Below are positions 1 to 49,787 of a stretch of 49,787 bases of DNA, one piece after another. Numbering within the stretch: position 1 is the first letter of the stretch; the number at the start of each line of letters is the position of its first letter. The notes below the pieces were generated by a model. The model made no database searches, was not told the origin of the DNA, and saw only the letters and a list, made by a program, of their open reading frames with translations. The stretch is from an uncultured Caryophanales bacterium (GTDB lineage Bacteria > Bacillota_I > Bacilli_A > RF39 > UBA660). Made by a program: the position numbers and the translations under genes. Where the stretch lies: NCBI GenBank assembly GCA_947564265.1, contig CANOBK010000011.1, forward strand, positions 1 to 49,787. Direction: 5' to 3'.

Positions 1-120
1 TTTTTTTAATTTTTCTCTCATAAGTTACGGCTCCTATCCTATCTATAATCCAATTATACCCCCTAGAATGGTACTTATACCCAAAACGAAATATAAATAA
101 TTGCCAGTAAAATTAAAGCA

Positions 121-143
121 AACAAAAATCGCATTTCTGCGAT
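121..143 (-). terminator. Rho-independent terminator
   Basis: On the minus strand an ATCGCA-GAAA-TGCGAT hairpin (128-143) is followed by TTTTTGTTT. It lies downstream of the minus-strand gene ending at 210. A second short inverted repeat (TTACGGATTTT / AAAATCTGTAA) lies between the gene and this hairpin. The rest of positions 1-209 holds no gene I can see. Confidence 0.65.
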
Positions 144-209
144 AATTTTATTACGGATTTTTAAAATCTGTAATGACCAACTTTTTCTTTGTAAAATAGG
201 ATTATTATT

Positions 210-776
210 TTACTTATTATTTAAAAATAAATTCATATATTCATTAATACTTTTTAATTTAGTCTTATTTCCATTTGAATTCATACTATTTGAATTTTCT
301 GCATCATTTTGTGCTGAATCATAATATAATTCATCATCTAATTTAACTTTATCTCTATATACATACATATGAGTTTTTACTGGCATATATAGATCTGATA
401 TTTCAGAATCTCTTACACTTTCCGCAAGATTTTCAAGAGCATCCCAACTCTTATGAATATAGACATATTCTTCTTTTTTCACAACTAACTGATATAATAT
501 ATTTAATGTTAAATAGTTTTTAAATCTATCTATTTCAACTAATCTTTCCTTTTTTCTTTTTTCATCTTTTATATCTGGGCAATGCTCAATTATTGGAGAT
601 ACCCAAAAGGAAACTGCTTGATTTACACATTCCATTATTTTATTTGTTTCCTCTGTAGATAAATTTTTTAAAGATAATTCTACTGCAAATTTTTTCAGTT
701 TATACTTTAAGCCAATTTTTAAATCAATAATACCTATTTCTAATTTATCCTTTAAGCTTATATCATAATTATTCAT
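210..776 (-). CDS. hypothetical protein, accessory-like
   Basis: I do not recognise this 188-residue protein. I chose the ATG at 776 (MNNYDISLKDK) because AAAGGGGAA lies just upstream of it; the frame stays open to 839 but no ribosome site precedes that start. The sequence is rich in Asn, Lys, Ile and Tyr, mostly helical in appearance, has no signal peptide or membrane segment, and ends in a polar Asn/Ser-rich stretch before a short helix. A charged DEKRKKERL segment sits near the middle. Codon use is more AT-rich than in the neighbouring trmD block, and the gene stands alone with its own terminator next to a decayed region, which suggests acquired DNA. The function is unknown. Confidence 0.6.
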   Translation of the reverse strand: MNNYDISLKDKLEIGIIDLKIGLKYKLKKFAVELSLKNLSTEETNKIMECVNQAVSFWVSPIIEHCPDIKDEKRKKERLVEIDRFKNYLTLNILYQLVVKKEEYVYIHKSWDALENLAESVRDSEISDLYMPVKTHMYVYRDKVKLDDELYYDSAQNDAENSNSMNSNGNKTKLKSINEYMNLFLNNK

Positions 777-955
777 TATAATTCCCCTTTCAATAATGAT
801 TGTTATTCTACAATAAAATAGTTCTCTTGTCAATTTCATGGTATAAGGGATAGATACTTCTAGTATTTTGTAAATTTAAATGTATTTTTTGATAGAAAGT
901 TTAGATTTTAAATACAACAGGATATGAGATTTGCACCAACAAAAAACAAAGCCCC

Positions 956-1251
956 TTATTTTATAAGAAAAATCCTTCGTTTTTTTTGTGCGAAAACTGT
1001 TTTGGCACTTGCCAAAAAGGGGTGTAATGTATATACATTGTATTCCATTTCTTGATAAAACACTTTATTTACAAAAAAATTAATATATTCTATACTATTT
1101 TTATTTATACCATTACTTCTTTGGGTATATGTTCCATATGCTCCCCCCAGGCTTTTTTGTCAACCCGAGATTCTGCTTGAATTAACCTACTGAGTGAGGG
1201 ATTCTTGATACTGTTTTTATACCATTTTGGATCCACAAAACTTGTCGAATT
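956..1251 (-). pseudogene. probable frameshifted gene remnant
   Basis: The gap between 777 and 1301 contains two overlapping open stretches on the minus strand that look coding. The upstream one (1251 down to 1105) reads WYKNSIKNPSLSRLIQAESR and on through VDKKAWGEH. The downstream one (1159 down to 956) reads GAYGTYTQRSNGINKNSIEY and on to a stop after RRIFLIK. They join into one frame of roughly 100 codons if one base is added in the run of six Gs at 1143-1148. The upstream stretch has a stop in frame at 1252-1254 and no start codon or ribosome site, so only an internal or C-terminal piece survives. I do not recognise the family. A conserved non-coding element that happens to be open is an alternative. 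Positions 777-955 hold nothing I can name. Confidence 0.4.
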
Positions 1252-1261
1252 TTAGCATAAA

Positions 1262-1291
1262 AAATCTCTAGTTTTTTTACTAGAGACCACT
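1262..1291 (-). terminator. Rho-independent terminator
   Basis: The minus-strand hairpin TCTCTAGT-AAAAAA-ACTAGAGA is followed by a T tract. It lies 11 bases past the stop of the gene ending at 1302 and closes the operon that runs leftwards through rimM and trmD. Confidence 0.8.
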
Positions 1292-1301
1292 TTATTTTTA
1301 T

Positions 1302-1799
1302 TTATCTACTCCTTCTACCAATCGAATTTTCTTCTTGATTTTCATACTGTGCTTCCATTTGTCTTTGATAATAATATTGTTCTAAATAATAAATTCTTGA
1401 TTTTAGTTCTTGTTCTAAAATATCAAGTTTCTTTTCCAATGTCTTATATTCCTCTTCTTCCATATATTGTTGATACTTTACTTTTGCTTCTAGACGTAAT
1501 TTACTAATTTCATTTAACCCCTCTCGATAAGCATCAGAACTTGTACTATCATCATCATCATTATCAAAAATTACGGTCATGAATTCTAGTAATTTTTTAA
1601 ATTTTAAATTCATTTTTTTACTAGCAACTTTCTGCATCAAACTAGGATTGATAATTACTACTTTGTTTACATTGATTGCATCTTTTATTTTTATATTTTT
1701 TTTAGGAGACAAATCATATCCTTCCATCTTATCATACTCAAAATAAGTAATCGATGAATCGTTTTTCCCTTTTACAACGAAATATCTTTTATCAATCAT
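1302..1799 (-). CDS. hypothetical coiled-coil protein downstream of trmD
   Basis: Unrecognised protein of 165 residues. The ATG at 1799 is preferred because GAGAGGTGA precedes it; an ATG at 1814 overlaps the trmD stop as ATGA but has no ribosome site. Residues 1-75 look like a mixed alpha/beta domain. A run of Asp and Ser (DNDDDDSTSSD) follows near residue 80. Residues 90-150 form a strong charged coiled coil, with EEEEYKTLEKKLDILEQELK near 112-131. The tail is Gln, Asn and Arg rich. No membrane segment is seen. It is last in the operon with the TrmH-family gene, rimM and trmD, the place rplS often occupies, but it does not resemble L19. The function is unknown. Confidence 0.65.
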   Translation of the reverse strand: MIDKRYFVVKGKNDSSITYFEYDKMEGYDLSPKKNIKIKDAINVNKVVIINPSLMQKVASKKMNLKFKKLLEFMTVIFDNDDDDSTSSDAYREGLNEISKLRLEAKVKYQQYMEEEEYKTLEKKLDILEQELKSRIYYLEQYYYQRQMEAQYENQEENSIGRRSR

Positions 1800-1810
1800 G
1801 ATTTCACCTC

Positions 1811-2476
1811 TCATTTTTGTAATAAGTCTGGTCTTCGCTCCATAGTTCTATTATAACTCATTTGATGACGAAATTCATCAATTTTTTTATGATCCCCAGA
1901 AACTAGAACTTCTGGGACCTCCATTCCTCTAAAATCTCTGGGTTTTGTATAACTAGGATAATCTAGTAATTGATTATTGAAACTATCTTGTAAGTGGCTT
2001 TCTTCCTCGATTACTCCCGGTAAAAGTCTAATAATTGAATCTGTTAAAATCATCGCAGGATACTCTCCTCCTGTTAAAACGTAATCTCCAATTGAAATTT
2101 CATAATCGCAAATACTTCGAATTCTCTCATCGAATCCTTCATAATGACCACAAAGTAAAATCAAATGTTTTTCTTTGGAAAGAGAATACGCAAGAGATTG
2201 TTTATAAAGAGTTCCATCTGGTGTTAGCATAATAACTTTACTATCTTTGGTACGGATACTTTCAATGCAGTCAAATATTGGCTGACAAGTAAGAACCATT
2301 CCACACCCTCCTCCATAAGGAGTATCATCTACTTTTTGATGAGGATCTTTGGAATACTCTCGAAAATTAATAATTCGAATCTCAGCGATTCCTTTTTCTT
2401 GTGCTCTTTTTAGAATCGATTCTTCAAATACTTTCGAAAACATTTCTGGGAATAAAGTTAAAATATCAATTTTCAT
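1811..2476 (-). CDS. trmD: tRNA (guanine37-N1)-methyltransferase TrmD
   Basis: TrmD methylates N1 of G37 next to the anticodon of tRNAs reading CNN and UGG-type codons, using S-adenosylmethionine, and prevents +1 frameshifting. The sequence has the SPOUT trefoil-knot signatures: DDTPYGGGCGMV near residues 50-61, LLCGHYEGFDERI near 108-120 and SIGDYVLTGGEYPAM near 129-143. The catalytic Asp of the family lies in the C-terminal LQDSFNNQLLDYPSYTKP region. At 221 residues it is somewhat shorter than the usual 240-250, with a trimmed C-terminal helical tail. The start overlaps the rimM stop as ATGA, so the two genes are translationally coupled, as in many Bacillota. Confidence 0.97.
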   Translation of the reverse strand: MKIDILTLFPEMFSKVFEESILKRAQEKGIAEIRIINFREYSKDPHQKVDDTPYGGGCGMVLTCQPIFDCIESIRTKDSKVIMLTPDGTLYKQSLAYSLSKEKHLILLCGHYEGFDERIRSICDYEISIGDYVLTGGEYPAMILTDSIIRLLPGVIEEESHLQDSFNNQLLDYPSYTKPRDFRGMEVPEVLVSGDHKKIDEFRHQMSYNRTMERRPDLLQK

Positions 2477-2973
2477 GAAATCAGTCCTTCTACTTCTTTA
2501 AAATATACTCGTTTTTCTGAAATGGAAATCTCATCAATAAAAACTTCTTGGAAAGGAATTAAAATCCGTTTTCCCTCTTTTTCAATGACAAAGATTTTAT
2601 TTCCTTTTCCCCGATTTTCAATGTCACGAATGATTCCAAAGCATTCATTTTCCTTCCAAGCTTCCATTCCAATATAGTCTTCTTCTAGAAGCTCATTCTC
2701 CTTTAAATTCAAATCTTCTCTTAAAACATACGCATAGAGTCCTTTAAACCGTAAGACATCATTAATATTATGATAACCCTCTAAACAAACCATCTCAAAG
2801 TTCTTATGGTGACGATAACTTGTAATCGTAACAGGTTCTTTCTTCCTTCCTAAATATAGGGTCATATTAGGAACAAAGACATTTTCTTTTTTATCAAAAT
2901 CAGAAAGAAGTCGAATTTCTCCTCGAATTCCGTGGGTATTGACAATTTTTCCAATATAAATAAATTCTTCCAT
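2473..2973 (-). CDS. rimM: 16S rRNA maturation factor RimM
   Basis: RimM binds ribosomal protein S19 and assists late maturation of the 30S head. The protein starts MEEFIYIGKIVNTHGIRGEI, the typical RimM N-terminal beta-barrel, with the conserved GxxxxxHGIRGE. The C-terminal PRC-barrel has DYIGMEAW near 100 and ILIPFQEVFI near 140, followed by a short Leu-Ile-Ser end. I chose the ATG at 2973, giving 166 residues, because GGAGG lies five bases upstream; the frame is open to 2994. It overlaps trmD by four bases, and its start overlaps the stop region of the upstream RNA methyltransferase, so the cluster is a single coupled operon. Confidence 0.95.
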   Translation of the reverse strand: MEEFIYIGKIVNTHGIRGEIRLLSDFDKKENVFVPNMTLYLGRKKEPVTITSYRHHKNFEMVCLEGYHNINDVLRFKGLYAYVLREDLNLKENELLEEDYIGMEAWKENECFGIIRDIENRGKGNKIFVIEKEGKRILIPFQEVFIDEISISEKRVYFKEVEGLIS

Positions 2974-2974
2974 A

Positions 2975-3712
2975 CTACCTCCGATCAAATTCATAAAGTA
3001 AAATACTAGTCGCTATTGCAACATTTAAACTTTCTACTTCTTCACTCATTGGGATATAAAGGTACTCATCACATAATTCTAAGATTTCTTGATGAACACC
3101 ATTTCCTTCATTCCCCATAATCAGTGCGAATTTTTCTTTTTTCTCTTTTTTGATTGTTCGAATATCAATCCCAGACTCTACTCTAGTTCCATAAACTACA
3201 ATATTTTCTTTCTTTAATTTTGGGATTAATCCCTCAATTTTTGCTGTCACAATATTACTATGAAAAATCATTCCCTGTGTAGAACGTAATACTTTTGGAT
3301 TATAGAAATCAACACAACCCTCTCCTAACACAATGGAATCTATATGAAAGGCTTTACTACTACGAATCATCGTTCCTAAATTTCCTGGATCTTGTATTTC
3401 ATCTAAAATTAAGATTTTATTTCCTAAGGATTCTTTCATTTCTTTCTTATGACAAAGTGCCAAAATCGTAGGGGGAGATTCTAATGTCGTAATTTTTGCA
3501 ATAATTTCTTTTGTCACAAAAACGATTGGGACATTAAAACTACACTCTTCTCCTATCTCTAAGATCACCTCATCAATAAGTCCTGCACGATATGCTTCTT
3601 CTACTAAATGATTTCCCTCTACGATAAATTGATTTTCCTGATCTCGGTATTTCTTTTCTTTTAACCTACAATACTTTTTTACCCGTTCATTTTCTAAACT
3701 TGTAATTTGCAT
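2975..3712 (-). CDS. TrmH-family RNA 2'-O-methyltransferase
   Basis: SPOUT-class methyltransferase of the TrmH/SpoU family, predicted to 2'-O-methylate a ribose in rRNA or tRNA. An N-terminal substrate-binding domain of about 90 residues (NERVKKYCRLKEKKYRDQ, EGNHLVEEAYRAG) precedes the knot domain. The three family motifs are clear: DEIQDPGNLGTMIRSS near 105-120, FALIMGNEGNGV near 195-206 and IPMSEEVESLNVAIATSILLYE near 218-239. The layout matches the B. subtilis YsgA-like group more than RlmB, but the exact target cannot be told from sequence. It heads the rimM-trmD operon, with AGGTGA before its ATG. Confidence 0.9.
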   Translation of the reverse strand: MQITSLENERVKKYCRLKEKKYRDQENQFIVEGNHLVEEAYRAGLIDEVILEIGEECSFNVPIVFVTKEIIAKITTLESPPTILALCHKKEMKESLGNKILILDEIQDPGNLGTMIRSSKAFHIDSIVLGEGCVDFYNPKVLRSTQGMIFHSNIVTAKIEGLIPKLKKENIVVYGTRVESGIDIRTIKKEKKEKFALIMGNEGNGVHQEILELCDEYLYIPMSEEVESLNVAIATSILLYEFDRR

Positions 3713-3758
3713 CTCTTCACCTACTTACTTATATTTTAAAATCCTATGAGAATCCCTT

Positions 3759-4397
3759 CTAGTAGTCTTTCATTATTTTTCGCACTCTTTTATAATTTGG
3801 ATAATTTGCTTCCACTACTTTCCAAAACTTATCAGAATGATTCATTTCTTTAAAATGACTCAATTCATGCACAATGACATAGTCTAAACAAGAAATATCT
3901 CGTTTCATCAGTTCTAGATTAAGAGTTACTTTTTTTAATTTCGAATTACAGACACCCCAACGACTTGTCATTTTCCGTATCGTCAAACTAGGGTATGGAA
4001 TCTTTCTATCAAAAACAGAATACCAGTAATCGAGTCTTTCCTGAAACAAAACTTTTGCTTGTTTTTGATACCATTTCTCAATATTGGCGTTTTTTCCAAC
4101 AAACACTCTCTGTTCTCCTAAAGTAATATCTTTTCCTATTACAGATACAATTTCATATTTTTTTCCTAAGTAATAAAAACCTTCGTTGTTTTCTTTCTTT
4201 TTTTGTTGTTTCGCAAACATCGTAGAAATAGAATCTATATTTTCTTCGATCATTTTTTTTACTTGTCGATCTGATACAAATGCATTTGTTGAAACATATA
4301 ATTTTAAATCATTTTTTACTCGAAAATAAGTATTCTTTGTACCCACTTTTTTTGTAATAATGACATCGTACATCATGTTGTCTATTTCTATCTGCAT
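3759..4397 (-). CDS. YgjP-type M48-like metallopeptidase (DUF45)
   Basis: Predicted zinc metalloprotease of the YgjP/DUF45 family, cytoplasmic and of poorly known substrate. The signature HELSHFKEMNHSDKFW near residues 178-193 holds the HExxH zinc-binding and catalytic site plus the third His six residues on. The family block upstream, TSRWGVCNSKLKKVTLNLEL near 144-163, is also present. There is no signal peptide or membrane segment. It has a GGTGGTGA ribosome site and sits alone upstream of the RNA methyltransferase operon. It is divergent from sspI, so the roughly 90-base gap between them holds both promoters. Confidence 0.88.
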   Translation of the reverse strand: MQIEIDNMMYDVIITKKVGTKNTYFRVKNDLKLYVSTNAFVSDRQVKKMIEENIDSISTMFAKQQKKKENNEGFYYLGKKYEIVSVIGKDITLGEQRVFVGKNANIEKWYQKQAKVLFQERLDYWYSVFDRKIPYPSLTIRKMTSRWGVCNSKLKKVTLNLELMKRDISCLDYVIVHELSHFKEMNHSDKFWKVVEANYPNYKRVRKIMKDY

Positions 4398-4438
4398 TTT
4401 ATCACCACCATAAATTCTTTTTTATTTTAACATAAATT

Positions 4439-4469
4439 TGTATAAAAAGGAATTCTTTTACTCAAAATA
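4439..4469 (+). promoter_or_regulatory. candidate sigma-G promoter of sspI
   Basis: TGTATA (4439-4444), an 18-base spacer and CAAAATA (4463-4469) resemble the sigma-G consensus TGAATA / CATACTA of forespore genes, differing at one and two positions. It ends about 20 bases before the sspI start. The match and the placement fit, but this is an inference from the B. subtilis consensus. Confidence 0.45.
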
Positions 4470-4489
4470 ATAGTGAAAGGAATGAGTTT

Positions 4490-4702
4490 ATGAATTTAGA
4501 TATCAGAAGTCATATTATTAATAATTTTAAAGGAGATACCAAAGAAACACTAAAAAGTGCGATTGAAGAAAGTATTCAGAACAATGATGAAATTACCTTA
4601 CCAGGAATGGGAGTATTCTTTGAACTAGTTTGGAAAAAATCATCCAATGAAATGAAAGAACAAATACTTTCTGACTTAGAAGAAGCAGTGAATGTAAAAT
4701 AA
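4490..4702 (+). CDS. sspI: small acid-soluble spore protein SspI
   Basis: Small 70-residue protein with the SspI layout: an N-terminal LDIRSHIINNFKGDTKETLK (family pattern LNLRHAVIANVTGN...), then the hallmark LPGMGVFFELVWKKSS near residues 37-52, and a short acidic helical tail. From memory of the B. subtilis protein the match covers the whole length. SspI is a minor SASP made in the forespore and packed into the spore core. The AAAGGA ribosome site lies ten bases before the ATG. The gene is monocistronic, flanked by a sigma-G-like promoter and a hairpin terminator, as expected for ssp genes. It is strong evidence that the organism makes endospores. Confidence 0.92.
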   Translation: MNLDIRSHIINNFKGDTKETLKSAIEESIQNNDEITLPGMGVFFELVWKKSSNEMKEQILSDLEEAVNVK

Positions 4703-4705
4703 AAG

Positions 4706-4731
4706 CGCTACCTTTGGTAGCGTTTTCCTTT
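4706..4731. terminator. Terminator after sspI, possibly bidirectional
   Basis: The hairpin CGCTACC-TTT-GGTAGCG follows the sspI stop and is followed by TTTTCCTTTT. The convergent wall-hydrolase gene ends at 4731, so the stem may serve both strands, although its T tract is on the plus side. Confidence 0.75.
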
Positions 4732-6014
4732 TAACGATAATGGTTTCCATTTTTTGTATATTGAACTCCTTTAGCACTCTCTCCAGAAGCAAATCTTTCA
4801 AAGTCATGCATTGGTTCCAATTGCCCCGTTAACATAGCATCAACGATTTGACTCGTAACTTCTGAATAGCCACCATTCAAATATTTTTGATAATGACCTT
4901 CATAGTATGATTGAAATTGACCAGATCCTGTAATAATTCCGTATGGATTCTTTCCTCCAGGCCAACCTCCAGATTCACTTCGATTAATCACAGTAGACAT
5001 TGCTGCATACACTTCTACTTCATCAAATCCTGCTTCGTGTTGAATGGTTGCTTTGATGGTATCTATTTGTGTTGGTGTTAGATTATATGCCGTAATATAA
5101 TTGATTCCTGTACTACTTGTATTCATTACCAAATTAATATTTTCTGCTGTTTCTTCAGAGATTGCTTGTCCATCTGATAAAGCCATTTCTGCCACTGTTC
5201 TAATTTCTTCTTCTGTTGCATTTTGACTACTTAATTGTTGTGCCATAGCCTCAATTTCTGCTTCTATTTCTTCCTCATTTGATGCATCAGTACTACGAGA
5301 TTCTGCGGTTGCTTCTTTGTTTTCTGTATCACTTGTTTTCTGTTTCTCATTTTCTACAGAAGGTTCGTCTTCATTTTGTTCAACTTCTTCCTCTTCTAAT
5401 TCTTCTTCCATTACCTGAGGAGTTTTTTCATCCTTATCCGATAAATCTAATTCGAAATCAAGGGAAAGTTCAGTACCACTAGCTACTAATTCTAAAAAAC
5501 CAGTATCAAATTCACCATTCTCATCTTTCTCAAAACTTTGTTCATAATCGTCCTCTAATTGTGATTTGACGGAAAAAAAGCCTGCTATGAGAACTGTTCC
5601 TGCTGCAAGGAAAAGTCCAATTTTCTTTCTTATTTTAGTGGAAATTTTTTTATCGTCTTTCCTAATTCCTTTTCTTAGAGTCTTCTCTTCTAAACGGTCT
5701 AATTTTCTCTCTATCTTCTTAAAAAGTCTTCTTAGTTCTGGATGTCTTTTTAATTGATTATAACCTTGAATGACAAAAGTATCGTTTTTACGATAATTCA
5801 TATGTAAGTCGCGACCTTCAATGGAAATAGTTTTAACCGTATCTACCAAGGTATTTAAAATTCGTTCTATATTTTGAGGTTCGCTTGCTACATAATATTC
5901 AAGGACATCCTGCTCGTTAGATTCTTCTTTTTCACCAATTTCTCTTTGAATTGAAATCTTAATCGAATTATTTTCCTCAAAAAGTTTAAATTTTACTGCA
6001 TGATTACTAGCCAT
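4731..6014 (-). CDS. membrane-anchored SleB-like cell wall hydrolase
   Basis: A 427-residue protein in three parts. Residues 1-130 are a soluble, presumably cytoplasmic domain with a basic end (RRLFKKIERKLDRLEEKTLR). A single membrane segment follows near 131-150 (IGLFLAAGTVLIAGFFSV). Outside lies a long acidic Glu-rich linker (about 180-280) and a C-terminal Hydrolase_2/SleB domain from about 305. The catalytic Glu is expected in IQHEAGFDEVEVYAAMSTVINR, with NPYGIITGSGQFQSY further on. SleB-type enzymes are lytic transglycosylases acting on spore cortex or vegetative peptidoglycan. Germination SleB has a signal peptide and PG-binding domain instead, so this anchored form is distinct. The N-terminal part resembles that of the transglycosylase at 26203-27351. 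The start has an AGGAAG site. Confidence 0.85.
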   Translation of the reverse strand: MASNHAVKFKLFEENNSIKISIQREIGEKEESNEQDVLEYYVASEPQNIERILNTLVDTVKTISIEGRDLHMNYRKNDTFVIQGYNQLKRHPELRRLFKKIERKLDRLEEKTLRKGIRKDDKKISTKIRKKIGLFLAAGTVLIAGFFSVKSQLEDDYEQSFEKDENGEFDTGFLELVASGTELSLDFELDLSDKDEKTPQVMEEELEEEEVEQNEDEPSVENEKQKTSDTENKEATAESRSTDASNEEEIEAEIEAMAQQLSSQNATEEEIRTVAEMALSDGQAISEETAENINLVMNTSSTGINYITAYNLTPTQIDTIKATIQHEAGFDEVEVYAAMSTVINRSESGGWPGGKNPYGIITGSGQFQSYYEGHYQKYLNGGYSEVTSQIVDAMLTGQLEPMHDFERFASGESAKGVQYTKNGNHYR

Positions 6015-6080
6015 AATTTCTACTTCCTTTCTGTCGTTATTTTAGAATTTCTCATCAAAAGTATTTTAATAAAATAGTTC

Positions 6081-6110
6081 TTGACAAAAATTCTGTTTAT
6101 TTTGTATAAT
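6081..6110 (+). promoter_or_regulatory. strong sigma-A promoter of tRNA-Arg
   Basis: TTGACA (6081-6086), an 18-base spacer and TATAAT (6105-6110) are exact matches to both sigma-A boxes. The tRNA begins 28 bases after the -10 box. Confidence 0.88.
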
Positions 6111-6138
6111 GGAGATGTTCATTGAGTGAACACCAAAT

Positions 6139-6215
<77 letters not shown>

Positions 6216-6261
6216 CTAATATGTATAGGTCTTTTACACACACGTGTTTAAGTTTACCATA

Positions 6262-6295
6262 AAAAAGAACAAATGTCAAGGAATTTGTTCTTTTT
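6262..6295. terminator. bidirectional terminator between tRNA-Arg and gerM
   Basis: A perfect 13-base stem AAAAAGAACAAAT / ATTTGTTCTTTTT with an 8-base loop. T runs follow on both strands. It can end the tRNA transcript on plus and the gerM transcript on minus. Confidence 0.85.
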
Positions 6296-6327
6296 CTATT
6301 GCTCTTTGTTATTTTTTAGTACTTTGA

Positions 6328-7260
6328 TTATCGCTCAATTCTTGCTAATTCTTGCCCATCCACTTCGAATAACACCACTTGTACATTATAGGTATCAAAG
6401 ATGGAATATGCTACTTGATAAGTTACTTCTTCTAATATCTTTTCATTATCAAATAAGCTATGGTTAAAATTTAATAGCATCAATTCATCTTCTACTTGAT
6501 AATTCATAAGTTCAACATCTGTCTGTAATAAAGAAATGAGACTACTTTCATAAAGAAAGTTACTTGATAGATTTTCTACAATAATATCAATTTTTTCACG
6601 AGAATCGTTCACGTATTTCGTAACTGGGACATAATAGTTTTGTTGATTAATTTCATTCAGATAATAGGTAGTTACCTTTTGAATTCCAGAAGAATAGTCT
6701 AAATCATATACTTTATTAATTCCATAATCTTTCGTTAAAATCTCTGGAACTGGTTTCTTGGATGACGGAAGTTCAGTAACAGGAATTCCCTCTACTTGAA
6801 GTTTTAGTCCACTCACTCCATCTAAAGAGGTAATACTATAAGTTAGTCCCTCTATTAGTCTCTCCTGTAACTCCTGATTCCCACTCCATATTTCTTTAGA
6901 TAAATTCAACGTCACCGTTTCATTTTCTACCGTAATTCCGAGCACTTTCGTACCAGTTGGCAGAATTCCTGATAATCCTACTGGCAACTTCGTATTTTTA
7001 TCAATGGTTAAATAATTGATAAGAATATCAATTTTCCCTTCGATATTTCCTGCATCTAATAGTGTATTTGTTTTTACTAAATAATGATTACTTCCTAAAA
7101 GGTAAACATCATCCATTCCTAAAGATGCCACATATTCTACTTCTGGCGAGACTTCAAGTTCTTGAATTAAGTCCGTTCCCGAAATAAAATAAACGACAAA
7201 CAGTGTAAAAATCGCAAATGTCGTAATTAACATTTTTCTTAAAGCTTTTCTTCTTAGCAT
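6328..7260 (-). CDS. gerM: GerM-like sporulation lipoprotein-type protein with two GerMN domains
   Basis: Protein of 310 residues with an N-terminal membrane segment (LITTFAIFTLFVVYFISG near 11-28) and two copies of the GerMN fold, about residues 65-160 (INYLTIDKNTKLPVGLSGIL, VTLNLSKEIW) and 190-305 (VTTYYLNEINQQNYYVPVTK, LMLLNFNHSLF). GerM in B. subtilis is a mother-cell protein needed for engulfment and germination; it stabilises the SpoIIIAG-SpoIIQ channel. There is no lipobox Cys, so this version is membrane-anchored rather than a lipoprotein. I chose the ATG at 7260 over the GTG at 7269, because AGGTGAAGGG precedes it. It sits beside gerE and spoIIIAH, which supports the call. Confidence 0.85.
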   Translation of the reverse strand: MLRRKALRKMLITTFAIFTLFVVYFISGTDLIQELEVSPEVEYVASLGMDDVYLLGSNHYLVKTNTLLDAGNIEGKIDILINYLTIDKNTKLPVGLSGILPTGTKVLGITVENETVTLNLSKEIWSGNQELQERLIEGLTYSITSLDGVSGLKLQVEGIPVTELPSSKKPVPEILTKDYGINKVYDLDYSSGIQKVTTYYLNEINQQNYYVPVTKYVNDSREKIDIIVENLSSNFLYESSLISLLQTDVELMNYQVEDELMLLNFNHSLFDNEKILEEVTYQVAYSIFDTYNVQVVLFEVDGQELARIER

Positions 7261-7290
7261 ACCCTTCACCTAATCTATTTTATGAAATTA

Positions 7291-7324
7291 AAAAAAGAAA
7301 AAGAATAAACATTTCTATTTATTC
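7291..7324 (-). terminator. Terminator after gerE
   Basis: The minus-strand hairpin GAATAAA-(8)-TTTATTC at 7303-7324 is followed by TTTTTCTTTTTTT. It separates gerE from gerM. Confidence 0.7.
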
Positions 7325-7334
7325 TTCAGTCTCT

Positions 7335-7547
7335 TTACTCTGATAAGGAAATGGTCTTTAATCGGAGTAGTTCAACTACTGCCCCTGCACGATCATTGAC
7401 TCCAAGTTTTTGGATTACATTCGAAATATGATTTCGTACTGTTTTATCACTAATTCCAAATTCTTGTGCAATTTCTTTCGTACTTTTATTCATTACTAAT
7501 AAAGAGAAAACTTCATATTCTCTTTTTGTCAAAAGATTATCCCTCAC
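7335..7547 (-). CDS. gerE: sporulation transcription factor GerE
   Basis: A 70-residue protein that is nearly all LuxR/GerE-type helix-turn-helix: LLTKREYEVFSLLVMNKSTK, EIAQEFGISDKTVRNHISNV, then IQKLGVNDRAGAVVELLRL. Stand-alone GerE of about 74 residues is the late mother-cell regulator that acts with sigma-K on coat genes. Length and sequence fit GerE itself rather than the output domain of a response regulator, since no receiver domain is present. The start is GTG, with GAGGGAG eight bases upstream. Neighbours spoIIIAH and gerM are also sporulation genes. A sigma-K-like -10 element lies upstream. Confidence 0.93.
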   Translation of the reverse strand: MRDNLLTKREYEVFSLLVMNKSTKEIAQEFGISDKTVRNHISNVIQKLGVNDRAGAVVELLRLKTISLSE

Positions 7548-7588
7548 TTTTTCACTCCCTCTTCGTTTCTATCCATATCGGCCTATAA

Positions 7589-7597
7589 TAGTTTATG
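7589..7597 (-). promoter_or_regulatory. candidate sigma-K/E -10 element of gerE
   Basis: Read on the minus strand this is CATAAACTA, an exact fit to the sigma-K -10 consensus CATANNNTA. The AC expected 16 bases upstream is CC here, so only half the promoter is supported. Confidence 0.35.
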
Positions 7598-7635
7598 TTA
7601 GAAATTAAAAAAGGGATAGTAAAAACGCCTATTAA

Positions 7636-8160
7636 CTATTTTTCAAATTTGACAGTTACATAGACCTTTTCAGAAAAGTTTTCTTGAACCTTTTTCATAA
7701 TTTGATTTGCTAGATTACTATCATGATCTTGTTTTACGACAACGACTTTTACATTTGTCCCATCAATTTTAACAAAACTATCCAAAGAGAAATTGGATTT
7801 AATTTGACTTTCAATGGTAGTTTCTTTTGCTTTCAATTCATTTAATACTTTCATCTGCTCATAGGCATCATTCTTTTCTGTTGCAGTTGCCATTTCACTT
7901 GTCAATGTCGTTTTTAGTTCTGCCATTGCTTTTTCTCTTTCTTCTTCTAGTGTTACGCGCATTGTCACTAATGTTTCACTTTCTTGAATTGTTACTTTCG
8001 TATCATTCTCTTTTTTATCTGATGAAATTTCAGAATTTGTCTTCTCTGTATTCCCATTGTTGGTAAGTAATAGTTCATTTGGCATTGTAATATAATATAC
8101 ACTTAAAACTAAAATTAAACTGAACAAGGTTAAAAACCACAAACTTTGCTTGTTTATCAT
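7636..8160 (-). CDS. spoIIIAH: stage III sporulation protein AH (SpoIIIAH)
   Basis: SpoIIIAH is made in the mother cell. Its extracellular YscJ/FliF-like ring domain meets SpoIIQ of the forespore to form the feeding-tube channel. This 174-residue protein opens with MINKQSLWFLTLFSLILVLS and a short YYIT motif, the characteristic SpoIIIAH start and membrane segment. A polar Ser/Thr/Asn linker follows (32-65). The ring domain comes next, with LEEEREKAMAELKTTLTSE (72-90), KNDAYEQMKVLNELKAKETT and a final VKVVVVKQDHDSNLANQIMK block. GAGGAGGA precedes the ATG. The genes upstream are not spoIIIAA-AG, so it lies outside the usual octacistronic operon. A sigma-E-like promoter is found in the gap upstream. 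Confidence 0.9.
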   Translation of the reverse strand: MINKQSLWFLTLFSLILVLSVYYITMPNELLLTNNGNTEKTNSEISSDKKENDTKVTIQESETLVTMRVTLEEEREKAMAELKTTLTSEMATATEKNDAYEQMKVLNELKAKETTIESQIKSNFSLDSFVKIDGTNVKVVVVKQDHDSNLANQIMKKVQENFSEKVYVTVKFEK

Positions 8161-8183
8161 TGCATCCTCCTCTTTTCTACTAA

Positions 8184-8211
8184 ATCTTATGAGTGAAGGA
8201 AAAAGTTATGC
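8184..8211 (-). promoter_or_regulatory. candidate sigma-E promoter of spoIIIAH
   Basis: On the minus strand GCATAAC (8205-8211), a 13-base spacer and CATAAGAT (8184-8191) match the sigma-E pattern (KMATATT, 13-14 bases, CATACAHT) at most positions. It lies in the 65-base gap between the upstream unknown gene and spoIIIAH, about 25 bases before the start codon. Confidence 0.5.
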
Positions 8212-8225
8212 AAAAAAAAGAGTAT

Positions 8226-8825
8226 TTATTTCTTATACTCCAGTAATACTTTTAATTTTTCTTTACCCTTTTCAAAATCTAGCCAAGAAGGATTTAGTCC
8301 CGCCATTCCTTGAAAGACTTGTAAAAGTTCTAAATAGATATCAGGAGGAATCGTAAAACAGGCCTTTGTTAAAACTTCTGGATCTATTTTTCCATCCATC
8401 ATTGCCTGATAAGCTTCTATCAAGGGATAATACATTTCATTTTTGACAATATCATACTCTGATAGTCTAGTTAGGTGATATCGATAATAATTTTGAAAGG
8501 CTCTAAGAATTTTTTCATCGCAGAAGCTCCCTTTCTTTACGACTAAATGATTCTCTCCTACAATAATAATTTCTCTTGTATCATTCGATTTTTCATAAAT
8601 ACTTCTTTCTATATGAAATGGTTGATCCCTAAATACCTGCCGTAAACGATATCCAATATCTTTTTTCATTGATCTTAGTAAGGGACCCTCAATATTTTCT
8701 GCACTATATTGAATATTACTAACTGATTGAATTTCTATATCTTTATAAAATTCTTCATAAACAATTCTTTTTTCATGATATTTAAGTCCGTCCAGATAAA
8801 TAAAACTTGCTTCTTTCCAAAACAT
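8226..8825 (-). CDS. hypothetical protein, paralogue of the next gene
   Basis: An unrecognised 199-residue protein. It starts with ASFIYLDGLKYHEKRIVYEE, which aligns with ASFIYMNGLNYTKRIITYQD of the adjacent upstream gene. The two also share SNIQYSAEN / TSFHFDGTN, the block LIEAYQAMMDGKIDPEVL / LIELYQSLMCDEIDDSIV, and LELLQVFQGMAGL / LNILSILKGMAGV. They are therefore a diverged tandem duplication. Both are soluble and mixed alpha/beta, with no signal or membrane segment. The ribosome site is AGGAGAAA. The pair is co-directional with spoIIIAH, with nine bases between the two paralogues. No function can be assigned. Confidence 0.7.
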   Translation of the reverse strand: MFWKEASFIYLDGLKYHEKRIVYEEFYKDIEIQSVSNIQYSAENIEGPLLRSMKKDIGYRLRQVFRDQPFHIERSIYEKSNDTREIIIVGENHLVVKKGSFCDEKILRAFQNYYRYHLTRLSEYDIVKNEMYYPLIEAYQAMMDGKIDPEVLTKACFTIPPDIYLELLQVFQGMAGLNPSWLDFEKGKEKLKVLLEYKK

Positions 8826-8834
8826 CTTTTTCTC

Positions 8835-9476
8835 CTATCTATATAATCGTTGGAATCTATGTGACCAATATGGCTGATGATTGATTCCCTCTAACAAAGA
8901 TTTTACTTTTTTCTTAGAAGATTCTTGTAATATTTGGTTTTCTTCAACCCCTGCCATTCCTTTCAAAATAGAAAGGATATTTAAGTAAAATTCTTCTGGT
9001 TGTGAATCACAAAACAAACTGACGATTGAATCATCAATCTCATCACACATTAGACTTTGATAAAGTTCTATTAACGAATCATATTCATCTCTAGAAATTT
9101 CTTTCTTTAAAGAGAGAGATTGTTTATGCCATTTTTCATATTGATTGTAAACTTCCAAAATGGAAGAATCTACTGTCTTTTCACGATCTAAAACTAATCC
9201 TTGATTTGCAATTATCATAGTCTCTAATTCTTCCGATGGAAGCGTTGTTCTTTCCCACAAAATTGGTTGATTGTATTTTGTAAGAGTTTCTTTCATTCCC
9301 TTTCTTGCTTCTTCTATCATTGCATTCTGTAACTTAGTACTAACATTTGTACCATCAAAGTGAAAACTCGTTACATCTTGAATTCTAAAATCGCTTGTAT
9401 AATCTTGATATGTAATGATCCTTTTTGTATAATTTAGACCATTCATGTAAATAAAACTTGCTTTCTTTGTTTCCAT
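8835..9476 (-). CDS. hypothetical protein, tandem paralogue
   Basis: An unrecognised 213-residue protein and first gene of the tandem pair. Residues 1-60 form a likely beta-rich unit (ASFIYMNGLNYTKRIITYQD, SFHFDGTNVSTKLQNAM). The middle contains LPSEELETMIIANQGLVLDR, and the last third is helical (SLKKEISRDEYDSLIELYQS, FYLNILSILKGMAGV). Relative to its paralogue it has a 15-residue basic and aromatic tail (HQPYWSHRFQRLYR). The ribosome site ACAGGAGAA is clear. It is divergent from the gene at 9644, so the 167-base gap between them carries two promoters. Association with sporulation is suggested only by its neighbour spoIIIAH. Confidence 0.7.
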   Translation of the reverse strand: METKKASFIYMNGLNYTKRIITYQDYTSDFRIQDVTSFHFDGTNVSTKLQNAMIEEARKGMKETLTKYNQPILWERTTLPSEELETMIIANQGLVLDREKTVDSSILEVYNQYEKWHKQSLSLKKEISRDEYDSLIELYQSLMCDEIDDSIVSLFCDSQPEEFYLNILSILKGMAGVEENQILQESSKKKVKSLLEGINHQPYWSHRFQRLYR

Positions 9477-9643
9477 TCTATTCTCCTGTTCTAACTCATG
9501 AACTTTTTATTCATGTAAGAAAAGAATAACATAAGAGATGAGAGAAATCAATTAAAATAAGGCATCAATAAGAATTTATTATTACCGTTTCTTTTTTTGA
9601 TATTTTATGATATAATCAGTAACGTCATGGGGGATAAAAGAAT

Positions 9644-10600
9644 ATGGATAACACATTTATTTGTAATAAAGTAGCGGGATTGTCAAATCGGTTTGAAACG
9701 TGCAATACAGAGTTAAAGAAACGTTATATTGCTAAGAATATTACACTATTTAATACATTGATATCAAGTATGTTAAACTCAAAAGGAACTTTTGGAACAG
9801 GATATCCATTTTATGCACTAGAAAAAAATTTTAAAGGAACATTGCCTGTAATTCATGAACAAATTCGGTATAATAATCAACTAAAACAGGAGGGTGAACA
9901 GAGTAATCATATCATATGGCCATGCTATGAATGTTTACGAGATAATGGAGATGAAATGCCTGATTTAAAAAAGGTTTGTAATTCCTGTAAAAAAATTGAA
10001 CCTTCTTTAAAACCTAGAAAAATTATCAATCGACTTCCAGATATTGATATGTGGGTAGTCTGCAATGAATGTAATATTCAAGCTGCAGCTGACGAATTAA
10101 TTTCTTTATTCGAAGAAAATAATATTCAACCATCTGATATAAATCCAATTCAAACAATTGAGGATATCTCAGATATTGTAAATGATTTAGAAAATGATAC
10201 AATGCCTAAAAAGTTATTACCAATTGATGCTCATATTATTGGATATTCTTCTTTATTCTCATTATTGAAATTAGTGCCTGCAATACTTAAATTTTCAAGC
10301 GAAACTGATACCATTCCTTACTTGCCAATTCACCCTCTTTCTTATCGAAAGGTATGGCAATATGATGATGTTGCCTACAATTTTATTCACGATTTCTTAT
10401 CCAGTTTCACTGAATTTAACTTTGATCCAGAATTAGAAAAGTTATTACTTGAAACTAGATCATTCGTGGCTAATCAATATTCTAAAGAACAATTATATGA
10501 TTATTTAATTATGACTGGACCAAAATCAGTGAAAGAAAGACATAAAACATCATTATTAAAAGATCGATTTGAAGAAAGGATTCACTCATGGAAAAATTAA
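9644..10600 (+). CDS. hypothetical protein with Cys-pair motifs, partner of PHP gene
   Basis: I do not recognise this 318-residue protein. Cysteine pairs CYECLRD, CNSCKK and CNECN occur near residues 103-145 and could bind zinc. Between them is the striking block RKIINRLPDIDMWVVCNEC. The C-terminal half is helical (IDAHIIGYSSLFSLLKLVPA, LPIHPLSYRKVWQYDD, FIHDFLSSFTEFNFDPELEK). No signal peptide or membrane segment is seen. The RLPDIDMWV segment faintly recalls nucleotidyltransferase active-site strands (DxD), but this is a guess. It overlaps the PHP phosphoesterase gene by 13 bases, so the two are coupled and probably act together. GGGGGA lies about nine bases before the ATG. Confidence 0.75.
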   Translation: MDNTFICNKVAGLSNRFETCNTELKKRYIAKNITLFNTLISSMLNSKGTFGTGYPFYALEKNFKGTLPVIHEQIRYNNQLKQEGEQSNHIIWPCYECLRDNGDEMPDLKKVCNSCKKIEPSLKPRKIINRLPDIDMWVVCNECNIQAAADELISLFEENNIQPSDINPIQTIEDISDIVNDLENDTMPKKLLPIDAHIIGYSSLFSLLKLVPAILKFSSETDTIPYLPIHPLSYRKVWQYDDVAYNFIHDFLSSFTEFNFDPELEKLLLETRSFVANQYSKEQLYDYLIMTGPKSVKERHKTSLLKDRFEERIHSWKN

Positions 10601-11484
10601 TTGATTTACATATTCATACCAATTTCTCAGATGGTGCGCTCTCTCCTAAGGAGGTTATTGATACTGCTTATAACAATGGGGTTCAAATAATTGCTATTGC
10701 AGACCATGATACCATTGATGCTTACACAGAAGAATTATCAGAATATGCAAAAGAAAAACAAATAGCAATAATTCCTGCCGTTGAAATATCAACTAAAACA
10801 AAGAAAGCAGGAATTCATGTACTAGGTTATAATTTTGATATTCATCATCAGGAACTAAGGCAAAAACTTTTTTCTTTAAGAAATGCAAGACATGAATATT
10901 TATTTAATGTATCTAAAAAATTAAATAAACTTGGTTATCTTTTACATACAGAAGAATTAGATCAAATAGAGGCTGTCACAAAAGCACATATTGCTAAAGA
11001 TGTAATTAATCATGAACAAAATAAAGATATCCTTCTAAAAAATTTTAATAAGATTCCGAGTATGGGAGAGTTTATAGAAACCATCATGAATGAAGGATGC
11101 CCCGCTTATGTAAAAAAAGAGACAATTACCCCTAAAGAAGCATCTGAACTCATTAAAAAGGCAGGTGGAAAAGCAATTTTAGCTCACCCAGTAGCTTATC
11201 AATATGAGGATCATTTAAGCGAAGAGGAAATTTTATCTTTAGTGAAAGAAATGAAAGCAGATGGAATCGAATCTAACTACATCTATATTGATCGAAGCAA
11301 TAACAAAATTAATGAAATTCATAAATGGAATAAAATCGCAAAAGAACATCATTTAATAGTAACAATTGGTTCTGATTTTCATAATCAAGATGGAATTCAT
11401 CCTGAGATTGGTCTGATTCATGAAAATCTTAATCTTGATCATTCTTTTATGAATTCAATTATTTCTAATTTAATGAATGAATAA
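10588..11484 (+). CDS. PHP-domain phosphoesterase
   Basis: A metal-dependent phosphoesterase of the PHP family, 298 residues. Motif I is LIDLHIHTNFSDG (residues 4-16, the H-x-H pair). Motif II is IAIADHDTIDAY (36-47), then IPAVEISTK near 58 and HVLGYNF near 73. KAILAHPVAY near 195 and GSDFHNQDG near 267 supply the remaining metal ligands. The layout is that of the TrpH/YciV group, known members of which hydrolyse 3',5'-bisphosphonucleotides or trim RNA 5' ends; the substrate here is unknown. The gene overlaps the unknown Cys-rich gene upstream. A hairpin terminator lies directly downstream. Confidence 0.92.
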   Translation: MEKLIDLHIHTNFSDGALSPKEVIDTAYNNGVQIIAIADHDTIDAYTEELSEYAKEKQIAIIPAVEISTKTKKAGIHVLGYNFDIHHQELRQKLFSLRNARHEYLFNVSKKLNKLGYLLHTEELDQIEAVTKAHIAKDVINHEQNKDILLKNFNKIPSMGEFIETIMNEGCPAYVKKETITPKEASELIKKAGGKAILAHPVAYQYEDHLSEEEILSLVKEMKADGIESNYIYIDRSNNKINEIHKWNKIAKEHHLIVTIGSDFHNQDGIHPEIGLIHENLNLDHSFMNSIISNLMNE

Positions 11485-11510
11485 ACTACAGAATTGTAGT
11501 TTTTTATTTT
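11485..11510 (+). terminator. Terminator after PHP gene
   Basis: The hairpin ACTACA-GAAT-TGTAGT is followed by TTTTTATTTT, immediately after the PHP stop codon. The convergent efp gene ends 20 bases further on. Confidence 0.8.
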
Positions 11511-11530
11511 CATAAAAAAAGAACATATTT

Positions 11531-12088
11531 CTATGCTCTAGAAGAATATTTTCCATCTTTTGAAGTTACAAGAATTGTTTCCCCTTCTTCAATAAATAAT
11601 GGAACTTTAATTGTCATACCATTTTCAAGAGTAGCATCTTTCATGGCTCCACTACTTGTATTTCCTTTTACAGCAGGTTCTGAATGTGTAATTACATATT
11701 CAATCTTATCTGGTAAAGACATTCCAAGAACTTCTCCTTCATAAGAAGTAATACTTACAATCAAGTTTTCTTTTAAGAACTTTGCATCGTCTCCTAAAGA
11801 AGATTGGTTTAATTCCATTTGATCATAGGTTTCCATATTCATGAAATAATAAATGCCGTTCATTTCATAAAGATATTGCATATCTCTTCTTTCAATATGG
11901 GCAGTTTCAATTTTAATTCCTGCATTGAATCTTTCTTCGATGATTGAACCTGTTCTTAAATTTTTTAATTTTGCAGTAACGAAAGCTGCTCCTTTTCCTG
12001 GCTTTACATGTCCTAATTCTAATACTGTGTAGATATTTCCATCCATTTGAATAGTCATTCCTACTTTTAAATCATTTACATTAACCAT
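11531..12088 (-). CDS. efp: elongation factor P
   Basis: EF-P enters the ribosomal E site and relieves stalling at polyproline stretches. The 185-residue length is typical. The KOW-like first domain has VNVNDLKVGMTIQMDGNIYT and VKPGKGAAFVTAKLKNLRTG, which includes the loop tip PGKGAA with the lysine that is modified in many species. The OB domains follow with RRDMQYLYEMNGIYYFMNME and VKGNTSSGAMKDATLENGMT. It lies downstream of rpmG with a weak hairpin between them, and AAGGAGG precedes the ATG. Confidence 0.97.
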   Translation of the reverse strand: MVNVNDLKVGMTIQMDGNIYTVLELGHVKPGKGAAFVTAKLKNLRTGSIIEERFNAGIKIETAHIERRDMQYLYEMNGIYYFMNMETYDQMELNQSSLGDDAKFLKENLIVSITSYEGEVLGMSLPDKIEYVITHSEPAVKGNTSSGAMKDATLENGMTIKVPLFIEEGETILVTSKDGKYSSRA

Positions 12089-12107
12089 CTAAAATCCTCC
12101 TTTTATA

Positions 12108-12134
12108 AAACGATAGGAGAATGATTCACTCTCC
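12108..12134 (-). terminator. weak terminator or attenuator between rpmG and efp
   Basis: The inverted repeat ATAGGAGA-(8)-TCTCCTAT is followed on the minus strand by CGTTTTAT, which is a poor T tract. On the plus strand seven Ts follow, but no plus gene reads into it. Partial read-through from rpmG into efp is likely. Confidence 0.45.
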
Positions 12135-12143
12135 TATTTTTTT

Positions 12144-12308
12144 CTATTTCTTTTCTTTATGTGCCGTATGCTTACGACAATGTGAACAGTATTTCTTTAA
12201 TTCAAGTCTGTCAGTTGTATTCTTAACATTCTTACTTACTCTATAATTTTCATTATTACATTCTGTACACACTAGAGTCTTATTCTGTCTATTTCCAACT
12301 TTTGCCAT
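12144..12308 (-). CDS. rpmG: 50S ribosomal protein L33
   Basis: A 54-residue protein starting [20 protein letters not shown] and ending with [16 protein letters not shown]. It has the two CxxC zinc-binding pairs (CTEC and CSHC), so it is the zinc-containing L33 form. The [19 protein letters not shown] segment is typical of L33. GGAGGGA precedes the ATG and a promoter lies upstream. In B. subtilis several rpmG copies respond to zinc; no Zur site is evident here. Confidence 0.96.
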
Positions 12309-12334
12309 AATATCCCTCCTCGTTTCCTATAGGT

Positions 12335-12362
12335 ATTATATCAAAAAATTAAGAAAAATCAA
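12335..12362 (-). promoter_or_regulatory. promoter of rpmG
   Basis: On the minus strand TTGATT (12357-12362), a 16-base spacer and TATAAT (12335-12340) lie about 27 bases before the rpmG start. Confidence 0.6.
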
Positions 12363-12432
12363 AAGCTTTTTTGCATTTTCCGAGTTTTTTTATAAAATTA
12401 AAGAAGGCAATGAAAAAAAGAGAAATCTCTCA

Positions 12433-14451
12433 CTATAAATTTCTACTAAAATAGTAGTTAGAAATCTCTCTTGCAATTCGACGATTCACATAACTATGAA
12501 AGGAAATTCCTGTACTTGGATCTTCTACATCAGGAGATGTCACTGTAATTGTCATTTCTGGATGATCAAAGGGTGCATAACCAACAAATGCATTACTAAC
12601 TGTCGCCGTATCAATCTTTCCATCGCCATTCGTATCTAAAAAACTTTCACTTGTTCCTGTTTTTCCAGCAGGATCTGGCGCATCACCCATGACTCTTTTT
12701 CCAAGTCCAATCGTCATAACTGCCCGAAATCCCTCCTGTACTCTTTTTAAATATTCCTCTTTTGTATCTACTCGATTCTGAAGAACAGGCATCACTTCAT
12801 ATGCAAGGGCACCGAGACCTTCTACTTCCGTTGGTTCATACACTGCTTTTAAAAGATGTGGTTGATACCGATTTCCACTAGAAGCAATGGTTGTTATATA
12901 TTGTGACAATTGAATTGGCGTATAAGTATCGTACTGTCCAATCGCATAGTTTAATAAGAATTCTGGCTTTTGACTGGTTCCGATATAGCCTAGACTTTCT
13001 ACTGGTAAATCAATCCCCGTTTTTACTCCTAGTCCAAACTGAGCAAATGTATTCCGGTAAGTCGTAAAGGCTTCTGGGTCAATAGAAATATCCGCATTAT
13101 AAGAATAATTGGCTCCACCTACACGCATCGCGATTTTAAACTGATAGACATTCGATGACTCGGCTAAAGCAATGATATCATTCAATCGACCTACTTGATG
13201 AGAAGAACATTTGGCGGGAATCGATTTAATTTTAATACACTCGTCCGTCATCACTTCCCCTATTTTTAATACTCCTGTATTGTAACCTACTAACATCGAG
13301 GCTCCCTTCACAACACTTCCTGGCGCCATAGGATCCGTTAACGCATAAGGAGTAATGTCAGTTCCTTGATATCCATTTTCTGTTGCTACCAATTTTCTTC
13401 CTGATATCGCTAAAATTTCCCCTGTTCCTGGTTGTTGAATCACGGCATATGTTTTATCGAAATATTTGGTGTTTGCCTCCCCTTTGGCTCGAATTAACTC
13501 TTGATCAATTAACTCATCTACCTTTTGTTGAAGTTCAATATCAATTGTCAACACAATATCGTTTCCACGAATCGCATCCGATACTTTTTCTAAACTCGAA
13601 TCTGTTCCTTTTAAATACTTTGCCTTTGTTCCTTTTAATAAGTGTTCATACTGAAGCTCTATGTTACTAGTACCCACTCGATCTGTTAACTGATATCCTA
13701 AAGATAAATACTTTTGTTTGTTTTCTTTTGTTACTGGTCCAATATTTCCTAAAACAGAACGAAGCGTATCTCCATATAAATACTTTCTTTGCCATGTAAC
13801 TTTTGTATCAACTCCCCGAAAAGAAGAAACGTTTTCTGAAAAATAAGAATATTCTTCATCGGTAACTCCCTCGTTTTTTAAAATTTTTTCCTGATAAGAA
13901 TAACCTTGATTCATTAGATAGTAAAGATAAGCCGCTTTTAAATCTTCTTCCTGATAAATGGATAGTTCCTCTTCTGTAATTCTAGAAATTTTTAACTCTT
14001 CAATTTCTTTAGAACTTAATTCTCTTCTTTTTAATTTTTGATATTCTTCCTCCGTAATTTTTTCTGTTCCTTTTTCTGGATATTGAATCAAATAAAATTC
14101 TTTTAGATTCCTGATGTGAAGTTTTGATGTATCAAGGGATAAATGTTTTCCAATTTCATAGGCAAGAGCAATTTCTTCTTTTGCCGTAATCTTCTTTTCT
14201 TTTTGATAATAAATTACGGGAATTGCTACATTATCTACTAATAGTTTATAGTTTCTGTCATAAATTCGTCCCCTAGGAGCACTCTCCCCCTCCACAATCA
14301 CTTCCGTTAAATTTTTTAAGTTCTTCTCATAATAAGCACTACGTAAGTAAATAATATGATAGAGGGAATAAAATAAAATAACAAAAAAACAAGCCACTAA
14401 AATTTCTAAAACAAGAATTCTATTTTCAATTACTTTTTTATATCTTTTCAT
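12433..14451 (-). CDS. class B penicillin-binding protein (transpeptidase)
   Basis: A peptidoglycan D,D-transpeptidase of 672 residues. It has a short cytoplasmic N-terminus, a membrane segment (ILVLEILVACFFVILFYSLY), and a long PBP-dimer domain with APRGRIYDRNYKLLVDN near 58-74. The transpeptidase domain carries SVVK (active Ser) in APGSVVKGASML near 378-389, SSN in AESSNVYQF near 430, and KTGTSES near 603. There is no transglycosylase domain and there are no PASTA repeats. PBP2/MrdA and SpoVD/FtsI types both remain possible; the lack of PASTA repeats and of neighbouring mreBCD or mur-ftsW genes leaves it open. I took the ATG at 14451, because GGTGA precedes it; an ATG at 14463 has no ribosome site. 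Confidence 0.92.
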   Translation of the reverse strand: MKRYKKVIENRILVLEILVACFFVILFYSLYHIIYLRSAYYEKNLKNLTEVIVEGESAPRGRIYDRNYKLLVDNVAIPVIYYQKEKKITAKEEIALAYEIGKHLSLDTSKLHIRNLKEFYLIQYPEKGTEKITEEEYQKLKRRELSSKEIEELKISRITEEELSIYQEEDLKAAYLYYLMNQGYSYQEKILKNEGVTDEEYSYFSENVSSFRGVDTKVTWQRKYLYGDTLRSVLGNIGPVTKENKQKYLSLGYQLTDRVGTSNIELQYEHLLKGTKAKYLKGTDSSLEKVSDAIRGNDIVLTIDIELQQKVDELIDQELIRAKGEANTKYFDKTYAVIQQPGTGEILAISGRKLVATENGYQGTDITPYALTDPMAPGSVVKGASMLVGYNTGVLKIGEVMTDECIKIKSIPAKCSSHQVGRLNDIIALAESSNVYQFKIAMRVGGANYSYNADISIDPEAFTTYRNTFAQFGLGVKTGIDLPVESLGYIGTSQKPEFLLNYAIGQYDTYTPIQLSQYITTIASSGNRYQPHLLKAVYEPTEVEGLGALAYEVMPVLQNRVDTKEEYLKRVQEGFRAVMTIGLGKRVMGDAPDPAGKTGTSESFLDTNGDGKIDTATVSNAFVGYAPFDHPEMTITVTSPDVEDPSTGISFHSYVNRRIAREISNYYFSRNL

Positions 14452-14517
14452 AGAGTTCACCATTTATAGTCTGTACTTTTTTGAAGAAAACTTGCATATA
14501 TTTTAATGGGTGAAGAT

Positions 14518-14772
14518 ATGTACAAAAATTTATTAAAACAATGGATTACAAATATCCAACAAGAAGATTTTAACCGCTATTTAAAAATGAATGGATTATG
14601 GACATCAGATCAGGAAGCAAAAGTTCTCTACCAATTTTTAAAGGAAGATTGGGAAGATATTTACGATGGAAAACAGGAGACTTTTTCCAAGTTACAGAAG
14701 AATATTTCAGAAGGAACTTATCAAAAGTTGTATTCTCTCTACGAACAAGCTAAGAAAAAGTATAATATTTAA
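14518..14772 (+). CDS. DUF2624-like small protein (YqfT-like)
   Basis: An 84-residue protein with LKQWITNIQQEDFNRYLKMN then GLWTSDQEAKVLYQFLKEDW and a final KLYSLYEQAKKKY. This resembles, from memory, the YqfT/DUF2624 family of spore-forming Bacilli (pattern LLKYAKMYGVSLTKEQA...LFTQF). In B. subtilis yqfT sits next to yqfS (nfo); here the gene also neighbours nfo, but in convergent orientation. I chose the ATG at 14518 because GGGTGAAG is the ribosome site; that site covers the alternative ATG at 14506. The function is unknown. Confidence 0.7.
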   Translation: MYKNLLKQWITNIQQEDFNRYLKMNGLWTSDQEAKVLYQFLKEDWEDIYDGKQETFSKLQKNISEGTYQKLYSLYEQAKKKYNI

Positions 14773-14801
14773 ACCAGTAGAAAAATCTACTGGTTTTTTT
14801 G
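14773..14801 (+). terminator. Terminator after DUF2624-like gene
   Basis: The perfect stem ACCAGTAG / CTACTGGT with a 6-base loop is followed by seven Ts. It lies just past the stop and faces the end of nfo. Confidence 0.88.
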
Positions 14802-14826
14802 ATATTATGTAAACTTTTTATCTTTT

Positions 14827-15708
14827 TTAATTCGCTTTTTCTAGATTTTCTCTCCAACCATCTTCCCACTTTTTTTCACGAATCATTTCAATTTCTTTTT
14901 TATAGGGAGCAAATTCTCTATTAATGAAAGGAGTTTCTAGAATCTTAGGAACGTTTTCTAATAGCGGATGATCAATTACTTTTAAAAGTAAATCAAACCC
15001 TAGTGTTCCATATCCTAAATTTTCATGTCGATCTTTATGAGCACCTCGCTCATTTTTACTATCATTAATATGAACACAACCAATTTTGTCAATCCCAATG
15101 ATAGAATCAAATTTCTTTAAAAATGAATCAAAATCTGATAAATCATAGCCTGCATCATTTAGATGACAAGTATCGATACAGACTCCAATTCTTTCTTGAT
15201 TGGTAACACCATCGATGATTTTTTTTAATTCCTCTAAGTTTCTACCAATTTCCGTTCCCTTTCCTGCCATAGTTTCTAATAACACTTTCACATGACCATG
15301 ATCATTTAAGAAGACAGCATTTAGTCCACGAATAATATTTTCAATTCCTTCTTCTACTCCTTGTCCAACATGACTTCCAGGATGAAGAACCATTCTACGA
15401 ACACCTAACTGTTCACATCGTTCCAACTCTTCTGTTAAAAAACGAATTCCAAATTCTAAATTATTTGCATTCGCTAAATTGATAATATAAGGTGCATGAA
15501 CAACCACTTGTTCAAAGCAAACTTCATTTTCTTTCATCAAAAGAAGTGCCTCTAATGTCTTCTCATCACTGATTGAATATCTCAGTGTATTTTGAGGAGC
15601 TCCTGTATAAAACATAAAGGTGTTCGCTCCATAACTAATCGCTTCTTTTGTACTTCTTAATAATTGATCTTTCTTATCAAAAGAAACATGAGAACCAATA
15701 TAAAGCAT
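14827..15708 (-). CDS. nfo: endonuclease IV (AP endonuclease)
   Basis: A zinc-dependent AP endonuclease that cuts 5' to abasic sites in base-excision repair; in B. subtilis it also protects germinating spores. The 293-residue protein has the TIM-barrel signatures: LYIGSHVSFDKKD at the start, VVLHPGSHVGQG-type block RMVLHPGSHVGQGVEEG near 104-120, GVCIDTCHLNDAGYD near 174-188 and CVHINDSKNERGAHKDRHEN near 210-229. The final EtP motif is in ILETPFIN. The gene begins one base beyond the stop of the pilin-like gene upstream, so it is coupled to it; this is an odd partner. Confidence 0.97.
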   Translation of the reverse strand: MLYIGSHVSFDKKDQLLRSTKEAISYGANTFMFYTGAPQNTLRYSISDEKTLEALLLMKENEVCFEQVVVHAPYIINLANANNLEFGIRFLTEELERCEQLGVRRMVLHPGSHVGQGVEEGIENIIRGLNAVFLNDHGHVKVLLETMAGKGTEIGRNLEELKKIIDGVTNQERIGVCIDTCHLNDAGYDLSDFDSFLKKFDSIIGIDKIGCVHINDSKNERGAHKDRHENLGYGTLGFDLLLKVIDHPLLENVPKILETPFINREFAPYKKEIEMIREKKWEDGWRENLEKAN

Positions 15709-15709
15709 A

Positions 15710-16315
15710 TTAACTCACTCTCCCACACTGATTACTACTATAGATAGTGGTATTCCAATTTTCTAAGTACCCGTTTTCATTTTTTTTCTGTACTTCTTCT
15801 AAACCTTTAATAGTATAAAGAGAACGCACAACTCCCTCTTCTGTTCCACAAAACGATTGAATCGTAAGTTCCATTCTATTTTTTGCATTCTTTAGGAAAG
15901 CCTCTTCCATAATCTCATCCACTCTTGTAAGTGGTAAGGCATTTTTTCCAAGATCTTGTAAGGCCACATAATATTCATATTTTGGGTCATCTGGTGTTCC
16001 TTGATTAATAATGGCAATATAACTTTTATTTTCTGCATAATCAAAACCAAAGGAAGAACGAAAAGAATCCTTTTCTTTATCAAGCAAACTTGTAGAAATA
16101 ATTGTTACATCGTTCTCTGTTACTGGTAAATCGAATTTTTCTAAAATCGTATCTTGACTAACGATTCTTTGATCATTAATGGCATCATCAATAAACAATC
16201 TTTTTTTCGAAGTTCCTAAATACCCAGTTACTGCTGGTATTGCAAGGCTAAGCAAAATACCAACGATTACTAAAGTAGCCAGTAATTCTATTAATGTAAA
16301 ACCTCTATGATTCAT
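15710..16315 (-). CDS. type IV pilin-like protein
   Basis: A 201-residue protein with a class III prepilin signal: MNHRG, then FTLIELLATLVIVGILLSLA, with cleavage expected between Gly5 and Phe6 and Glu at mature position 5. The globular part is unusual for ComGC/GspG. It contains DDAINDQRIVSQDTILEKFD, a YYVALQDLGKNALP strand segment, and a C-terminal pair of Cys (QSFCGTEEG and SNQCGRVS) that may form a disulfide. The ATG at 16315 is preferred because AGGTGA lies six bases before it. No assembly ATPase or prepilin peptidase lies in this window, so the machinery must be elsewhere. Confidence 0.85.
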   Translation of the reverse strand: MNHRGFTLIELLATLVIVGILLSLAIPAVTGYLGTSKKRLFIDDAINDQRIVSQDTILEKFDLPVTENDVTIISTSLLDKEKDSFRSSFGFDYAENKSYIAIINQGTPDDPKYEYYVALQDLGKNALPLTRVDEIMEEAFLKNAKNRMELTIQSFCGTEEGVVRSLYTIKGLEEVQKKNENGYLENWNTTIYSSNQCGRVS

Positions 16316-16351
16316 AAGCATCACCTAGTATCAATATACCATAAATCCTAA

Positions 16352-16385
16352 AAGAAAAAAAGAAAAAGAGTCAAATCACTCTTTT
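16352..16385 (-). terminator. Terminator after pilin-like gene
   Basis: The minus-strand stem AAAAGAGT-(6)-ACTCTTTT at 16364-16385 is followed by TTCTTTTTTTC. It separates the pilin-like gene at 16402 from the one at 15710. Confidence 0.82.
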
Positions 16386-16401
16386 CCTTGACAACAAATT
16401 T

Positions 16402-17070
16402 TTATTCGGCAATATTACGAACGGTGATGTTTCCAGTTCCACTGATGGAAAGATTTTGTGGTACATAATTCTTCTCAGAAGAAGAGCCAGAAGCAGTATT
16501 TAGTATCAATCTTGTAGTATTTACTTGCATGCTTGTTAAACTGACATTACCTGCCGTTGCATTCCCTGTATATCTTGTTACATAATCAGATTTAGAAGTC
16601 AACTCCTCTTCAGAAATAATCATCTGTTGAGAATTTTTACCAATTACATACTGTCCATCATCAGCAGTTGCATAATATTTATATTCAGGTCTATCACTGT
16701 TGCTACCCATTTGAACAATTACAACATAAGAACTTACGACCGTTCTACTATTGTTTTTTCCCGTAATTCCTTCTAAGAAGGATCCTCCATAGGGACTCTT
16801 TTTTCCACTCTTGTCTAATTTATCTACTAACAAATCAAATGGAATAATAGTAGCATCATATTGATCTGCTGGCAATTCAAATTCTCCTGAAATAGCTGCA
16901 TATCTGGCAGCGCTTATGTATTGAAGAATATTATCTGTATAACCACTCTTCTTTGAAGAATTGATATATCCAGTAACAGCTGGAATCGCTACCGCTAAAA
17001 GTATAGATAATATTACAATTACAGCTAGCAACTCAATTAAAGTAAAACCTTTTTTATTATGCAATTTCAT
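16402..17070 (-). CDS. type IV pilin-like protein
   Basis: A protein of 222 residues starting MKLHNKKG, then FTLIELLAVIVILSILLAVA, a textbook prepilin N-terminus with cleavage after Gly8. IPAVTGYINSSKKSGYTDNI continues the N-terminal helix; the same IPAVTGY segment is found in the pilin-like protein at 15710. The C-terminal half is rich in Ser, Thr and Asn (NTASGSSSEKNYVPQNLSIS) and looks like a beta-rich surface domain. There are no cysteines. The ATG at 17070 has AAGGGA upstream; the frame is open to 17139 but that region holds the promoter. It has its own terminator, so it is monocistronic. Confidence 0.87.
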   Translation of the reverse strand: MKLHNKKGFTLIELLAVIVILSILLAVAIPAVTGYINSSKKSGYTDNILQYISAARYAAISGEFELPADQYDATIIPFDLLVDKLDKSGKKSPYGGSFLEGITGKNNSRTVVSSYVVIVQMGSNSDRPEYKYYATADDGQYVIGKNSQQMIISEEELTSKSDYVTRYTGNATAGNVSLTSMQVNTTRLILNTASGSSSEKNYVPQNLSISGTGNITVRNIAE

Positions 17071-17101
17071 TTTATAATCCCTTCTCTCTATCATTATTTT
17101 T

Positions 17102-17130
17102 ATTATACAATATCGAAAATCGGCGGTCAA
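17102..17130 (-). promoter_or_regulatory. promoter of the 16402-17070 pilin-like gene
   Basis: On the minus strand TTGACC (17125-17130), 17 bases and TATAAT (17102-17107) lie about 31 bases before the start. A 19-base palindrome lies just upstream. Confidence 0.68.
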
Positions 17131-17144
17131 CAATTCCAAAACTT

Positions 17145-17163
17145 TTTGTCAACAGTTGACAAA
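17145..17163. promoter_or_regulatory. 19-base perfect palindrome, candidate operator
   Basis: TTTGTCAAC-A-GTTGACAAA is a perfect 9+1+9 inverted repeat about 15 bases upstream of the -35 box of the pilin-like gene. It is too AT-flanked and too short-looped to be a terminator and reads like a dimeric regulator site. The rest of 17164-17258 shows only a near-repeat, GCCTACTATTT / GGCTACTATTT. Confidence 0.5.
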
Positions 17164-17258
17164 CTTCAGTAATTTTAAGTTTCTATTTCATTGTGTTAAC
17201 ATAAAAGAAACTAGATGATTTAGCCTACTATTTTTCAAAATCAATTGACACAAGGCTA

Positions 17259-18860
17259 CTATTTCTTTTCATTATAACTGTCTGGTAAATCATTTTCGTA
17301 TAAAGCATATAGTTCTTCTTTTCCCTTAAGGGATGCTAAAAGTGAGAAGGATTCTTTTACATCATTTAAAATATAAATCTTTTCTTTATTAAATCCACTT
17401 TCTATTAGTCCCTCATAAATTGGTTTTGTCTGTTTTTCTCCAATTAATATTACATAATCTGCAACATCTGCCATCTGCATTCCAAAGATTTTATTGTACT
17501 CAGATTCTTTGGCACCAAGTTCAATCATTCCAGGGGTAACTACTGCCTTTGTTCCAGGCATCATTTCTAAGACTTCAATTGCACGTTTCGCACCTACTGG
17601 ATTGGAGTTATAGGCATCATCAATCATGTAAATAGAACCAACTGGTTTTATTTCTAATCGGTGTTCAATTGGTTTCACTTTTCGAACTCCCATTTCGATT
17701 TCTTGAATACTCATTCCAAATTCTTTTGCTAAAGCAATTCCTGCCAAGATATTATAAATATTATGGTTTCCTAAAAGCCTTGTTGTAAAGGTATGAGGCT
17801 GATTATCTCCTTTAAAATAGCAATCAAAAGTACTTCCCTCTTTACTGCATCTAATATTTTTTGCATATAAGTCTACTTCCTGATTATCAATTCCAATCCA
17901 TATCTTTTGACAATCACTTTGAATCTTATAAGATAACTGCTTGGGATCATCCCCATTTAGTATGGCAATTCCATCACTTGGTAACGATTCAATTAATTCA
18001 AATTTCGTCTTTTGAATATTTTCCTCGCTTCCAAAACTTTCTAAATGAGCAGTTCCAATCGTTGTTAAAATTCCATACTTTGGATGGACCATTTTACATA
18101 AGGTAGCAATTTCTCCTCGTTTATAAGCTCCCATCTCTGCGATAAATACTTCATCAAATTTATCTAAGTGATTATTAATTGTAATCATCAACCCATACTC
18201 TGTGTTTAAGTTTTTAGGAGTTGGATGTGCGATCATTTTTACATTTAAAATATCACTTAAAATATTTTTACTACTTGTCTTTCCATAGCTACCTGTAATT
18301 CCTACTACTTTTAATTGAGATAATTTTTTTAATTTTCTAGTAGCCTGAAAATAGTAATAGTAGTATACACATTTTTCGATTGGTTTATTCAAAATATTAG
18401 CAACCCATAGAATTAAATAGTTTAGATAAACCATAACTCCTAAAATCAAAAGGAATACAAATGTTTTTTCATTTAAATAATAACATAGAATACTTGGAAT
18501 CAAATACAGGATTGTAGTCGTAAGTATCAATCTTTTTACTCTAGCAGTAAGCACTAAAGGCTTTTTCATCTGAGATTTTTCTTTTTGCTCTTTTGCATGG
18601 ATCAAGAACATTCCTATCACATAAATCAAACAACTTACATATAACCATAATTCTTGTTTAAAATAAAGAGATAAGGAAAAACATACAACTGCCAAAATAT
18701 CAATTGAAACAAAAACTGAAATTAAATTTTTTAAAATCCATTTCAAATAACGACAATTCATATTATATAAATTTTGTTGTAACATATGCATGGCTTTTTT
18801 AGACTTAAAAATGGTATAAAAATATGCCAGTAAAATCGTTATAATCGTAATATATTTCAT
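17259..18860 (-). CDS. murF: MurF-like Mur ligase with N-terminal membrane domain
   Basis: UDP-N-acetylmuramoyl-tripeptide:D-Ala-D-Ala ligase type. Residues 1-170 are a membrane domain of about five segments (TIITILLAYFYTIF, FVSIDILAVVCFSLSLYF, LYVSCLIYVIGMFLIH, LTTTILYLIPSILCYYL, FVFLLILGVMVYLNYLILWV). The catalytic part starts near 190 with the P-loop VVGITGSYGKTSSKN. It continues with NTEYGL and EMGAYKRGEI, TTIGTAHLESFGS, LNGDDP, then LLGNHNIYNILAG and DDAYNSNPVGAKRAIEVLE, all MurF hallmarks. Standard MurF is soluble and about 450 residues, so the membrane domain is an extra. The ATG at 18860 has GGAGGG. It follows a pilin-like gene by 11 bases. Confidence 0.88.
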   Translation of the reverse strand: MKYITIITILLAYFYTIFKSKKAMHMLQQNLYNMNCRYLKWILKNLISVFVSIDILAVVCFSLSLYFKQELWLYVSCLIYVIGMFLIHAKEQKEKSQMKKPLVLTARVKRLILTTTILYLIPSILCYYLNEKTFVFLLILGVMVYLNYLILWVANILNKPIEKCVYYYYYFQATRKLKKLSQLKVVGITGSYGKTSSKNILSDILNVKMIAHPTPKNLNTEYGLMITINNHLDKFDEVFIAEMGAYKRGEIATLCKMVHPKYGILTTIGTAHLESFGSEENIQKTKFELIESLPSDGIAILNGDDPKQLSYKIQSDCQKIWIGIDNQEVDLYAKNIRCSKEGSTFDCYFKGDNQPHTFTTRLLGNHNIYNILAGIALAKEFGMSIQEIEMGVRKVKPIEHRLEIKPVGSIYMIDDAYNSNPVGAKRAIEVLEMMPGTKAVVTPGMIELGAKESEYNKIFGMQMADVADYVILIGEKQTKPIYEGLIESGFNKEKIYILNDVKESFSLLASLKGKEELYALYENDLPDSYNEKK

Positions 18861-18871
18861 ACAAAACCCTC

Positions 18872-19393
18872 CTAATTCACACAAGTTCGAATCGTACCAG
18901 AAACTCCTGTAACATTTCGGATTTCTTCATCCGTTGGTGCAGCAATACCCTTTCTTACTAATGTCATTCTATTATCTTTTTCTAAATTACTACGATCAGT
19001 TAAGTATATTCCTCTTGTATTCCCATTACTACTTTTCCCCATCATATTTACATAATACACCAATTCTTCGTTTTTACGAACAACAACTACAAATGTTTCA
19101 TTTTCATCATAAGGATTACCTTCTGGATCAGAAGGAAGGTCTTGATTATCTAAACAAGATAAGTTAACTCGTACAATTTCTCCATATCCAGGTTTATTGA
19201 TTCTATTTCCCATTTGACTTCTAACTAGAGAAATCATTTTTTTAGCATCACCAATATAAGTTTCTTTTTTATTACGATCGAGAGTTGAAATAATATTTGG
19301 TACCGCAATTGCCATCAAAATCGACAAAATAACAACTACAGATAGAAGTTCTACTAATGTAAATCCTTGATTATTCAATCTTCTTTTTCCCAT
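18872..19393 (-). CDS. type IV pilin-like protein (ComGC/GspG-like)
   Basis: A 173-residue protein starting MGKRRLNNQG, then FTLVELLSVVVILSILMAIA, with prepilin cleavage after Gly10 and Glu5 of the mature form. VPNIISTLDRNKKETYIGDA continues the helix, as in major pseudopilins. One Cys pair is possible (NLSCLDNQD and the terminal RTCVN). It is immediately followed by the membrane MurF-like gene, so both are transcribed together from a good promoter upstream. The ribosome site is GAGGAGG. It is the smallest of the three pilin-like proteins here. Confidence 0.86.
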   Translation of the reverse strand: MGKRRLNNQGFTLVELLSVVVILSILMAIAVPNIISTLDRNKKETYIGDAKKMISLVRSQMGNRINKPGYGEIVRVNLSCLDNQDLPSDPEGNPYDENETFVVVVRKNEELVYYVNMMGKSSNGNTRGIYLTDRSNLEKDNRMTLVRKGIAAPTDEEIRNVTGVSGTIRTCVN

Positions 19394-19416
19394 TTTTTTC
19401 CTCCTCTACTATAAAA

Positions 19417-19445
19417 ATTATAATATAGATTCCATTGTTTTACAA
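19417..19445 (-). promoter_or_regulatory. promoter of pilin-murF operon
   Basis: On the minus strand TTGTAA (19440-19445), 17 bases and TATAAT (19417-19422) lie 23 bases before the pilin-like start at 19393. Confidence 0.65.
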
Positions 19446-19450
19446 TACAA

Positions 19451-19486
19451 AAGAAAAGAATTCCATACCAATTCGGTTGAAATTCT
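19451..19486 (-). terminator. Terminator of the ABC exporter operon
   Basis: The minus-strand stem AGAATTTC-(14)-GGAATTCT is followed by TTTCTTTT. It lies just past the stop of the exporter gene ending at 19494. Confidence 0.6.
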
Positions 19487-19493
19487 ATTCTTT

Positions 19494-21347
19494 CTACTCT
19501 TCTGCTTCTTCAAATTGAGAATTGTAAAGAGTTGCATAAAATCCATCTTTTTTTAGTAATTCTTCATGATTTCCCTGTTCTACAATATCCCCATCCTTCA
19601 TTACTAGGATTAAATCTGCATTACGGATTGTAGAAAGTCGATGTGCGATAATAAAGCTTGTTCTTCCCTTCATTAGTTGATCCATCGCTTCTTGAATTAA
19701 GATCTCTGTTCTCGTATCAACGGAAGAAGTCGCTTCATCTAAAATGAGAATTTTAGGGTCATTTAAAATTACACGAGCAATCGTTAAAAGTTGTTTTTGA
19801 CCACCGGAAATATTGTCTGATTCTTCATTAATTACCATATTATAACCATCAGGCAATGTACGAATAAAGTGATCTACATGGGCGGCAATCGCAGCATCTT
19901 CAACTTCTTCATCAGTTGCTTCTAGTTTTCCATAACGGATATTTTCACGAATGGTATCTGAATAAAGCCAGGTATCTTGAAGAACCATTCCGAATACTTC
20001 ACGAAGCTCATTACGATCAAATTCTTTTAAATCTTTTCCATCAATTTTAATAGAACCGCTATTTACATCATAAAATCTCATTAATAATTTTACCATGGTT
20101 GTTTTTCCAGCTCCCGTAGGTCCTACAATCGCAACTTTCATACCAGATTTAATCTTAGAATTAAAATCGTGAATAATCATCTGATTCTCATTGTATCCAA
20201 ATTTTACATGTTCAAATTCGATATTTCCTTTGATTTCTTCTGTAGAAGCTGGATGCTCTACACTTGGAACTTCTTCCTCTTCTTCTAAGAATTCAAAGAC
20301 ACGTTCTGCTGCCGCTGCCAAAGCTTGGAGTAAATTCATTACCTGAGCTGCTTGCGCAAGAGGTTGCGTGAAACTACGAACATATTGAGTAAAAGATAAA
20401 ATATCCCCTACTTGAATCTTATTTTGAATCACAAGCCATCCACCCAAAATCGATACGACTACATATCCTAGGTTTCCAATAAAGGTCATAATTGGGTGCA
20501 TCATCGTTGATAAAAATTGACTTTTCCATGCTGTATGATAAAGAGTCTCATTCGTCTTTTGAAAATTTTCTAACGCTTTCTTTTCCCCATTAAACAATTT
20601 TACAACATCATGTCCTGCATAAATTTCTTCTACTTGCCCATTAATATGTCCCAAATATTCCTGTTGTTCCGTAAAATATTTTTGACTTTTTTGAACAATC
20701 AACATAATAAAAATTAAAGAGAATGGAACGATTAATACCGTTACAAAGGTCATGAGTGGGCTGATTGTAAGCATCATGATGATTACACCAATTGCCAAAG
20801 TAAAAGAAGAAATTACTTGTGTTAAACTTTGATCTAAGTTTTGACTCACCGTATCTACATCGTTCGTAATACGAGATAAAATTTCACCAGTTGTTTTTGA
20901 TTCAAAATATTTAAGAGGCATTCTATGAATTTTTTCAGAAATTTGTTTTCTTAAACCATAGGTAACATTTTGACTAACCTGTGCCATAATCCAACCTTGA
21001 ATATAAGAAAATATCATACTGATTCCATAGAGTCCTAGTAACGTAAGAAGAATTCCTGAAATTTTACTAAAATTAATTCCAGCACTTGTTCCTGTTACTC
21101 TCCCTATCAATCCATTATAAATTTCAGTTGTTGCATTTCCTAATATTTTAGGACCAATGATAGAAAAAATGGCACTTCCTATTGAAAATAAGACAACTAA
21201 TAATAGTAAAAATTTATATTGAGATAAATATTTAAATAGTTTCTTCATTGTTCCTTTAAAGTCTTTTGCTTTTTCTGAAGGAACAGCAGGGCCCCCAGGT
21301 CCATGTCTACGAGCAGGTGCCTTAGTTTTTTTATCTTCACTACTCAT
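19494..21347 (-). CDS. heterodimeric ABC exporter, catalytically intact half
   Basis: A 617-residue half-transporter with six membrane segments (about residues 45-340) fused to an ATPase. Walker A is GPTGAGKTT, the Q-loop GMVLQDTWLYS, the signature ISGGQKQLLTIARVIL and Walker B ILILDEATSSVDT with catalytic Glu, then the H-loop FIIAHRLSTI. The N-terminal tail is polar and basic (MSSEDKKTKAPARRHGPGGP), common for this family in Clostridia and Bacilli. It overlaps the partner gene by eight bases. The pair belongs to the multidrug/peptide exporter class and is likely controlled by the TetR gene at the head of the operon. Confidence 0.93.
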   Translation of the reverse strand: MSSEDKKTKAPARRHGPGGPAVPSEKAKDFKGTMKKLFKYLSQYKFLLLLVVLFSIGSAIFSIIGPKILGNATTEIYNGLIGRVTGTSAGINFSKISGILLTLLGLYGISMIFSYIQGWIMAQVSQNVTYGLRKQISEKIHRMPLKYFESKTTGEILSRITNDVDTVSQNLDQSLTQVISSFTLAIGVIIMMLTISPLMTFVTVLIVPFSLIFIMLIVQKSQKYFTEQQEYLGHINGQVEEIYAGHDVVKLFNGEKKALENFQKTNETLYHTAWKSQFLSTMMHPIMTFIGNLGYVVVSILGGWLVIQNKIQVGDILSFTQYVRSFTQPLAQAAQVMNLLQALAAAAERVFEFLEEEEEVPSVEHPASTEEIKGNIEFEHVKFGYNENQMIIHDFNSKIKSGMKVAIVGPTGAGKTTMVKLLMRFYDVNSGSIKIDGKDLKEFDRNELREVFGMVLQDTWLYSDTIRENIRYGKLEATDEEVEDAAIAAHVDHFIRTLPDGYNMVINEESDNISGGQKQLLTIARVILNDPKILILDEATSSVDTRTEILIQEAMDQLMKGRTSFIIAHRLSTIRNADLILVMKDGDIVEQGNHEELLKKDGFYATLYNSQFEEAEE

Positions 21348-23583
21348 TTTCTAATTCCTCCTTTGTTAACTGACTAGAAGCAATTTCTTTATAGATTGCA
21401 CACGATTTTAATAGTTGTTTATGAGTTCCTTTTCCAACAACTTTCCCTTCATTTAAAACAATAATTTGATCTGCATGAAGAATCGTACTAATTCTTTGCG
21501 CTACAATTAAGACAGTTGCATCTTTCGTTTCTTTATTTAAGGCTTTTCGAAGTTCAGCATCTGTTTTAAAGTCAAGTGCTGAGAAACTGTCATCGAAAAT
21601 ATAGATTTCTGGATCACTGGCAATTGCTCTTGCAATCGATAATCTTTGCTTTTGACCACCAGATACATTGGTTCCTCCTTGTGCAACTGGAGAGTCATAC
21701 TTTTTCTTCTTTTCTTCAATAAAACTTTCTGCTTGAGCGATTCGTGCGGCACGAACAATTTCCTCTTCTGTAATATTTTCTTTTCCATATCCAATATTAG
21801 AAGCAATGGTTCCAGAGAATAGAATTCCCTTTTGTGGAACAAATCCTATTTTATTGTGTAGTTCATGGAGCCTTACATCTTTAATATTGACCCCATCTAC
21901 TAAGATTTCTCCACCACTTACATCGAAGAATCTTGGAATTAGGTTAATTAATGTACTCTTACCACTTCCAGTAGAACCAATAAAGGCTGTCGTTTTGCCA
22001 GGCTCTGCGGTAAAGGAAATGTCCGTTAAGACGTCTTCATCGGAATCTGGGTAACGAAAGTTTACGTTTTTAAATTCAACGAGTCCACGAACACGTTTAC
22101 TAAATGATTTAGGATGATCTACTTCTTTTACTGCAGGTTCCGTTTTTAATACTTCGGCGATACGATTAGCAGAAACATTCGCTCTAGGGAACATAATTGA
22201 GAACATAGAAACCATGATAAATGCCATAACAATTTGCATTGTATATTGGATGAAGGCAAGCATATCTCCTACTTGCATTACACCGGAATCAATTCCATGA
22301 GCACCTTTCCATACAATTAAAATACTAATGGCATTCATAACAAACATAATGGTAGGCATTAAAACAGTCATTGCACGGTCAACAAATAAAGTTGTTTTTC
22401 TTAGGTTCTTATTTGCTTCATCAAAACGGTTCTCTTCTTTTTTCTGATTACTGAACGCACGAATTACTGGGATTCCACTTAGAATCTCTCGAGTCACTTG
22501 ATTCAAACGATCAATTAGTTTTTGTACAACCTTAAATTTTGGCATTACTAACGTAAACATTAAAACCATTAATGTCATGATAGACAGTACAGCAAGCGCA
22601 ATAATCCAAGCCATCGAAGAATTCGCATCCATCGCCTTAATTACTCCACCAATTCCAATAATCGGTGCGTAGAATAAGGTACGAAGCATAAATACCATTA
22701 CCATTTGTACTTGTTGTATATCATTGGTTGTACGTGTAATTAAAGAAGCTACTCCAAATGATTTGAATTCTGTCGTTCCAAATTCCATTGTTTTTTGAAA
22801 AACAGCATTTCTTAAATCGCGGGCAAGTTTCGCAGCAGTTCTAGCCCCAAAGAAACCTACTGCAATCGCAAGTATCATATTTAATAAGGCAATTCCCAGC
22901 ATCTTAGCACCTGATGTGAATATATAATTCGTTTGAATTTGATTTGTATTCATCCCTAATTTTTGATATTCACCTTTCACGGTCGCAATTGCGCTTTGCC
23001 TTGCGATAGATTCTGGAATCTGTTCAAACTGAGAAGTAAACTCCTCTACCATTTTTGATAAACTTTCTTCTGGTAAGGATTTAAATATCTCTAATAGTGA
23101 AAGATTTTCCATTTCTAAAGGGAGTGATTTCACTAACTCACTCTTTATTTTTTCACTTTCTTCAGAGGAAGTTGCCATGTAATAAATTAACATCGGTTGT
23201 GTTAAAATTTCCTCTAAATTTTCTTTTTCCTCTTTTGATAATTCTTGAAGTAAATAAATTGTCTCAGTTTCTAGTTCTGGATATTTTTTAACCAATTTAT
23301 CATATTCCTTAGAATCTAGATTCCCCTGATTAATGAGACGGTAACTATCCAAAACAATCTTTTTATTCTCAGGAGTTGTAAAAAGCAATATATCTTCTAA
23401 TGAGTCTTCTAAAATTGCTTTCGGCGTCACCTGATCAATTCCGCCTTGTTGGACACCAACATTAATAATTCTTGAAGTATAATCTGGCAAAGTCAAATCA
23501 CAAATTGCCATCACAATTAATAACCCAATAATTGTTAAAATTGGTAGAATGGATTTTTTTAAGTATCCAAATACTTTAAGCAT
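21340..23583 (-). CDS. heterodimeric ABC exporter, degenerate-site half
   Basis: A 747-residue half-transporter. A large extra segment (about residues 40-215, ILLFTTPENKKIVLDSYRLI to ARQSAIATVKGEYQKLGMNT) is inserted between the first two membrane helices and must lie outside the cell. The ATPase has GSTGSGKST, VSGGQKQRLSIARAI and Walker B YIFDDSFSALD, in which Asp replaces the catalytic Glu; the H-loop reads IVAQRISTI, with Gln instead of His. It therefore supplies the inactive site expected in asymmetric exporters. The gene overlaps tetR by eight bases and has GAGGAGGG before its ATG. Confidence 0.93.
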   Translation of the reverse strand: MLKVFGYLKKSILPILTIIGLLIVMAICDLTLPDYTSRIINVGVQQGGIDQVTPKAILEDSLEDILLFTTPENKKIVLDSYRLINQGNLDSKEYDKLVKKYPELETETIYLLQELSKEEKENLEEILTQPMLIYYMATSSEESEKIKSELVKSLPLEMENLSLLEIFKSLPEESLSKMVEEFTSQFEQIPESIARQSAIATVKGEYQKLGMNTNQIQTNYIFTSGAKMLGIALLNMILAIAVGFFGARTAAKLARDLRNAVFQKTMEFGTTEFKSFGVASLITRTTNDIQQVQMVMVFMLRTLFYAPIIGIGGVIKAMDANSSMAWIIALAVLSIMTLMVLMFTLVMPKFKVVQKLIDRLNQVTREILSGIPVIRAFSNQKKEENRFDEANKNLRKTTLFVDRAMTVLMPTIMFVMNAISILIVWKGAHGIDSGVMQVGDMLAFIQYTMQIVMAFIMVSMFSIMFPRANVSANRIAEVLKTEPAVKEVDHPKSFSKRVRGLVEFKNVNFRYPDSDEDVLTDISFTAEPGKTTAFIGSTGSGKSTLINLIPRFFDVSGGEILVDGVNIKDVRLHELHNKIGFVPQKGILFSGTIASNIGYGKENITEEEIVRAARIAQAESFIEEKKKKYDSPVAQGGTNVSGGQKQRLSIARAIASDPEIYIFDDSFSALDFKTDAELRKALNKETKDATVLIVAQRISTILHADQIIVLNEGKVVGKGTHKQLLKSCAIYKEIASSQLTKEELENE

Positions 23584-24205
23584 CTCTACTTTCCCTCCTC
23601 AAAACACCGAATCGAATGATTTCTAGTCGTCGATGATAGTTTTCTTTTTCCCGATTGCTTTCTGTTGGATTCATTAATGTATAAGCAACAGAACTCATCG
23701 TAATTAGCATAACAAGGGAAAAAGCATCGAGAAGTTCTTCTTCCCCCTGATAACAGTATATATTTTTATCGATATGACTTAAAATTTCCTGATCATTCTT
23801 TCTAATTACATCTTTTGGCGGTTTCAATTTCATTTTTTGTTCGGTCGAAAAACGCAAACTAAGAAATACATTTTTAAACAAAGTCGTTCCCTGTTCTTTC
23901 AAGCAAGAATCAATGATTTTCTCATGTAACAGTTCAAACGCTTGAATAAAGTCTCCCTGGCACTCTTCTATCTTATTTAATAACTCCCGATATAGTTTCA
24001 CTATATATTTTTCCAAAATATAAAAATACAGGTCCTCTTTATCCGTAAAATACATGTAGAAGCTTCCTCTTGAAATTTTTGCATCTTGAATAATCCGATT
24101 GATGGAACTCTCGGAAAAGTCAACACGAGAGAACTCCCGTTCTCCAGCTTCTATCAGTTTTTTTTGTTTCTCTAATGACAGATTAAAAAATGTTTTCGTT
24201 GGCAT
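23576..24205 (-). CDS. TetR/AcrR-family repressor of the ABC exporter
   Basis: A 209-residue TetR protein. The helix-turn-helix is FNLSLEKQKKLIEAGEREFS, then INRIIQDAKISRGSFYMYFT and DKEDLYFYILEKYIVKLYRE, the standard TetR recognition block. The rest is an all-helical ligand domain with no known signature. I chose the ATG at 24205, because AGAGGTGG precedes it; longer forms would begin inside the promoter. It is first in the operon with both exporter halves, so ligand-relieved control of efflux, with autoregulation, is the likely scheme. A palindrome sits between the promoter boxes. Confidence 0.92.
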   Translation of the reverse strand: MPTKTFFNLSLEKQKKLIEAGEREFSRVDFSESSINRIIQDAKISRGSFYMYFTDKEDLYFYILEKYIVKLYRELLNKIEECQGDFIQAFELLHEKIIDSCLKEQGTTLFKNVFLSLRFSTEQKMKLKPPKDVIRKNDQEILSHIDKNIYCYQGEEELLDAFSLVMLITMSSVAYTLMNPTESNREKENYHRRLEIIRFGVLRRESRDA

Positions 24206-24241
24206 AAACCACCTCTTTATGACAAATCGCCATACTTTTCC

Positions 24242-24271
24242 ATTATATGATGACAACTTGTCATATGTCAA
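24242..24271 (-). promoter_or_regulatory. promoter and operator of tetR-ABC operon
   Basis: On the minus strand TTGACA (24266-24271), an 18-base spacer and TATAAT (24242-24247) are both consensus. The spacer contains a perfect palindrome, ATGACAA-C-TTGTCAT (24250-24264), placed where a bound TetR dimer would block RNA polymerase. Confidence 0.8.
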
Positions 24272-24301
24272 CACTTATTAAAAATTAATATTCAAATTCA
24301 G

Positions 24302-24337
24302 AAAAAAAGAACAAATTTCTAAATAGATTTTTGTTCT
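24302..24337 (-). terminator. Terminator overlapping the 3' end of the SOD gene
   Basis: The minus-strand stem AGAACAAA / TTTGTTCT followed by seven Ts. Its left arm is inside the last codons (Glu-Gln-Lys) of the superoxide dismutase gene. Confidence 0.78.
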
Positions 24338-24942
24338 GTCAATGCTTGTTTATATAACTGATTTATATTTTGATAATTTAAAAATGGAATCATATTTTCT
24401 AAGTATTCTGCTCGATGGTTCAAGTAATCTAAATAGTAACTATGTTCCCAAACATCAAATGCTAAAATGGGTATCATTCCAAACATATAAGGGGAATCTT
24501 GATTTGCTAGATTGAGTAATACCAAGTCACCACTTGGATTAACAGCTAAAAAAGTATAGCCTGATCCTGGAAGCTCTGCTGCTAAAGAAAAAAGTCGGTC
24601 TTCAAACTGGCCAATTCCTCCATATTTTTCTGTCAGTTTTGATTTTAATGGTTCTGGAACCTCTACTTTACTTGGAGAAATACTTTGAAAGTATAATTCA
24701 TGATTTAATACGCCTCCTGTTTGAAATAAAATATCATCACGAATTATGATTGGAAACGCATCGATATTTCGATAAAGAGATGGCGCCTGATAAGAAAAGG
24801 AAAAATTTTGATTGGCTAAGATTTGATTCAATTGTTTTAAATAGCGAAGATAATGCCCTTCATAATGATTTTTTAAAGTTTTTTCTGACAATTTAGGAAC
24901 GAAGGAAGAAAAACTATAAGGTAATTGTATTGGTTGATACAT
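24319..24942 (-). CDS. sodA: Fe/Mn superoxide dismutase
   Basis: A 207-residue protein of the iron/manganese SOD family, which converts superoxide to peroxide and oxygen. Metal ligands can be placed: His in KNHYEGHYLRYL near 26, His in GGVLNHELYF near 80, and Asp and His in FDVWEHSYYLDYLNHRAEYL near 163-167. YGGIGQFEDRL and GSGYTFLAVNPSGDL match the family core. The usual NHxxFW is NHELYF here and the catalytic GGxGQ-like region differs slightly, so it is somewhat divergent; whether it uses Fe or Mn is not clear. It is a single gene with its own terminator and an AGGAGGGA site. Confidence 0.88.
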   Translation of the reverse strand: MYQPIQLPYSFSSFVPKLSEKTLKNHYEGHYLRYLKQLNQILANQNFSFSYQAPSLYRNIDAFPIIIRDDILFQTGGVLNHELYFQSISPSKVEVPEPLKSKLTEKYGGIGQFEDRLFSLAAELPGSGYTFLAVNPSGDLVLLNLANQDSPYMFGMIPILAFDVWEHSYYLDYLNHRAEYLENMIPFLNYQNINQLYKQALTEQKSI

Positions 24943-25017
24943 ATCATCCCTCCTATTAAATTGTATGAGTAAAAAATCTTTCTATTCTTGATTATCTCTC
25001 TATCAGAAATTATTATA

Positions 25018-25051
25018 TAAAAAAGACAGAAAAAAATTTATTCTGTCTTTA
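25018..25051 (-). terminator. Terminator after the 25061 gene
   Basis: The minus-strand stem AAAGACAGA-ATAAATTTTTT-TCTGTCTTT is followed by TTTATAT, nine bases past the stop. Confidence 0.82.
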
Positions 25052-25060
25052 TCATTTATT

Positions 25061-25534
25061 TTATATTTGCTTTTGTCCTATTGTCTTTGGCTTTTCTTTT
25101 TCAGATAGATCATTACTTAATTTTGCTAAAAAAGGTCCAGCAATATCGATAGGATAGCTTTGCAATGCTCTTGTTAATGTTGTTAGTGCATCCTCTTGTT
25201 TTAAATCTTCAGATGGCACCATAAATTTTTTAATCACTTCTCCATTATAAATTGCTTCTTCTATGAGAAGTGAGTTACACTTTCCCTTTAATCGTTGTAC
25301 ATTGACTAGTAAAGCAGAAAATAGTTCTTGATTTGTTTTTCTACAATCAAAATGACCTCCATCTGCTTTAATTTCTAAAGCTCTTAAGGTGTCCTCTCCT
25401 CCAATTAATTTAAAAATTGGATAACCATGTTCATTCGCTAATTCTATCTGTTTTAATAACCTAAAATAACTGACTAATGCATAGGTTTCCATATCTAATC
25501 GTGTAGACTCTTCATGATATTTTAACATATCCAT
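25061..25534 (-). CDS. hypothetical protein downstream of rnhB
   Basis: I do not recognise this 157-residue protein. It is soluble and predominantly helical: RLDMETYALVSYFRLLKQIE, GEDTLRALEIKADGGHFDCR, NQELFSALLVNVQRLKGKCN and LTTLTRALQSYPIDIAGPFL. It ends in a polar KPKTIGQKQI tail. Two cysteines are present but not paired. A GGGAGGG site precedes the ATG. It is co-directional with rnhB 30 bases upstream and may be read from the same transcript, then ended by a strong hairpin. Confidence 0.65.
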   Translation of the reverse strand: MDMLKYHEESTRLDMETYALVSYFRLLKQIELANEHGYPIFKLIGGEDTLRALEIKADGGHFDCRKTNQELFSALLVNVQRLKGKCNSLLIEEAIYNGEVIKKFMVPSEDLKQEDALTTLTRALQSYPIDIAGPFLAKLSNDLSEKEKPKTIGQKQI

Positions 25535-25564
25535 ACTAAAACCCTCCCTGTTTTTATTTTATCA

Positions 25565-26206
25565 TTATCTTTCACTATAAACAACTTCTTTTTCTAGAAT
25601 TAAGGAAACCGGTTTAAAAGTTTTTCGATATCCTTCGATTAAACCATATTTCTGAATTGCTTCCACATGTTTTTTTGTGGGATATCCTTTATGACTTTTG
25701 AATCCATACATTGGATACTGCTTATCTAGTTCAATCATCATTCTGTCCCTTGTCACTTTGGCAATGACAGAAGCTGCAGCAATTGAAATACTTTTTGCGT
25801 CTCCCTTAATAATGGAAGTACTTGGCATTTTAAGTTTCTCTAATTTCATTGCATCAATTAATACATGTTCTGGTTGAATCGACGATTTTTCAATTGCTTC
25901 ATACATGGCAAGCTTGGTAGCCTCATAGATATTTACTTCATCGATTATCTCAGCACTCTTCATTCCAATGGAAACACTTAAGGCATGATCCATAATATAT
26001 TGATAAAATTGTTCCCGTTTTTTTTCTGTCAGCTTTTTTGAATCAGTGAGTCCTTCTAAAATAAAGCTCTTTGGTAAAATCACGCATGCTGTGACGACTG
26101 GACCAATTAAAGGGCCTCTCCCTACTTCGTCAACTCCTGCTACATATTGAATTCCATTATTCCACAATTCACGTTCAAATTGATAAAGATCTACAGTTTC
26201 TTTCAT
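25565..26206 (-). CDS. rnhB: ribonuclease HII
   Basis: RNase HII nicks 5' of ribonucleotides embedded in DNA and removes RNA:DNA hybrids. The 213-residue protein has the first active-site acids in YVAGVDEVGRGPLIGPVVTA (residues 20-39), the third in VLIDAMKLEK near 115 and the fourth in IAKVTRDRMMIELD near 148-161. The C-terminal GYPTKKHVEAIQKYGLIEGY block is typical. It overlaps the transglycosylase gene upstream by four bases, so the two are coupled. Confidence 0.96.
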   Translation of the reverse strand: MKETVDLYQFERELWNNGIQYVAGVDEVGRGPLIGPVVTACVILPKSFILEGLTDSKKLTEKKREQFYQYIMDHALSVSIGMKSAEIIDEVNIYEATKLAMYEAIEKSSIQPEHVLIDAMKLEKLKMPSTSIIKGDAKSISIAAASVIAKVTRDRMMIELDKQYPMYGFKSHKGYPTKKHVEAIQKYGLIEGYRKTFKPVSLILEKEVVYSER

Positions 26207-27351
26207 TTCCTAGCTCCTAAACTTGGCACTTCAACATCTATCAAATGATTTGCATTATAACACTGTTCAATCGATAAATTAATTTTTGATAAGTAATCTA
26301 AAGTAGCAGGAATTTGTTTAAAGTTACCACCACCATTATATTCTCGATACATTTCATCCATATTTAAGGTTCCATTTCTTCTAACATTTCTCTCACAAAT
26401 ATCCTGTATAAGGTAGGCAGCACATTCAATATTTACTTTATCATCATTTTTAATTTGATCTGGAGTAAAACCTAGTTCTTCAAATAGTACTTGGTAGTTT
26501 GCTGGATTAATTTGCATAAATCCCTCATCTCCACTACATCCAACTTTTGCATGATTATCAAATTTACCATCAGATTCTACATGGGCAATCGTCATCAAAG
26601 AAAGATAGGGAATTTCATATTTTTCAGACATCTCATACATATGGATATTTAAATCCATCGGTAAAAGAGGCTGATCATATAATTGAATGGTATCCGCTTC
26701 CATTGTTTGTGATATTGTGTTTTCTACTTCTAATTGATTATAGGTTTCTGATACTTTATCCAAAGCGATTTGACTCAATTCATTGATTGGTTGTACCTCA
26801 TGTTCTATTTCTACCTGATAAGTTGGAACTTCCTCTATCTCCGTTTTTCCTGCATCAAGACCAAACACGTATAACACACAACCTACACCTAAGGCAGTCG
26901 CAGTTCCTAAAATTGTATTTCTCACCTTTTTTAATAATTTGTCTGAGGCAGGTTTTTGACTTATTACCTTAGTTCGTTTCGTTTCTTTTTGTCTAATCCT
27001 TTCAATGATAGTACGAAAGATTATATCTTTTGGATATTTCTCATAATTTACTAATTGAATAATTTCAGTTTGGTTTTCTTTTGTATTTAAACGAATATTC
27101 ATATTACCGTTTTTATCCTGCCAGTATAGGTTCATTTCATTTTCGATTCCTTCTAATTTTTGTTTAATAAAATCTGTATCTTTTGTTGTTTTTTTTTGAA
27201 CGCTTTTCCCATCTTGGATAATTTCTAAGGTATAATTCAGTTCGCCTCTCGTTACTTTCAAGATTCTTTCTTTTACAAAGTGGTCCACTTCTTCTAGGTC
27301 TAAAAAAGCGAAATCATCTTCTAAATCGAAATTTAATGCATTTTGACTCAT
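26203..27351 (-). CDS. membrane-anchored lytic transglycosylase (SLT-like)
   Basis: A 382-residue protein. Residues 1-145 form a soluble, presumably cytoplasmic domain (FDLEDDFAFLDLEEVDHFVK near the start, IIQLVNYEKYPKDIIFRTII near 112). A single membrane segment (AATALGVGCVLYVFGL-like, near 152-170) leads to an outside linker and a C-terminal lysozyme-like domain from about 240: IPYLSLMTIAHVESDGKFDN with the catalytic Glu, GDEGFMQINPANY and REYNGGGNF, all SLT hallmarks. It cleaves peptidoglycan glycan strands. The N-terminal domain resembles that of the SleB-like protein at 4731-6014. I chose the ATG at 27351, with GTAGGTG upstream. Its 3' end overlaps rnhB. Confidence 0.87.
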   Translation of the reverse strand: MSQNALNFDLEDDFAFLDLEEVDHFVKERILKVTRGELNYTLEIIQDGKSVQKKTTKDTDFIKQKLEGIENEMNLYWQDKNGNMNIRLNTKENQTEIIQLVNYEKYPKDIIFRTIIERIRQKETKRTKVISQKPASDKLLKKVRNTILGTATALGVGCVLYVFGLDAGKTEIEEVPTYQVEIEHEVQPINELSQIALDKVSETYNQLEVENTISQTMEADTIQLYDQPLLPMDLNIHMYEMSEKYEIPYLSLMTIAHVESDGKFDNHAKVGCSGDEGFMQINPANYQVLFEELGFTPDQIKNDDKVNIECAAYLIQDICERNVRRNGTLNMDEMYREYNGGGNFKQIPATLDYLSKINLSIEQCYNANHLIDVEVPSLGARK

Positions 27352-27444
27352 AATAACACCTACTTTTATATTTTTATTATACTCTAAGTTTTCCTTCTTT
27401 GAAAAAGAAACAAGAAAACAAGACAAAATTTGACAAGAAAAAGA

Positions 27445-28332
27445 CTATTGTCCTATGTCTTCTAATCGATCTAGGGTAATCGGTCCAAAGAGCCCTTCTT
27501 TAAAATCTCTTACAATTAGATGATAAACTTTTTCATAGTCAAATGTTCCCCCTTTTCCGAGTGCTCCTCTTTTTTGAGCAATTTTAGATAGGGTATCCTC
27601 TAAATCGGAAAAATCGATTGTCTCTAAATCATAACGTTTTAGTAATTGTTCTGGATAGTATTTCATCATAATTTTTAAGATAAAAGTTGCAATTTCTCTT
27701 ACATCTAAGATTTCCTCACGAATTGCAGAAAAGCAAGCTAGAATTGTTGCCTGATTTTGATTTTCCAATTTTGGCCACAAAATTCCTGGGGAATCTAACA
27801 GTTCAATATCTTTATGAATGCGAATCCATCCTAAGTTTTTAGTAACTCCTGGTCGATTTCCAATCGCGGTTGCTTTTTTCCCAACCAAACGATTAATTAA
27901 AGTACTTTTTCCCACATTCGGACTTCCTACAATTAATGCTCGAATCGAACGTGGTTTCATCCCCTTTGCCTTCCTTTTTTCGTTCATCTCCTGCATACAT
28001 TCCTTTGTTAAAGAAACAATAGTATTAACATTCTTTCCTGTTAATAGATCCACAGGGACTACATAATATCCTTGCTCTTTATAATGCTCTAAGATACGGT
28101 CTGTTTCTTTCCTATCACACAGATCATATTTTGTAGCAATTAAAATTCTTGGTTTTCCCTTAACTAAAGTATCAATATCTATGATTTTAGAGCTAAGAGG
28201 CATCCTCGCATCAATCACCTCATACACAATATCAATAAGAGCGATTTTTTCTGCGATTTCCCTCCTAGTTTTTGCCATATGTCCTGGATACCAGTTTATA
28301 TTTATCTGATTTTGTCGATTTTCATTATTCAT
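27445..28332 (-). CDS. rbgA: ribosome biogenesis GTPase RbgA (YlqF)
   Basis: RbgA is a circularly permuted GTPase needed for late 50S assembly. The motif order is G4 TKYDLCD near 78, G5-like, then G1 GSPNVGKSTLINRLVG near 129-144, G2 GVTKNLGW and G3 LLDSPGILWPK near 168-180, which proves the permutation. The N-terminal INWYPGHMAKTRREI and DARMPLSS are YlqF signatures, and the C-terminal ANTAR-like helical domain follows. The ATG at 28332 has GGAAGTGA. In B. subtilis ylqF lies next to rnhB, and that link is kept here with one gene between. Its start overlaps the MBL-fold gene by eight bases. Confidence 0.95.
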   Translation of the reverse strand: MNNENRQNQININWYPGHMAKTRREIAEKIALIDIVYEVIDARMPLSSKIIDIDTLVKGKPRILIATKYDLCDRKETDRILEHYKEQGYYVVPVDLLTGKNVNTIVSLTKECMQEMNEKRKAKGMKPRSIRALIVGSPNVGKSTLINRLVGKKATAIGNRPGVTKNLGWIRIHKDIELLDSPGILWPKLENQNQATILACFSAIREEILDVREIATFILKIMMKYYPEQLLKRYDLETIDFSDLEDTLSKIAQKRGALGKGGTFDYEKVYHLIVRDFKEGLFGPITLDRLEDIGQ

Positions 28333-29026
28333 TTGCTTCACTTCCTTCAATGCGAGCTACTTTAAAACCATCCCTAATTGCTTTTTTATATAGTTCTACA
28401 GTATCAAAATGCATTAATATTAATTTTTCCTTTTCTAAATTGATAATATCATCATATTTTATATGAGCGTTATATGTTTCTGTTGCAATTTCTGTATATA
28501 TTGTTTTTATATTTTTATCTTCACACAATTCCTTTATATAATTAATATCATTTGTATCACCTGTATAATAATATTTTCCCAACTTATCTTGAAACATTAT
28601 ACCAAAACATTGTAATTTTGGCGTGTGAGTAGTTCTTTGCATATTAAGTTTTAAATCATTGATTTTAAAAGATGATTCCCTAACAAATTTAACAAGTTTT
28701 TTATCTACTCCAGTTAGTTTTAGTAATTTTTTTAAAGTATGGACATATTTAAAATCGCTATAAATTATTTTAGGACTTATATTTAAATTAAAATTACAAT
28801 ACCAAATAAAAACTCCTAATCCAGCCACATGATCAAAGTGAGTATGTGTAATTGCAACATAAATATTCTTTATATCTTTAAATGCACTTGCCTTTTCTAA
28901 TTTCTCAGTCGCTCCCTCACACATATCTATAACTAAAAGATTATCTTCCTCTTTTAAATAACAACAATTTCCACCTAACTCAATATTGGTAGATCCACCT
29001 ATACCAATAAAACTTAGTTTTTTCAT
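28325..29026 (-). CDS. metallo-beta-lactamase-fold hydrolase (RNase Z-like)
   Basis: A 233-residue MBL-fold protein. Metal-site motifs are THTHFDHVAG near 60-69, a His in TTHTPKLQ near 133, YTGDTND near 155 and the final His in LILMHFD near 204. The arrangement is closer to the RNase Z/ElaC side than to beta-lactamases, but there is no exosite arm, so tRNA 3' processing is doubtful. Composition is notably more AT-rich and Asn/Lys/Ile rich than rbgA, which it overlaps by eight bases. Together with the two genes upstream it looks like acquired DNA. The ribosome site GGAGG precedes the ATG. Confidence 0.82.
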   Translation of the reverse strand: MKKLSFIGIGGSTNIELGGNCCYLKEEDNLLVIDMCEGATEKLEKASAFKDIKNIYVAITHTHFDHVAGLGVFIWYCNFNLNISPKIIYSDFKYVHTLKKLLKLTGVDKKLVKFVRESSFKINDLKLNMQRTTHTPKLQCFGIMFQDKLGKYYYTGDTNDINYIKELCEDKNIKTIYTEIATETYNAHIKYDDIINLEKEKLILMHFDTVELYKKAIRDGFKVARIEGSEANE

Positions 29027-29040
29027 CTCATACCTCCAAA

Positions 29041-29265
29041 TTATCTATATAAATTTTCTAAAACCCTAGTCAAGCAATCATCTGCTGTCAAATCAGTATT
29101 TTCTGTAAATCTCATTCTAACTAATTTCCCATTTACTTTAAATATATAAAATTTTTTTACTTTTGCAATAAAATCTAATATTCTTTCCTCATTGGGTTTT
29201 CTTTTATCTATCTTTATAGGACTTATTTCATCTACATCATCTAAAGTTACATCTTCAAGTTTCAT
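29041..29265 (-). CDS. small DUF6870-like protein, start uncertain
   Basis: A protein of 74 residues from the ATG at 29265. It contains VDEISPIKIDKRKPNEERIL then DFIAKVKKFYIFKVNGKLVR and ends FTENTDLTADDCLTRVLENL. This pattern (an SIKID-like start, ERI..FI.Q..NPY.F..G...V.I.F) resembles the DUF6870 family often found beside recombinases in integrative elements; the match is from memory. No ribosome site precedes the ATG or the alternative TTG at 29283. The frame stays open and coding-like upstream to about 29350 (KCECNFTNKYNLKELEEKLN) without an ATG, so the gene may be the 3' part of a longer, truncated one. It is 14 bases upstream of the MBL gene. Confidence 0.55.
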   Translation of the reverse strand: MKLEDVTLDDVDEISPIKIDKRKPNEERILDFIAKVKKFYIFKVNGKLVRMRFTENTDLTADDCLTRVLENLYR

Positions 29266-29399
29266 ATTCTTACATCTATTCAATTTTTCTTCTAATTCTT
29301 TTAAATTATATTTATTTGTAAAATTACACTCACATTTCTTATAAACATCATACTATGTCTATTTATGAAATGAAAATGTGCAATTTTTGATTTTTATAT

Positions 29400-30464
29400 T
29401 TACTCATTATTATCAATTTCTTCATTTGCTAGTTCATACAATTCTTTTTCATCTTTAATTATCTTAATTAATTCCTCTTTTGTTGGCAAATATGTTAAAT
29501 ACTTTGAAGCATACACATTTTTTACGTTATCTCCCAAAGTCATTTCTACTACGGCATCATCTTTATCTGCACATAATAGTATTCCAATAGGTTCATTTTC
29601 TCCATCTATCATTTGTGTTTTCTTATAATAGTTTACATACATCTGCATTTGGCCAATATCTTGATGAGTTAATTTACCTATCTTTAAATCAATTATTACA
29701 AAACATTTAGCTAATCTATTATAAAATATCAAATCTGGATAATAGTATTCAGTTCCTATTTTTATTCTTTGTTGACTAGCAACAAATGAAAAGCCTCTTC
29801 CAAGTTCAAGCAAAAACTCTGTTAAATGCGATAATAATGCTTTTTCTAAATCTGTTTCTAGATAATTCTTATTTTCTTTCAAACCGGCAAATTCAAAAAT
29901 ATATGGAGATTTTAGAATCTCTTCTGGTTGTTTTTCAATCAAACCTTTCTTTGATTCATCTAATATCATTTTTTTATCTGGTGAAATTAAATATCTATCA
30001 TATAGTTTAGTATTTATTTGCCTTCCTAATTCTCTGTATCCCCAATTAGATTTAATTGCCTCTAATTCATAAAACTTTCTTTCTTCTTCTCTATCTACTC
30101 TAATTAGTTCTTGAAAATGAGACCAAGACAATTCAGTCGGCACTGCCGACCAAATTGGATAAATTTCATAAAATCTACGCATTCTTCTTATACTAACAGG
30201 AGAAAAGCCACTTCCAAATTCATTAATTAATTTAGAAGATAAAGCGTCCACTATTTTTTTACCATAACTTGCTTTTGTACTATTCTCCGACAATTCATAT
30301 GTTACTTTACCAACATACCAATATACTTCTGTCATAGTAGTATCAATATGTTTGAACATTTTTTCACGTGCTATTATTATCTTATTTCGTATATCTTGAT
30401 AAATATTTTCAACATCCATCAATTCGTTTTCATTATTTACTATTATTCCATTTTTCTTTTTCAC
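29400..30464 (-). CDS. YhcG/DUF1016-type PDDEXK nuclease
   Basis: A protein of 354 residues from the GTG at 30464, which has AGGAAGG eight bases upstream. The N-terminal DUF1016 domain has WYVGKVTYELSENSTKASYG, SPVSIRRMRRFYEIYP and ELSWSHFQELIRV. The C-terminal nuclease domain carries PDLIFYNRLAKCFVIIDLKI, in which the Asp and the DLK triad fit a PDDEXK active site, followed by GQMQMYVNYY. Members are found in integrative elements and near restriction systems; no restriction or methyltransferase subunit is adjacent here. It is AT-rich, monocistronic or at the head of the MBL/DUF6870 group, and probably horizontally acquired. Confidence 0.88.
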   Translation of the reverse strand: MKKKNGIIVNNENELMDVENIYQDIRNKIIIAREKMFKHIDTTMTEVYWYVGKVTYELSENSTKASYGKKIVDALSSKLINEFGSGFSPVSIRRMRRFYEIYPIWSAVPTELSWSHFQELIRVDREEERKFYELEAIKSNWGYRELGRQINTKLYDRYLISPDKKMILDESKKGLIEKQPEEILKSPYIFEFAGLKENKNYLETDLEKALLSHLTEFLLELGRGFSFVASQQRIKIGTEYYYPDLIFYNRLAKCFVIIDLKIGKLTHQDIGQMQMYVNYYKKTQMIDGENEPIGILLCADKDDAVVEMTLGDNVKNVYASKYLTYLPTKEELIKIIKDEKELYELANEEIDNNE

Positions 30465-30621
30465 TATTATCACCTTCCTTTTTGATTTTATTATACTTTT
30501 TACGGAGGGATTACAATGTCGTAATCAACCAGTTGATTGGGAGCAGAAAAACATATTTTGTTTTTTTATATATTATACCATAAATCCATTTGTTCTAAAG
30601 AAAACTTATATTATTTAATAA

Positions 30622-30653
30622 ACAAAAAAAATCTTAGTTTTTTAAGATTTTTT
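30622..30653 (-). terminator. Terminator after the methyltransferase-like gene
   Basis: The minus-strand stem AAAATCTTA-(6)-TAAGATTTT is followed by further Ts, just past the stop at 30659. The remaining part of 30465-30658 has a short AATCAAC-CA-GTTGATT inverted repeat at 30523-30538 and no gene. Confidence 0.75.
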
Positions 30654-30658
30654 CAAGC

Positions 30659-31684
30659 CTACTTTAATAATTTTATTAGCGCTCCTACTGTATTCTCATG
30701 ATTATATGCTTGTTCTGAATTTTGTAGTGCCCATTCTTTTATGATAGGTCTTTTTGGAGCTGTTATAAATTTCTTTACATCTTCTACAGTTTCTAAGCTT
30801 TGCATATTTAAAATATCAATAAATATTCCTTTTTTTCTTTCTATTCCCTCTTTATTGAGATATGGTTTTAGTAGTTGAATCCAAGCAGATTCTAATCCCT
30901 TATGTAAATCTTCTTCTAACCAGTAATGAAACTTTGTTTTTGGATGTCTTTGCTCTAATAATAGGCATTTTAAATAAAATGGAAGCATATCTGTTACTCC
31001 ATGCCAAATATCCACACTACAATATTGATACATAGATAGATTTTCTCTTTCTAAAAATTCAATTGCATCTCCAAGAACAATATTAATTTTATGATTCATT
31101 TGAGGTTTTAAATACATTTCAAACATTTTTTTGATACTGGGATCCAATTCAACAATCGTTATTTCTTCTACATCTTCTTTTAGGGATAACATATAGGCTA
31201 CATATCCAAGTCCGCATCCCATTAATAGGACTTTTCCCTTTGCCTCTTCTATAAAAGATGCAAAAGTATTTATTTCACCAGGCTCTACTCCCATCCATTT
31301 GCTATAAGGGAAGATTGTTCCAAGAGATGGATAATTTACATTTTCTGGAAAATATCCATACTCATAAATTGCTGTTAATGATTTAGGGTCTCTTTTTCGC
31401 GCATCACATACATAAAGTTTTCCATCTTCAAAGAAAGCACCTTTGCTTAAATAAATATTGCCAATCATCCAGTCACCAATTTGAATATTTTTGATATAAG
31501 GGTTTTGTCTAAATTCTTTTGGATCTATTTTTGTTATTTTGAAGTTTTTTTCGAGTCCGATAATTTTCTTTCTCGCTATTCCAACAGGGCATCCTTGATC
31601 TATTTCATATATACCCCCCGAAATCATTTCCTCTGCATCTACTAAATGCTCAATAAATTCTTTTGTTCTTTCAATTTCTTCCAT
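30659..31684 (-). CDS. SAM-dependent methyltransferase-like protein (spermidine-synthase-like fold)
   Basis: A 341-residue protein. The centre has a Rossmann methyltransferase core: GKVLLMGCGLGYVAYMLSLK (about 154-173) as motif I and ITIVELDPSIKKMFE as the acidic loop. LGDAIEFLERE follows, then YCSVDIWHG as the motif IV-like segment. The N-terminal 130 residues are an unrecognised beta-rich part with LYVCDARKRDPKSLT. This layout is similar to spermidine synthase-type folds without polyamine residues I can confirm. The ATG at 31684 is favoured because a promoter (31704-31732) lies over the longer TTG-initiated form; its ribosome site is weak. Substrate unknown. Confidence 0.72.
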   Translation of the reverse strand: MEEIERTKEFIEHLVDAEEMISGGIYEIDQGCPVGIARKKIIGLEKNFKITKIDPKEFRQNPYIKNIQIGDWMIGNIYLSKGAFFEDGKLYVCDARKRDPKSLTAIYEYGYFPENVNYPSLGTIFPYSKWMGVEPGEINTFASFIEEAKGKVLLMGCGLGYVAYMLSLKEDVEEITIVELDPSIKKMFEMYLKPQMNHKINIVLGDAIEFLERENLSMYQYCSVDIWHGVTDMLPFYLKCLLLEQRHPKTKFHYWLEEDLHKGLESAWIQLLKPYLNKEGIERKKGIFIDILNMQSLETVEDVKKFITAPKRPIIKEWALQNSEQAYNHENTVGALIKLLK

Positions 31685-31703
31685 AATCACATCACTGCGT
31701 GCT

Positions 31704-31732
31704 ATTATATCAAAATTAGTTTCTAATTTCAA
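31704..31732 (-). promoter_or_regulatory. promoter of the methyltransferase-like gene
   Basis: On the minus strand TTGAAA (31727-31732), 17 bases and TATAAT (31704-31709), 19 bases before the ATG at 31684. The short leader explains the weak ribosome site and argues against the TTG start at 31732. Confidence 0.65.
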
Positions 31733-31767
31733 TAAAAATATGATTCAAAACATGAGCAATAGGTTTT

Positions 31768-32412
31768 TTATGACTCTATTTTTAAAGGTGCAATCTTTTC
31801 TAGTTCTTCCTTTTTTATTCTTCCTTCTCTTATTAGAATAATGTTCTCGTTTTTTACTTCTACGATGGTAGAGGCGGTATCACTTTCTATATCACCACAA
31901 TCTAAGATATAGTCTACTTTTCCACCCAATTCCTGTACTATATTTTCTATTTTTGTTCCTGTTAGACTTCCCGATAAATTTGCACTAGGAGCTACAATGG
32001 GAACTTTTGCTGCTTCAAGTAATTGAAAAGTAAGGCCGTCTTTTAAAAGTCTAATTCTAACATAGTCATCACCTGCAGAAACAATGCTAGGCAAGGAGTT
32101 CTTTTTTCTCTTAAACTTAATTGTCAAAGGTCCTGGCCAAAAGGTATCCATCAGCTGTTGTTCTATTGGACTAATCGTATCAACCAATTGTTTTAACATC
32201 GCACCATTAGAAATCAAAACGACAAGAGGTTTCTGTTTCGGTCGACCTTTCACTTCATAGATCTTTTCACAGGCATCTCTATCATAAGCATTCGTTCCAA
32301 TTCCATAGACAGTATCCGTTGGAAAAACAACTAATTTTCCATCCTTTAAGGCATTAGATATTTCAAGAACTGTGGAATTATCTATTTTCCCCTGTGGTAT
32401 GTATTTTGTCAT
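31768..32412 (-). CDS. tsaC: L-threonylcarbamoyladenylate synthase (Sua5/YrdC)
   Basis: It makes threonylcarbamoyl-AMP from threonine, bicarbonate and ATP for t6A37 of tRNAs reading ANN codons. The 214-residue protein has GKLVVFPTDTVYGIGTNAYD near 27-46, IYEVKGRPKQKPLVVLIS near 51-68, WPGPLTIKFKRK near 90 and VAPSANLSGSLTG near 137-149, the YrdC core. The C-terminal part ends after IILIREGRIKKEEL. There is no full Sua5 C-terminal domain, so the TsaC (short) form is the better name. It begins just downstream of the unknown gene at 32429. Confidence 0.94.
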   Translation of the reverse strand: MTKYIPQGKIDNSTVLEISNALKDGKLVVFPTDTVYGIGTNAYDRDACEKIYEVKGRPKQKPLVVLISNGAMLKQLVDTISPIEQQLMDTFWPGPLTIKFKRKKNSLPSIVSAGDDYVRIRLLKDGLTFQLLEAAKVPIVAPSANLSGSLTGTKIENIVQELGGKVDYILDCGDIESDTASTIVEVKNENIILIREGRIKKEELEKIAPLKIES

Positions 32413-32428
32413 AATTATTCTCTCTTTC

Positions 32429-33052
32429 TTATTTTTTATTAAATTCTTTTATAGGAATATCATTGCTATCAGGAACAAAAATAGTTGATATTAAGTTTTT
32501 TTCCTCTTTTTCTCCTTCCTCCTCACTCATCATATCAATTTTCATTCCCAATAACGTTTCAAAATCACCATGTAATAGTAAACTTGTAATTTGTTCCATT
32601 TCCATAGCAGAACTTTTTAAATTTCTAATTAATTCTATATATCTTTTATATTCTTCCTTTTCCCTCTTCCGTTCATAAAATCCCATAGGATGGTCTGTTA
32701 TATCTACAATGTATTCTGAAGAAAATTCTTGAATGGGAATTGCATACTCTGGCATAGGAATCTCCTCATATCCTAAATGATAAAATCCAAAACTTTTTCC
32801 TCTTTCTAAAATCTCTTCTGGTATATTTGCTGTCATAAATAAAAGATAGTGGTCATTTTCTCTTTCGTAACTACCCTTTTTATTTAAATCAAAATAATAT
32901 TTTGCAAATTCATAGTATCTAAAAAAATGAACATATTCGATTCCTTCTTGATAGTTATATGTATTTAGAGAAGGGTTATCAAACTTTTCATTTTTTTGAT
33001 TGGTATATTTATTAATTACTTCTTGCAGAGTTATACAACGATATACCCTCAT
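32429..33052 (-). CDS. hypothetical protein
   Basis: An unrecognised 207-residue protein. It starts MRVYRCITLQEVINKYTNQK, with aromatic-rich middle segments (EYVHFFRYYEFAKYYFDLNK, YHLGYEEIPMPEYAIPIQEF). It ends in an acidic, Glu-rich helix (MMSEEEGEKEEKNLIS). The early part somewhat resembles small ADP-ribosyltransferase-like or toxin-like folds (a VYRCIT start, then FF...A), but no catalytic set can be confirmed. It is soluble. AGGTGA precedes the ATG. It sits between DUF4186 and tsaC, all in the same direction with small gaps. Confidence 0.6.
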   Translation of the reverse strand: MRVYRCITLQEVINKYTNQKNEKFDNPSLNTYNYQEGIEYVHFFRYYEFAKYYFDLNKKGSYERENDHYLLFMTANIPEEILERGKSFGFYHLGYEEIPMPEYAIPIQEFSSEYIVDITDHPMGFYERKREKEEYKRYIELIRNLKSSAMEMEQITSLLLHGDFETLLGMKIDMMSEEEGEKEEKNLISTIFVPDSNDIPIKEFNKK

Positions 33053-33089
33053 CCCTTATCACCTCAATTTTATGCTTTAAAAATTTCTC

Positions 33090-33437
33090 TCATTTATATT
33101 CTCTTTTAATCCAAGTCATTAAAAGATTTACAATAAACTCTTTTTCTTCTTGTGTTAAATCTCTTTCTTTTGGAATATGATACCATTTTTCTAAACATCC
33201 TCTACAGCAACAAGCACAGGCATGCATCGCAATAAATACAGGATGATTTTTCATAGGAGTTTGTTTTCCATCCTTGTTAGGATTATATACACCTAATTTT
33301 TGATTTACAAAATCAACTGCATGACTTCTTACTACATCCATTCCCTTTTCATCGATATAACGAATCATATAATTTCTTAAATGAAAACTACTTCTAAAAG
33401 TTGATTTACTTAATCTATTTAAACTCTCTTCTATCAT
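33090..33437 (-). CDS. DUF4186 protein
   Basis: A 115-residue protein with the DUF4186 pattern: LNRLSKSTFRSSFHLRNYMI, then MDVVRSHAVDFVNQKLG, DGKQTPMKNHPVFIAMHACA and CCCRGCLEKWYHIPKERDLT. The Cys and His residues (HACACCCRGC) suggest a metal site. The family is widespread in bacteria and its role is unknown. It lies three bases from the end of the glycosylase gene upstream, so a joint transcript with DNA repair is likely. Confidence 0.88.
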   Translation of the reverse strand: MIEESLNRLSKSTFRSSFHLRNYMIRYIDEKGMDVVRSHAVDFVNQKLGVYNPNKDGKQTPMKNHPVFIAMHACACCCRGCLEKWYHIPKERDLTQEEKEFIVNLLMTWIKREYK

Positions 33438-33440
33438 TTT

Positions 33441-34202
33441 TTATCCTTCTTTATTTAGCAATTGTTCTTGTTTCTTTAAACATTGATTCAGTGGACATTC
33501 TTCGCATTTTTTCTTACTACAAAATGAATTGCCTAATTCCCATAAATATTTATCGATATCACTTGGATTAATATGTAACTCTTTCCCTGCTTTTACGTAA
33601 GCATCCGATAATTTGGAAATGTCCTTATCTTTTATATTTTTAGAATCAATCATTCCTGTGAAATAACTAATTTCAATGTCGTGACGATCGATTGGAATCG
33701 CTTCAATTTCTTCCTCAAAATTACAGATTTTTGAATCACATATAATTCTTATTAATAAACCACCTGTTTTTTGACCATAACATTTAAAATCCATGATAAA
33801 TTTTTTTAGTTCCTGAAAACTCCCAATTGATTTTAAATATTCAAAATTCATCCTTTCCAATCCCTTTGATAAGATTCTCCATTTCTTCGTAGCAATATTG
33901 GGATACCTTGGATGAATATTATGAACGATAATATTTTTTAAGTCTTCTTCTGAAAGAGTCCTAACATAATCAGGATTAAATAGTTTTGGATATTTCATAT
34001 AAGTATTGATTAAATTCTGATGATACAATTTAGAACGCATACCATAATCTAATAAACAAGAATAAAACATATAGATATAATATTCATCTGTTTTATATTC
34101 TATATTAGGCGGATATCCTATCATCGCAAGTTGTTTATTATCACTAAAAAAATCATTCAATTTCTCTACTACTTGCTTGCATTTATTATAATCAATGTTC
34201 AA
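33441..34202 (-). CDS. HhH-GPD DNA glycosylase-like protein with C-terminal Fe-S Cys set
   Basis: A base-excision DNA glycosylase relative (endonuclease III superfamily), about 253 residues. The helical N-terminal part has LLDYGMRSKLYHQNLINTYM and LSEEDLKNIIVHNIHPRYPN. The GGLLIRIICDSK segment corresponds to the helix-hairpin-helix region, and AIPIDRHDIEISYFTG holds the likely catalytic Asp. The C-terminus has four cysteines, CSKKKCEECPLNQC, spaced 4-2-4 rather than the classical 6-2-5. I prefer a TTG start at 34202 preceded by AAGGGATG; an ATG at 34220 is possible but has no ribosome site. Substrate specificity is unknown. Confidence 0.72.
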   Translation of the reverse strand: MNIDYNKCKQVVEKLNDFFSDNKQLAMIGYPPNIEYKTDEYYIYMFYSCLLDYGMRSKLYHQNLINTYMKYPKLFNPDYVRTLSEEDLKNIIVHNIHPRYPNIATKKWRILSKGLERMNFEYLKSIGSFQELKKFIMDFKCYGQKTGGLLIRIICDSKICNFEEEIEAIPIDRHDIEISYFTGMIDSKNIKDKDISKLSDAYVKAGKELHINPSDIDKYLWELGNSFCSKKKCEECPLNQCLKKQEQLLNKEG

Positions 34203-34265
34203 AATAATACATCCCTTCATATAGCTTAAATCAATATAAGCTTAACTCTACGAAAGAAAGAATTA

Positions 34266-34661
34266 CTATACTTGATCAAAGTAAGTAATCTTTCGTTCAT
34301 TCACATCATCTTCAATCGCATCCCTTAAAAGTTTTCTTACTTTGGTAGCATCTTTTAAGTGACGTAGATATACCTTCATCCCAGCACGTTCACTACTACT
34401 ATGAGAATCTACAGTAACACTAATTGTTCCAACACCAATCATTCTTTCCCACAATGTCTCTGTTAAATCAGGATCTTTTAGTGTATATAGTTCATAGGAA
34501 TTTGACTTTCTTTTCAAAAAGCCAGTCATCACAATTAATTCATCTTTTGTAATTTGGTATTTTGTAAAATTCATATGAATCAAAGTTAAAAAACGATCCC
34601 ATAATCCATTGGGAGCTCCTTCCCATAAAATTTCAAAATCAATTTCCTCTATTTTTTTCAT
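34266..34661 (-). CDS. bacterial PH-like domain protein
   Basis: A 131-residue protein resembling bPH_2/DUF304 domains: ILWEGAPNGLWDRFL, YQITKDELIVMTGFLKRKSN, SYELYTLKDPDLTETLWERM, VGTISVTVDSHSSSERAGMK and LRHLKDATKVRKLLRDAIED. This order of strands ending in an alpha helix is typical of PH folds. There are no membrane segments, unlike most YdbT/YdbS proteins. AGGAGATG precedes the start. It lies upstream of the glycosylase gene and separate from the ABC gene at 34717. Confidence 0.75.
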   Translation of the reverse strand: MKKIEEIDFEILWEGAPNGLWDRFLTLIHMNFTKYQITKDELIVMTGFLKRKSNSYELYTLKDPDLTETLWERMIGVGTISVTVDSHSSSERAGMKVYLRHLKDATKVRKLLRDAIEDDVNERKITYFDQV

Positions 34662-34690
34662 ACGACCATCTCCTAAAATTAGTATAGCAT

Positions 34691-34728
34691 GAAAAAAACA
34701 GAATAGAAAGATTTTCCTACTCTGTTCT
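34691..34728 (-). terminator. Terminator after the MacB-like gene
   Basis: The minus-strand stem AACAGAGTAG-(10)-CTATTCTGTT, ten pairs with one G-U, is followed by TTTTTTC. Its left arm overlaps the last codons of the gene ending at 34717. Confidence 0.82.
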
Positions 34729-37020
34729 TAGTGCTTCTACTGGATCTTTTTTACTAGCAACACGTGCTGGGATATATCCACCGATAACCGTCAAACCAAC
34801 ACTAATGACAACTAAAATAACTGCATGAACAATATTCAATTTCGCTACATTAGCAAGACCTGATAAATTCTCGATGATTTTATTTGCTGGGATGGTTAAA
34901 AGATAAGCAATTCCAATTCCCAATGCTCCTGAAGTTAATCCAATAATAAATGTTTCTGCATTAAATACACGTTTAATATCCTTACTTCTAGCTCCAAGTG
35001 CTCGTAAAATTCCTATTTCTTTTGTTCTCTCCAGTACAGAAATATAAGTAATGATTCCAATCATAATACTTGATACGATTAAAGAAATTGAAGAAAATGC
35101 TACTAATACAACAGTAATCGCATCCATAATATTTCCTGATAAAGAAGAAATCATCTCTGCCATATCCATATATTCAATGGAATCCTCTTCTTTTTTATCT
35201 TCATTATACTGATCTAAATAGGAAATAATTTCATCCTTTGTTTCAAAGTCTTTTGGATAAATAAAGATGGCAACAGGAACGGTATCATATCCCAAATATC
35301 CAAGCATTAATTCCTTTGTTGTAGATTCATCAAAAGGAGAATTTGTTAAAATATTATAATCTGTTTCTAATTGAGCTTTTACAATTCTTGATTCTTTATT
35401 TTTCTCAACTACTAATTCAGTTAAAGCATTAGTATAAGCAAAACCACTACCATTCGTTACTAATTCTTTATCCTCTTTCCCACGAATAATCGCCTGTACT
35501 TTTACAGTAATACTATTTTCGTTATGATATAACTTTTCTAAATCCTGACTTGGATAAAACATATTTCCAGATTGCTGATAATAGTCATCATTTAAAACTA
35601 CTTTTAATTCTTGATTCATAATATCATCAAATGATACAGTATCTTTCTTATCTAAACCTAATGTTTCTAAGACAGTATCGTAAATTTGGTTCTTACTATC
35701 CACCTGTAAAATTAATCCTGGTTCATCTTCCTTAATTTCACCCGCAATAACATCATACATGCTCTCTACGACACCATCTTCCCCTATATTAGGGTTTGTA
35801 GGAAGTAAAGTCCAAGGGGATCCCCCTATATTCATTGTGCTCACTAAATTATATTGATTTTCACTATCTTTATTGATTACTAATAAATTCGTTCCACGCT
35901 CATATGCGATTCCTGAAATATATTTTGTATCTAATTTCTTTAAATAATCTGTGAAATCACTCGTAATTTTATTCGTATGAAACATTGCTTCAAACTGATT
36001 TTCTTGTACATATACTTCTTTTGCTGTCGGATATTTTTCTCGTTTCTTTCCTGGATTAGAAGCTTTCTCCATCATATCCTGATCCATCTGCATTGCTTGT
36101 TGTGTAATCGTAATTGGTGCTTGAGAGAGGGATGTTTTTTCAAAGTTATCAATTTCAACTTTAAAACCATTAGATAAAGACAAAATTAAGGCAATTCCAA
36201 TAATTCCAATACTAGAAGCAAAAGCCGTTAAAATTGTTCTTCCCTTTTTTGTTCTTATGTTATTAAAGGAAAGTTTTAGAGCCGTTCTAAAACTCATCGA
36301 TGTTTTTCTAATTTTGAATTCTTTTGATTCTTCTTCTTGTTTAGCAACTGGACTACTATCGCTGATTTTTTCTCCATCTTTAAATTCAATAATTCTAGTG
36401 GCATACTCTTTCGCTAAATCCGGATTATGCGTAACCATGATAACTAACTTATCTTTCGCAATTTCTTTAATTAATTCCATGATTTGAATACTAGTCTGTG
36501 TATCTAGTGCCCCAGTTGGTTCATCTGCCAAGATAATATCTGGGTTATTCGCAAGCGCTCTCGCAATCGCAACACGCTGCATTTGTCCACCAGATAGCTG
36601 ATTTGGTTTCTTATGAATATGATCAATTAATCCGACCTTTTTCAGTGCCTCCTTGGCTTTTCTTCTTCTAGTTTTCGCACTAACACCACTTAAAGTCATT
36701 CCCATTTCAACATTATCTAATATACTAATATGACCAATCAGATTATAGTTCTGAAAAATAAATCCGACACAGTTATTACGATAACGATCCCAATCTAAAT
36801 TTTTATATTGCTTGGTCGATTTATTATTGATAATTAAATCTCCACTATCATAACGATCTAATCCACCTATGATATTTAGTAATGTTGTTTTACCACTGCC
36901 TGAAGTTCCTAATATCGCTACAAATTCATTTTTACGAAAAGTAATAGACACTCCTTTTAACGCATGTTGTACAAAGTCTCCTGTCTTATAACTCTTCTTT
37001 ATATTTTTTAATTCTAACAT
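34717..37020 (-). CDS. MacB-like fused ABC ATPase-permease
   Basis: A 767-residue single-chain ABC protein. The N-terminal ATPase (1-225) has GTSGSGKTTLLNIIGGL, FQNYNLIGHISILDNV, QLSGGQMQRVAIARALANNP and Walker B IILADEPTGALD, followed by VMVTHNP. After a linker, one membrane helix (GRTILTAFASSIGIIGIALI) precedes a roughly 330-residue extracytoplasmic domain. Three further helices follow (ITVVLVAFSSISLIVSSIMI, TFIIGLTSGALGIGIAYLL, IVHAVILVVISVGLTVIGGY) plus the final PARVASKKDPVEALR motif of the FtsX family. Such proteins work in lipid, peptide or antimicrobial export or sensing. The ATG at 37020 has AGGAGG. No two-component system is adjacent. Confidence 0.93.
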   Translation of the reverse strand: MLELKNIKKSYKTGDFVQHALKGVSITFRKNEFVAILGTSGSGKTTLLNIIGGLDRYDSGDLIINNKSTKQYKNLDWDRYRNNCVGFIFQNYNLIGHISILDNVEMGMTLSGVSAKTRRRKAKEALKKVGLIDHIHKKPNQLSGGQMQRVAIARALANNPDIILADEPTGALDTQTSIQIMELIKEIAKDKLVIMVTHNPDLAKEYATRIIEFKDGEKISDSSPVAKQEEESKEFKIRKTSMSFRTALKLSFNNIRTKKGRTILTAFASSIGIIGIALILSLSNGFKVEIDNFEKTSLSQAPITITQQAMQMDQDMMEKASNPGKKREKYPTAKEVYVQENQFEAMFHTNKITSDFTDYLKKLDTKYISGIAYERGTNLLVINKDSENQYNLVSTMNIGGSPWTLLPTNPNIGEDGVVESMYDVIAGEIKEDEPGLILQVDSKNQIYDTVLETLGLDKKDTVSFDDIMNQELKVVLNDDYYQQSGNMFYPSQDLEKLYHNENSITVKVQAIIRGKEDKELVTNGSGFAYTNALTELVVEKNKESRIVKAQLETDYNILTNSPFDESTTKELMLGYLGYDTVPVAIFIYPKDFETKDEIISYLDQYNEDKKEEDSIEYMDMAEMISSLSGNIMDAITVVLVAFSSISLIVSSIMIGIITYISVLERTKEIGILRALGARSKDIKRVFNAETFIIGLTSGALGIGIAYLLTIPANKIIENLSGLANVAKLNIVHAVILVVISVGLTVIGGYIPARVASKKDPVEALRTE

Positions 37021-37136
37021 GTTACCTCCTTGATACAAACACTAATATTATACTAGAAAATATATAAAACTTTTCTAAAATTTTTTATTTCTTTACACCT
37101 TCTTACACATTTTAAATCTTTTTATTAAAAATACAG

Positions 37137-37165
37137 AAAAAGACGTCTTCCATTAAAGACGTCCT
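37137..37165 (-). terminator. Terminator after the ABC-2 / 37223 operon
   Basis: The minus-strand stem GACGTCTT-(6)-AAGACGTC is followed by TTTTTCTGT. It closes the NatAB-like operon and the small gene ending at 37223. The rest of 37021-37222 is AT-rich with a TATAAT-like box before the MacB-like gene but no clear -35. Confidence 0.85.
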
Positions 37166-37222
37166 CTTCTTAAATCGGATAATCGAAAGTCTTAACATTC
37201 TCGTATCTCGTATTTAAAATAT

Positions 37223-37444
37223 TTATGCCTGCTCAAATAAAACCTTTTTTCTTAGATTTTCATCATCAACCAATTCTAAGAAAATTTTATTTTCATCCTG
37301 TTTTTCCAAACATACCAGTAATTCAAAAGATTCTTTGTTACTTGCTAGAATTAAATATCTTTTTGAATCCATCTCTACTACTTTCATAACCAGGTACTGA
37401 CTACCCTGAAATAAAATAGTATCCCCTGCTTCATAAGTATTCAT
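37223..37444 (-). CDS. small hypothetical protein, beta-rich
   Basis: A 73-residue protein I do not recognise. It has YEAGDTILFQGSQYLVMKVV and DSKRYLILASNKESFELLVC, then KIFLELVDDENLRKKVLFEQ. The alternating hydrophobic pattern suggests a small beta-barrel, similar in style to DUF4176-type proteins. It starts three bases after the permease stop, with AAGGGATAG as its ribosome site, and is therefore part of the NatAB-like operon. Role unknown. Confidence 0.7.
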   Translation of the reverse strand: MNTYEAGDTILFQGSQYLVMKVVEMDSKRYLILASNKESFELLVCLEKQDENKIFLELVDDENLRKKVLFEQA

Positions 37445-37447
37445 AGA

Positions 37448-38761
37448 CTATCCCTTAGACCTAGCAGCTTTCCAAAGTCTCTTCCACATTTTATCTGTTG
37501 AATAATTTAAAATTCCAACTTTATAAATCTTTAGCCCATATTTTGTCATTAAGTAAATAAGGAGACAAAGAAGTAAAATAGAAACCCCGATATCAATGAC
37601 TCCGATTTCTCCTACTACCAATAAGGCTGGTGCTAATAAACAGGAAAGGAATGGTACATAGGAAAGTACTCGAATCAAAATCGATCCATCAAACATTCCT
37701 GCCATAATCGCTAGATAGTATCCAAGTAAACAAATCATCATAATTGGTGTTTGAATTTGTTGGAAATCTTCCATATTTACAGTCATGGATGCCAAAATTC
37801 CTGCGATTAGAGAATATGCAATAAAAGATAGAATCATTAAAATAAGAGTTGCTGCAAGAATCATTGGTAATCGATCGATGATTCCTGCTTGACCTAAACT
37901 ATCCCAAATACTGGAAATACTATCTGTAATCTGACTAGAAGAATCTACTTGCATCGAATTTTTTATTAAGAGACCAATTCCAGAATACAGTATTAATAAG
38001 ACTCCTTGAAATAAAACAAAGGCATTGGAAGCCAATACTTTCGAAAAGAAGTGTGTTTTTGGACTGACGTTCGAAATAATAATTTCCATACTTCTTGTTG
38101 ATTTTTCTTCATTAATTTCTGTTCCAATCATTTGAACAAGAAAAATTACAAGCATAAAGAATGGTAGAATTAATGTAGGAAAAACAGTTCCCATAATCAT
38201 CGCTGTAGCCTCATCTTCTGATTTTGCATTATCATCTAAGATTAAACGATCAATTAGAATATTTGATGTAATTTTCTGCAATTCCTCTGGTGCAATATTT
38301 GCCTCTTTCATTGCTACTTGTGTTTTTGAAGTATTTAAGGCTTGTACTAAAACTTGGTAAGACATCGTATCAATCTTTTCATTAGAAATGATTCTTGCTT
38401 TTAAGTAATTGTCTTCATCCTCTTCTAACACAATTCCCACTTTATTGCTTTCTTTTAATTCTTCTTCTAATTCTTTTTGACTCTTAGAAAATAATTCTAG
38501 AATCATTTCATGTTCCAAATCGAAACTTTCTTCTGCTAGTAATAGAGAATTTTTAAAAATATCTTCTGTTTGCTTCGTTTCATCTAATAAGACTATTTCT
38601 ACATCTGAAGAAAAATCTCCTCCAAAGAAACTAATCACACTATCGATATTCAAAAGTCCAACAATTACTACTGCAAGTAATATGTTGGCAATCAGGAACC
38701 ATTTTGTTTTTATTTTCTTATTTAAACTTTGCTTCGTTAAAAACCAAAACTTACTTGTCAT
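37448..38761 (-). CDS. ABC-2 type permease (NatB-like)
   Basis: A 437-residue permease. One N-terminal membrane helix (WFLIANILLAVVIVGLLNI) is followed by an external domain of about 160 residues. Five or so helices follow: TLILPFFMLVIFLVQMIG, AFVLFQGVLLILYSGIGLLI, PMILAATLILMILSFIAYSL, MMICLLGYYLAIMAGMF and LACLLAPALLVVGEIGVIDI-like, near the end. EINEEKSTRSMEIIISNVSP is the family hallmark of NatB/YhaP-type exporters. I chose the ATG at 38761 because GGGGGA precedes it. It overlaps the ATPase gene by 11 bases. Na+ or peptide export are possible; the substrate is not shown. Confidence 0.9.
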   Translation of the reverse strand: MTSKFWFLTKQSLNKKIKTKWFLIANILLAVVIVGLLNIDSVISFFGGDFSSDVEIVLLDETKQTEDIFKNSLLLAEESFDLEHEMILELFSKSQKELEEELKESNKVGIVLEEDEDNYLKARIISNEKIDTMSYQVLVQALNTSKTQVAMKEANIAPEELQKITSNILIDRLILDDNAKSEDEATAMIMGTVFPTLILPFFMLVIFLVQMIGTEINEEKSTRSMEIIISNVSPKTHFFSKVLASNAFVLFQGVLLILYSGIGLLIKNSMQVDSSSQITDSISSIWDSLGQAGIIDRLPMILAATLILMILSFIAYSLIAGILASMTVNMEDFQQIQTPIMMICLLGYYLAIMAGMFDGSILIRVLSYVPFLSCLLAPALLVVGEIGVIDIGVSILLLCLLIYLMTKYGLKIYKVGILNYSTDKMWKRLWKAARSKG

Positions 38762-39647
38762 AAGATTCCCCCACTTTCTCAATAAAGATTTCATTTAAAC
38801 TAGCTTCTTCCACTACAAATTTTGTAATCTTATTTTTAGAAATAGCCTGAAATACAGAATCAACAATTTTGTCATTCTCTATTTTTACTTGATATTCTTT
38901 TGCTGTAGAGATAACATCTAGTACACCAGGAACTTTCTTTATTTTTTCTATAGAAATATCTCCTTGAATAAAAATATTTTTCTTTCGGTACTCTTTCTTT
39001 ATATCCTTTAAATATCCGCTTAAGACAACTTTTCCCTTTACTAGAATTACTAATTTCTCGCAGAAAAGTTCAATATGTTCCATTTGATGAGAAGAAAAAA
39101 TAATGGAACATCCTTTTTCTTTTAATTCTAAAATTGCTTCTTGAAACATTTTTACATTGATTGGATCAAGTCCAGAAAATGGTTCATCTAAAATAAGCAG
39201 CTTTGGATTATTAATGATTCCTGCGATAAACTGGATTTTTTGTTGATTTCCTTTTGATAATTCCTTTATTTTACGGTTCTTATATTCAGAAATTCCAAAC
39301 TTTTCTAACCATTCATCTAATCTTTTTAATATTACTTCTTCACTCATTCCCTTTAAAATTCCATAGTACACTAATTGATCTTTTACGGTAAGTTTGGTTA
39401 AAAGACTTCTTTCTTCTGTAACAAAGCCAATCGTATCCGTTACTGAATAATCTATTTTCTTTCCATCTAGGGTAACGGTCCCTGAATTAGGTTCTAATAG
39501 ACCCATAATAATTCGAAATGTTGTTGTTTTTCCAGCCCCATTTTCTCCTAGAAGTCCAAAGATTTCTCCTTTTTTTACTTCAAATGATAATTGATCGACG
39601 GCTAAATGAGTTCCGTAGGACTTGGATATATTTTTAATTTCTAACAT
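38751..39647 (-). CDS. ABC transporter ATPase (NatA-like)
   Basis: A 298-residue ABC ATPase. Walker A is GLLGENGAGKTTTFRIIMGL (residues 32-51), the Q-loop region IGFVTEERSLLTKLTV, the signature LSKGNQQKIQFIAGI, Walker B LLILDEPFSGLDPINV and the H-loop FSSHQMEH. The LSKGNQQK signature with Lys is typical of NatA/YhaQ-type importers of the ABC-2 exporter class. A C-terminal domain of about 80 residues follows. It has AGGAGA before the ATG and overlaps the permease, so the two make one transporter. Confidence 0.93.
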   Translation of the reverse strand: MLEIKNISKSYGTHLAVDQLSFEVKKGEIFGLLGENGAGKTTTFRIIMGLLEPNSGTVTLDGKKIDYSVTDTIGFVTEERSLLTKLTVKDQLVYYGILKGMSEEVILKRLDEWLEKFGISEYKNRKIKELSKGNQQKIQFIAGIINNPKLLILDEPFSGLDPINVKMFQEAILELKEKGCSIIFSSHQMEHIELFCEKLVILVKGKVVLSGYLKDIKKEYRKKNIFIQGDISIEKIKKVPGVLDVISTAKEYQVKIENDKIVDSVFQAISKNKITKFVVEEASLNEIFIEKVGESYDK

Positions 39648-39664
39648 AATATTCTCCTTTTAAG

Positions 39665-39688
39665 AAAAAAGATACCCTATGGTATCTT
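39665..39688 (-). terminator. Terminator after the YehR-like gene
   Basis: The minus-strand stem AAGATACC-ATA-GGGTATCTT is followed by TTTTCTT. It lies just past the lipoprotein stop and separates it from the NatA-like gene. Confidence 0.85.
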
Positions 39689-40151
39689 ATTCACAAACTG
39701 CTCCTACTTGCTTATATAACGCTCTCATATCATCAATTTTTACTTTTCCATTTTTAATAAGTGCAGCATTGTTAGAATCAATTTCAATCATCTTGTCTGT
39801 ATCAATTTTTGAGTAATCGATATCAACGGTACTTGTTAATACACCATCCTTTACTTTAACATCATAATCATAGTATTTTACATCTTTATAATCTTCATAC
39901 CCGGCTTCTACTAACTGCTTGTATGTATTTAAGTAGTCATCACTATCACTCATTAGTTTTTCTACTGTATGAACTTTCTCTACATAATCCCCTTTGTAAG
40001 TTACTTCATAAGTAAGATCTGCTTCTACTCCCGTAGTAACTTCTCCTGTTTTGGTACAACGTAATGTTTTTACTTCTTCCTCTTTACCACATCCTGTAAA
40101 TACAAGCAATGCTGCAAATAATACAATTGATAATTTTGTTAGTTTTTTCAT
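39687..40151 (-). CDS. YehR-like lipoprotein (DUF1307)
   Basis: A 154-residue lipoprotein precursor. The signal is MKKLTKLSIVLFAALLVFTG with lipobox VFTGC, so Cys21 is the lipidated residue. The mature part resembles the YehR/DUF1307 family (TLRCTKTGEVTTGVEADLTY, VHTVEKLMSDSDDYLNTYKQ). A second Cys pair (LRCTK and the terminal VCE) may form a disulfide. I chose the ATG at 40151, with AAGGTGAGAG upstream. The SPFH gene ends 17 bases upstream, so a common transcript is possible. Confidence 0.85.
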   Translation of the reverse strand: MKKLTKLSIVLFAALLVFTGCGKEEEVKTLRCTKTGEVTTGVEADLTYEVTYKGDYVEKVHTVEKLMSDSDDYLNTYKQLVEAGYEDYKDVKYYDYDVKVKDGVLTSTVDIDYSKIDTDKMIEIDSNNAALIKNGKVKIDDMRALYKQVGAVCE

Positions 40152-40168
40152 TTTTTCTCTCACCTTTC

Positions 40169-41311
40169 TTATCCTAACTTTGTCCCGCAGTTACTGCAGA
40201 AATTCCCTTCTACTGGTTTTCCGCAATTACTACAGAATTTTGCTTGTGCTACTTCTGTTGTAGCCCCATTTGTTGATGCTGGTTGTTGTTGATATGGGTC
40301 AATTGATGGCATTGATTGTCCTGGTGCTTGATTTTGAAAAGGTGCTACACTTGCTCCACCAACCATTCCACCAGATGCCATATTCATCATTCCGACACCC
40401 ATAAATCCTTGTCCTGCTCCGTTTTCATTGTTTGCTGCATCTTGAACTGCATTAGCATAGGCACCAACCAGTGTACCTTGTTGCATCATAGAATTTGATG
40501 ATAATTCGTAGTTGTCAATCTTCTTACTAGACTCGTCATCTAAAGAAACACTTTCTACGATAAAACCACGTAATTGTAATCCTCTTTCACGAATCGGTGC
40601 ATCAAAGACTTTTTCATCCATGGTTTTTTTGATTTCGTCTGTACGACTAGGAAGCTCCATCACTGGCACTTTATGTGCAGCTGTTCCCAGTTCATTTAGG
40701 ACATTTTGGAAAGCTCCAATAACTTCCGCTCTCATTTGATCCGTAATTTGGTCTACTCGATATTCATCGACAGAACCCGCTACTTGTTCCATGAACGTTA
40801 CGGGATCTCCAACAGAAAACGTATAAGTACCATAACAACGAACTTCTACTCTCATAGGCGCATAGGTTCCCGTCATTTGATTTGGAATTGGATGAGACCA
40901 ATCCTGATAAATAATCGGGGTTGCTGTACCAAATTTGTTTCCTAAAATCTCGGTCGTATTAAAGTAGTAAACTGCTTGCCCTTTGGCAGGAGTTCCATTA
41001 TACTTAAACCTTTGCCACATTTCTTTGAATACAGCTCCAAACTGACCGCCAAAGAAAGATGGAGAACTGGATTGATCGAACTCATAAACTCCAGATTCAG
41101 CAGTTGCATCTAAAATTGCACCGGAATCTATGATTACTGCCATTTGTCCAGGAGCAACGATTACTCTACTTCCCTTCGAAATTTGACCAGTAGGGGTTGT
41201 CACTTTTTTCATTAAAAGTGTATTTCCCATATCTTCACATTCAATTAGGTCTTGCCATTGATCATGTAAAGTTCCACCTACAGATCCAACCATTGATTTA
41301 ATTAAACCCAT
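40169..41311 (-). CDS. SPFH-domain protein with C-terminal zinc ribbon (YdjI-like)
   Basis: A 380-residue protein. The SPFH/virion-core-like domain spans about 20-290: QWQDLIECEDMGNTLLMKKV, GSRVIVAPGQMAVIIDSGAI and FVESVSLDDESSKKIDNYEL. A Gly, Ala and Met-rich linker follows (MGVGMMNMASGGMVGGASVA), and a zinc ribbon at the end, KFCSNCGKPVEGNFCSNCGTKL. There are no membrane segments. B. subtilis YdjI has this form and belongs to a membrane-stress operon with LiaH/PspA-like YdjF. No PspA gene is present here. The neighbours at 41327 and 42213 are likely partners. Confidence 0.87.
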   Translation of the reverse strand: MGLIKSMVGSVGGTLHDQWQDLIECEDMGNTLLMKKVTTPTGQISKGSRVIVAPGQMAVIIDSGAILDATAESGVYEFDQSSSPSFFGGQFGAVFKEMWQRFKYNGTPAKGQAVYYFNTTEILGNKFGTATPIIYQDWSHPIPNQMTGTYAPMRVEVRCYGTYTFSVGDPVTFMEQVAGSVDEYRVDQITDQMRAEVIGAFQNVLNELGTAAHKVPVMELPSRTDEIKKTMDEKVFDAPIRERGLQLRGFIVESVSLDDESSKKIDNYELSSNSMMQQGTLVGAYANAVQDAANNENGAGQGFMGVGMMNMASGGMVGGASVAPFQNQAPGQSMPSIDPYQQQPASTNGATTEVAQAKFCSNCGKPVEGNFCSNCGTKLG

Positions 41312-41326
41312 TATCTTACCTCCTCA

Positions 41327-42088
41327 TCAATAGTCCTCTTTTAGATCTATTACCTTCCAGCATTTTACTAAGCTTGCAACCTGAAGGTGAATACCACTTT
41401 TACAGTAAGGGCAAGATGTCGCTTTCAAATCGCTTAATGGTCCACCACAGGAAGGACAAGTAATCCCAAGTACTTGAAAATCGAATCCCGCCTTTTTTGT
41501 ATCATAGACATAAACAAAGGTTGTCGTATAACGGGTCTGCTTTTTGTATTTACTTGGAACCACAATTTTCCCATTTCGTTTTTCCTCGTAGTAATATTCT
41601 AAAGAGCTTGACACTTCTAATTTTATCATACCTTTTACATTTTTATAAGACTTTATCGCATGTTTGTGAAAAATAATATCATCGTATCGTTTCTCACAGT
41701 TACTTTCCAACAAGTCAGTAATCTGTAAAGCGATTTTTTCTCGAATTAATAAATAAGCATCGCTCGCTAATTTTTTGTCATTTCTTTTTTCAATTCCATC
41801 CAAAACAGTTCGAATGGTCTCTTCTGTCTTTTGGTAAAATTCCTTTTCCTCAAAGTCTTTAAAATCTCGTAAAATCATAGGAAGTAATACACTATTCATA
41901 CCAGAAACTTGTTTATGTCTCGTTTTCTCTCTTGATTCTGATGCCTTTATCTCCTGATACAAACTACGAAAAGACTTTCCTCGAAACCCACAACGGTTCA
42001 TAATAGAACGAATTACTAGATATAAAAATAAAAGAAAAACAAAAATACCGATGATAACTCCTAAAAATCCAATTAAAAATGCTTTCAC
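41327..42088 (-). CDS. membrane-anchored protein with Tim44-like and zinc-ribbon regions
   Basis: A 253-residue protein with a GTG start and AAGGAG before it. The N-terminus is one strong membrane segment (IGFLGVIIGIFVFLLFLYLV). A helical central region follows (LPMILRDFKDFEEKEFYQKT, EKIALQITDLLESNCEKRYD), then a beta-rich part (IKLEVSSSLEYYYEEKRNGK, TTTFVYVYDTKKAGFDFQ). A zinc ribbon ends it: CPSCGGPLSDLKATSCPYCK. The centre looks like Tim44-like domains, often fused to zinc ribbons in bacteria; this is from pattern only. It lies 15 bases upstream of the SPFH gene and is surely co-transcribed with it. Confidence 0.78.
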   Translation of the reverse strand: MKAFLIGFLGVIIGIFVFLLFLYLVIRSIMNRCGFRGKSFRSLYQEIKASESREKTRHKQVSGMNSVLLPMILRDFKDFEEKEFYQKTEETIRTVLDGIEKRNDKKLASDAYLLIREKIALQITDLLESNCEKRYDDIIFHKHAIKSYKNVKGMIKLEVSSSLEYYYEEKRNGKIVVPSKYKKQTRYTTTFVYVYDTKKAGFDFQVLGITCPSCGGPLSDLKATSCPYCKSGIHLQVASLVKCWKVIDLKEDY

Positions 42089-42161
42089 TATAAAAACTCC
42101 TTTTGTACCTAAAACTAGAAGGTCATCTATTTTATTATATCACTTAAAATAAGAATTAGAA

Positions 42162-42189
42162 GAAAAAAAGAGAATTTCTTGGATTCTCT
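42162..42189 (-). terminator. Terminator after the 42213 gene
   Basis: The minus-strand stem AGAGAAT-CCAAGAA-ATTCTCT is followed by TTTTTTTC. Confidence 0.82.
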
Positions 42190-42212
42190 AAAACTTGTTA
42201 AAACAGCAATAT

Positions 42213-42857
42213 CTATTTTTTAGAAACATCATAATTTAAATATAATGTTTTATTAGACCGATACCCATCTAAAGCAGGAACATCAAATTCTTCTGAATAC
42301 CAACACCCCTGAAGGTTCGCAGCATCTAACTGATCAAATAATTTTTTATAATATAGAAGTTCAAAATAGGAAGCGTGATCCAAAATATTCTCTAACGATT
42401 CACTCAAAGTTACATGTCTTCCTAATTGATACTTATATAATTCCACTCGATGAAGTTTTAAGTTTGCATCTTTTTCTAAAATATGTATTTTAAGATTTTT
42501 AATTTTTTGGTTTTCATGGTCTTGATGTTTTTCAATCGCTTCTTTAATTCGGATATAATTATAACGCTGAATCATTACTAAATAGGCTTGTACAGCACCA
42601 ACTCCTACAAATAAAGGAAGCGGTATAGAACTGGCTAAGCAAACAAAAGCAACGCCATGGCAAATTCCGTTGAAATATAAAAACTTCTTGTGTTCTTTTA
42701 AATCTTGAAGTCCATTTCCTCTCTTTAAATAATAGCCATTGCTAATTCTTGGTTCTGCTTTTGGCAAAGGTAATTTTAAAATCAGTTCTTTTAATTTCCG
42801 AACACCAATTTTTTCATAGAATCTTTTTTCTTTCTCACGAAATCTTAGATTATTCAT
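42213..42857 (-). CDS. hypothetical membrane protein
   Basis: A 214-residue protein I do not recognise. The N-terminal 65 residues are basic (MNNLRFREKEKRFYEKIGVR, KGRNLQD-like LKEHKKFLYF). One hairpin of two membrane segments follows (FNGICHGVAFVCLASSIPLP and FVGVGAVQAYLVMIQRY). Next is a charged helix (IKEAIEKHQDHENQKIKNLK), and a C-terminal domain ends SNKTLYLNYDVSKK. A GGGGTGGG ribosome site precedes the ATG. A terminator separates it from the SPFH operon, so a shared role is only suggested by proximity. Confidence 0.65.
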   Translation of the reverse strand: MNNLRFREKEKRFYEKIGVRKLKELILKLPLPKAEPRISNGYYLKRGNGLQDLKEHKKFLYFNGICHGVAFVCLASSIPLPLFVGVGAVQAYLVMIQRYNYIRIKEAIEKHQDHENQKIKNLKIHILEKDANLKLHRVELYKYQLGRHVTLSESLENILDHASYFELLYYKKLFDQLDAANLQGCWYSEEFDVPALDGYRSNKTLYLNYDVSKK

Positions 42858-42926
42858 AACCCACCCCTAAAATTGTGCATATTATATCATAAAATTATTA
42901 TTTTGTATAGTCATAGCCCATCTAAC

Positions 42927-42961
42927 TAAAAAGAAGAATTTATTCTATCATAAACTCTTCT
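42927..42961 (-). terminator. Terminator after pheT
   Basis: The minus-strand 12-base stem AGAAGAGTTTAT / ATAAATTCTTCT, one G-U pair, 6-base loop, followed by TTTTAG. Confidence 0.75.
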
Positions 42962-42976
42962 TCTCATAATTTTCTT

Positions 42977-45343
42977 TTATTTGTCTCGTACTTGAGCAGG
43001 TAGTTTTTTCTCTACTGTTTCGATAATCTGATTGAAAATCGTCATTACTTCCTCATCATTTAATGTACGTGTAGGATCCTCAAAAGTTAATGAAAATGCG
43101 ATCGATTTCTCATCACTACCAACGTTTTCTCCTTCGTAGACATCAAACACTTCAATTTTATGAAGAAGTTTTCCTCCTGCTTTTTTAATCACTGAATGAA
43201 GTTCCTCTGCAGTAATATCTTTCTTTACAACAAAAGCCAAATCTTTTAAAACACTTGGATATTTAGAAATCTCTTTATACTGCATCTTTTTTACACGGAA
43301 GCTAAATAATACATCTAAGTTTAGTTCTAATACAAAGACATCTTCTTTTATTACAGAAGGATGAACTTTCCCAATGACACCAATCTCCGTATTATTTACT
43401 ATAATTTTCGCACTCTGTCCTGGATGAAGCTCTTTAACAGTATCCGTTGGAACGATACTATAACGATTTTTATATCCCAGAGATTCTAATACTTCTTCTA
43501 AAATTCCCTTAATTATATAAAAATCAACCTTTTCTTTCTTTAAGCCAACTTGATAAATTCCAGTCATTAAAACTGCTAATTTTTCTTCTTCTTGGTAGAC
43601 TCCCTCTTTTTTTGAAAATCCTTTTCCTATTTCATAAATACAAATATCCTTATAATTTCTTGCTTTATTATATTTGAAAATCGATAAAAGGGATGGGATT
43701 AGACTATAACGCAAAGTATTTCTATCTTCACTCATTGGATCTAACACTTTTACTTTTTCAAGAGTTGTTACATCCGTAAAGTGGAATCCATCTTCTTCAG
43801 GAGTTAAAGCATAACTAAGTGTTTCATTTAATCCTAAATCAGATAATTTATTTCTAATATAACGTTTCGTTCTATCAACAGTACCAGGAATCACTGGTAA
43901 AACAAGCGCTTTTCCTTGAATTTTATCAATTCCATAGATTCTTCCCACTTCTTCAATAATGTCTTCTGGAATCGAAATATCAATTCTTCTCGTTGGAACT
44001 GTAATTGTAAACTCTTCTTGTTCCACCTTAGTTTCAAACTGTAAGCGTTTTAGAATATCTACAACTTCCTCTTTGGTTAAAGTAATTCCTAGAACTTTAT
44101 TAATCTTATCTAGAGAAACAGAAACTGTCTTCTCTTTCACTTCCATATTCTTATATTCTACCATACTAGAAATGATTTTCGCATCCGCATATTTTTCTAA
44201 TAAATGACAACTTCTCATCATTGCCATATAAGTTCTTTTTGGATCTAGTCCCTTTTCAAAGCGATTACTAGCTTCACTTCTGAGTACTTTTTTACTTGTC
44301 TTTCTGATACAAGTTGGATGGAAGATAGCAGACTCAATGATAATGTTTTTCGTATCATTTTCAATTTCGGTGGTAAGACCTCCCATAACTCCTGCGAGTC
44401 CTACTGCTTCTTTTTCTGTTGCGATGACAATATCAGAGGAAGATAATGTTCTTTCTTGACTATCCAAAGTCGTTAATTTTTCTCCATCATTTGCCATACG
44501 AACAATTAATTTCTTTCCTAAACGATCAGCATCATAGTAATGAAGTGGCTGCCCTGTTTCTAACATGACATAATTGGAAATATCAACAACATTATTAATC
44601 GGACGAATTCCAGATGCAATCAAACGATTCTTAATGAATTCTGGACTTTCTTTAATGGTAACATTGGTTACTTTCTTTGCTAAAAACAAAGGACAGTTTT
44701 CTGTTTGAATATCTAAGGAAAAGTTTCCTTCAATCGATTCTTTTCCTTCTTTAAAAGAGGTATCCATTTCTCTTACTTCTTTTCCATAAAGCGCTCCAAT
44801 CTCGTAAGCCATTCCTAAGATGCTTAACAGATCTCCTCGATTAGAGGTAAGTTCAAAATCAATCACCTCATCATCCATTCCCATGTACTCTATCGCATCT
44901 TCTCCGACTGGCGCATCCTCAGGTAATTCATGAATTCCGTTGATATCTTTTTCGGTTAAGAATTTATGCTCTAACCCAAGTTCTGAAATAGCGCAAAGCA
45001 TTCCATTCGATTCTTGACCACGAATGACACCTTTTTTGATTACGCCTCCAGGAAGGGTCGTTCCATCGACAGCAACAATTATTTTGATTCCCTTTCGAAC
45101 ATTTGGCGCTCCACAAACAATTTGTAGTACTTCACTTCCAATATTTACTTTACATACATGTAAGTGATCGCTATCTGGATGATCGATACATTCTAGTACT
45201 TCTCCAATCACTAATTTAGAAGTTGGAATCAATTTCTCACAAGAATCATATTCATTTCCGATACTTGTCATATCGTCTGCTAGTGTCTTGGTATCTACTT
45301 CAATATCGACATAATCACTGACAAATTTTCTACTTAATTTCAT
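42977..45343 (-). CDS. pheT: phenylalanyl-tRNA synthetase beta subunit
   Basis: The beta subunit of the alpha2-beta2 enzyme that charges tRNA-Phe; it also has the editing site. A 788-residue protein. It starts MKLSRKFVSDYVDIEVDTKT. A tRNA-binding EMAP-like domain (IGEVLECIDHPDSDHLHVCK) lies near 45-150. Next come the B3/B4 editing domain (NNVVDISNYVMLETGQPLHY), B5 (RRIDISIPEDIIEEVGRIYG), the catalytic-like core, and the C-terminal FDX-ACB domain (FRVKKMQYKEISKYPSVLKD). The ATG at 45343 is favoured because AAAGGATG is its site. It overlaps pheS by 14 bases, the normal coupled arrangement. Expression is set by the T-box upstream of pheS. Confidence 0.97.
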   Translation of the reverse strand: MKLSRKFVSDYVDIEVDTKTLADDMTSIGNEYDSCEKLIPTSKLVIGEVLECIDHPDSDHLHVCKVNIGSEVLQIVCGAPNVRKGIKIIVAVDGTTLPGGVIKKGVIRGQESNGMLCAISELGLEHKFLTEKDINGIHELPEDAPVGEDAIEYMGMDDEVIDFELTSNRGDLLSILGMAYEIGALYGKEVREMDTSFKEGKESIEGNFSLDIQTENCPLFLAKKVTNVTIKESPEFIKNRLIASGIRPINNVVDISNYVMLETGQPLHYYDADRLGKKLIVRMANDGEKLTTLDSQERTLSSSDIVIATEKEAVGLAGVMGGLTTEIENDTKNIIIESAIFHPTCIRKTSKKVLRSEASNRFEKGLDPKRTYMAMMRSCHLLEKYADAKIISSMVEYKNMEVKEKTVSVSLDKINKVLGITLTKEEVVDILKRLQFETKVEQEEFTITVPTRRIDISIPEDIIEEVGRIYGIDKIQGKALVLPVIPGTVDRTKRYIRNKLSDLGLNETLSYALTPEEDGFHFTDVTTLEKVKVLDPMSEDRNTLRYSLIPSLLSIFKYNKARNYKDICIYEIGKGFSKKEGVYQEEEKLAVLMTGIYQVGLKKEKVDFYIIKGILEEVLESLGYKNRYSIVPTDTVKELHPGQSAKIIVNNTEIGVIGKVHPSVIKEDVFVLELNLDVLFSFRVKKMQYKEISKYPSVLKDLAFVVKKDITAEELHSVIKKAGGKLLHKIEVFDVYEGENVGSDEKSIAFSLTFEDPTRTLNDEEVMTIFNQIIETVEKKLPAQVRDK

Positions 45344-46388
45344 TTTCTTCATCCTTTCTATCAAATTGTTCTAAGAAACGGATATCGTTCGTGTATAAAT
45401 AACGAATATCAGGAATTTCATAACGGAACATCGCAAAGCGATCAAGTCCTGTTCCAAACGCAAATCCAGTCCAAACTTTTGGGTCATAGCCACCCATCTC
45501 TAATACATTCGGATGAACCATTCCAGCTCCTAAAACTTCAATCCAACCTGTCTGCTTACATAGAGGGCATCCTTTTCCACCACATTTGAAACAAGTCACA
45601 TCAACTTCTACGCTTGGTTCTGTAAATGGGAAAAAACTAGGACGAAATCTTACTTTTGTATTTTCACCCAACATCTTTTTGGCAAATAATTCTAGTGTTC
45701 CTTTTAAATCTGCTAAGGAAACATCTTTATCAATCACTAATCCTTCTACTTGACCAAATTGATGAGAGTGTGTTGCATCATCATCTCTACGATATACCTT
45801 TCCAGGACAAATCATGCGAATCGGTGTCTTCTCTTCGTTTTCTTGCATTGCTCTTGCTTGCACGCTTGATGTCTGTGTACGAAGTAAGAATTCAGGATCG
45901 ATATAGAATGTATCCTGTGCGTCCCTAGCTGGGTGTCCAAGAGGTACATTAAGACGTTGAAAGCAATTTTCATCTGTCTCTAATTCTGGTCCATCTACAA
46001 CATCATATCCCATTGAAACAAAGAAATCTTCTACATCTTCAATAATTCTTTGAAATGGGTGTCTGCTTCCTCTTTTTAGCTTCTTACTTGGTAAACTAAT
46101 ATCAATCCGTTCCGATTCTAACTTCTCATTTAATTCCTTTTCTTTTAAAGATTCTTCTAATTGATTAATCTTAGTAGTTACCTCATTTTTAATTTCGTTA
46201 GAAATACGACCCACTTCTTTTTTCTCTTCGATAGAAAGTTCCTTCATATTCGAAGTAAGTTCCGTAATTAGACCTTTTTTACCAAAATACTTTACTTTTA
46301 ATTCTTGACATTCTCTACTAGAAGTAACTGATTTTATATCTTCTTCTAGGGATTTTCTAATCTTTTCAATTTTTTCTTTCATAGTCAT
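45330..46388 (-). CDS. pheS: phenylalanyl-tRNA synthetase alpha subunit
   Basis: The catalytic alpha subunit, 352 residues. The coiled-coil N-terminus (KEKIEKIRKSLEEDIKSVTS) is followed by the class II core: GSRHPFQRIIEDVEDFFVSM, motif 2 GKVYRRDDDATHSHQFGQVE, FRPSFFPFTEPSVEVDVTCF and motif 3 GFAFGTGLDRFAMFRYEIPD. A Cys-rich CFKCGGKGCPLCKQTGW segment of unusual CxxC form near 260 could bind zinc. The ATG at 46388 follows AAAGGA, just past the T-box terminator; upstream ATGs are inside the leader. It overlaps pheT. Confidence 0.97.
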   Translation of the reverse strand: MTMKEKIEKIRKSLEEDIKSVTSSRECQELKVKYFGKKGLITELTSNMKELSIEEKKEVGRISNEIKNEVTTKINQLEESLKEKELNEKLESERIDISLPSKKLKRGSRHPFQRIIEDVEDFFVSMGYDVVDGPELETDENCFQRLNVPLGHPARDAQDTFYIDPEFLLRTQTSSVQARAMQENEEKTPIRMICPGKVYRRDDDATHSHQFGQVEGLVIDKDVSLADLKGTLELFAKKMLGENTKVRFRPSFFPFTEPSVEVDVTCFKCGGKGCPLCKQTGWIEVLGAGMVHPNVLEMGGYDPKVWTGFAFGTGLDRFAMFRYEIPDIRYLYTNDIRFLEQFDRKDEENEIK

Positions 46389-46425
46389 AAAATTTTTCCT
46401 TTCTATTAAATATAGTTTTAACATG

Positions 46426-46640
46426 AAAAAACGACAATTTCCCAACTAAGGGCGAATTGTCGCGGTACCACCTTATTTATAGATTTCTCTATATCTCTTA
46501 TCTCTTAACGCGATTCTAACGCTTAGCTTTTAACTAAGAACTCCAAAGGCGAATTCGTAAGATTCCTCTTCCTTGTTTCCACCAACCACAAGGTCTCTAT
46601 CAAGATTTCTCTTAGTACTACTCCTTCTTCCATGTCAAAC
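46426..46640 (-). promoter_or_regulatory. T-box riboswitch (tRNA-Phe) of pheST
   Basis: A minus-strand leader RNA. The T-box bulge AAGGTGGTACCGCG is at 46461-46474, the conserved 14-base element that pairs with the uncharged tRNA acceptor end. Stem I is closed by ACTAAGA / TCTTAGT. The specifier region on its 3' side contains TTC at 46551-46553 followed by G, which is a Phe codon; TTT a few bases on is also Phe. A terminator, CGACAATT...AATTGTCG with a T run, spans 46432-46462 and overlaps the T-box, as the antiterminator alternative requires. Uncharged tRNA-Phe should raise pheST read-through. Confidence 0.93.
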
Positions 46641-46653
46641 TCAATATAGCTAG

Positions 46654-46682
46654 ATTATAACGTAATTTAGAAAAATTGTAAA
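46654..46682 (-). promoter_or_regulatory. promoter of the pheST T-box transcript
   Basis: On the minus strand TTTACA (46677-46682), 17 bases and TATAAT (46654-46659), just upstream of the leader. Confidence 0.68.
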
Positions 46683-46705
46683 GAGACGATTGTTATTTTT
46701 CTAAA

Positions 46706-46739
46706 CAAAAAGAAAACAATTTTTAATTAAACTGTTTTC
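46706..46739 (-). terminator. Terminator overlapping the end of the 46727 gene
   Basis: The minus-strand stem GAAAACAGTTT / AAATTGTTTTC at 46712-46739 is followed by TTTTTG. Part of it is inside the last codons of the gene. Confidence 0.75.
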
Positions 46740-48001
46740 TCTGTTAACTCTTGTTCTAAATTAGCAGATAGTCTTTCAACAATTGTTCCTCCATTTAAAT
46801 AACCACATGTTTTACTACCACCAGCTTTGTCACTTCTAATTAATGGAAATGCCAGATTTTCTACTTGTAACCTTGCTAATTCCTCTACATTTTCAATTTT
46901 TGCAGAAACGCCATTAATCAGTACAAAAGGAACTCCAACTTTACTACCAATTAAACTTTCATAATATTCTGAATTTGGAATTGGGGAATGCTTTTCAATC
47001 GCATCTTGAGCAGTTGCATAAACTGGAACCAAGTCAAACGGTTGTTTTGATGCTTCAATCATTTCCTCATAAGGAACCTGTCCAATTACTTTTGAAAAAT
47101 CGAAGGATACCTGTTGCCAAATTGGATCTGATTTTAAAGCATCTTCTCCCACTTGATAGTAGGCTGTTTGTTCACCTGTTGGAACCCATACATTGGTAGA
47201 AGTATCTAACGGTGGATTAATACCATGATATCCATTTCCTGTCAACGTCCAATATTCTCGATCTCTATCAGAGATGGCTACTTCTATATGGTTTTCTTCC
47301 TGCATCTTTGAATTTTCCTCTCTTTTGGTCTTGCTTACAATTTGTTCTAGTTCATCCGTAGAAAGGCCATTCTTTCCGATAATTTCATTAATGCGTAGTG
47401 CATCATTAATTGCCTTTTTCACTCCTGTTCCAAAAACTTGGGTCAAAGTTAAATCTTCTTCTTTTTGCTTCATTAAATCTTGATGAAGTTTTTCTGGGGC
47501 TCCACTTTTTATCTTATTTTCAGCTTTAACCAACATTTGTTCTGCCTGCTCAGGATCAATCCCACGATGAATCAATTCATTCTTCGCATTTTCTCTATCT
47601 TTTTTAGAATCACCAGAATCAAATGTAACAGAGTTATATCTCTTATCATTCTTAGAATCTAAATCCTGATCTTTTTCTTCTACTTGGATAGGATTATTGG
47701 AAAATGCCTCAGGATGTAATATTTCTACATTACCTTGTAACTGTCTAATTCTTTCTTCATCAAAAGGAATCCCACGCTTTTCTTCTGGAATCTCGGATTC
47801 CATCCGTACGTTTTCTTCATGTTTTTCGGCAACTTCTTTTACAATCAATGCGCTAGCCGCTACAAGACCTGCAAAAAATATCCCTATTTCTGCTCTCTTT
47901 AGGACTCTTTGTCTTCTTAGTTTCGCATTTGCCATCTTTTCAGAAACAACTTTCTGACGGTATTCTTCAAAGTGATATTGATTATCCTCTTCCCTTTTCA
48001 T
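46727..48001 (-). CDS. unknown single-pass membrane protein
   Basis: A 424-residue protein I do not recognise. A basic cytoplasmic N-terminus of about 37 residues (EKMANAKLRRQRVLKRAEI) leads to one membrane segment (IGIFFAGLVAASALIV, 38-54). A long charged extracytoplasmic part follows, with acidic linkers and helices (EEERIRQLQGNVEIL-like, QMLVKAENKIKSGAPEKLHQ). From about residue 240 a folded-looking domain begins: DREYWTLTGNGYHGINPPLD, TGEQTAYYQVGEDALKSDPI and SKVGVPFVLINGVSAKIENV. One Cys (SKTCGYLNGG) is present. It lies between frr and the pheST T-box with AGAGGAAAG as its site. It may be involved in the cell surface, but nothing confirms this. Confidence 0.65.
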   Translation of the reverse strand: MKREEDNQYHFEEYRQKVVSEKMANAKLRRQRVLKRAEIGIFFAGLVAASALIVKEVAEKHEENVRMESEIPEEKRGIPFDEERIRQLQGNVEILHPEAFSNNPIQVEEKDQDLDSKNDKRYNSVTFDSGDSKKDRENAKNELIHRGIDPEQAEQMLVKAENKIKSGAPEKLHQDLMKQKEEDLTLTQVFGTGVKKAINDALRINEIIGKNGLSTDELEQIVSKTKREENSKMQEENHIEVAISDRDREYWTLTGNGYHGINPPLDTSTNVWVPTGEQTAYYQVGEDALKSDPIWQQVSFDFSKVIGQVPYEEMIEASKQPFDLVPVYATAQDAIEKHSPIPNSEYYESLIGSKVGVPFVLINGVSAKIENVEELARLQVENLAFPLIRSDKAGGSKTCGYLNGGTIVERLSANLEQELTEKTV

Positions 48002-48027
48002 AATACTTTCCTCTTTTCTAATTCTTT

Positions 48028-48573
48028 TTATACTGTCATTAACTCTTCTTCTTTTTCTTTAGACTTTTCATCAATTATTTTATTATATTTTCCAACTAAA
48101 TCTTGTACTTGGTTTTGAAGTCCTTTCTGTTCATCTTCAGAAATTTCCTCTTTTTCAATTTCTTCATTTGCCTCATGCCTGATATTACGAATTGAAATAC
48201 GGGCATCTTCTCCCATTCCTTTAATTTGTTTTACCAGTTCTTTTCTTCTTTCTTCTGTAAGTGCTGGAATAATAATTCGAATCGTTTCTCCATCATTATT
48301 CGGTGTATATCCCAAATTTGCTTCAAAGATCGCTTTTTCAATTCCTGCTAGACAACCACGGTCAAATGGTTTAATTAATAATTGTCTCGCTTCAGGTACA
48401 GAAATCGTAGCAAGTTGTTTTAACGGAGTCGGCGTTCCATAATACTCAACTACGACACCGTCTAAACTATTCGGATTTGCCCTTCCTGCACGAACAGTTG
48501 AAAATCTCTTTTCTAAATTCTCAATTGCTTTTTGCATTTTTTCTTCTGTCAATTTAATAATATCTGTATTCAT
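48028..48573 (-). CDS. frr: ribosome recycling factor
   Basis: RRF splits post-termination ribosomes together with EF-G. The 181-residue length is close to the usual 185. The family blocks are all present: KAIENLEKRFSTVRAGRANP near 15-34, VVEYYGTPTPLKQLATISVP near 41-60, IIIPALTEERRKELVKQIKG near 98-117 and ARISIRNIRHEANEEIEKEE near 123-142. pyrH and tsf, its usual partners, are not adjacent. AAAGGAAGG precedes the ATG, and the gene at 48001 follows 26 bases downstream. Confidence 0.97.
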   Translation of the reverse strand: MNTDIIKLTEEKMQKAIENLEKRFSTVRAGRANPNSLDGVVVEYYGTPTPLKQLATISVPEARQLLIKPFDRGCLAGIEKAIFEANLGYTPNNDGETIRIIIPALTEERRKELVKQIKGMGEDARISIRNIRHEANEEIEKEEISEDEQKGLQNQVQDLVGKYNKIIDEKSKEKEEELMTV

Positions 48574-48664
48574 TATTTTACCTTCCTTTAATTATCTACT
48601 ACTTTCATTATATTATAAAAGAAAAATTATGAAAAGAACTTTTTTAAGATTTATCAAAATATAT

Positions 48665-48693
48665 TTGTATCAAAATCACTTTTATGTTATCAT
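48665..48693 (+). promoter_or_regulatory. candidate promoter of the 48761 gene
   Basis: TTGTAT (48665-48670), 17 bases and TATCAT (48688-48693), about 67 bases before the start. Both boxes have mismatches. Confidence 0.35.
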
Positions 48694-48760
48694 AATCACA
48701 TGCGAAAAATTATATTTCGTACTTTTTATTTATTTGATTAGATAGAATAAGGGAGGAACT

Positions 48761-49690
48761 ATGACACCAACAGAAAAGGATATTTTGGTAGCTTCTTCAA
48801 TCATAGAAGGAAAAAGAATTAATAGAAAAGAACCCTATAGAAAAATTTATAGTATGCAAACAGAAAACTCTAAAGAATTATTCAAAGTTCTATCTAGTCA
48901 TTGGGAAAATAGCCTATTCATTGGAGGTAGCGCTGATCAATTTTTAAATTCTATTCTCTACGGAAGTAGAAACATCACAGTGATCGATAGTAACCCCCTG
49001 GCTATTCACTATATATTATTAAAGTTAGCAGCAATTCAAGTATTAGAAAATGAGGATTTTCTATCGTTTGCTAGTTGGTATCCATCCAATGATATCAATC
49101 TATTACATTTATTAAATGCGTTAAAGCCATTATTAGAGAAAGATTATCCTTATTTTGAACGAAACCCAGTTCAATTTTGGAGTTCATTATTTGAAAACTA
49201 TTCAAAACAAGAAATTGCAGAACATCTTTTCTATAATCAAGCAACAGAATATGAAAGGCATTATCGAAAGGAAGAAATGCTAGCGCGAAACTCCTATTTA
49301 CAAAAGAGATTCTATCATTATTTAAAAAAAGTAATTCTGAAAACTAATATTCAAGTAATCAATCGAGATATTCAGGAGATTGATACCATTTCAAACTTAC
49401 CATCATTCGATAAAGTTTATCTTTCCAATATTCTTCTCGAAATGGAACTTTCGTTAGAAGAATATCAAAATTTCTTAAAGGAGAAAATATATCCCCTTTT
49501 ATCAACAAAGGGAGAGGCTATGATTGCTTATCTAAATATTTCACATACTTATGGAGCTGATTTAAACAATCTGGGAACTATTAATCAAATTACAGACTTT
49601 TTTATAAACCAAAGTTGCCATTCAGAATTATTGTTTGGTTCATCTAATCAAAGTCAAATTGATACAGCCTTTATTTATCAAAAAAAATGA
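48761..49690 (+). CDS. DUF3419-like SAM-dependent protein
   Basis: A 309-residue protein. It has HWENSLFIGGSADQFLNSIL near 47-66 and ITVIDSNPLAIHYILLKLAA, a Rossmann-type nucleotide (SAM) fold start with an acidic residue after strand two. ATEYERHYRKEEMLARNSYL and FDKVYLSNILLEMELSLEEY follow. The order fits the DUF3419/BtaA-like family (3-amino-3-carboxypropyl transfer), where known members make betaine lipid head groups, but several family residues cannot be checked here. GGGAGGA precedes the ATG. It is a stand-alone gene with its own terminator. Confidence 0.6.
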   Translation: MTPTEKDILVASSIIEGKRINRKEPYRKIYSMQTENSKELFKVLSSHWENSLFIGGSADQFLNSILYGSRNITVIDSNPLAIHYILLKLAAIQVLENEDFLSFASWYPSNDINLLHLLNALKPLLEKDYPYFERNPVQFWSSLFENYSKQEIAEHLFYNQATEYERHYRKEEMLARNSYLQKRFYHYLKKVILKTNIQVINRDIQEIDTISNLPSFDKVYLSNILLEMELSLEEYQNFLKEKIYPLLSTKGEAMIAYLNISHTYGADLNNLGTINQITDFFINQSCHSELLFGSSNQSQIDTAFIYQKK

Positions 49691-49712
49691 TAGAGATTTT
49701 TTCTCTATCATT
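49688..49712. terminator. bidirectional terminator
   Basis: The stem TGATAGAG-ATTTTTT-CTCTATCA is flanked by A and T runs. It can end the DUF3419-like gene on plus and the truncated gene on minus, whose stop is at 49711. Confidence 0.8.
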
Positions 49713-49787
49713 ATTCATTTAATCCACGTTTTCCTAAAATATAGTTTTTAATTCGAACGATATCTGGTGCGGTTACTAATCCATCTT
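49711..49787 (-). CDS. C-terminal end of a dockerin-like protein (partial)
   Basis: The last 24 residues of a minus-strand gene that runs in from the right edge: DGLVTAPDIVRIKNYILGKR, then GLNE and TAA. The DGxVTxxDxVxxKxYILG pattern is that of a type I dockerin (EF-hand-like calcium-binding) repeat, usually C-terminal on secreted or surface proteins. Only the tail is in the window, so the protein itself cannot be named. Confidence 0.6.
   Translation of the reverse strand, partial: DGLVTAPDIVRIKNYILGKRGLNE

Follow-up and report, generated by a model that had tools for sequence, protein, structure and literature searches.

How bacteria control from the inside the enzymes that cut their wall on the outside is an old question. 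One known way is inside control through separate transmembrane complexes, for example FtsEX. The locus studied here raises the question whether an intracellular part of the hydrolases themselves could provide such a control point. The window, i.e. the whole analysed stretch of 49,787 nucleotides, lies in contig C11 of a 1.68 Mb, 90% complete genome of an uncultured Caryophanales bacterium, and an earlier note had proposed that two of its anchored wall hydrolases share a cytoplasmic N-terminal domain (in the following the N-domain). The family of the host probably belongs to one of the orders RF39, RFN20 and ML615J-28. A study of these orders of the Bacilli predicts that they combine species that form spores, species with a thin wall and species without a wall (PMC10868615).

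Both open reading frames were confirmed, and both lie with all of their features on the minus strand. The SleB-like protein (427 aa, 4731..6014) starts with the N-domain (residues 1-105, 5700..6014, delimited by profile and genome searches), followed by a membrane helix (residues 131-149, 5568..5624) and a match to the Pfam family PF07486 Hydrolase_2 (residues 337-413, 4776..5006). This match, with 20.1 bits and an E value of 0.001, stays below the curated cut-off of 27 bits, such that we label the protein Hydrolase_2-like only. SleB of Bacillus has a separate N-terminal peptidoglycan-binding domain; this domain was absent from the SleB-like protein among the Pfam matches listed (E up to 10). 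The SLT lytic transglycosylase (382 aa, 26203..27351) carries the N-domain at residues 28-128 (26968..27270, delimited by profiles and an AlphaFold model), a membrane helix at residues 147-165 (26857..26913) and the SLT catalytic domain at residues 241-344 (26320..26631, from Pfam and genome searches), which matches PF01464 with 29.2 bits, above the curated cut-off of 21.3 bits. Pfam yielded no YceG match in either protein and no match for the N-domain of the SLT protein, which is not contained in the PF01464 family model. The common plan that had been proposed for the two proteins, a soluble N-domain, one helix with the N-terminus inside, a linker and a hydrolase, was borne out.

The N-domain had furthermore been placed inside the cell, just ahead of a basic stretch and the helix, and the charge pattern predicts the same. 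The 20 residues before the helix carry a net charge of +8 in the SleB-like and of +5 in the SLT protein, and the 20 residues after it a net charge of -6 in both. The same asymmetry was found in 30 of 31 chosen proteins, where the 20 residues before the helix were more positive than the 20 residues after it. Together with the established positive-inside rule, this pattern indicates an N-domain inside the cell.

To compare the N-domains with each other we used direct alignment as well as profiles. The two segments at the N-domain ends, from which the proposed similarity had started, align in register, with Y85 and I101 of the SleB-like protein corresponding to Y103 and I119 of the SLT protein. 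Direct BLASTP comparison of the two proteins provided 21.6 bits (E 0.04 for a single comparison), the best alignment running from the N-domain end through the helix with a shift of a few residues. Within the genus the SleB N-domain and the SLT N-domain are each present in 8 of 18 genomes. A profile comparison of 8 SleB with 8 SLT N-domains gave a match probability of 76.5% (P 2.2e-5, 72 columns) at an identity of about 13%, and the claimed similarity withstood this test. None of 200 column shuffles provided an equally good match, the shuffle maximum being 3.2%. With a smaller set of 5 SleB versus 8 SLT N-domains the match was 45%, i.e. the signal rose when relatives were added. A differently constructed pair of 8 versus 8 profiles gave 71.9%, and a shorter-trimmed set of 6 SleB versus 5 SLT N-domains gave 86.0%. 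When N-domains retrieved by the SleB profile alone were included, the match was 95-97% for these against SleB and 86-89% for the SLT N-domains of the genus against SleB and the retrieved N-domains combined; the genus SLT N-domains against four copies retrieved by the SleB profile alone gave 18%. Across three sets of profile comparisons no shuffle reached the real value. As a further control, ten profiles of unrelated window proteins were compared with three N-domain profiles; in these 30 comparisons, in which five of the ten control profiles were single-sequence and hence weaker controls, the maximum was 8.4%, over 17 columns. Small sub-profiles linked SleB and SLT at 0.3-5%, and two SLT subgroups of the genus linked with each other at 19% and 0.9%. 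Such a faint link within one genus indicates that N-domain copies diverge fast. In a sequence-to-profile search with a profile of SleB and other N-domains the SLT protein of the window ranked fourth among 143 window ORFs at an E value of 0.17, such that no cross-detection was obtained.

A blind test was carried out by searching the profile of the SleB N-domains alone over 243 genomes of the host's family. The 30 resulting rows comprised 2 SleB proteins, 8 anchored hydrolases of other types (from 6 genomes), 17 unrelated ORFs and 3 rows that were not examined. The four best non-SleB rows had E values of 6.5e-5, 1.5e-4, 0.0026 and 0.0037, and the first unrelated row followed at 0.0075. These four proteins, which belong to four other genera, consist of an N-terminal region, a hydrophobic stretch and then an SLT or a glucosaminidase-like domain.

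Structure prediction was carried out for both N-domains. The AlphaFold model of the SLT N-domain is a confident b-b-b-a-b-b-b-a arrangement with pLDDT values of 83-94 per ten-residue block over residues 31-120, for which no significant structural match was found in the PDB or among viral structures. For the SleB N-domain a single-sequence model of low confidence (pLDDT 60) was obtained, in which two strands are not resolved and the remaining elements follow the order of the SLT model.

Judged by these sequence comparisons, the two N-domains are very probably distant homologues. Both display what we propose as the marks of an N-domain family, namely a profile similarity above the shuffled and the real controls, an orientation with the N-terminus inside the cell and a position ahead of a helix that is followed by a wall hydrolase. 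That small alpha/beta domains without common descent had merely converged, with no domain being shared, would suit the identity of about 13%, the BLASTP value, the SLT protein missed by the sequence-to-profile search and the 18% match of the genus SLT set with the four SleB-retrieved copies, but it is highly improbable, as no shuffle out of 200 and no real-profile comparison out of 30 came close, as the SleB-only profile retrieved other anchored hydrolases blind, and as both domains occupy an equal position ahead of the same kind of helix with a compatible order of elements in their models.

Domain libraries and literature were searched for the N-domain as well. Scans of the window proteins provided no N-domain family in Pfam or NCBIfam, and in a Pfam scan of 29 N-domain copies at a threshold of E 1 no family recurred in a second copy. 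The family YabP (PF07873) appeared in 1 of the 29 copies, where 24 residues scored 13.2 and 15.6 bits, below its cut-off of 27 bits. Among the literature matches listed, whose titles and abstract starts were available, no description of the shared N-domain was found.

How widely the domain is distributed was analysed by searching 386 genomes with a profile built from 21 copies. This search added 10 proteins of the same plan, with a Pfam-supported hydrolase in 9 of them; the tenth (L096), which carries three N-domain copies, has an outer part without Pfam match that is glucosaminidase-like by eye only. The new rows below E 0.001 comprised 8 of these 10 proteins and 3 unrelated ORFs, while 18 weaker stretches were all unrelated by eye. 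The suggestion that one domain occurs on different catalytic types thus held and could be extended to three types, SLT, glucosaminidase-like and Hydrolase_2-like, and to other genera. The SLT enzymes with N-domain scored above the Pfam cut-off in those scanned; the glucosaminidase-like enzymes were mostly under the cut-off of 30.2 bits (14.7-29.4 bits), with some above. A profile match together with Pfam support was obtained in nine genera (g1, g4, g15, g27, g79, g93, g133, g152 and g174), and the genus g137 has triple-copy proteins without Pfam match in the outer part. A set of 33 proteins contained Hydrolase_2 copies from outside the genus (L293, profile E 7e-7, and L294, 0.01) as well as a further glucosaminidase-like copy (L272), with an E value of 6.6e-7, yet 0.11 with the iterated profile. 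Tandem N-domains were seen as two copies in G116 and three in G160, and by eye as three in G277.

For the SLT type we determined how many enzymes of the family carry an N-terminal region of sufficient length. SLT proteins over threshold were present in 34 of 145 family genomes, one per genome. At least 60 residues precede the first hydrophobic stretch in 26 of the 34; the other 8 have fewer than 60, one of them (G142) being probably a misread strand. An iterative profile included 17 of the 26 proteins with long N-terminus, above 520 shuffled decoys. Five of these belonged to the start set or were closely related to it; the remaining 12 likely carry the N-domain as well. In three genomes of the same genus (G004, G008 and G015) the SLT protein is short and has no N-domain. 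No true copies from outside the host's family were found among the rows examined in searches of the class and the phylum (395 and 295 genomes).

Several other proteins turned up in these searches. In an SLT protein of G028:C106 (L022/L192) the region N-terminal to the hydrophobic stretch is longer and of a different kind. Two related non-hydrolases, YunB-like by eye (L095 of G125 and L305 of G112), gave weak profile matches (E 2.1e-4 and 9.8e-4) that fall after the first hydrophobic stretch and that we regard as chance. A weak match (E 0.0019) was also seen for a protein from another family of the class (L308 of G077), in its N-terminal part before the helix; by eye it is YqfD-like.

We then compared the gene neighbourhoods. 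The SleB-like gene follows the genes of spoIIIAH, a GerE-type regulator and a GerM-like (Germane domain) protein (6328..7269, minus strand), and it adjoins sspI, which encodes a small acid-soluble spore protein (4490..4702, plus strand). From these neighbours it is probably a sporulation gene. Of the 8 loci of the genus that were examined, counting the window, 6 have a GerM gene adjoining the SleB gene with N-domain. The SLT gene is flanked by the RNase HII gene rnhB (25565..26206, minus strand) and by the GTPase gene ylqF (27445..28350, minus strand), and this arrangement, with one of the two genes on each side, is found in all 8 genus loci that have an N-domain SLT gene (window included). 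Beside the short SLT genes of G004, G008 and G015 neither ylqF nor rnhB was found, where two of the three loci lie at a contig end and have little flanking sequence. A methyltransferase gene and the gene for YceG (mltG) precede the N-domain SLT gene in six genomes, which come from two other genera; the two YceG neighbours scanned matched Pfam at 1.4e-72 and 1.4e-65. This setting hints at a role of the N-domain SLT protein in wall growth in these two genera. No partner gene was conserved in general over 34 neighbourhoods and the window. Five clusters of non-hydrolase genes occurred in at least four of these neighbourhoods, each in 4-7 loci, and were by eye of genome-common kinds. Adjoining the SLT gene in three genera we also observed one family of 80-90 aa proteins (L194, L204 and L205 in G099, G193 and G038), for which the two scanned members had no Pfam match. 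In the window, tandem ORFs with similar starts lie upstream of spoIIIAH (8226-8825 and 8835-9476) and have no Pfam or NCBIfam match.

What could such a domain do? On balance we favour that the N-domain, an unnamed module of about 90-105 residues just under the membrane, binds one or several proteins in order to place, hold or release the hydrolase. Its partners would be located in the cytoplasm or at the membrane surface, and binding to them would concentrate, hold back or release the outward-facing hydrolase at a given place, possibly the growth or division site or the forespore membrane. A binding tether is favoured by two properties of the copies. Over the 29 aligned copies the conserved columns are hydrophobic, complemented by a tyrosine that is present in 21 rows and a glycine present in 14, with no sign of an enzyme-like or a fixed polar ligand site. 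Outside the membrane, a long linker of 65-287 residues (median 97, 24 proteins) precedes the hydrolase; being flexible, it argues against signalling by rigid coupling. The tandem copies, in turn, argue for binding.

The same conservation would also suit a plain structural element. The N-domain could be a passive, membrane-proximal plug that folds before export, fixes the topology with the N-terminus inside and retains the enzyme, with neither partner nor signal. Conserved positions that mainly form a hydrophobic core, the basic stretch ahead of the helix in 30 of 31 proteins and the lack of a generally conserved neighbour gene are in agreement with such a plug. However, a simple helix would anchor the enzyme equally well, as in the 8 of 34 family SLT proteins with a short N-terminus (the probably misread G142 among them), and tandem copies are hard to account for, such that we consider a passive role unlikely.

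Less probable still is a signalling role, in which the N-domain would respond to a small molecule or to phosphorylation and pass a change of conformation along the helix to the hydrolase. A precedent is MltG of E. faecalis, where, according to the excerpt of the source, IreK phosphorylates the cytoplasmic segment and substitutions in this segment change the ceftriaxone resistance (PMC12369325). MltG/YceG of E. faecalis and S. pneumoniae resembles the window proteins in having the N-terminus inside, one helix, an outer wall-cleaving domain and a cytoplasmic part as possible control point. It differs in belonging to another catalytic family, and its segment in E. faecalis is described in that excerpt as predicted disordered, whereas the N-domain is a predicted folded domain common to several catalytic families. 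Moreover, apart from the tyrosine no polar or phosphorylatable position is conserved in the 29 copies, and the long outer linkers make a rigid transmission unlikely.

Returning to the N-domain as a binding tether, the window proteins can be set beside known systems. The catalytic domain of the 4731-6014 protein is of the SleB/CwlJ type (PF07486) and its gene lies beside sporulation genes, but it scores below the cut-off and carries a cytoplasmic domain and a helix in addition. Likewise, the 26203-27351 protein has the catalytic domain of SLT enzymes (PF01464) and differs from them by its extra N-domain. MapZ of S. pneumoniae is not known to be a hydrolase. It is similar in that a single helix joins a cytoplasmic and an outer part, where the cytoplasmic part binds FtsZ and the membrane (PMC7055233). 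This part is largely disordered, which is different from the predicted folded N-domain.

A putative common regulator acting on both hydrolases through the N-domain, as had been suggested, is plausible. With SleB among sporulation genes and SLT between ylqF and rnhB, the two enzymes may work at different times. A common regulator would then need to act in both settings, or the N-domain would bind something that is always present. A broader version, in which one cytoplasmic factor recognises the N-domain on all hydrolase classes that bear it in the family, such that growth and spore wall cutting share an intracellular cue and the domain has been shuffled as a control tag, we regard as tentative and rather doubtful. 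A folded cytoplasmic domain on three unrelated hydrolase classes would offer a handle: finding its binder would give the control factor. Such a domain would also be an example of an uncultured lineage with a solution of its own, overlooked by domain libraries owing to the low sequence similarity among the copies.

Further Hydrolase_2 proteins were observed in the family. The host genome encodes a short 141-aa, CwlJ-like Hydrolase_2 protein without N-domain (L300, G000:C19:11546-11869), and short Hydrolase_2 ORFs resembling it occur in many family genomes. Two proteins of 329 and 354 aa (L005 of G007:C16 and L006 of G017:C45) combine Hydrolase_2 (Pfam 9.9e-7 for L005) with an N-terminal region that by eye is WXG100-like and helical, and they have no evident membrane helix; they may be type VII-secreted SleB-like hydrolases. 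Two more proteins with Hydrolase_2, L290 of the host genome (402 aa, G000:C8:33362-33625) and L292 of G112:C7 (345 aa), have long helical N-termini, LXG/WXG-like by eye, and are possibly type VII-secreted too. Elsewhere in the window, a 424-aa protein (46727-48001) has a basic N-terminus, a hydrophobic stretch at about residues 35-60 and no Pfam match, and three ORFs (15710-16324, 16402-17139 and 18872-19393) have prepilin-type GFTLIELL/GFTLVELL starts.
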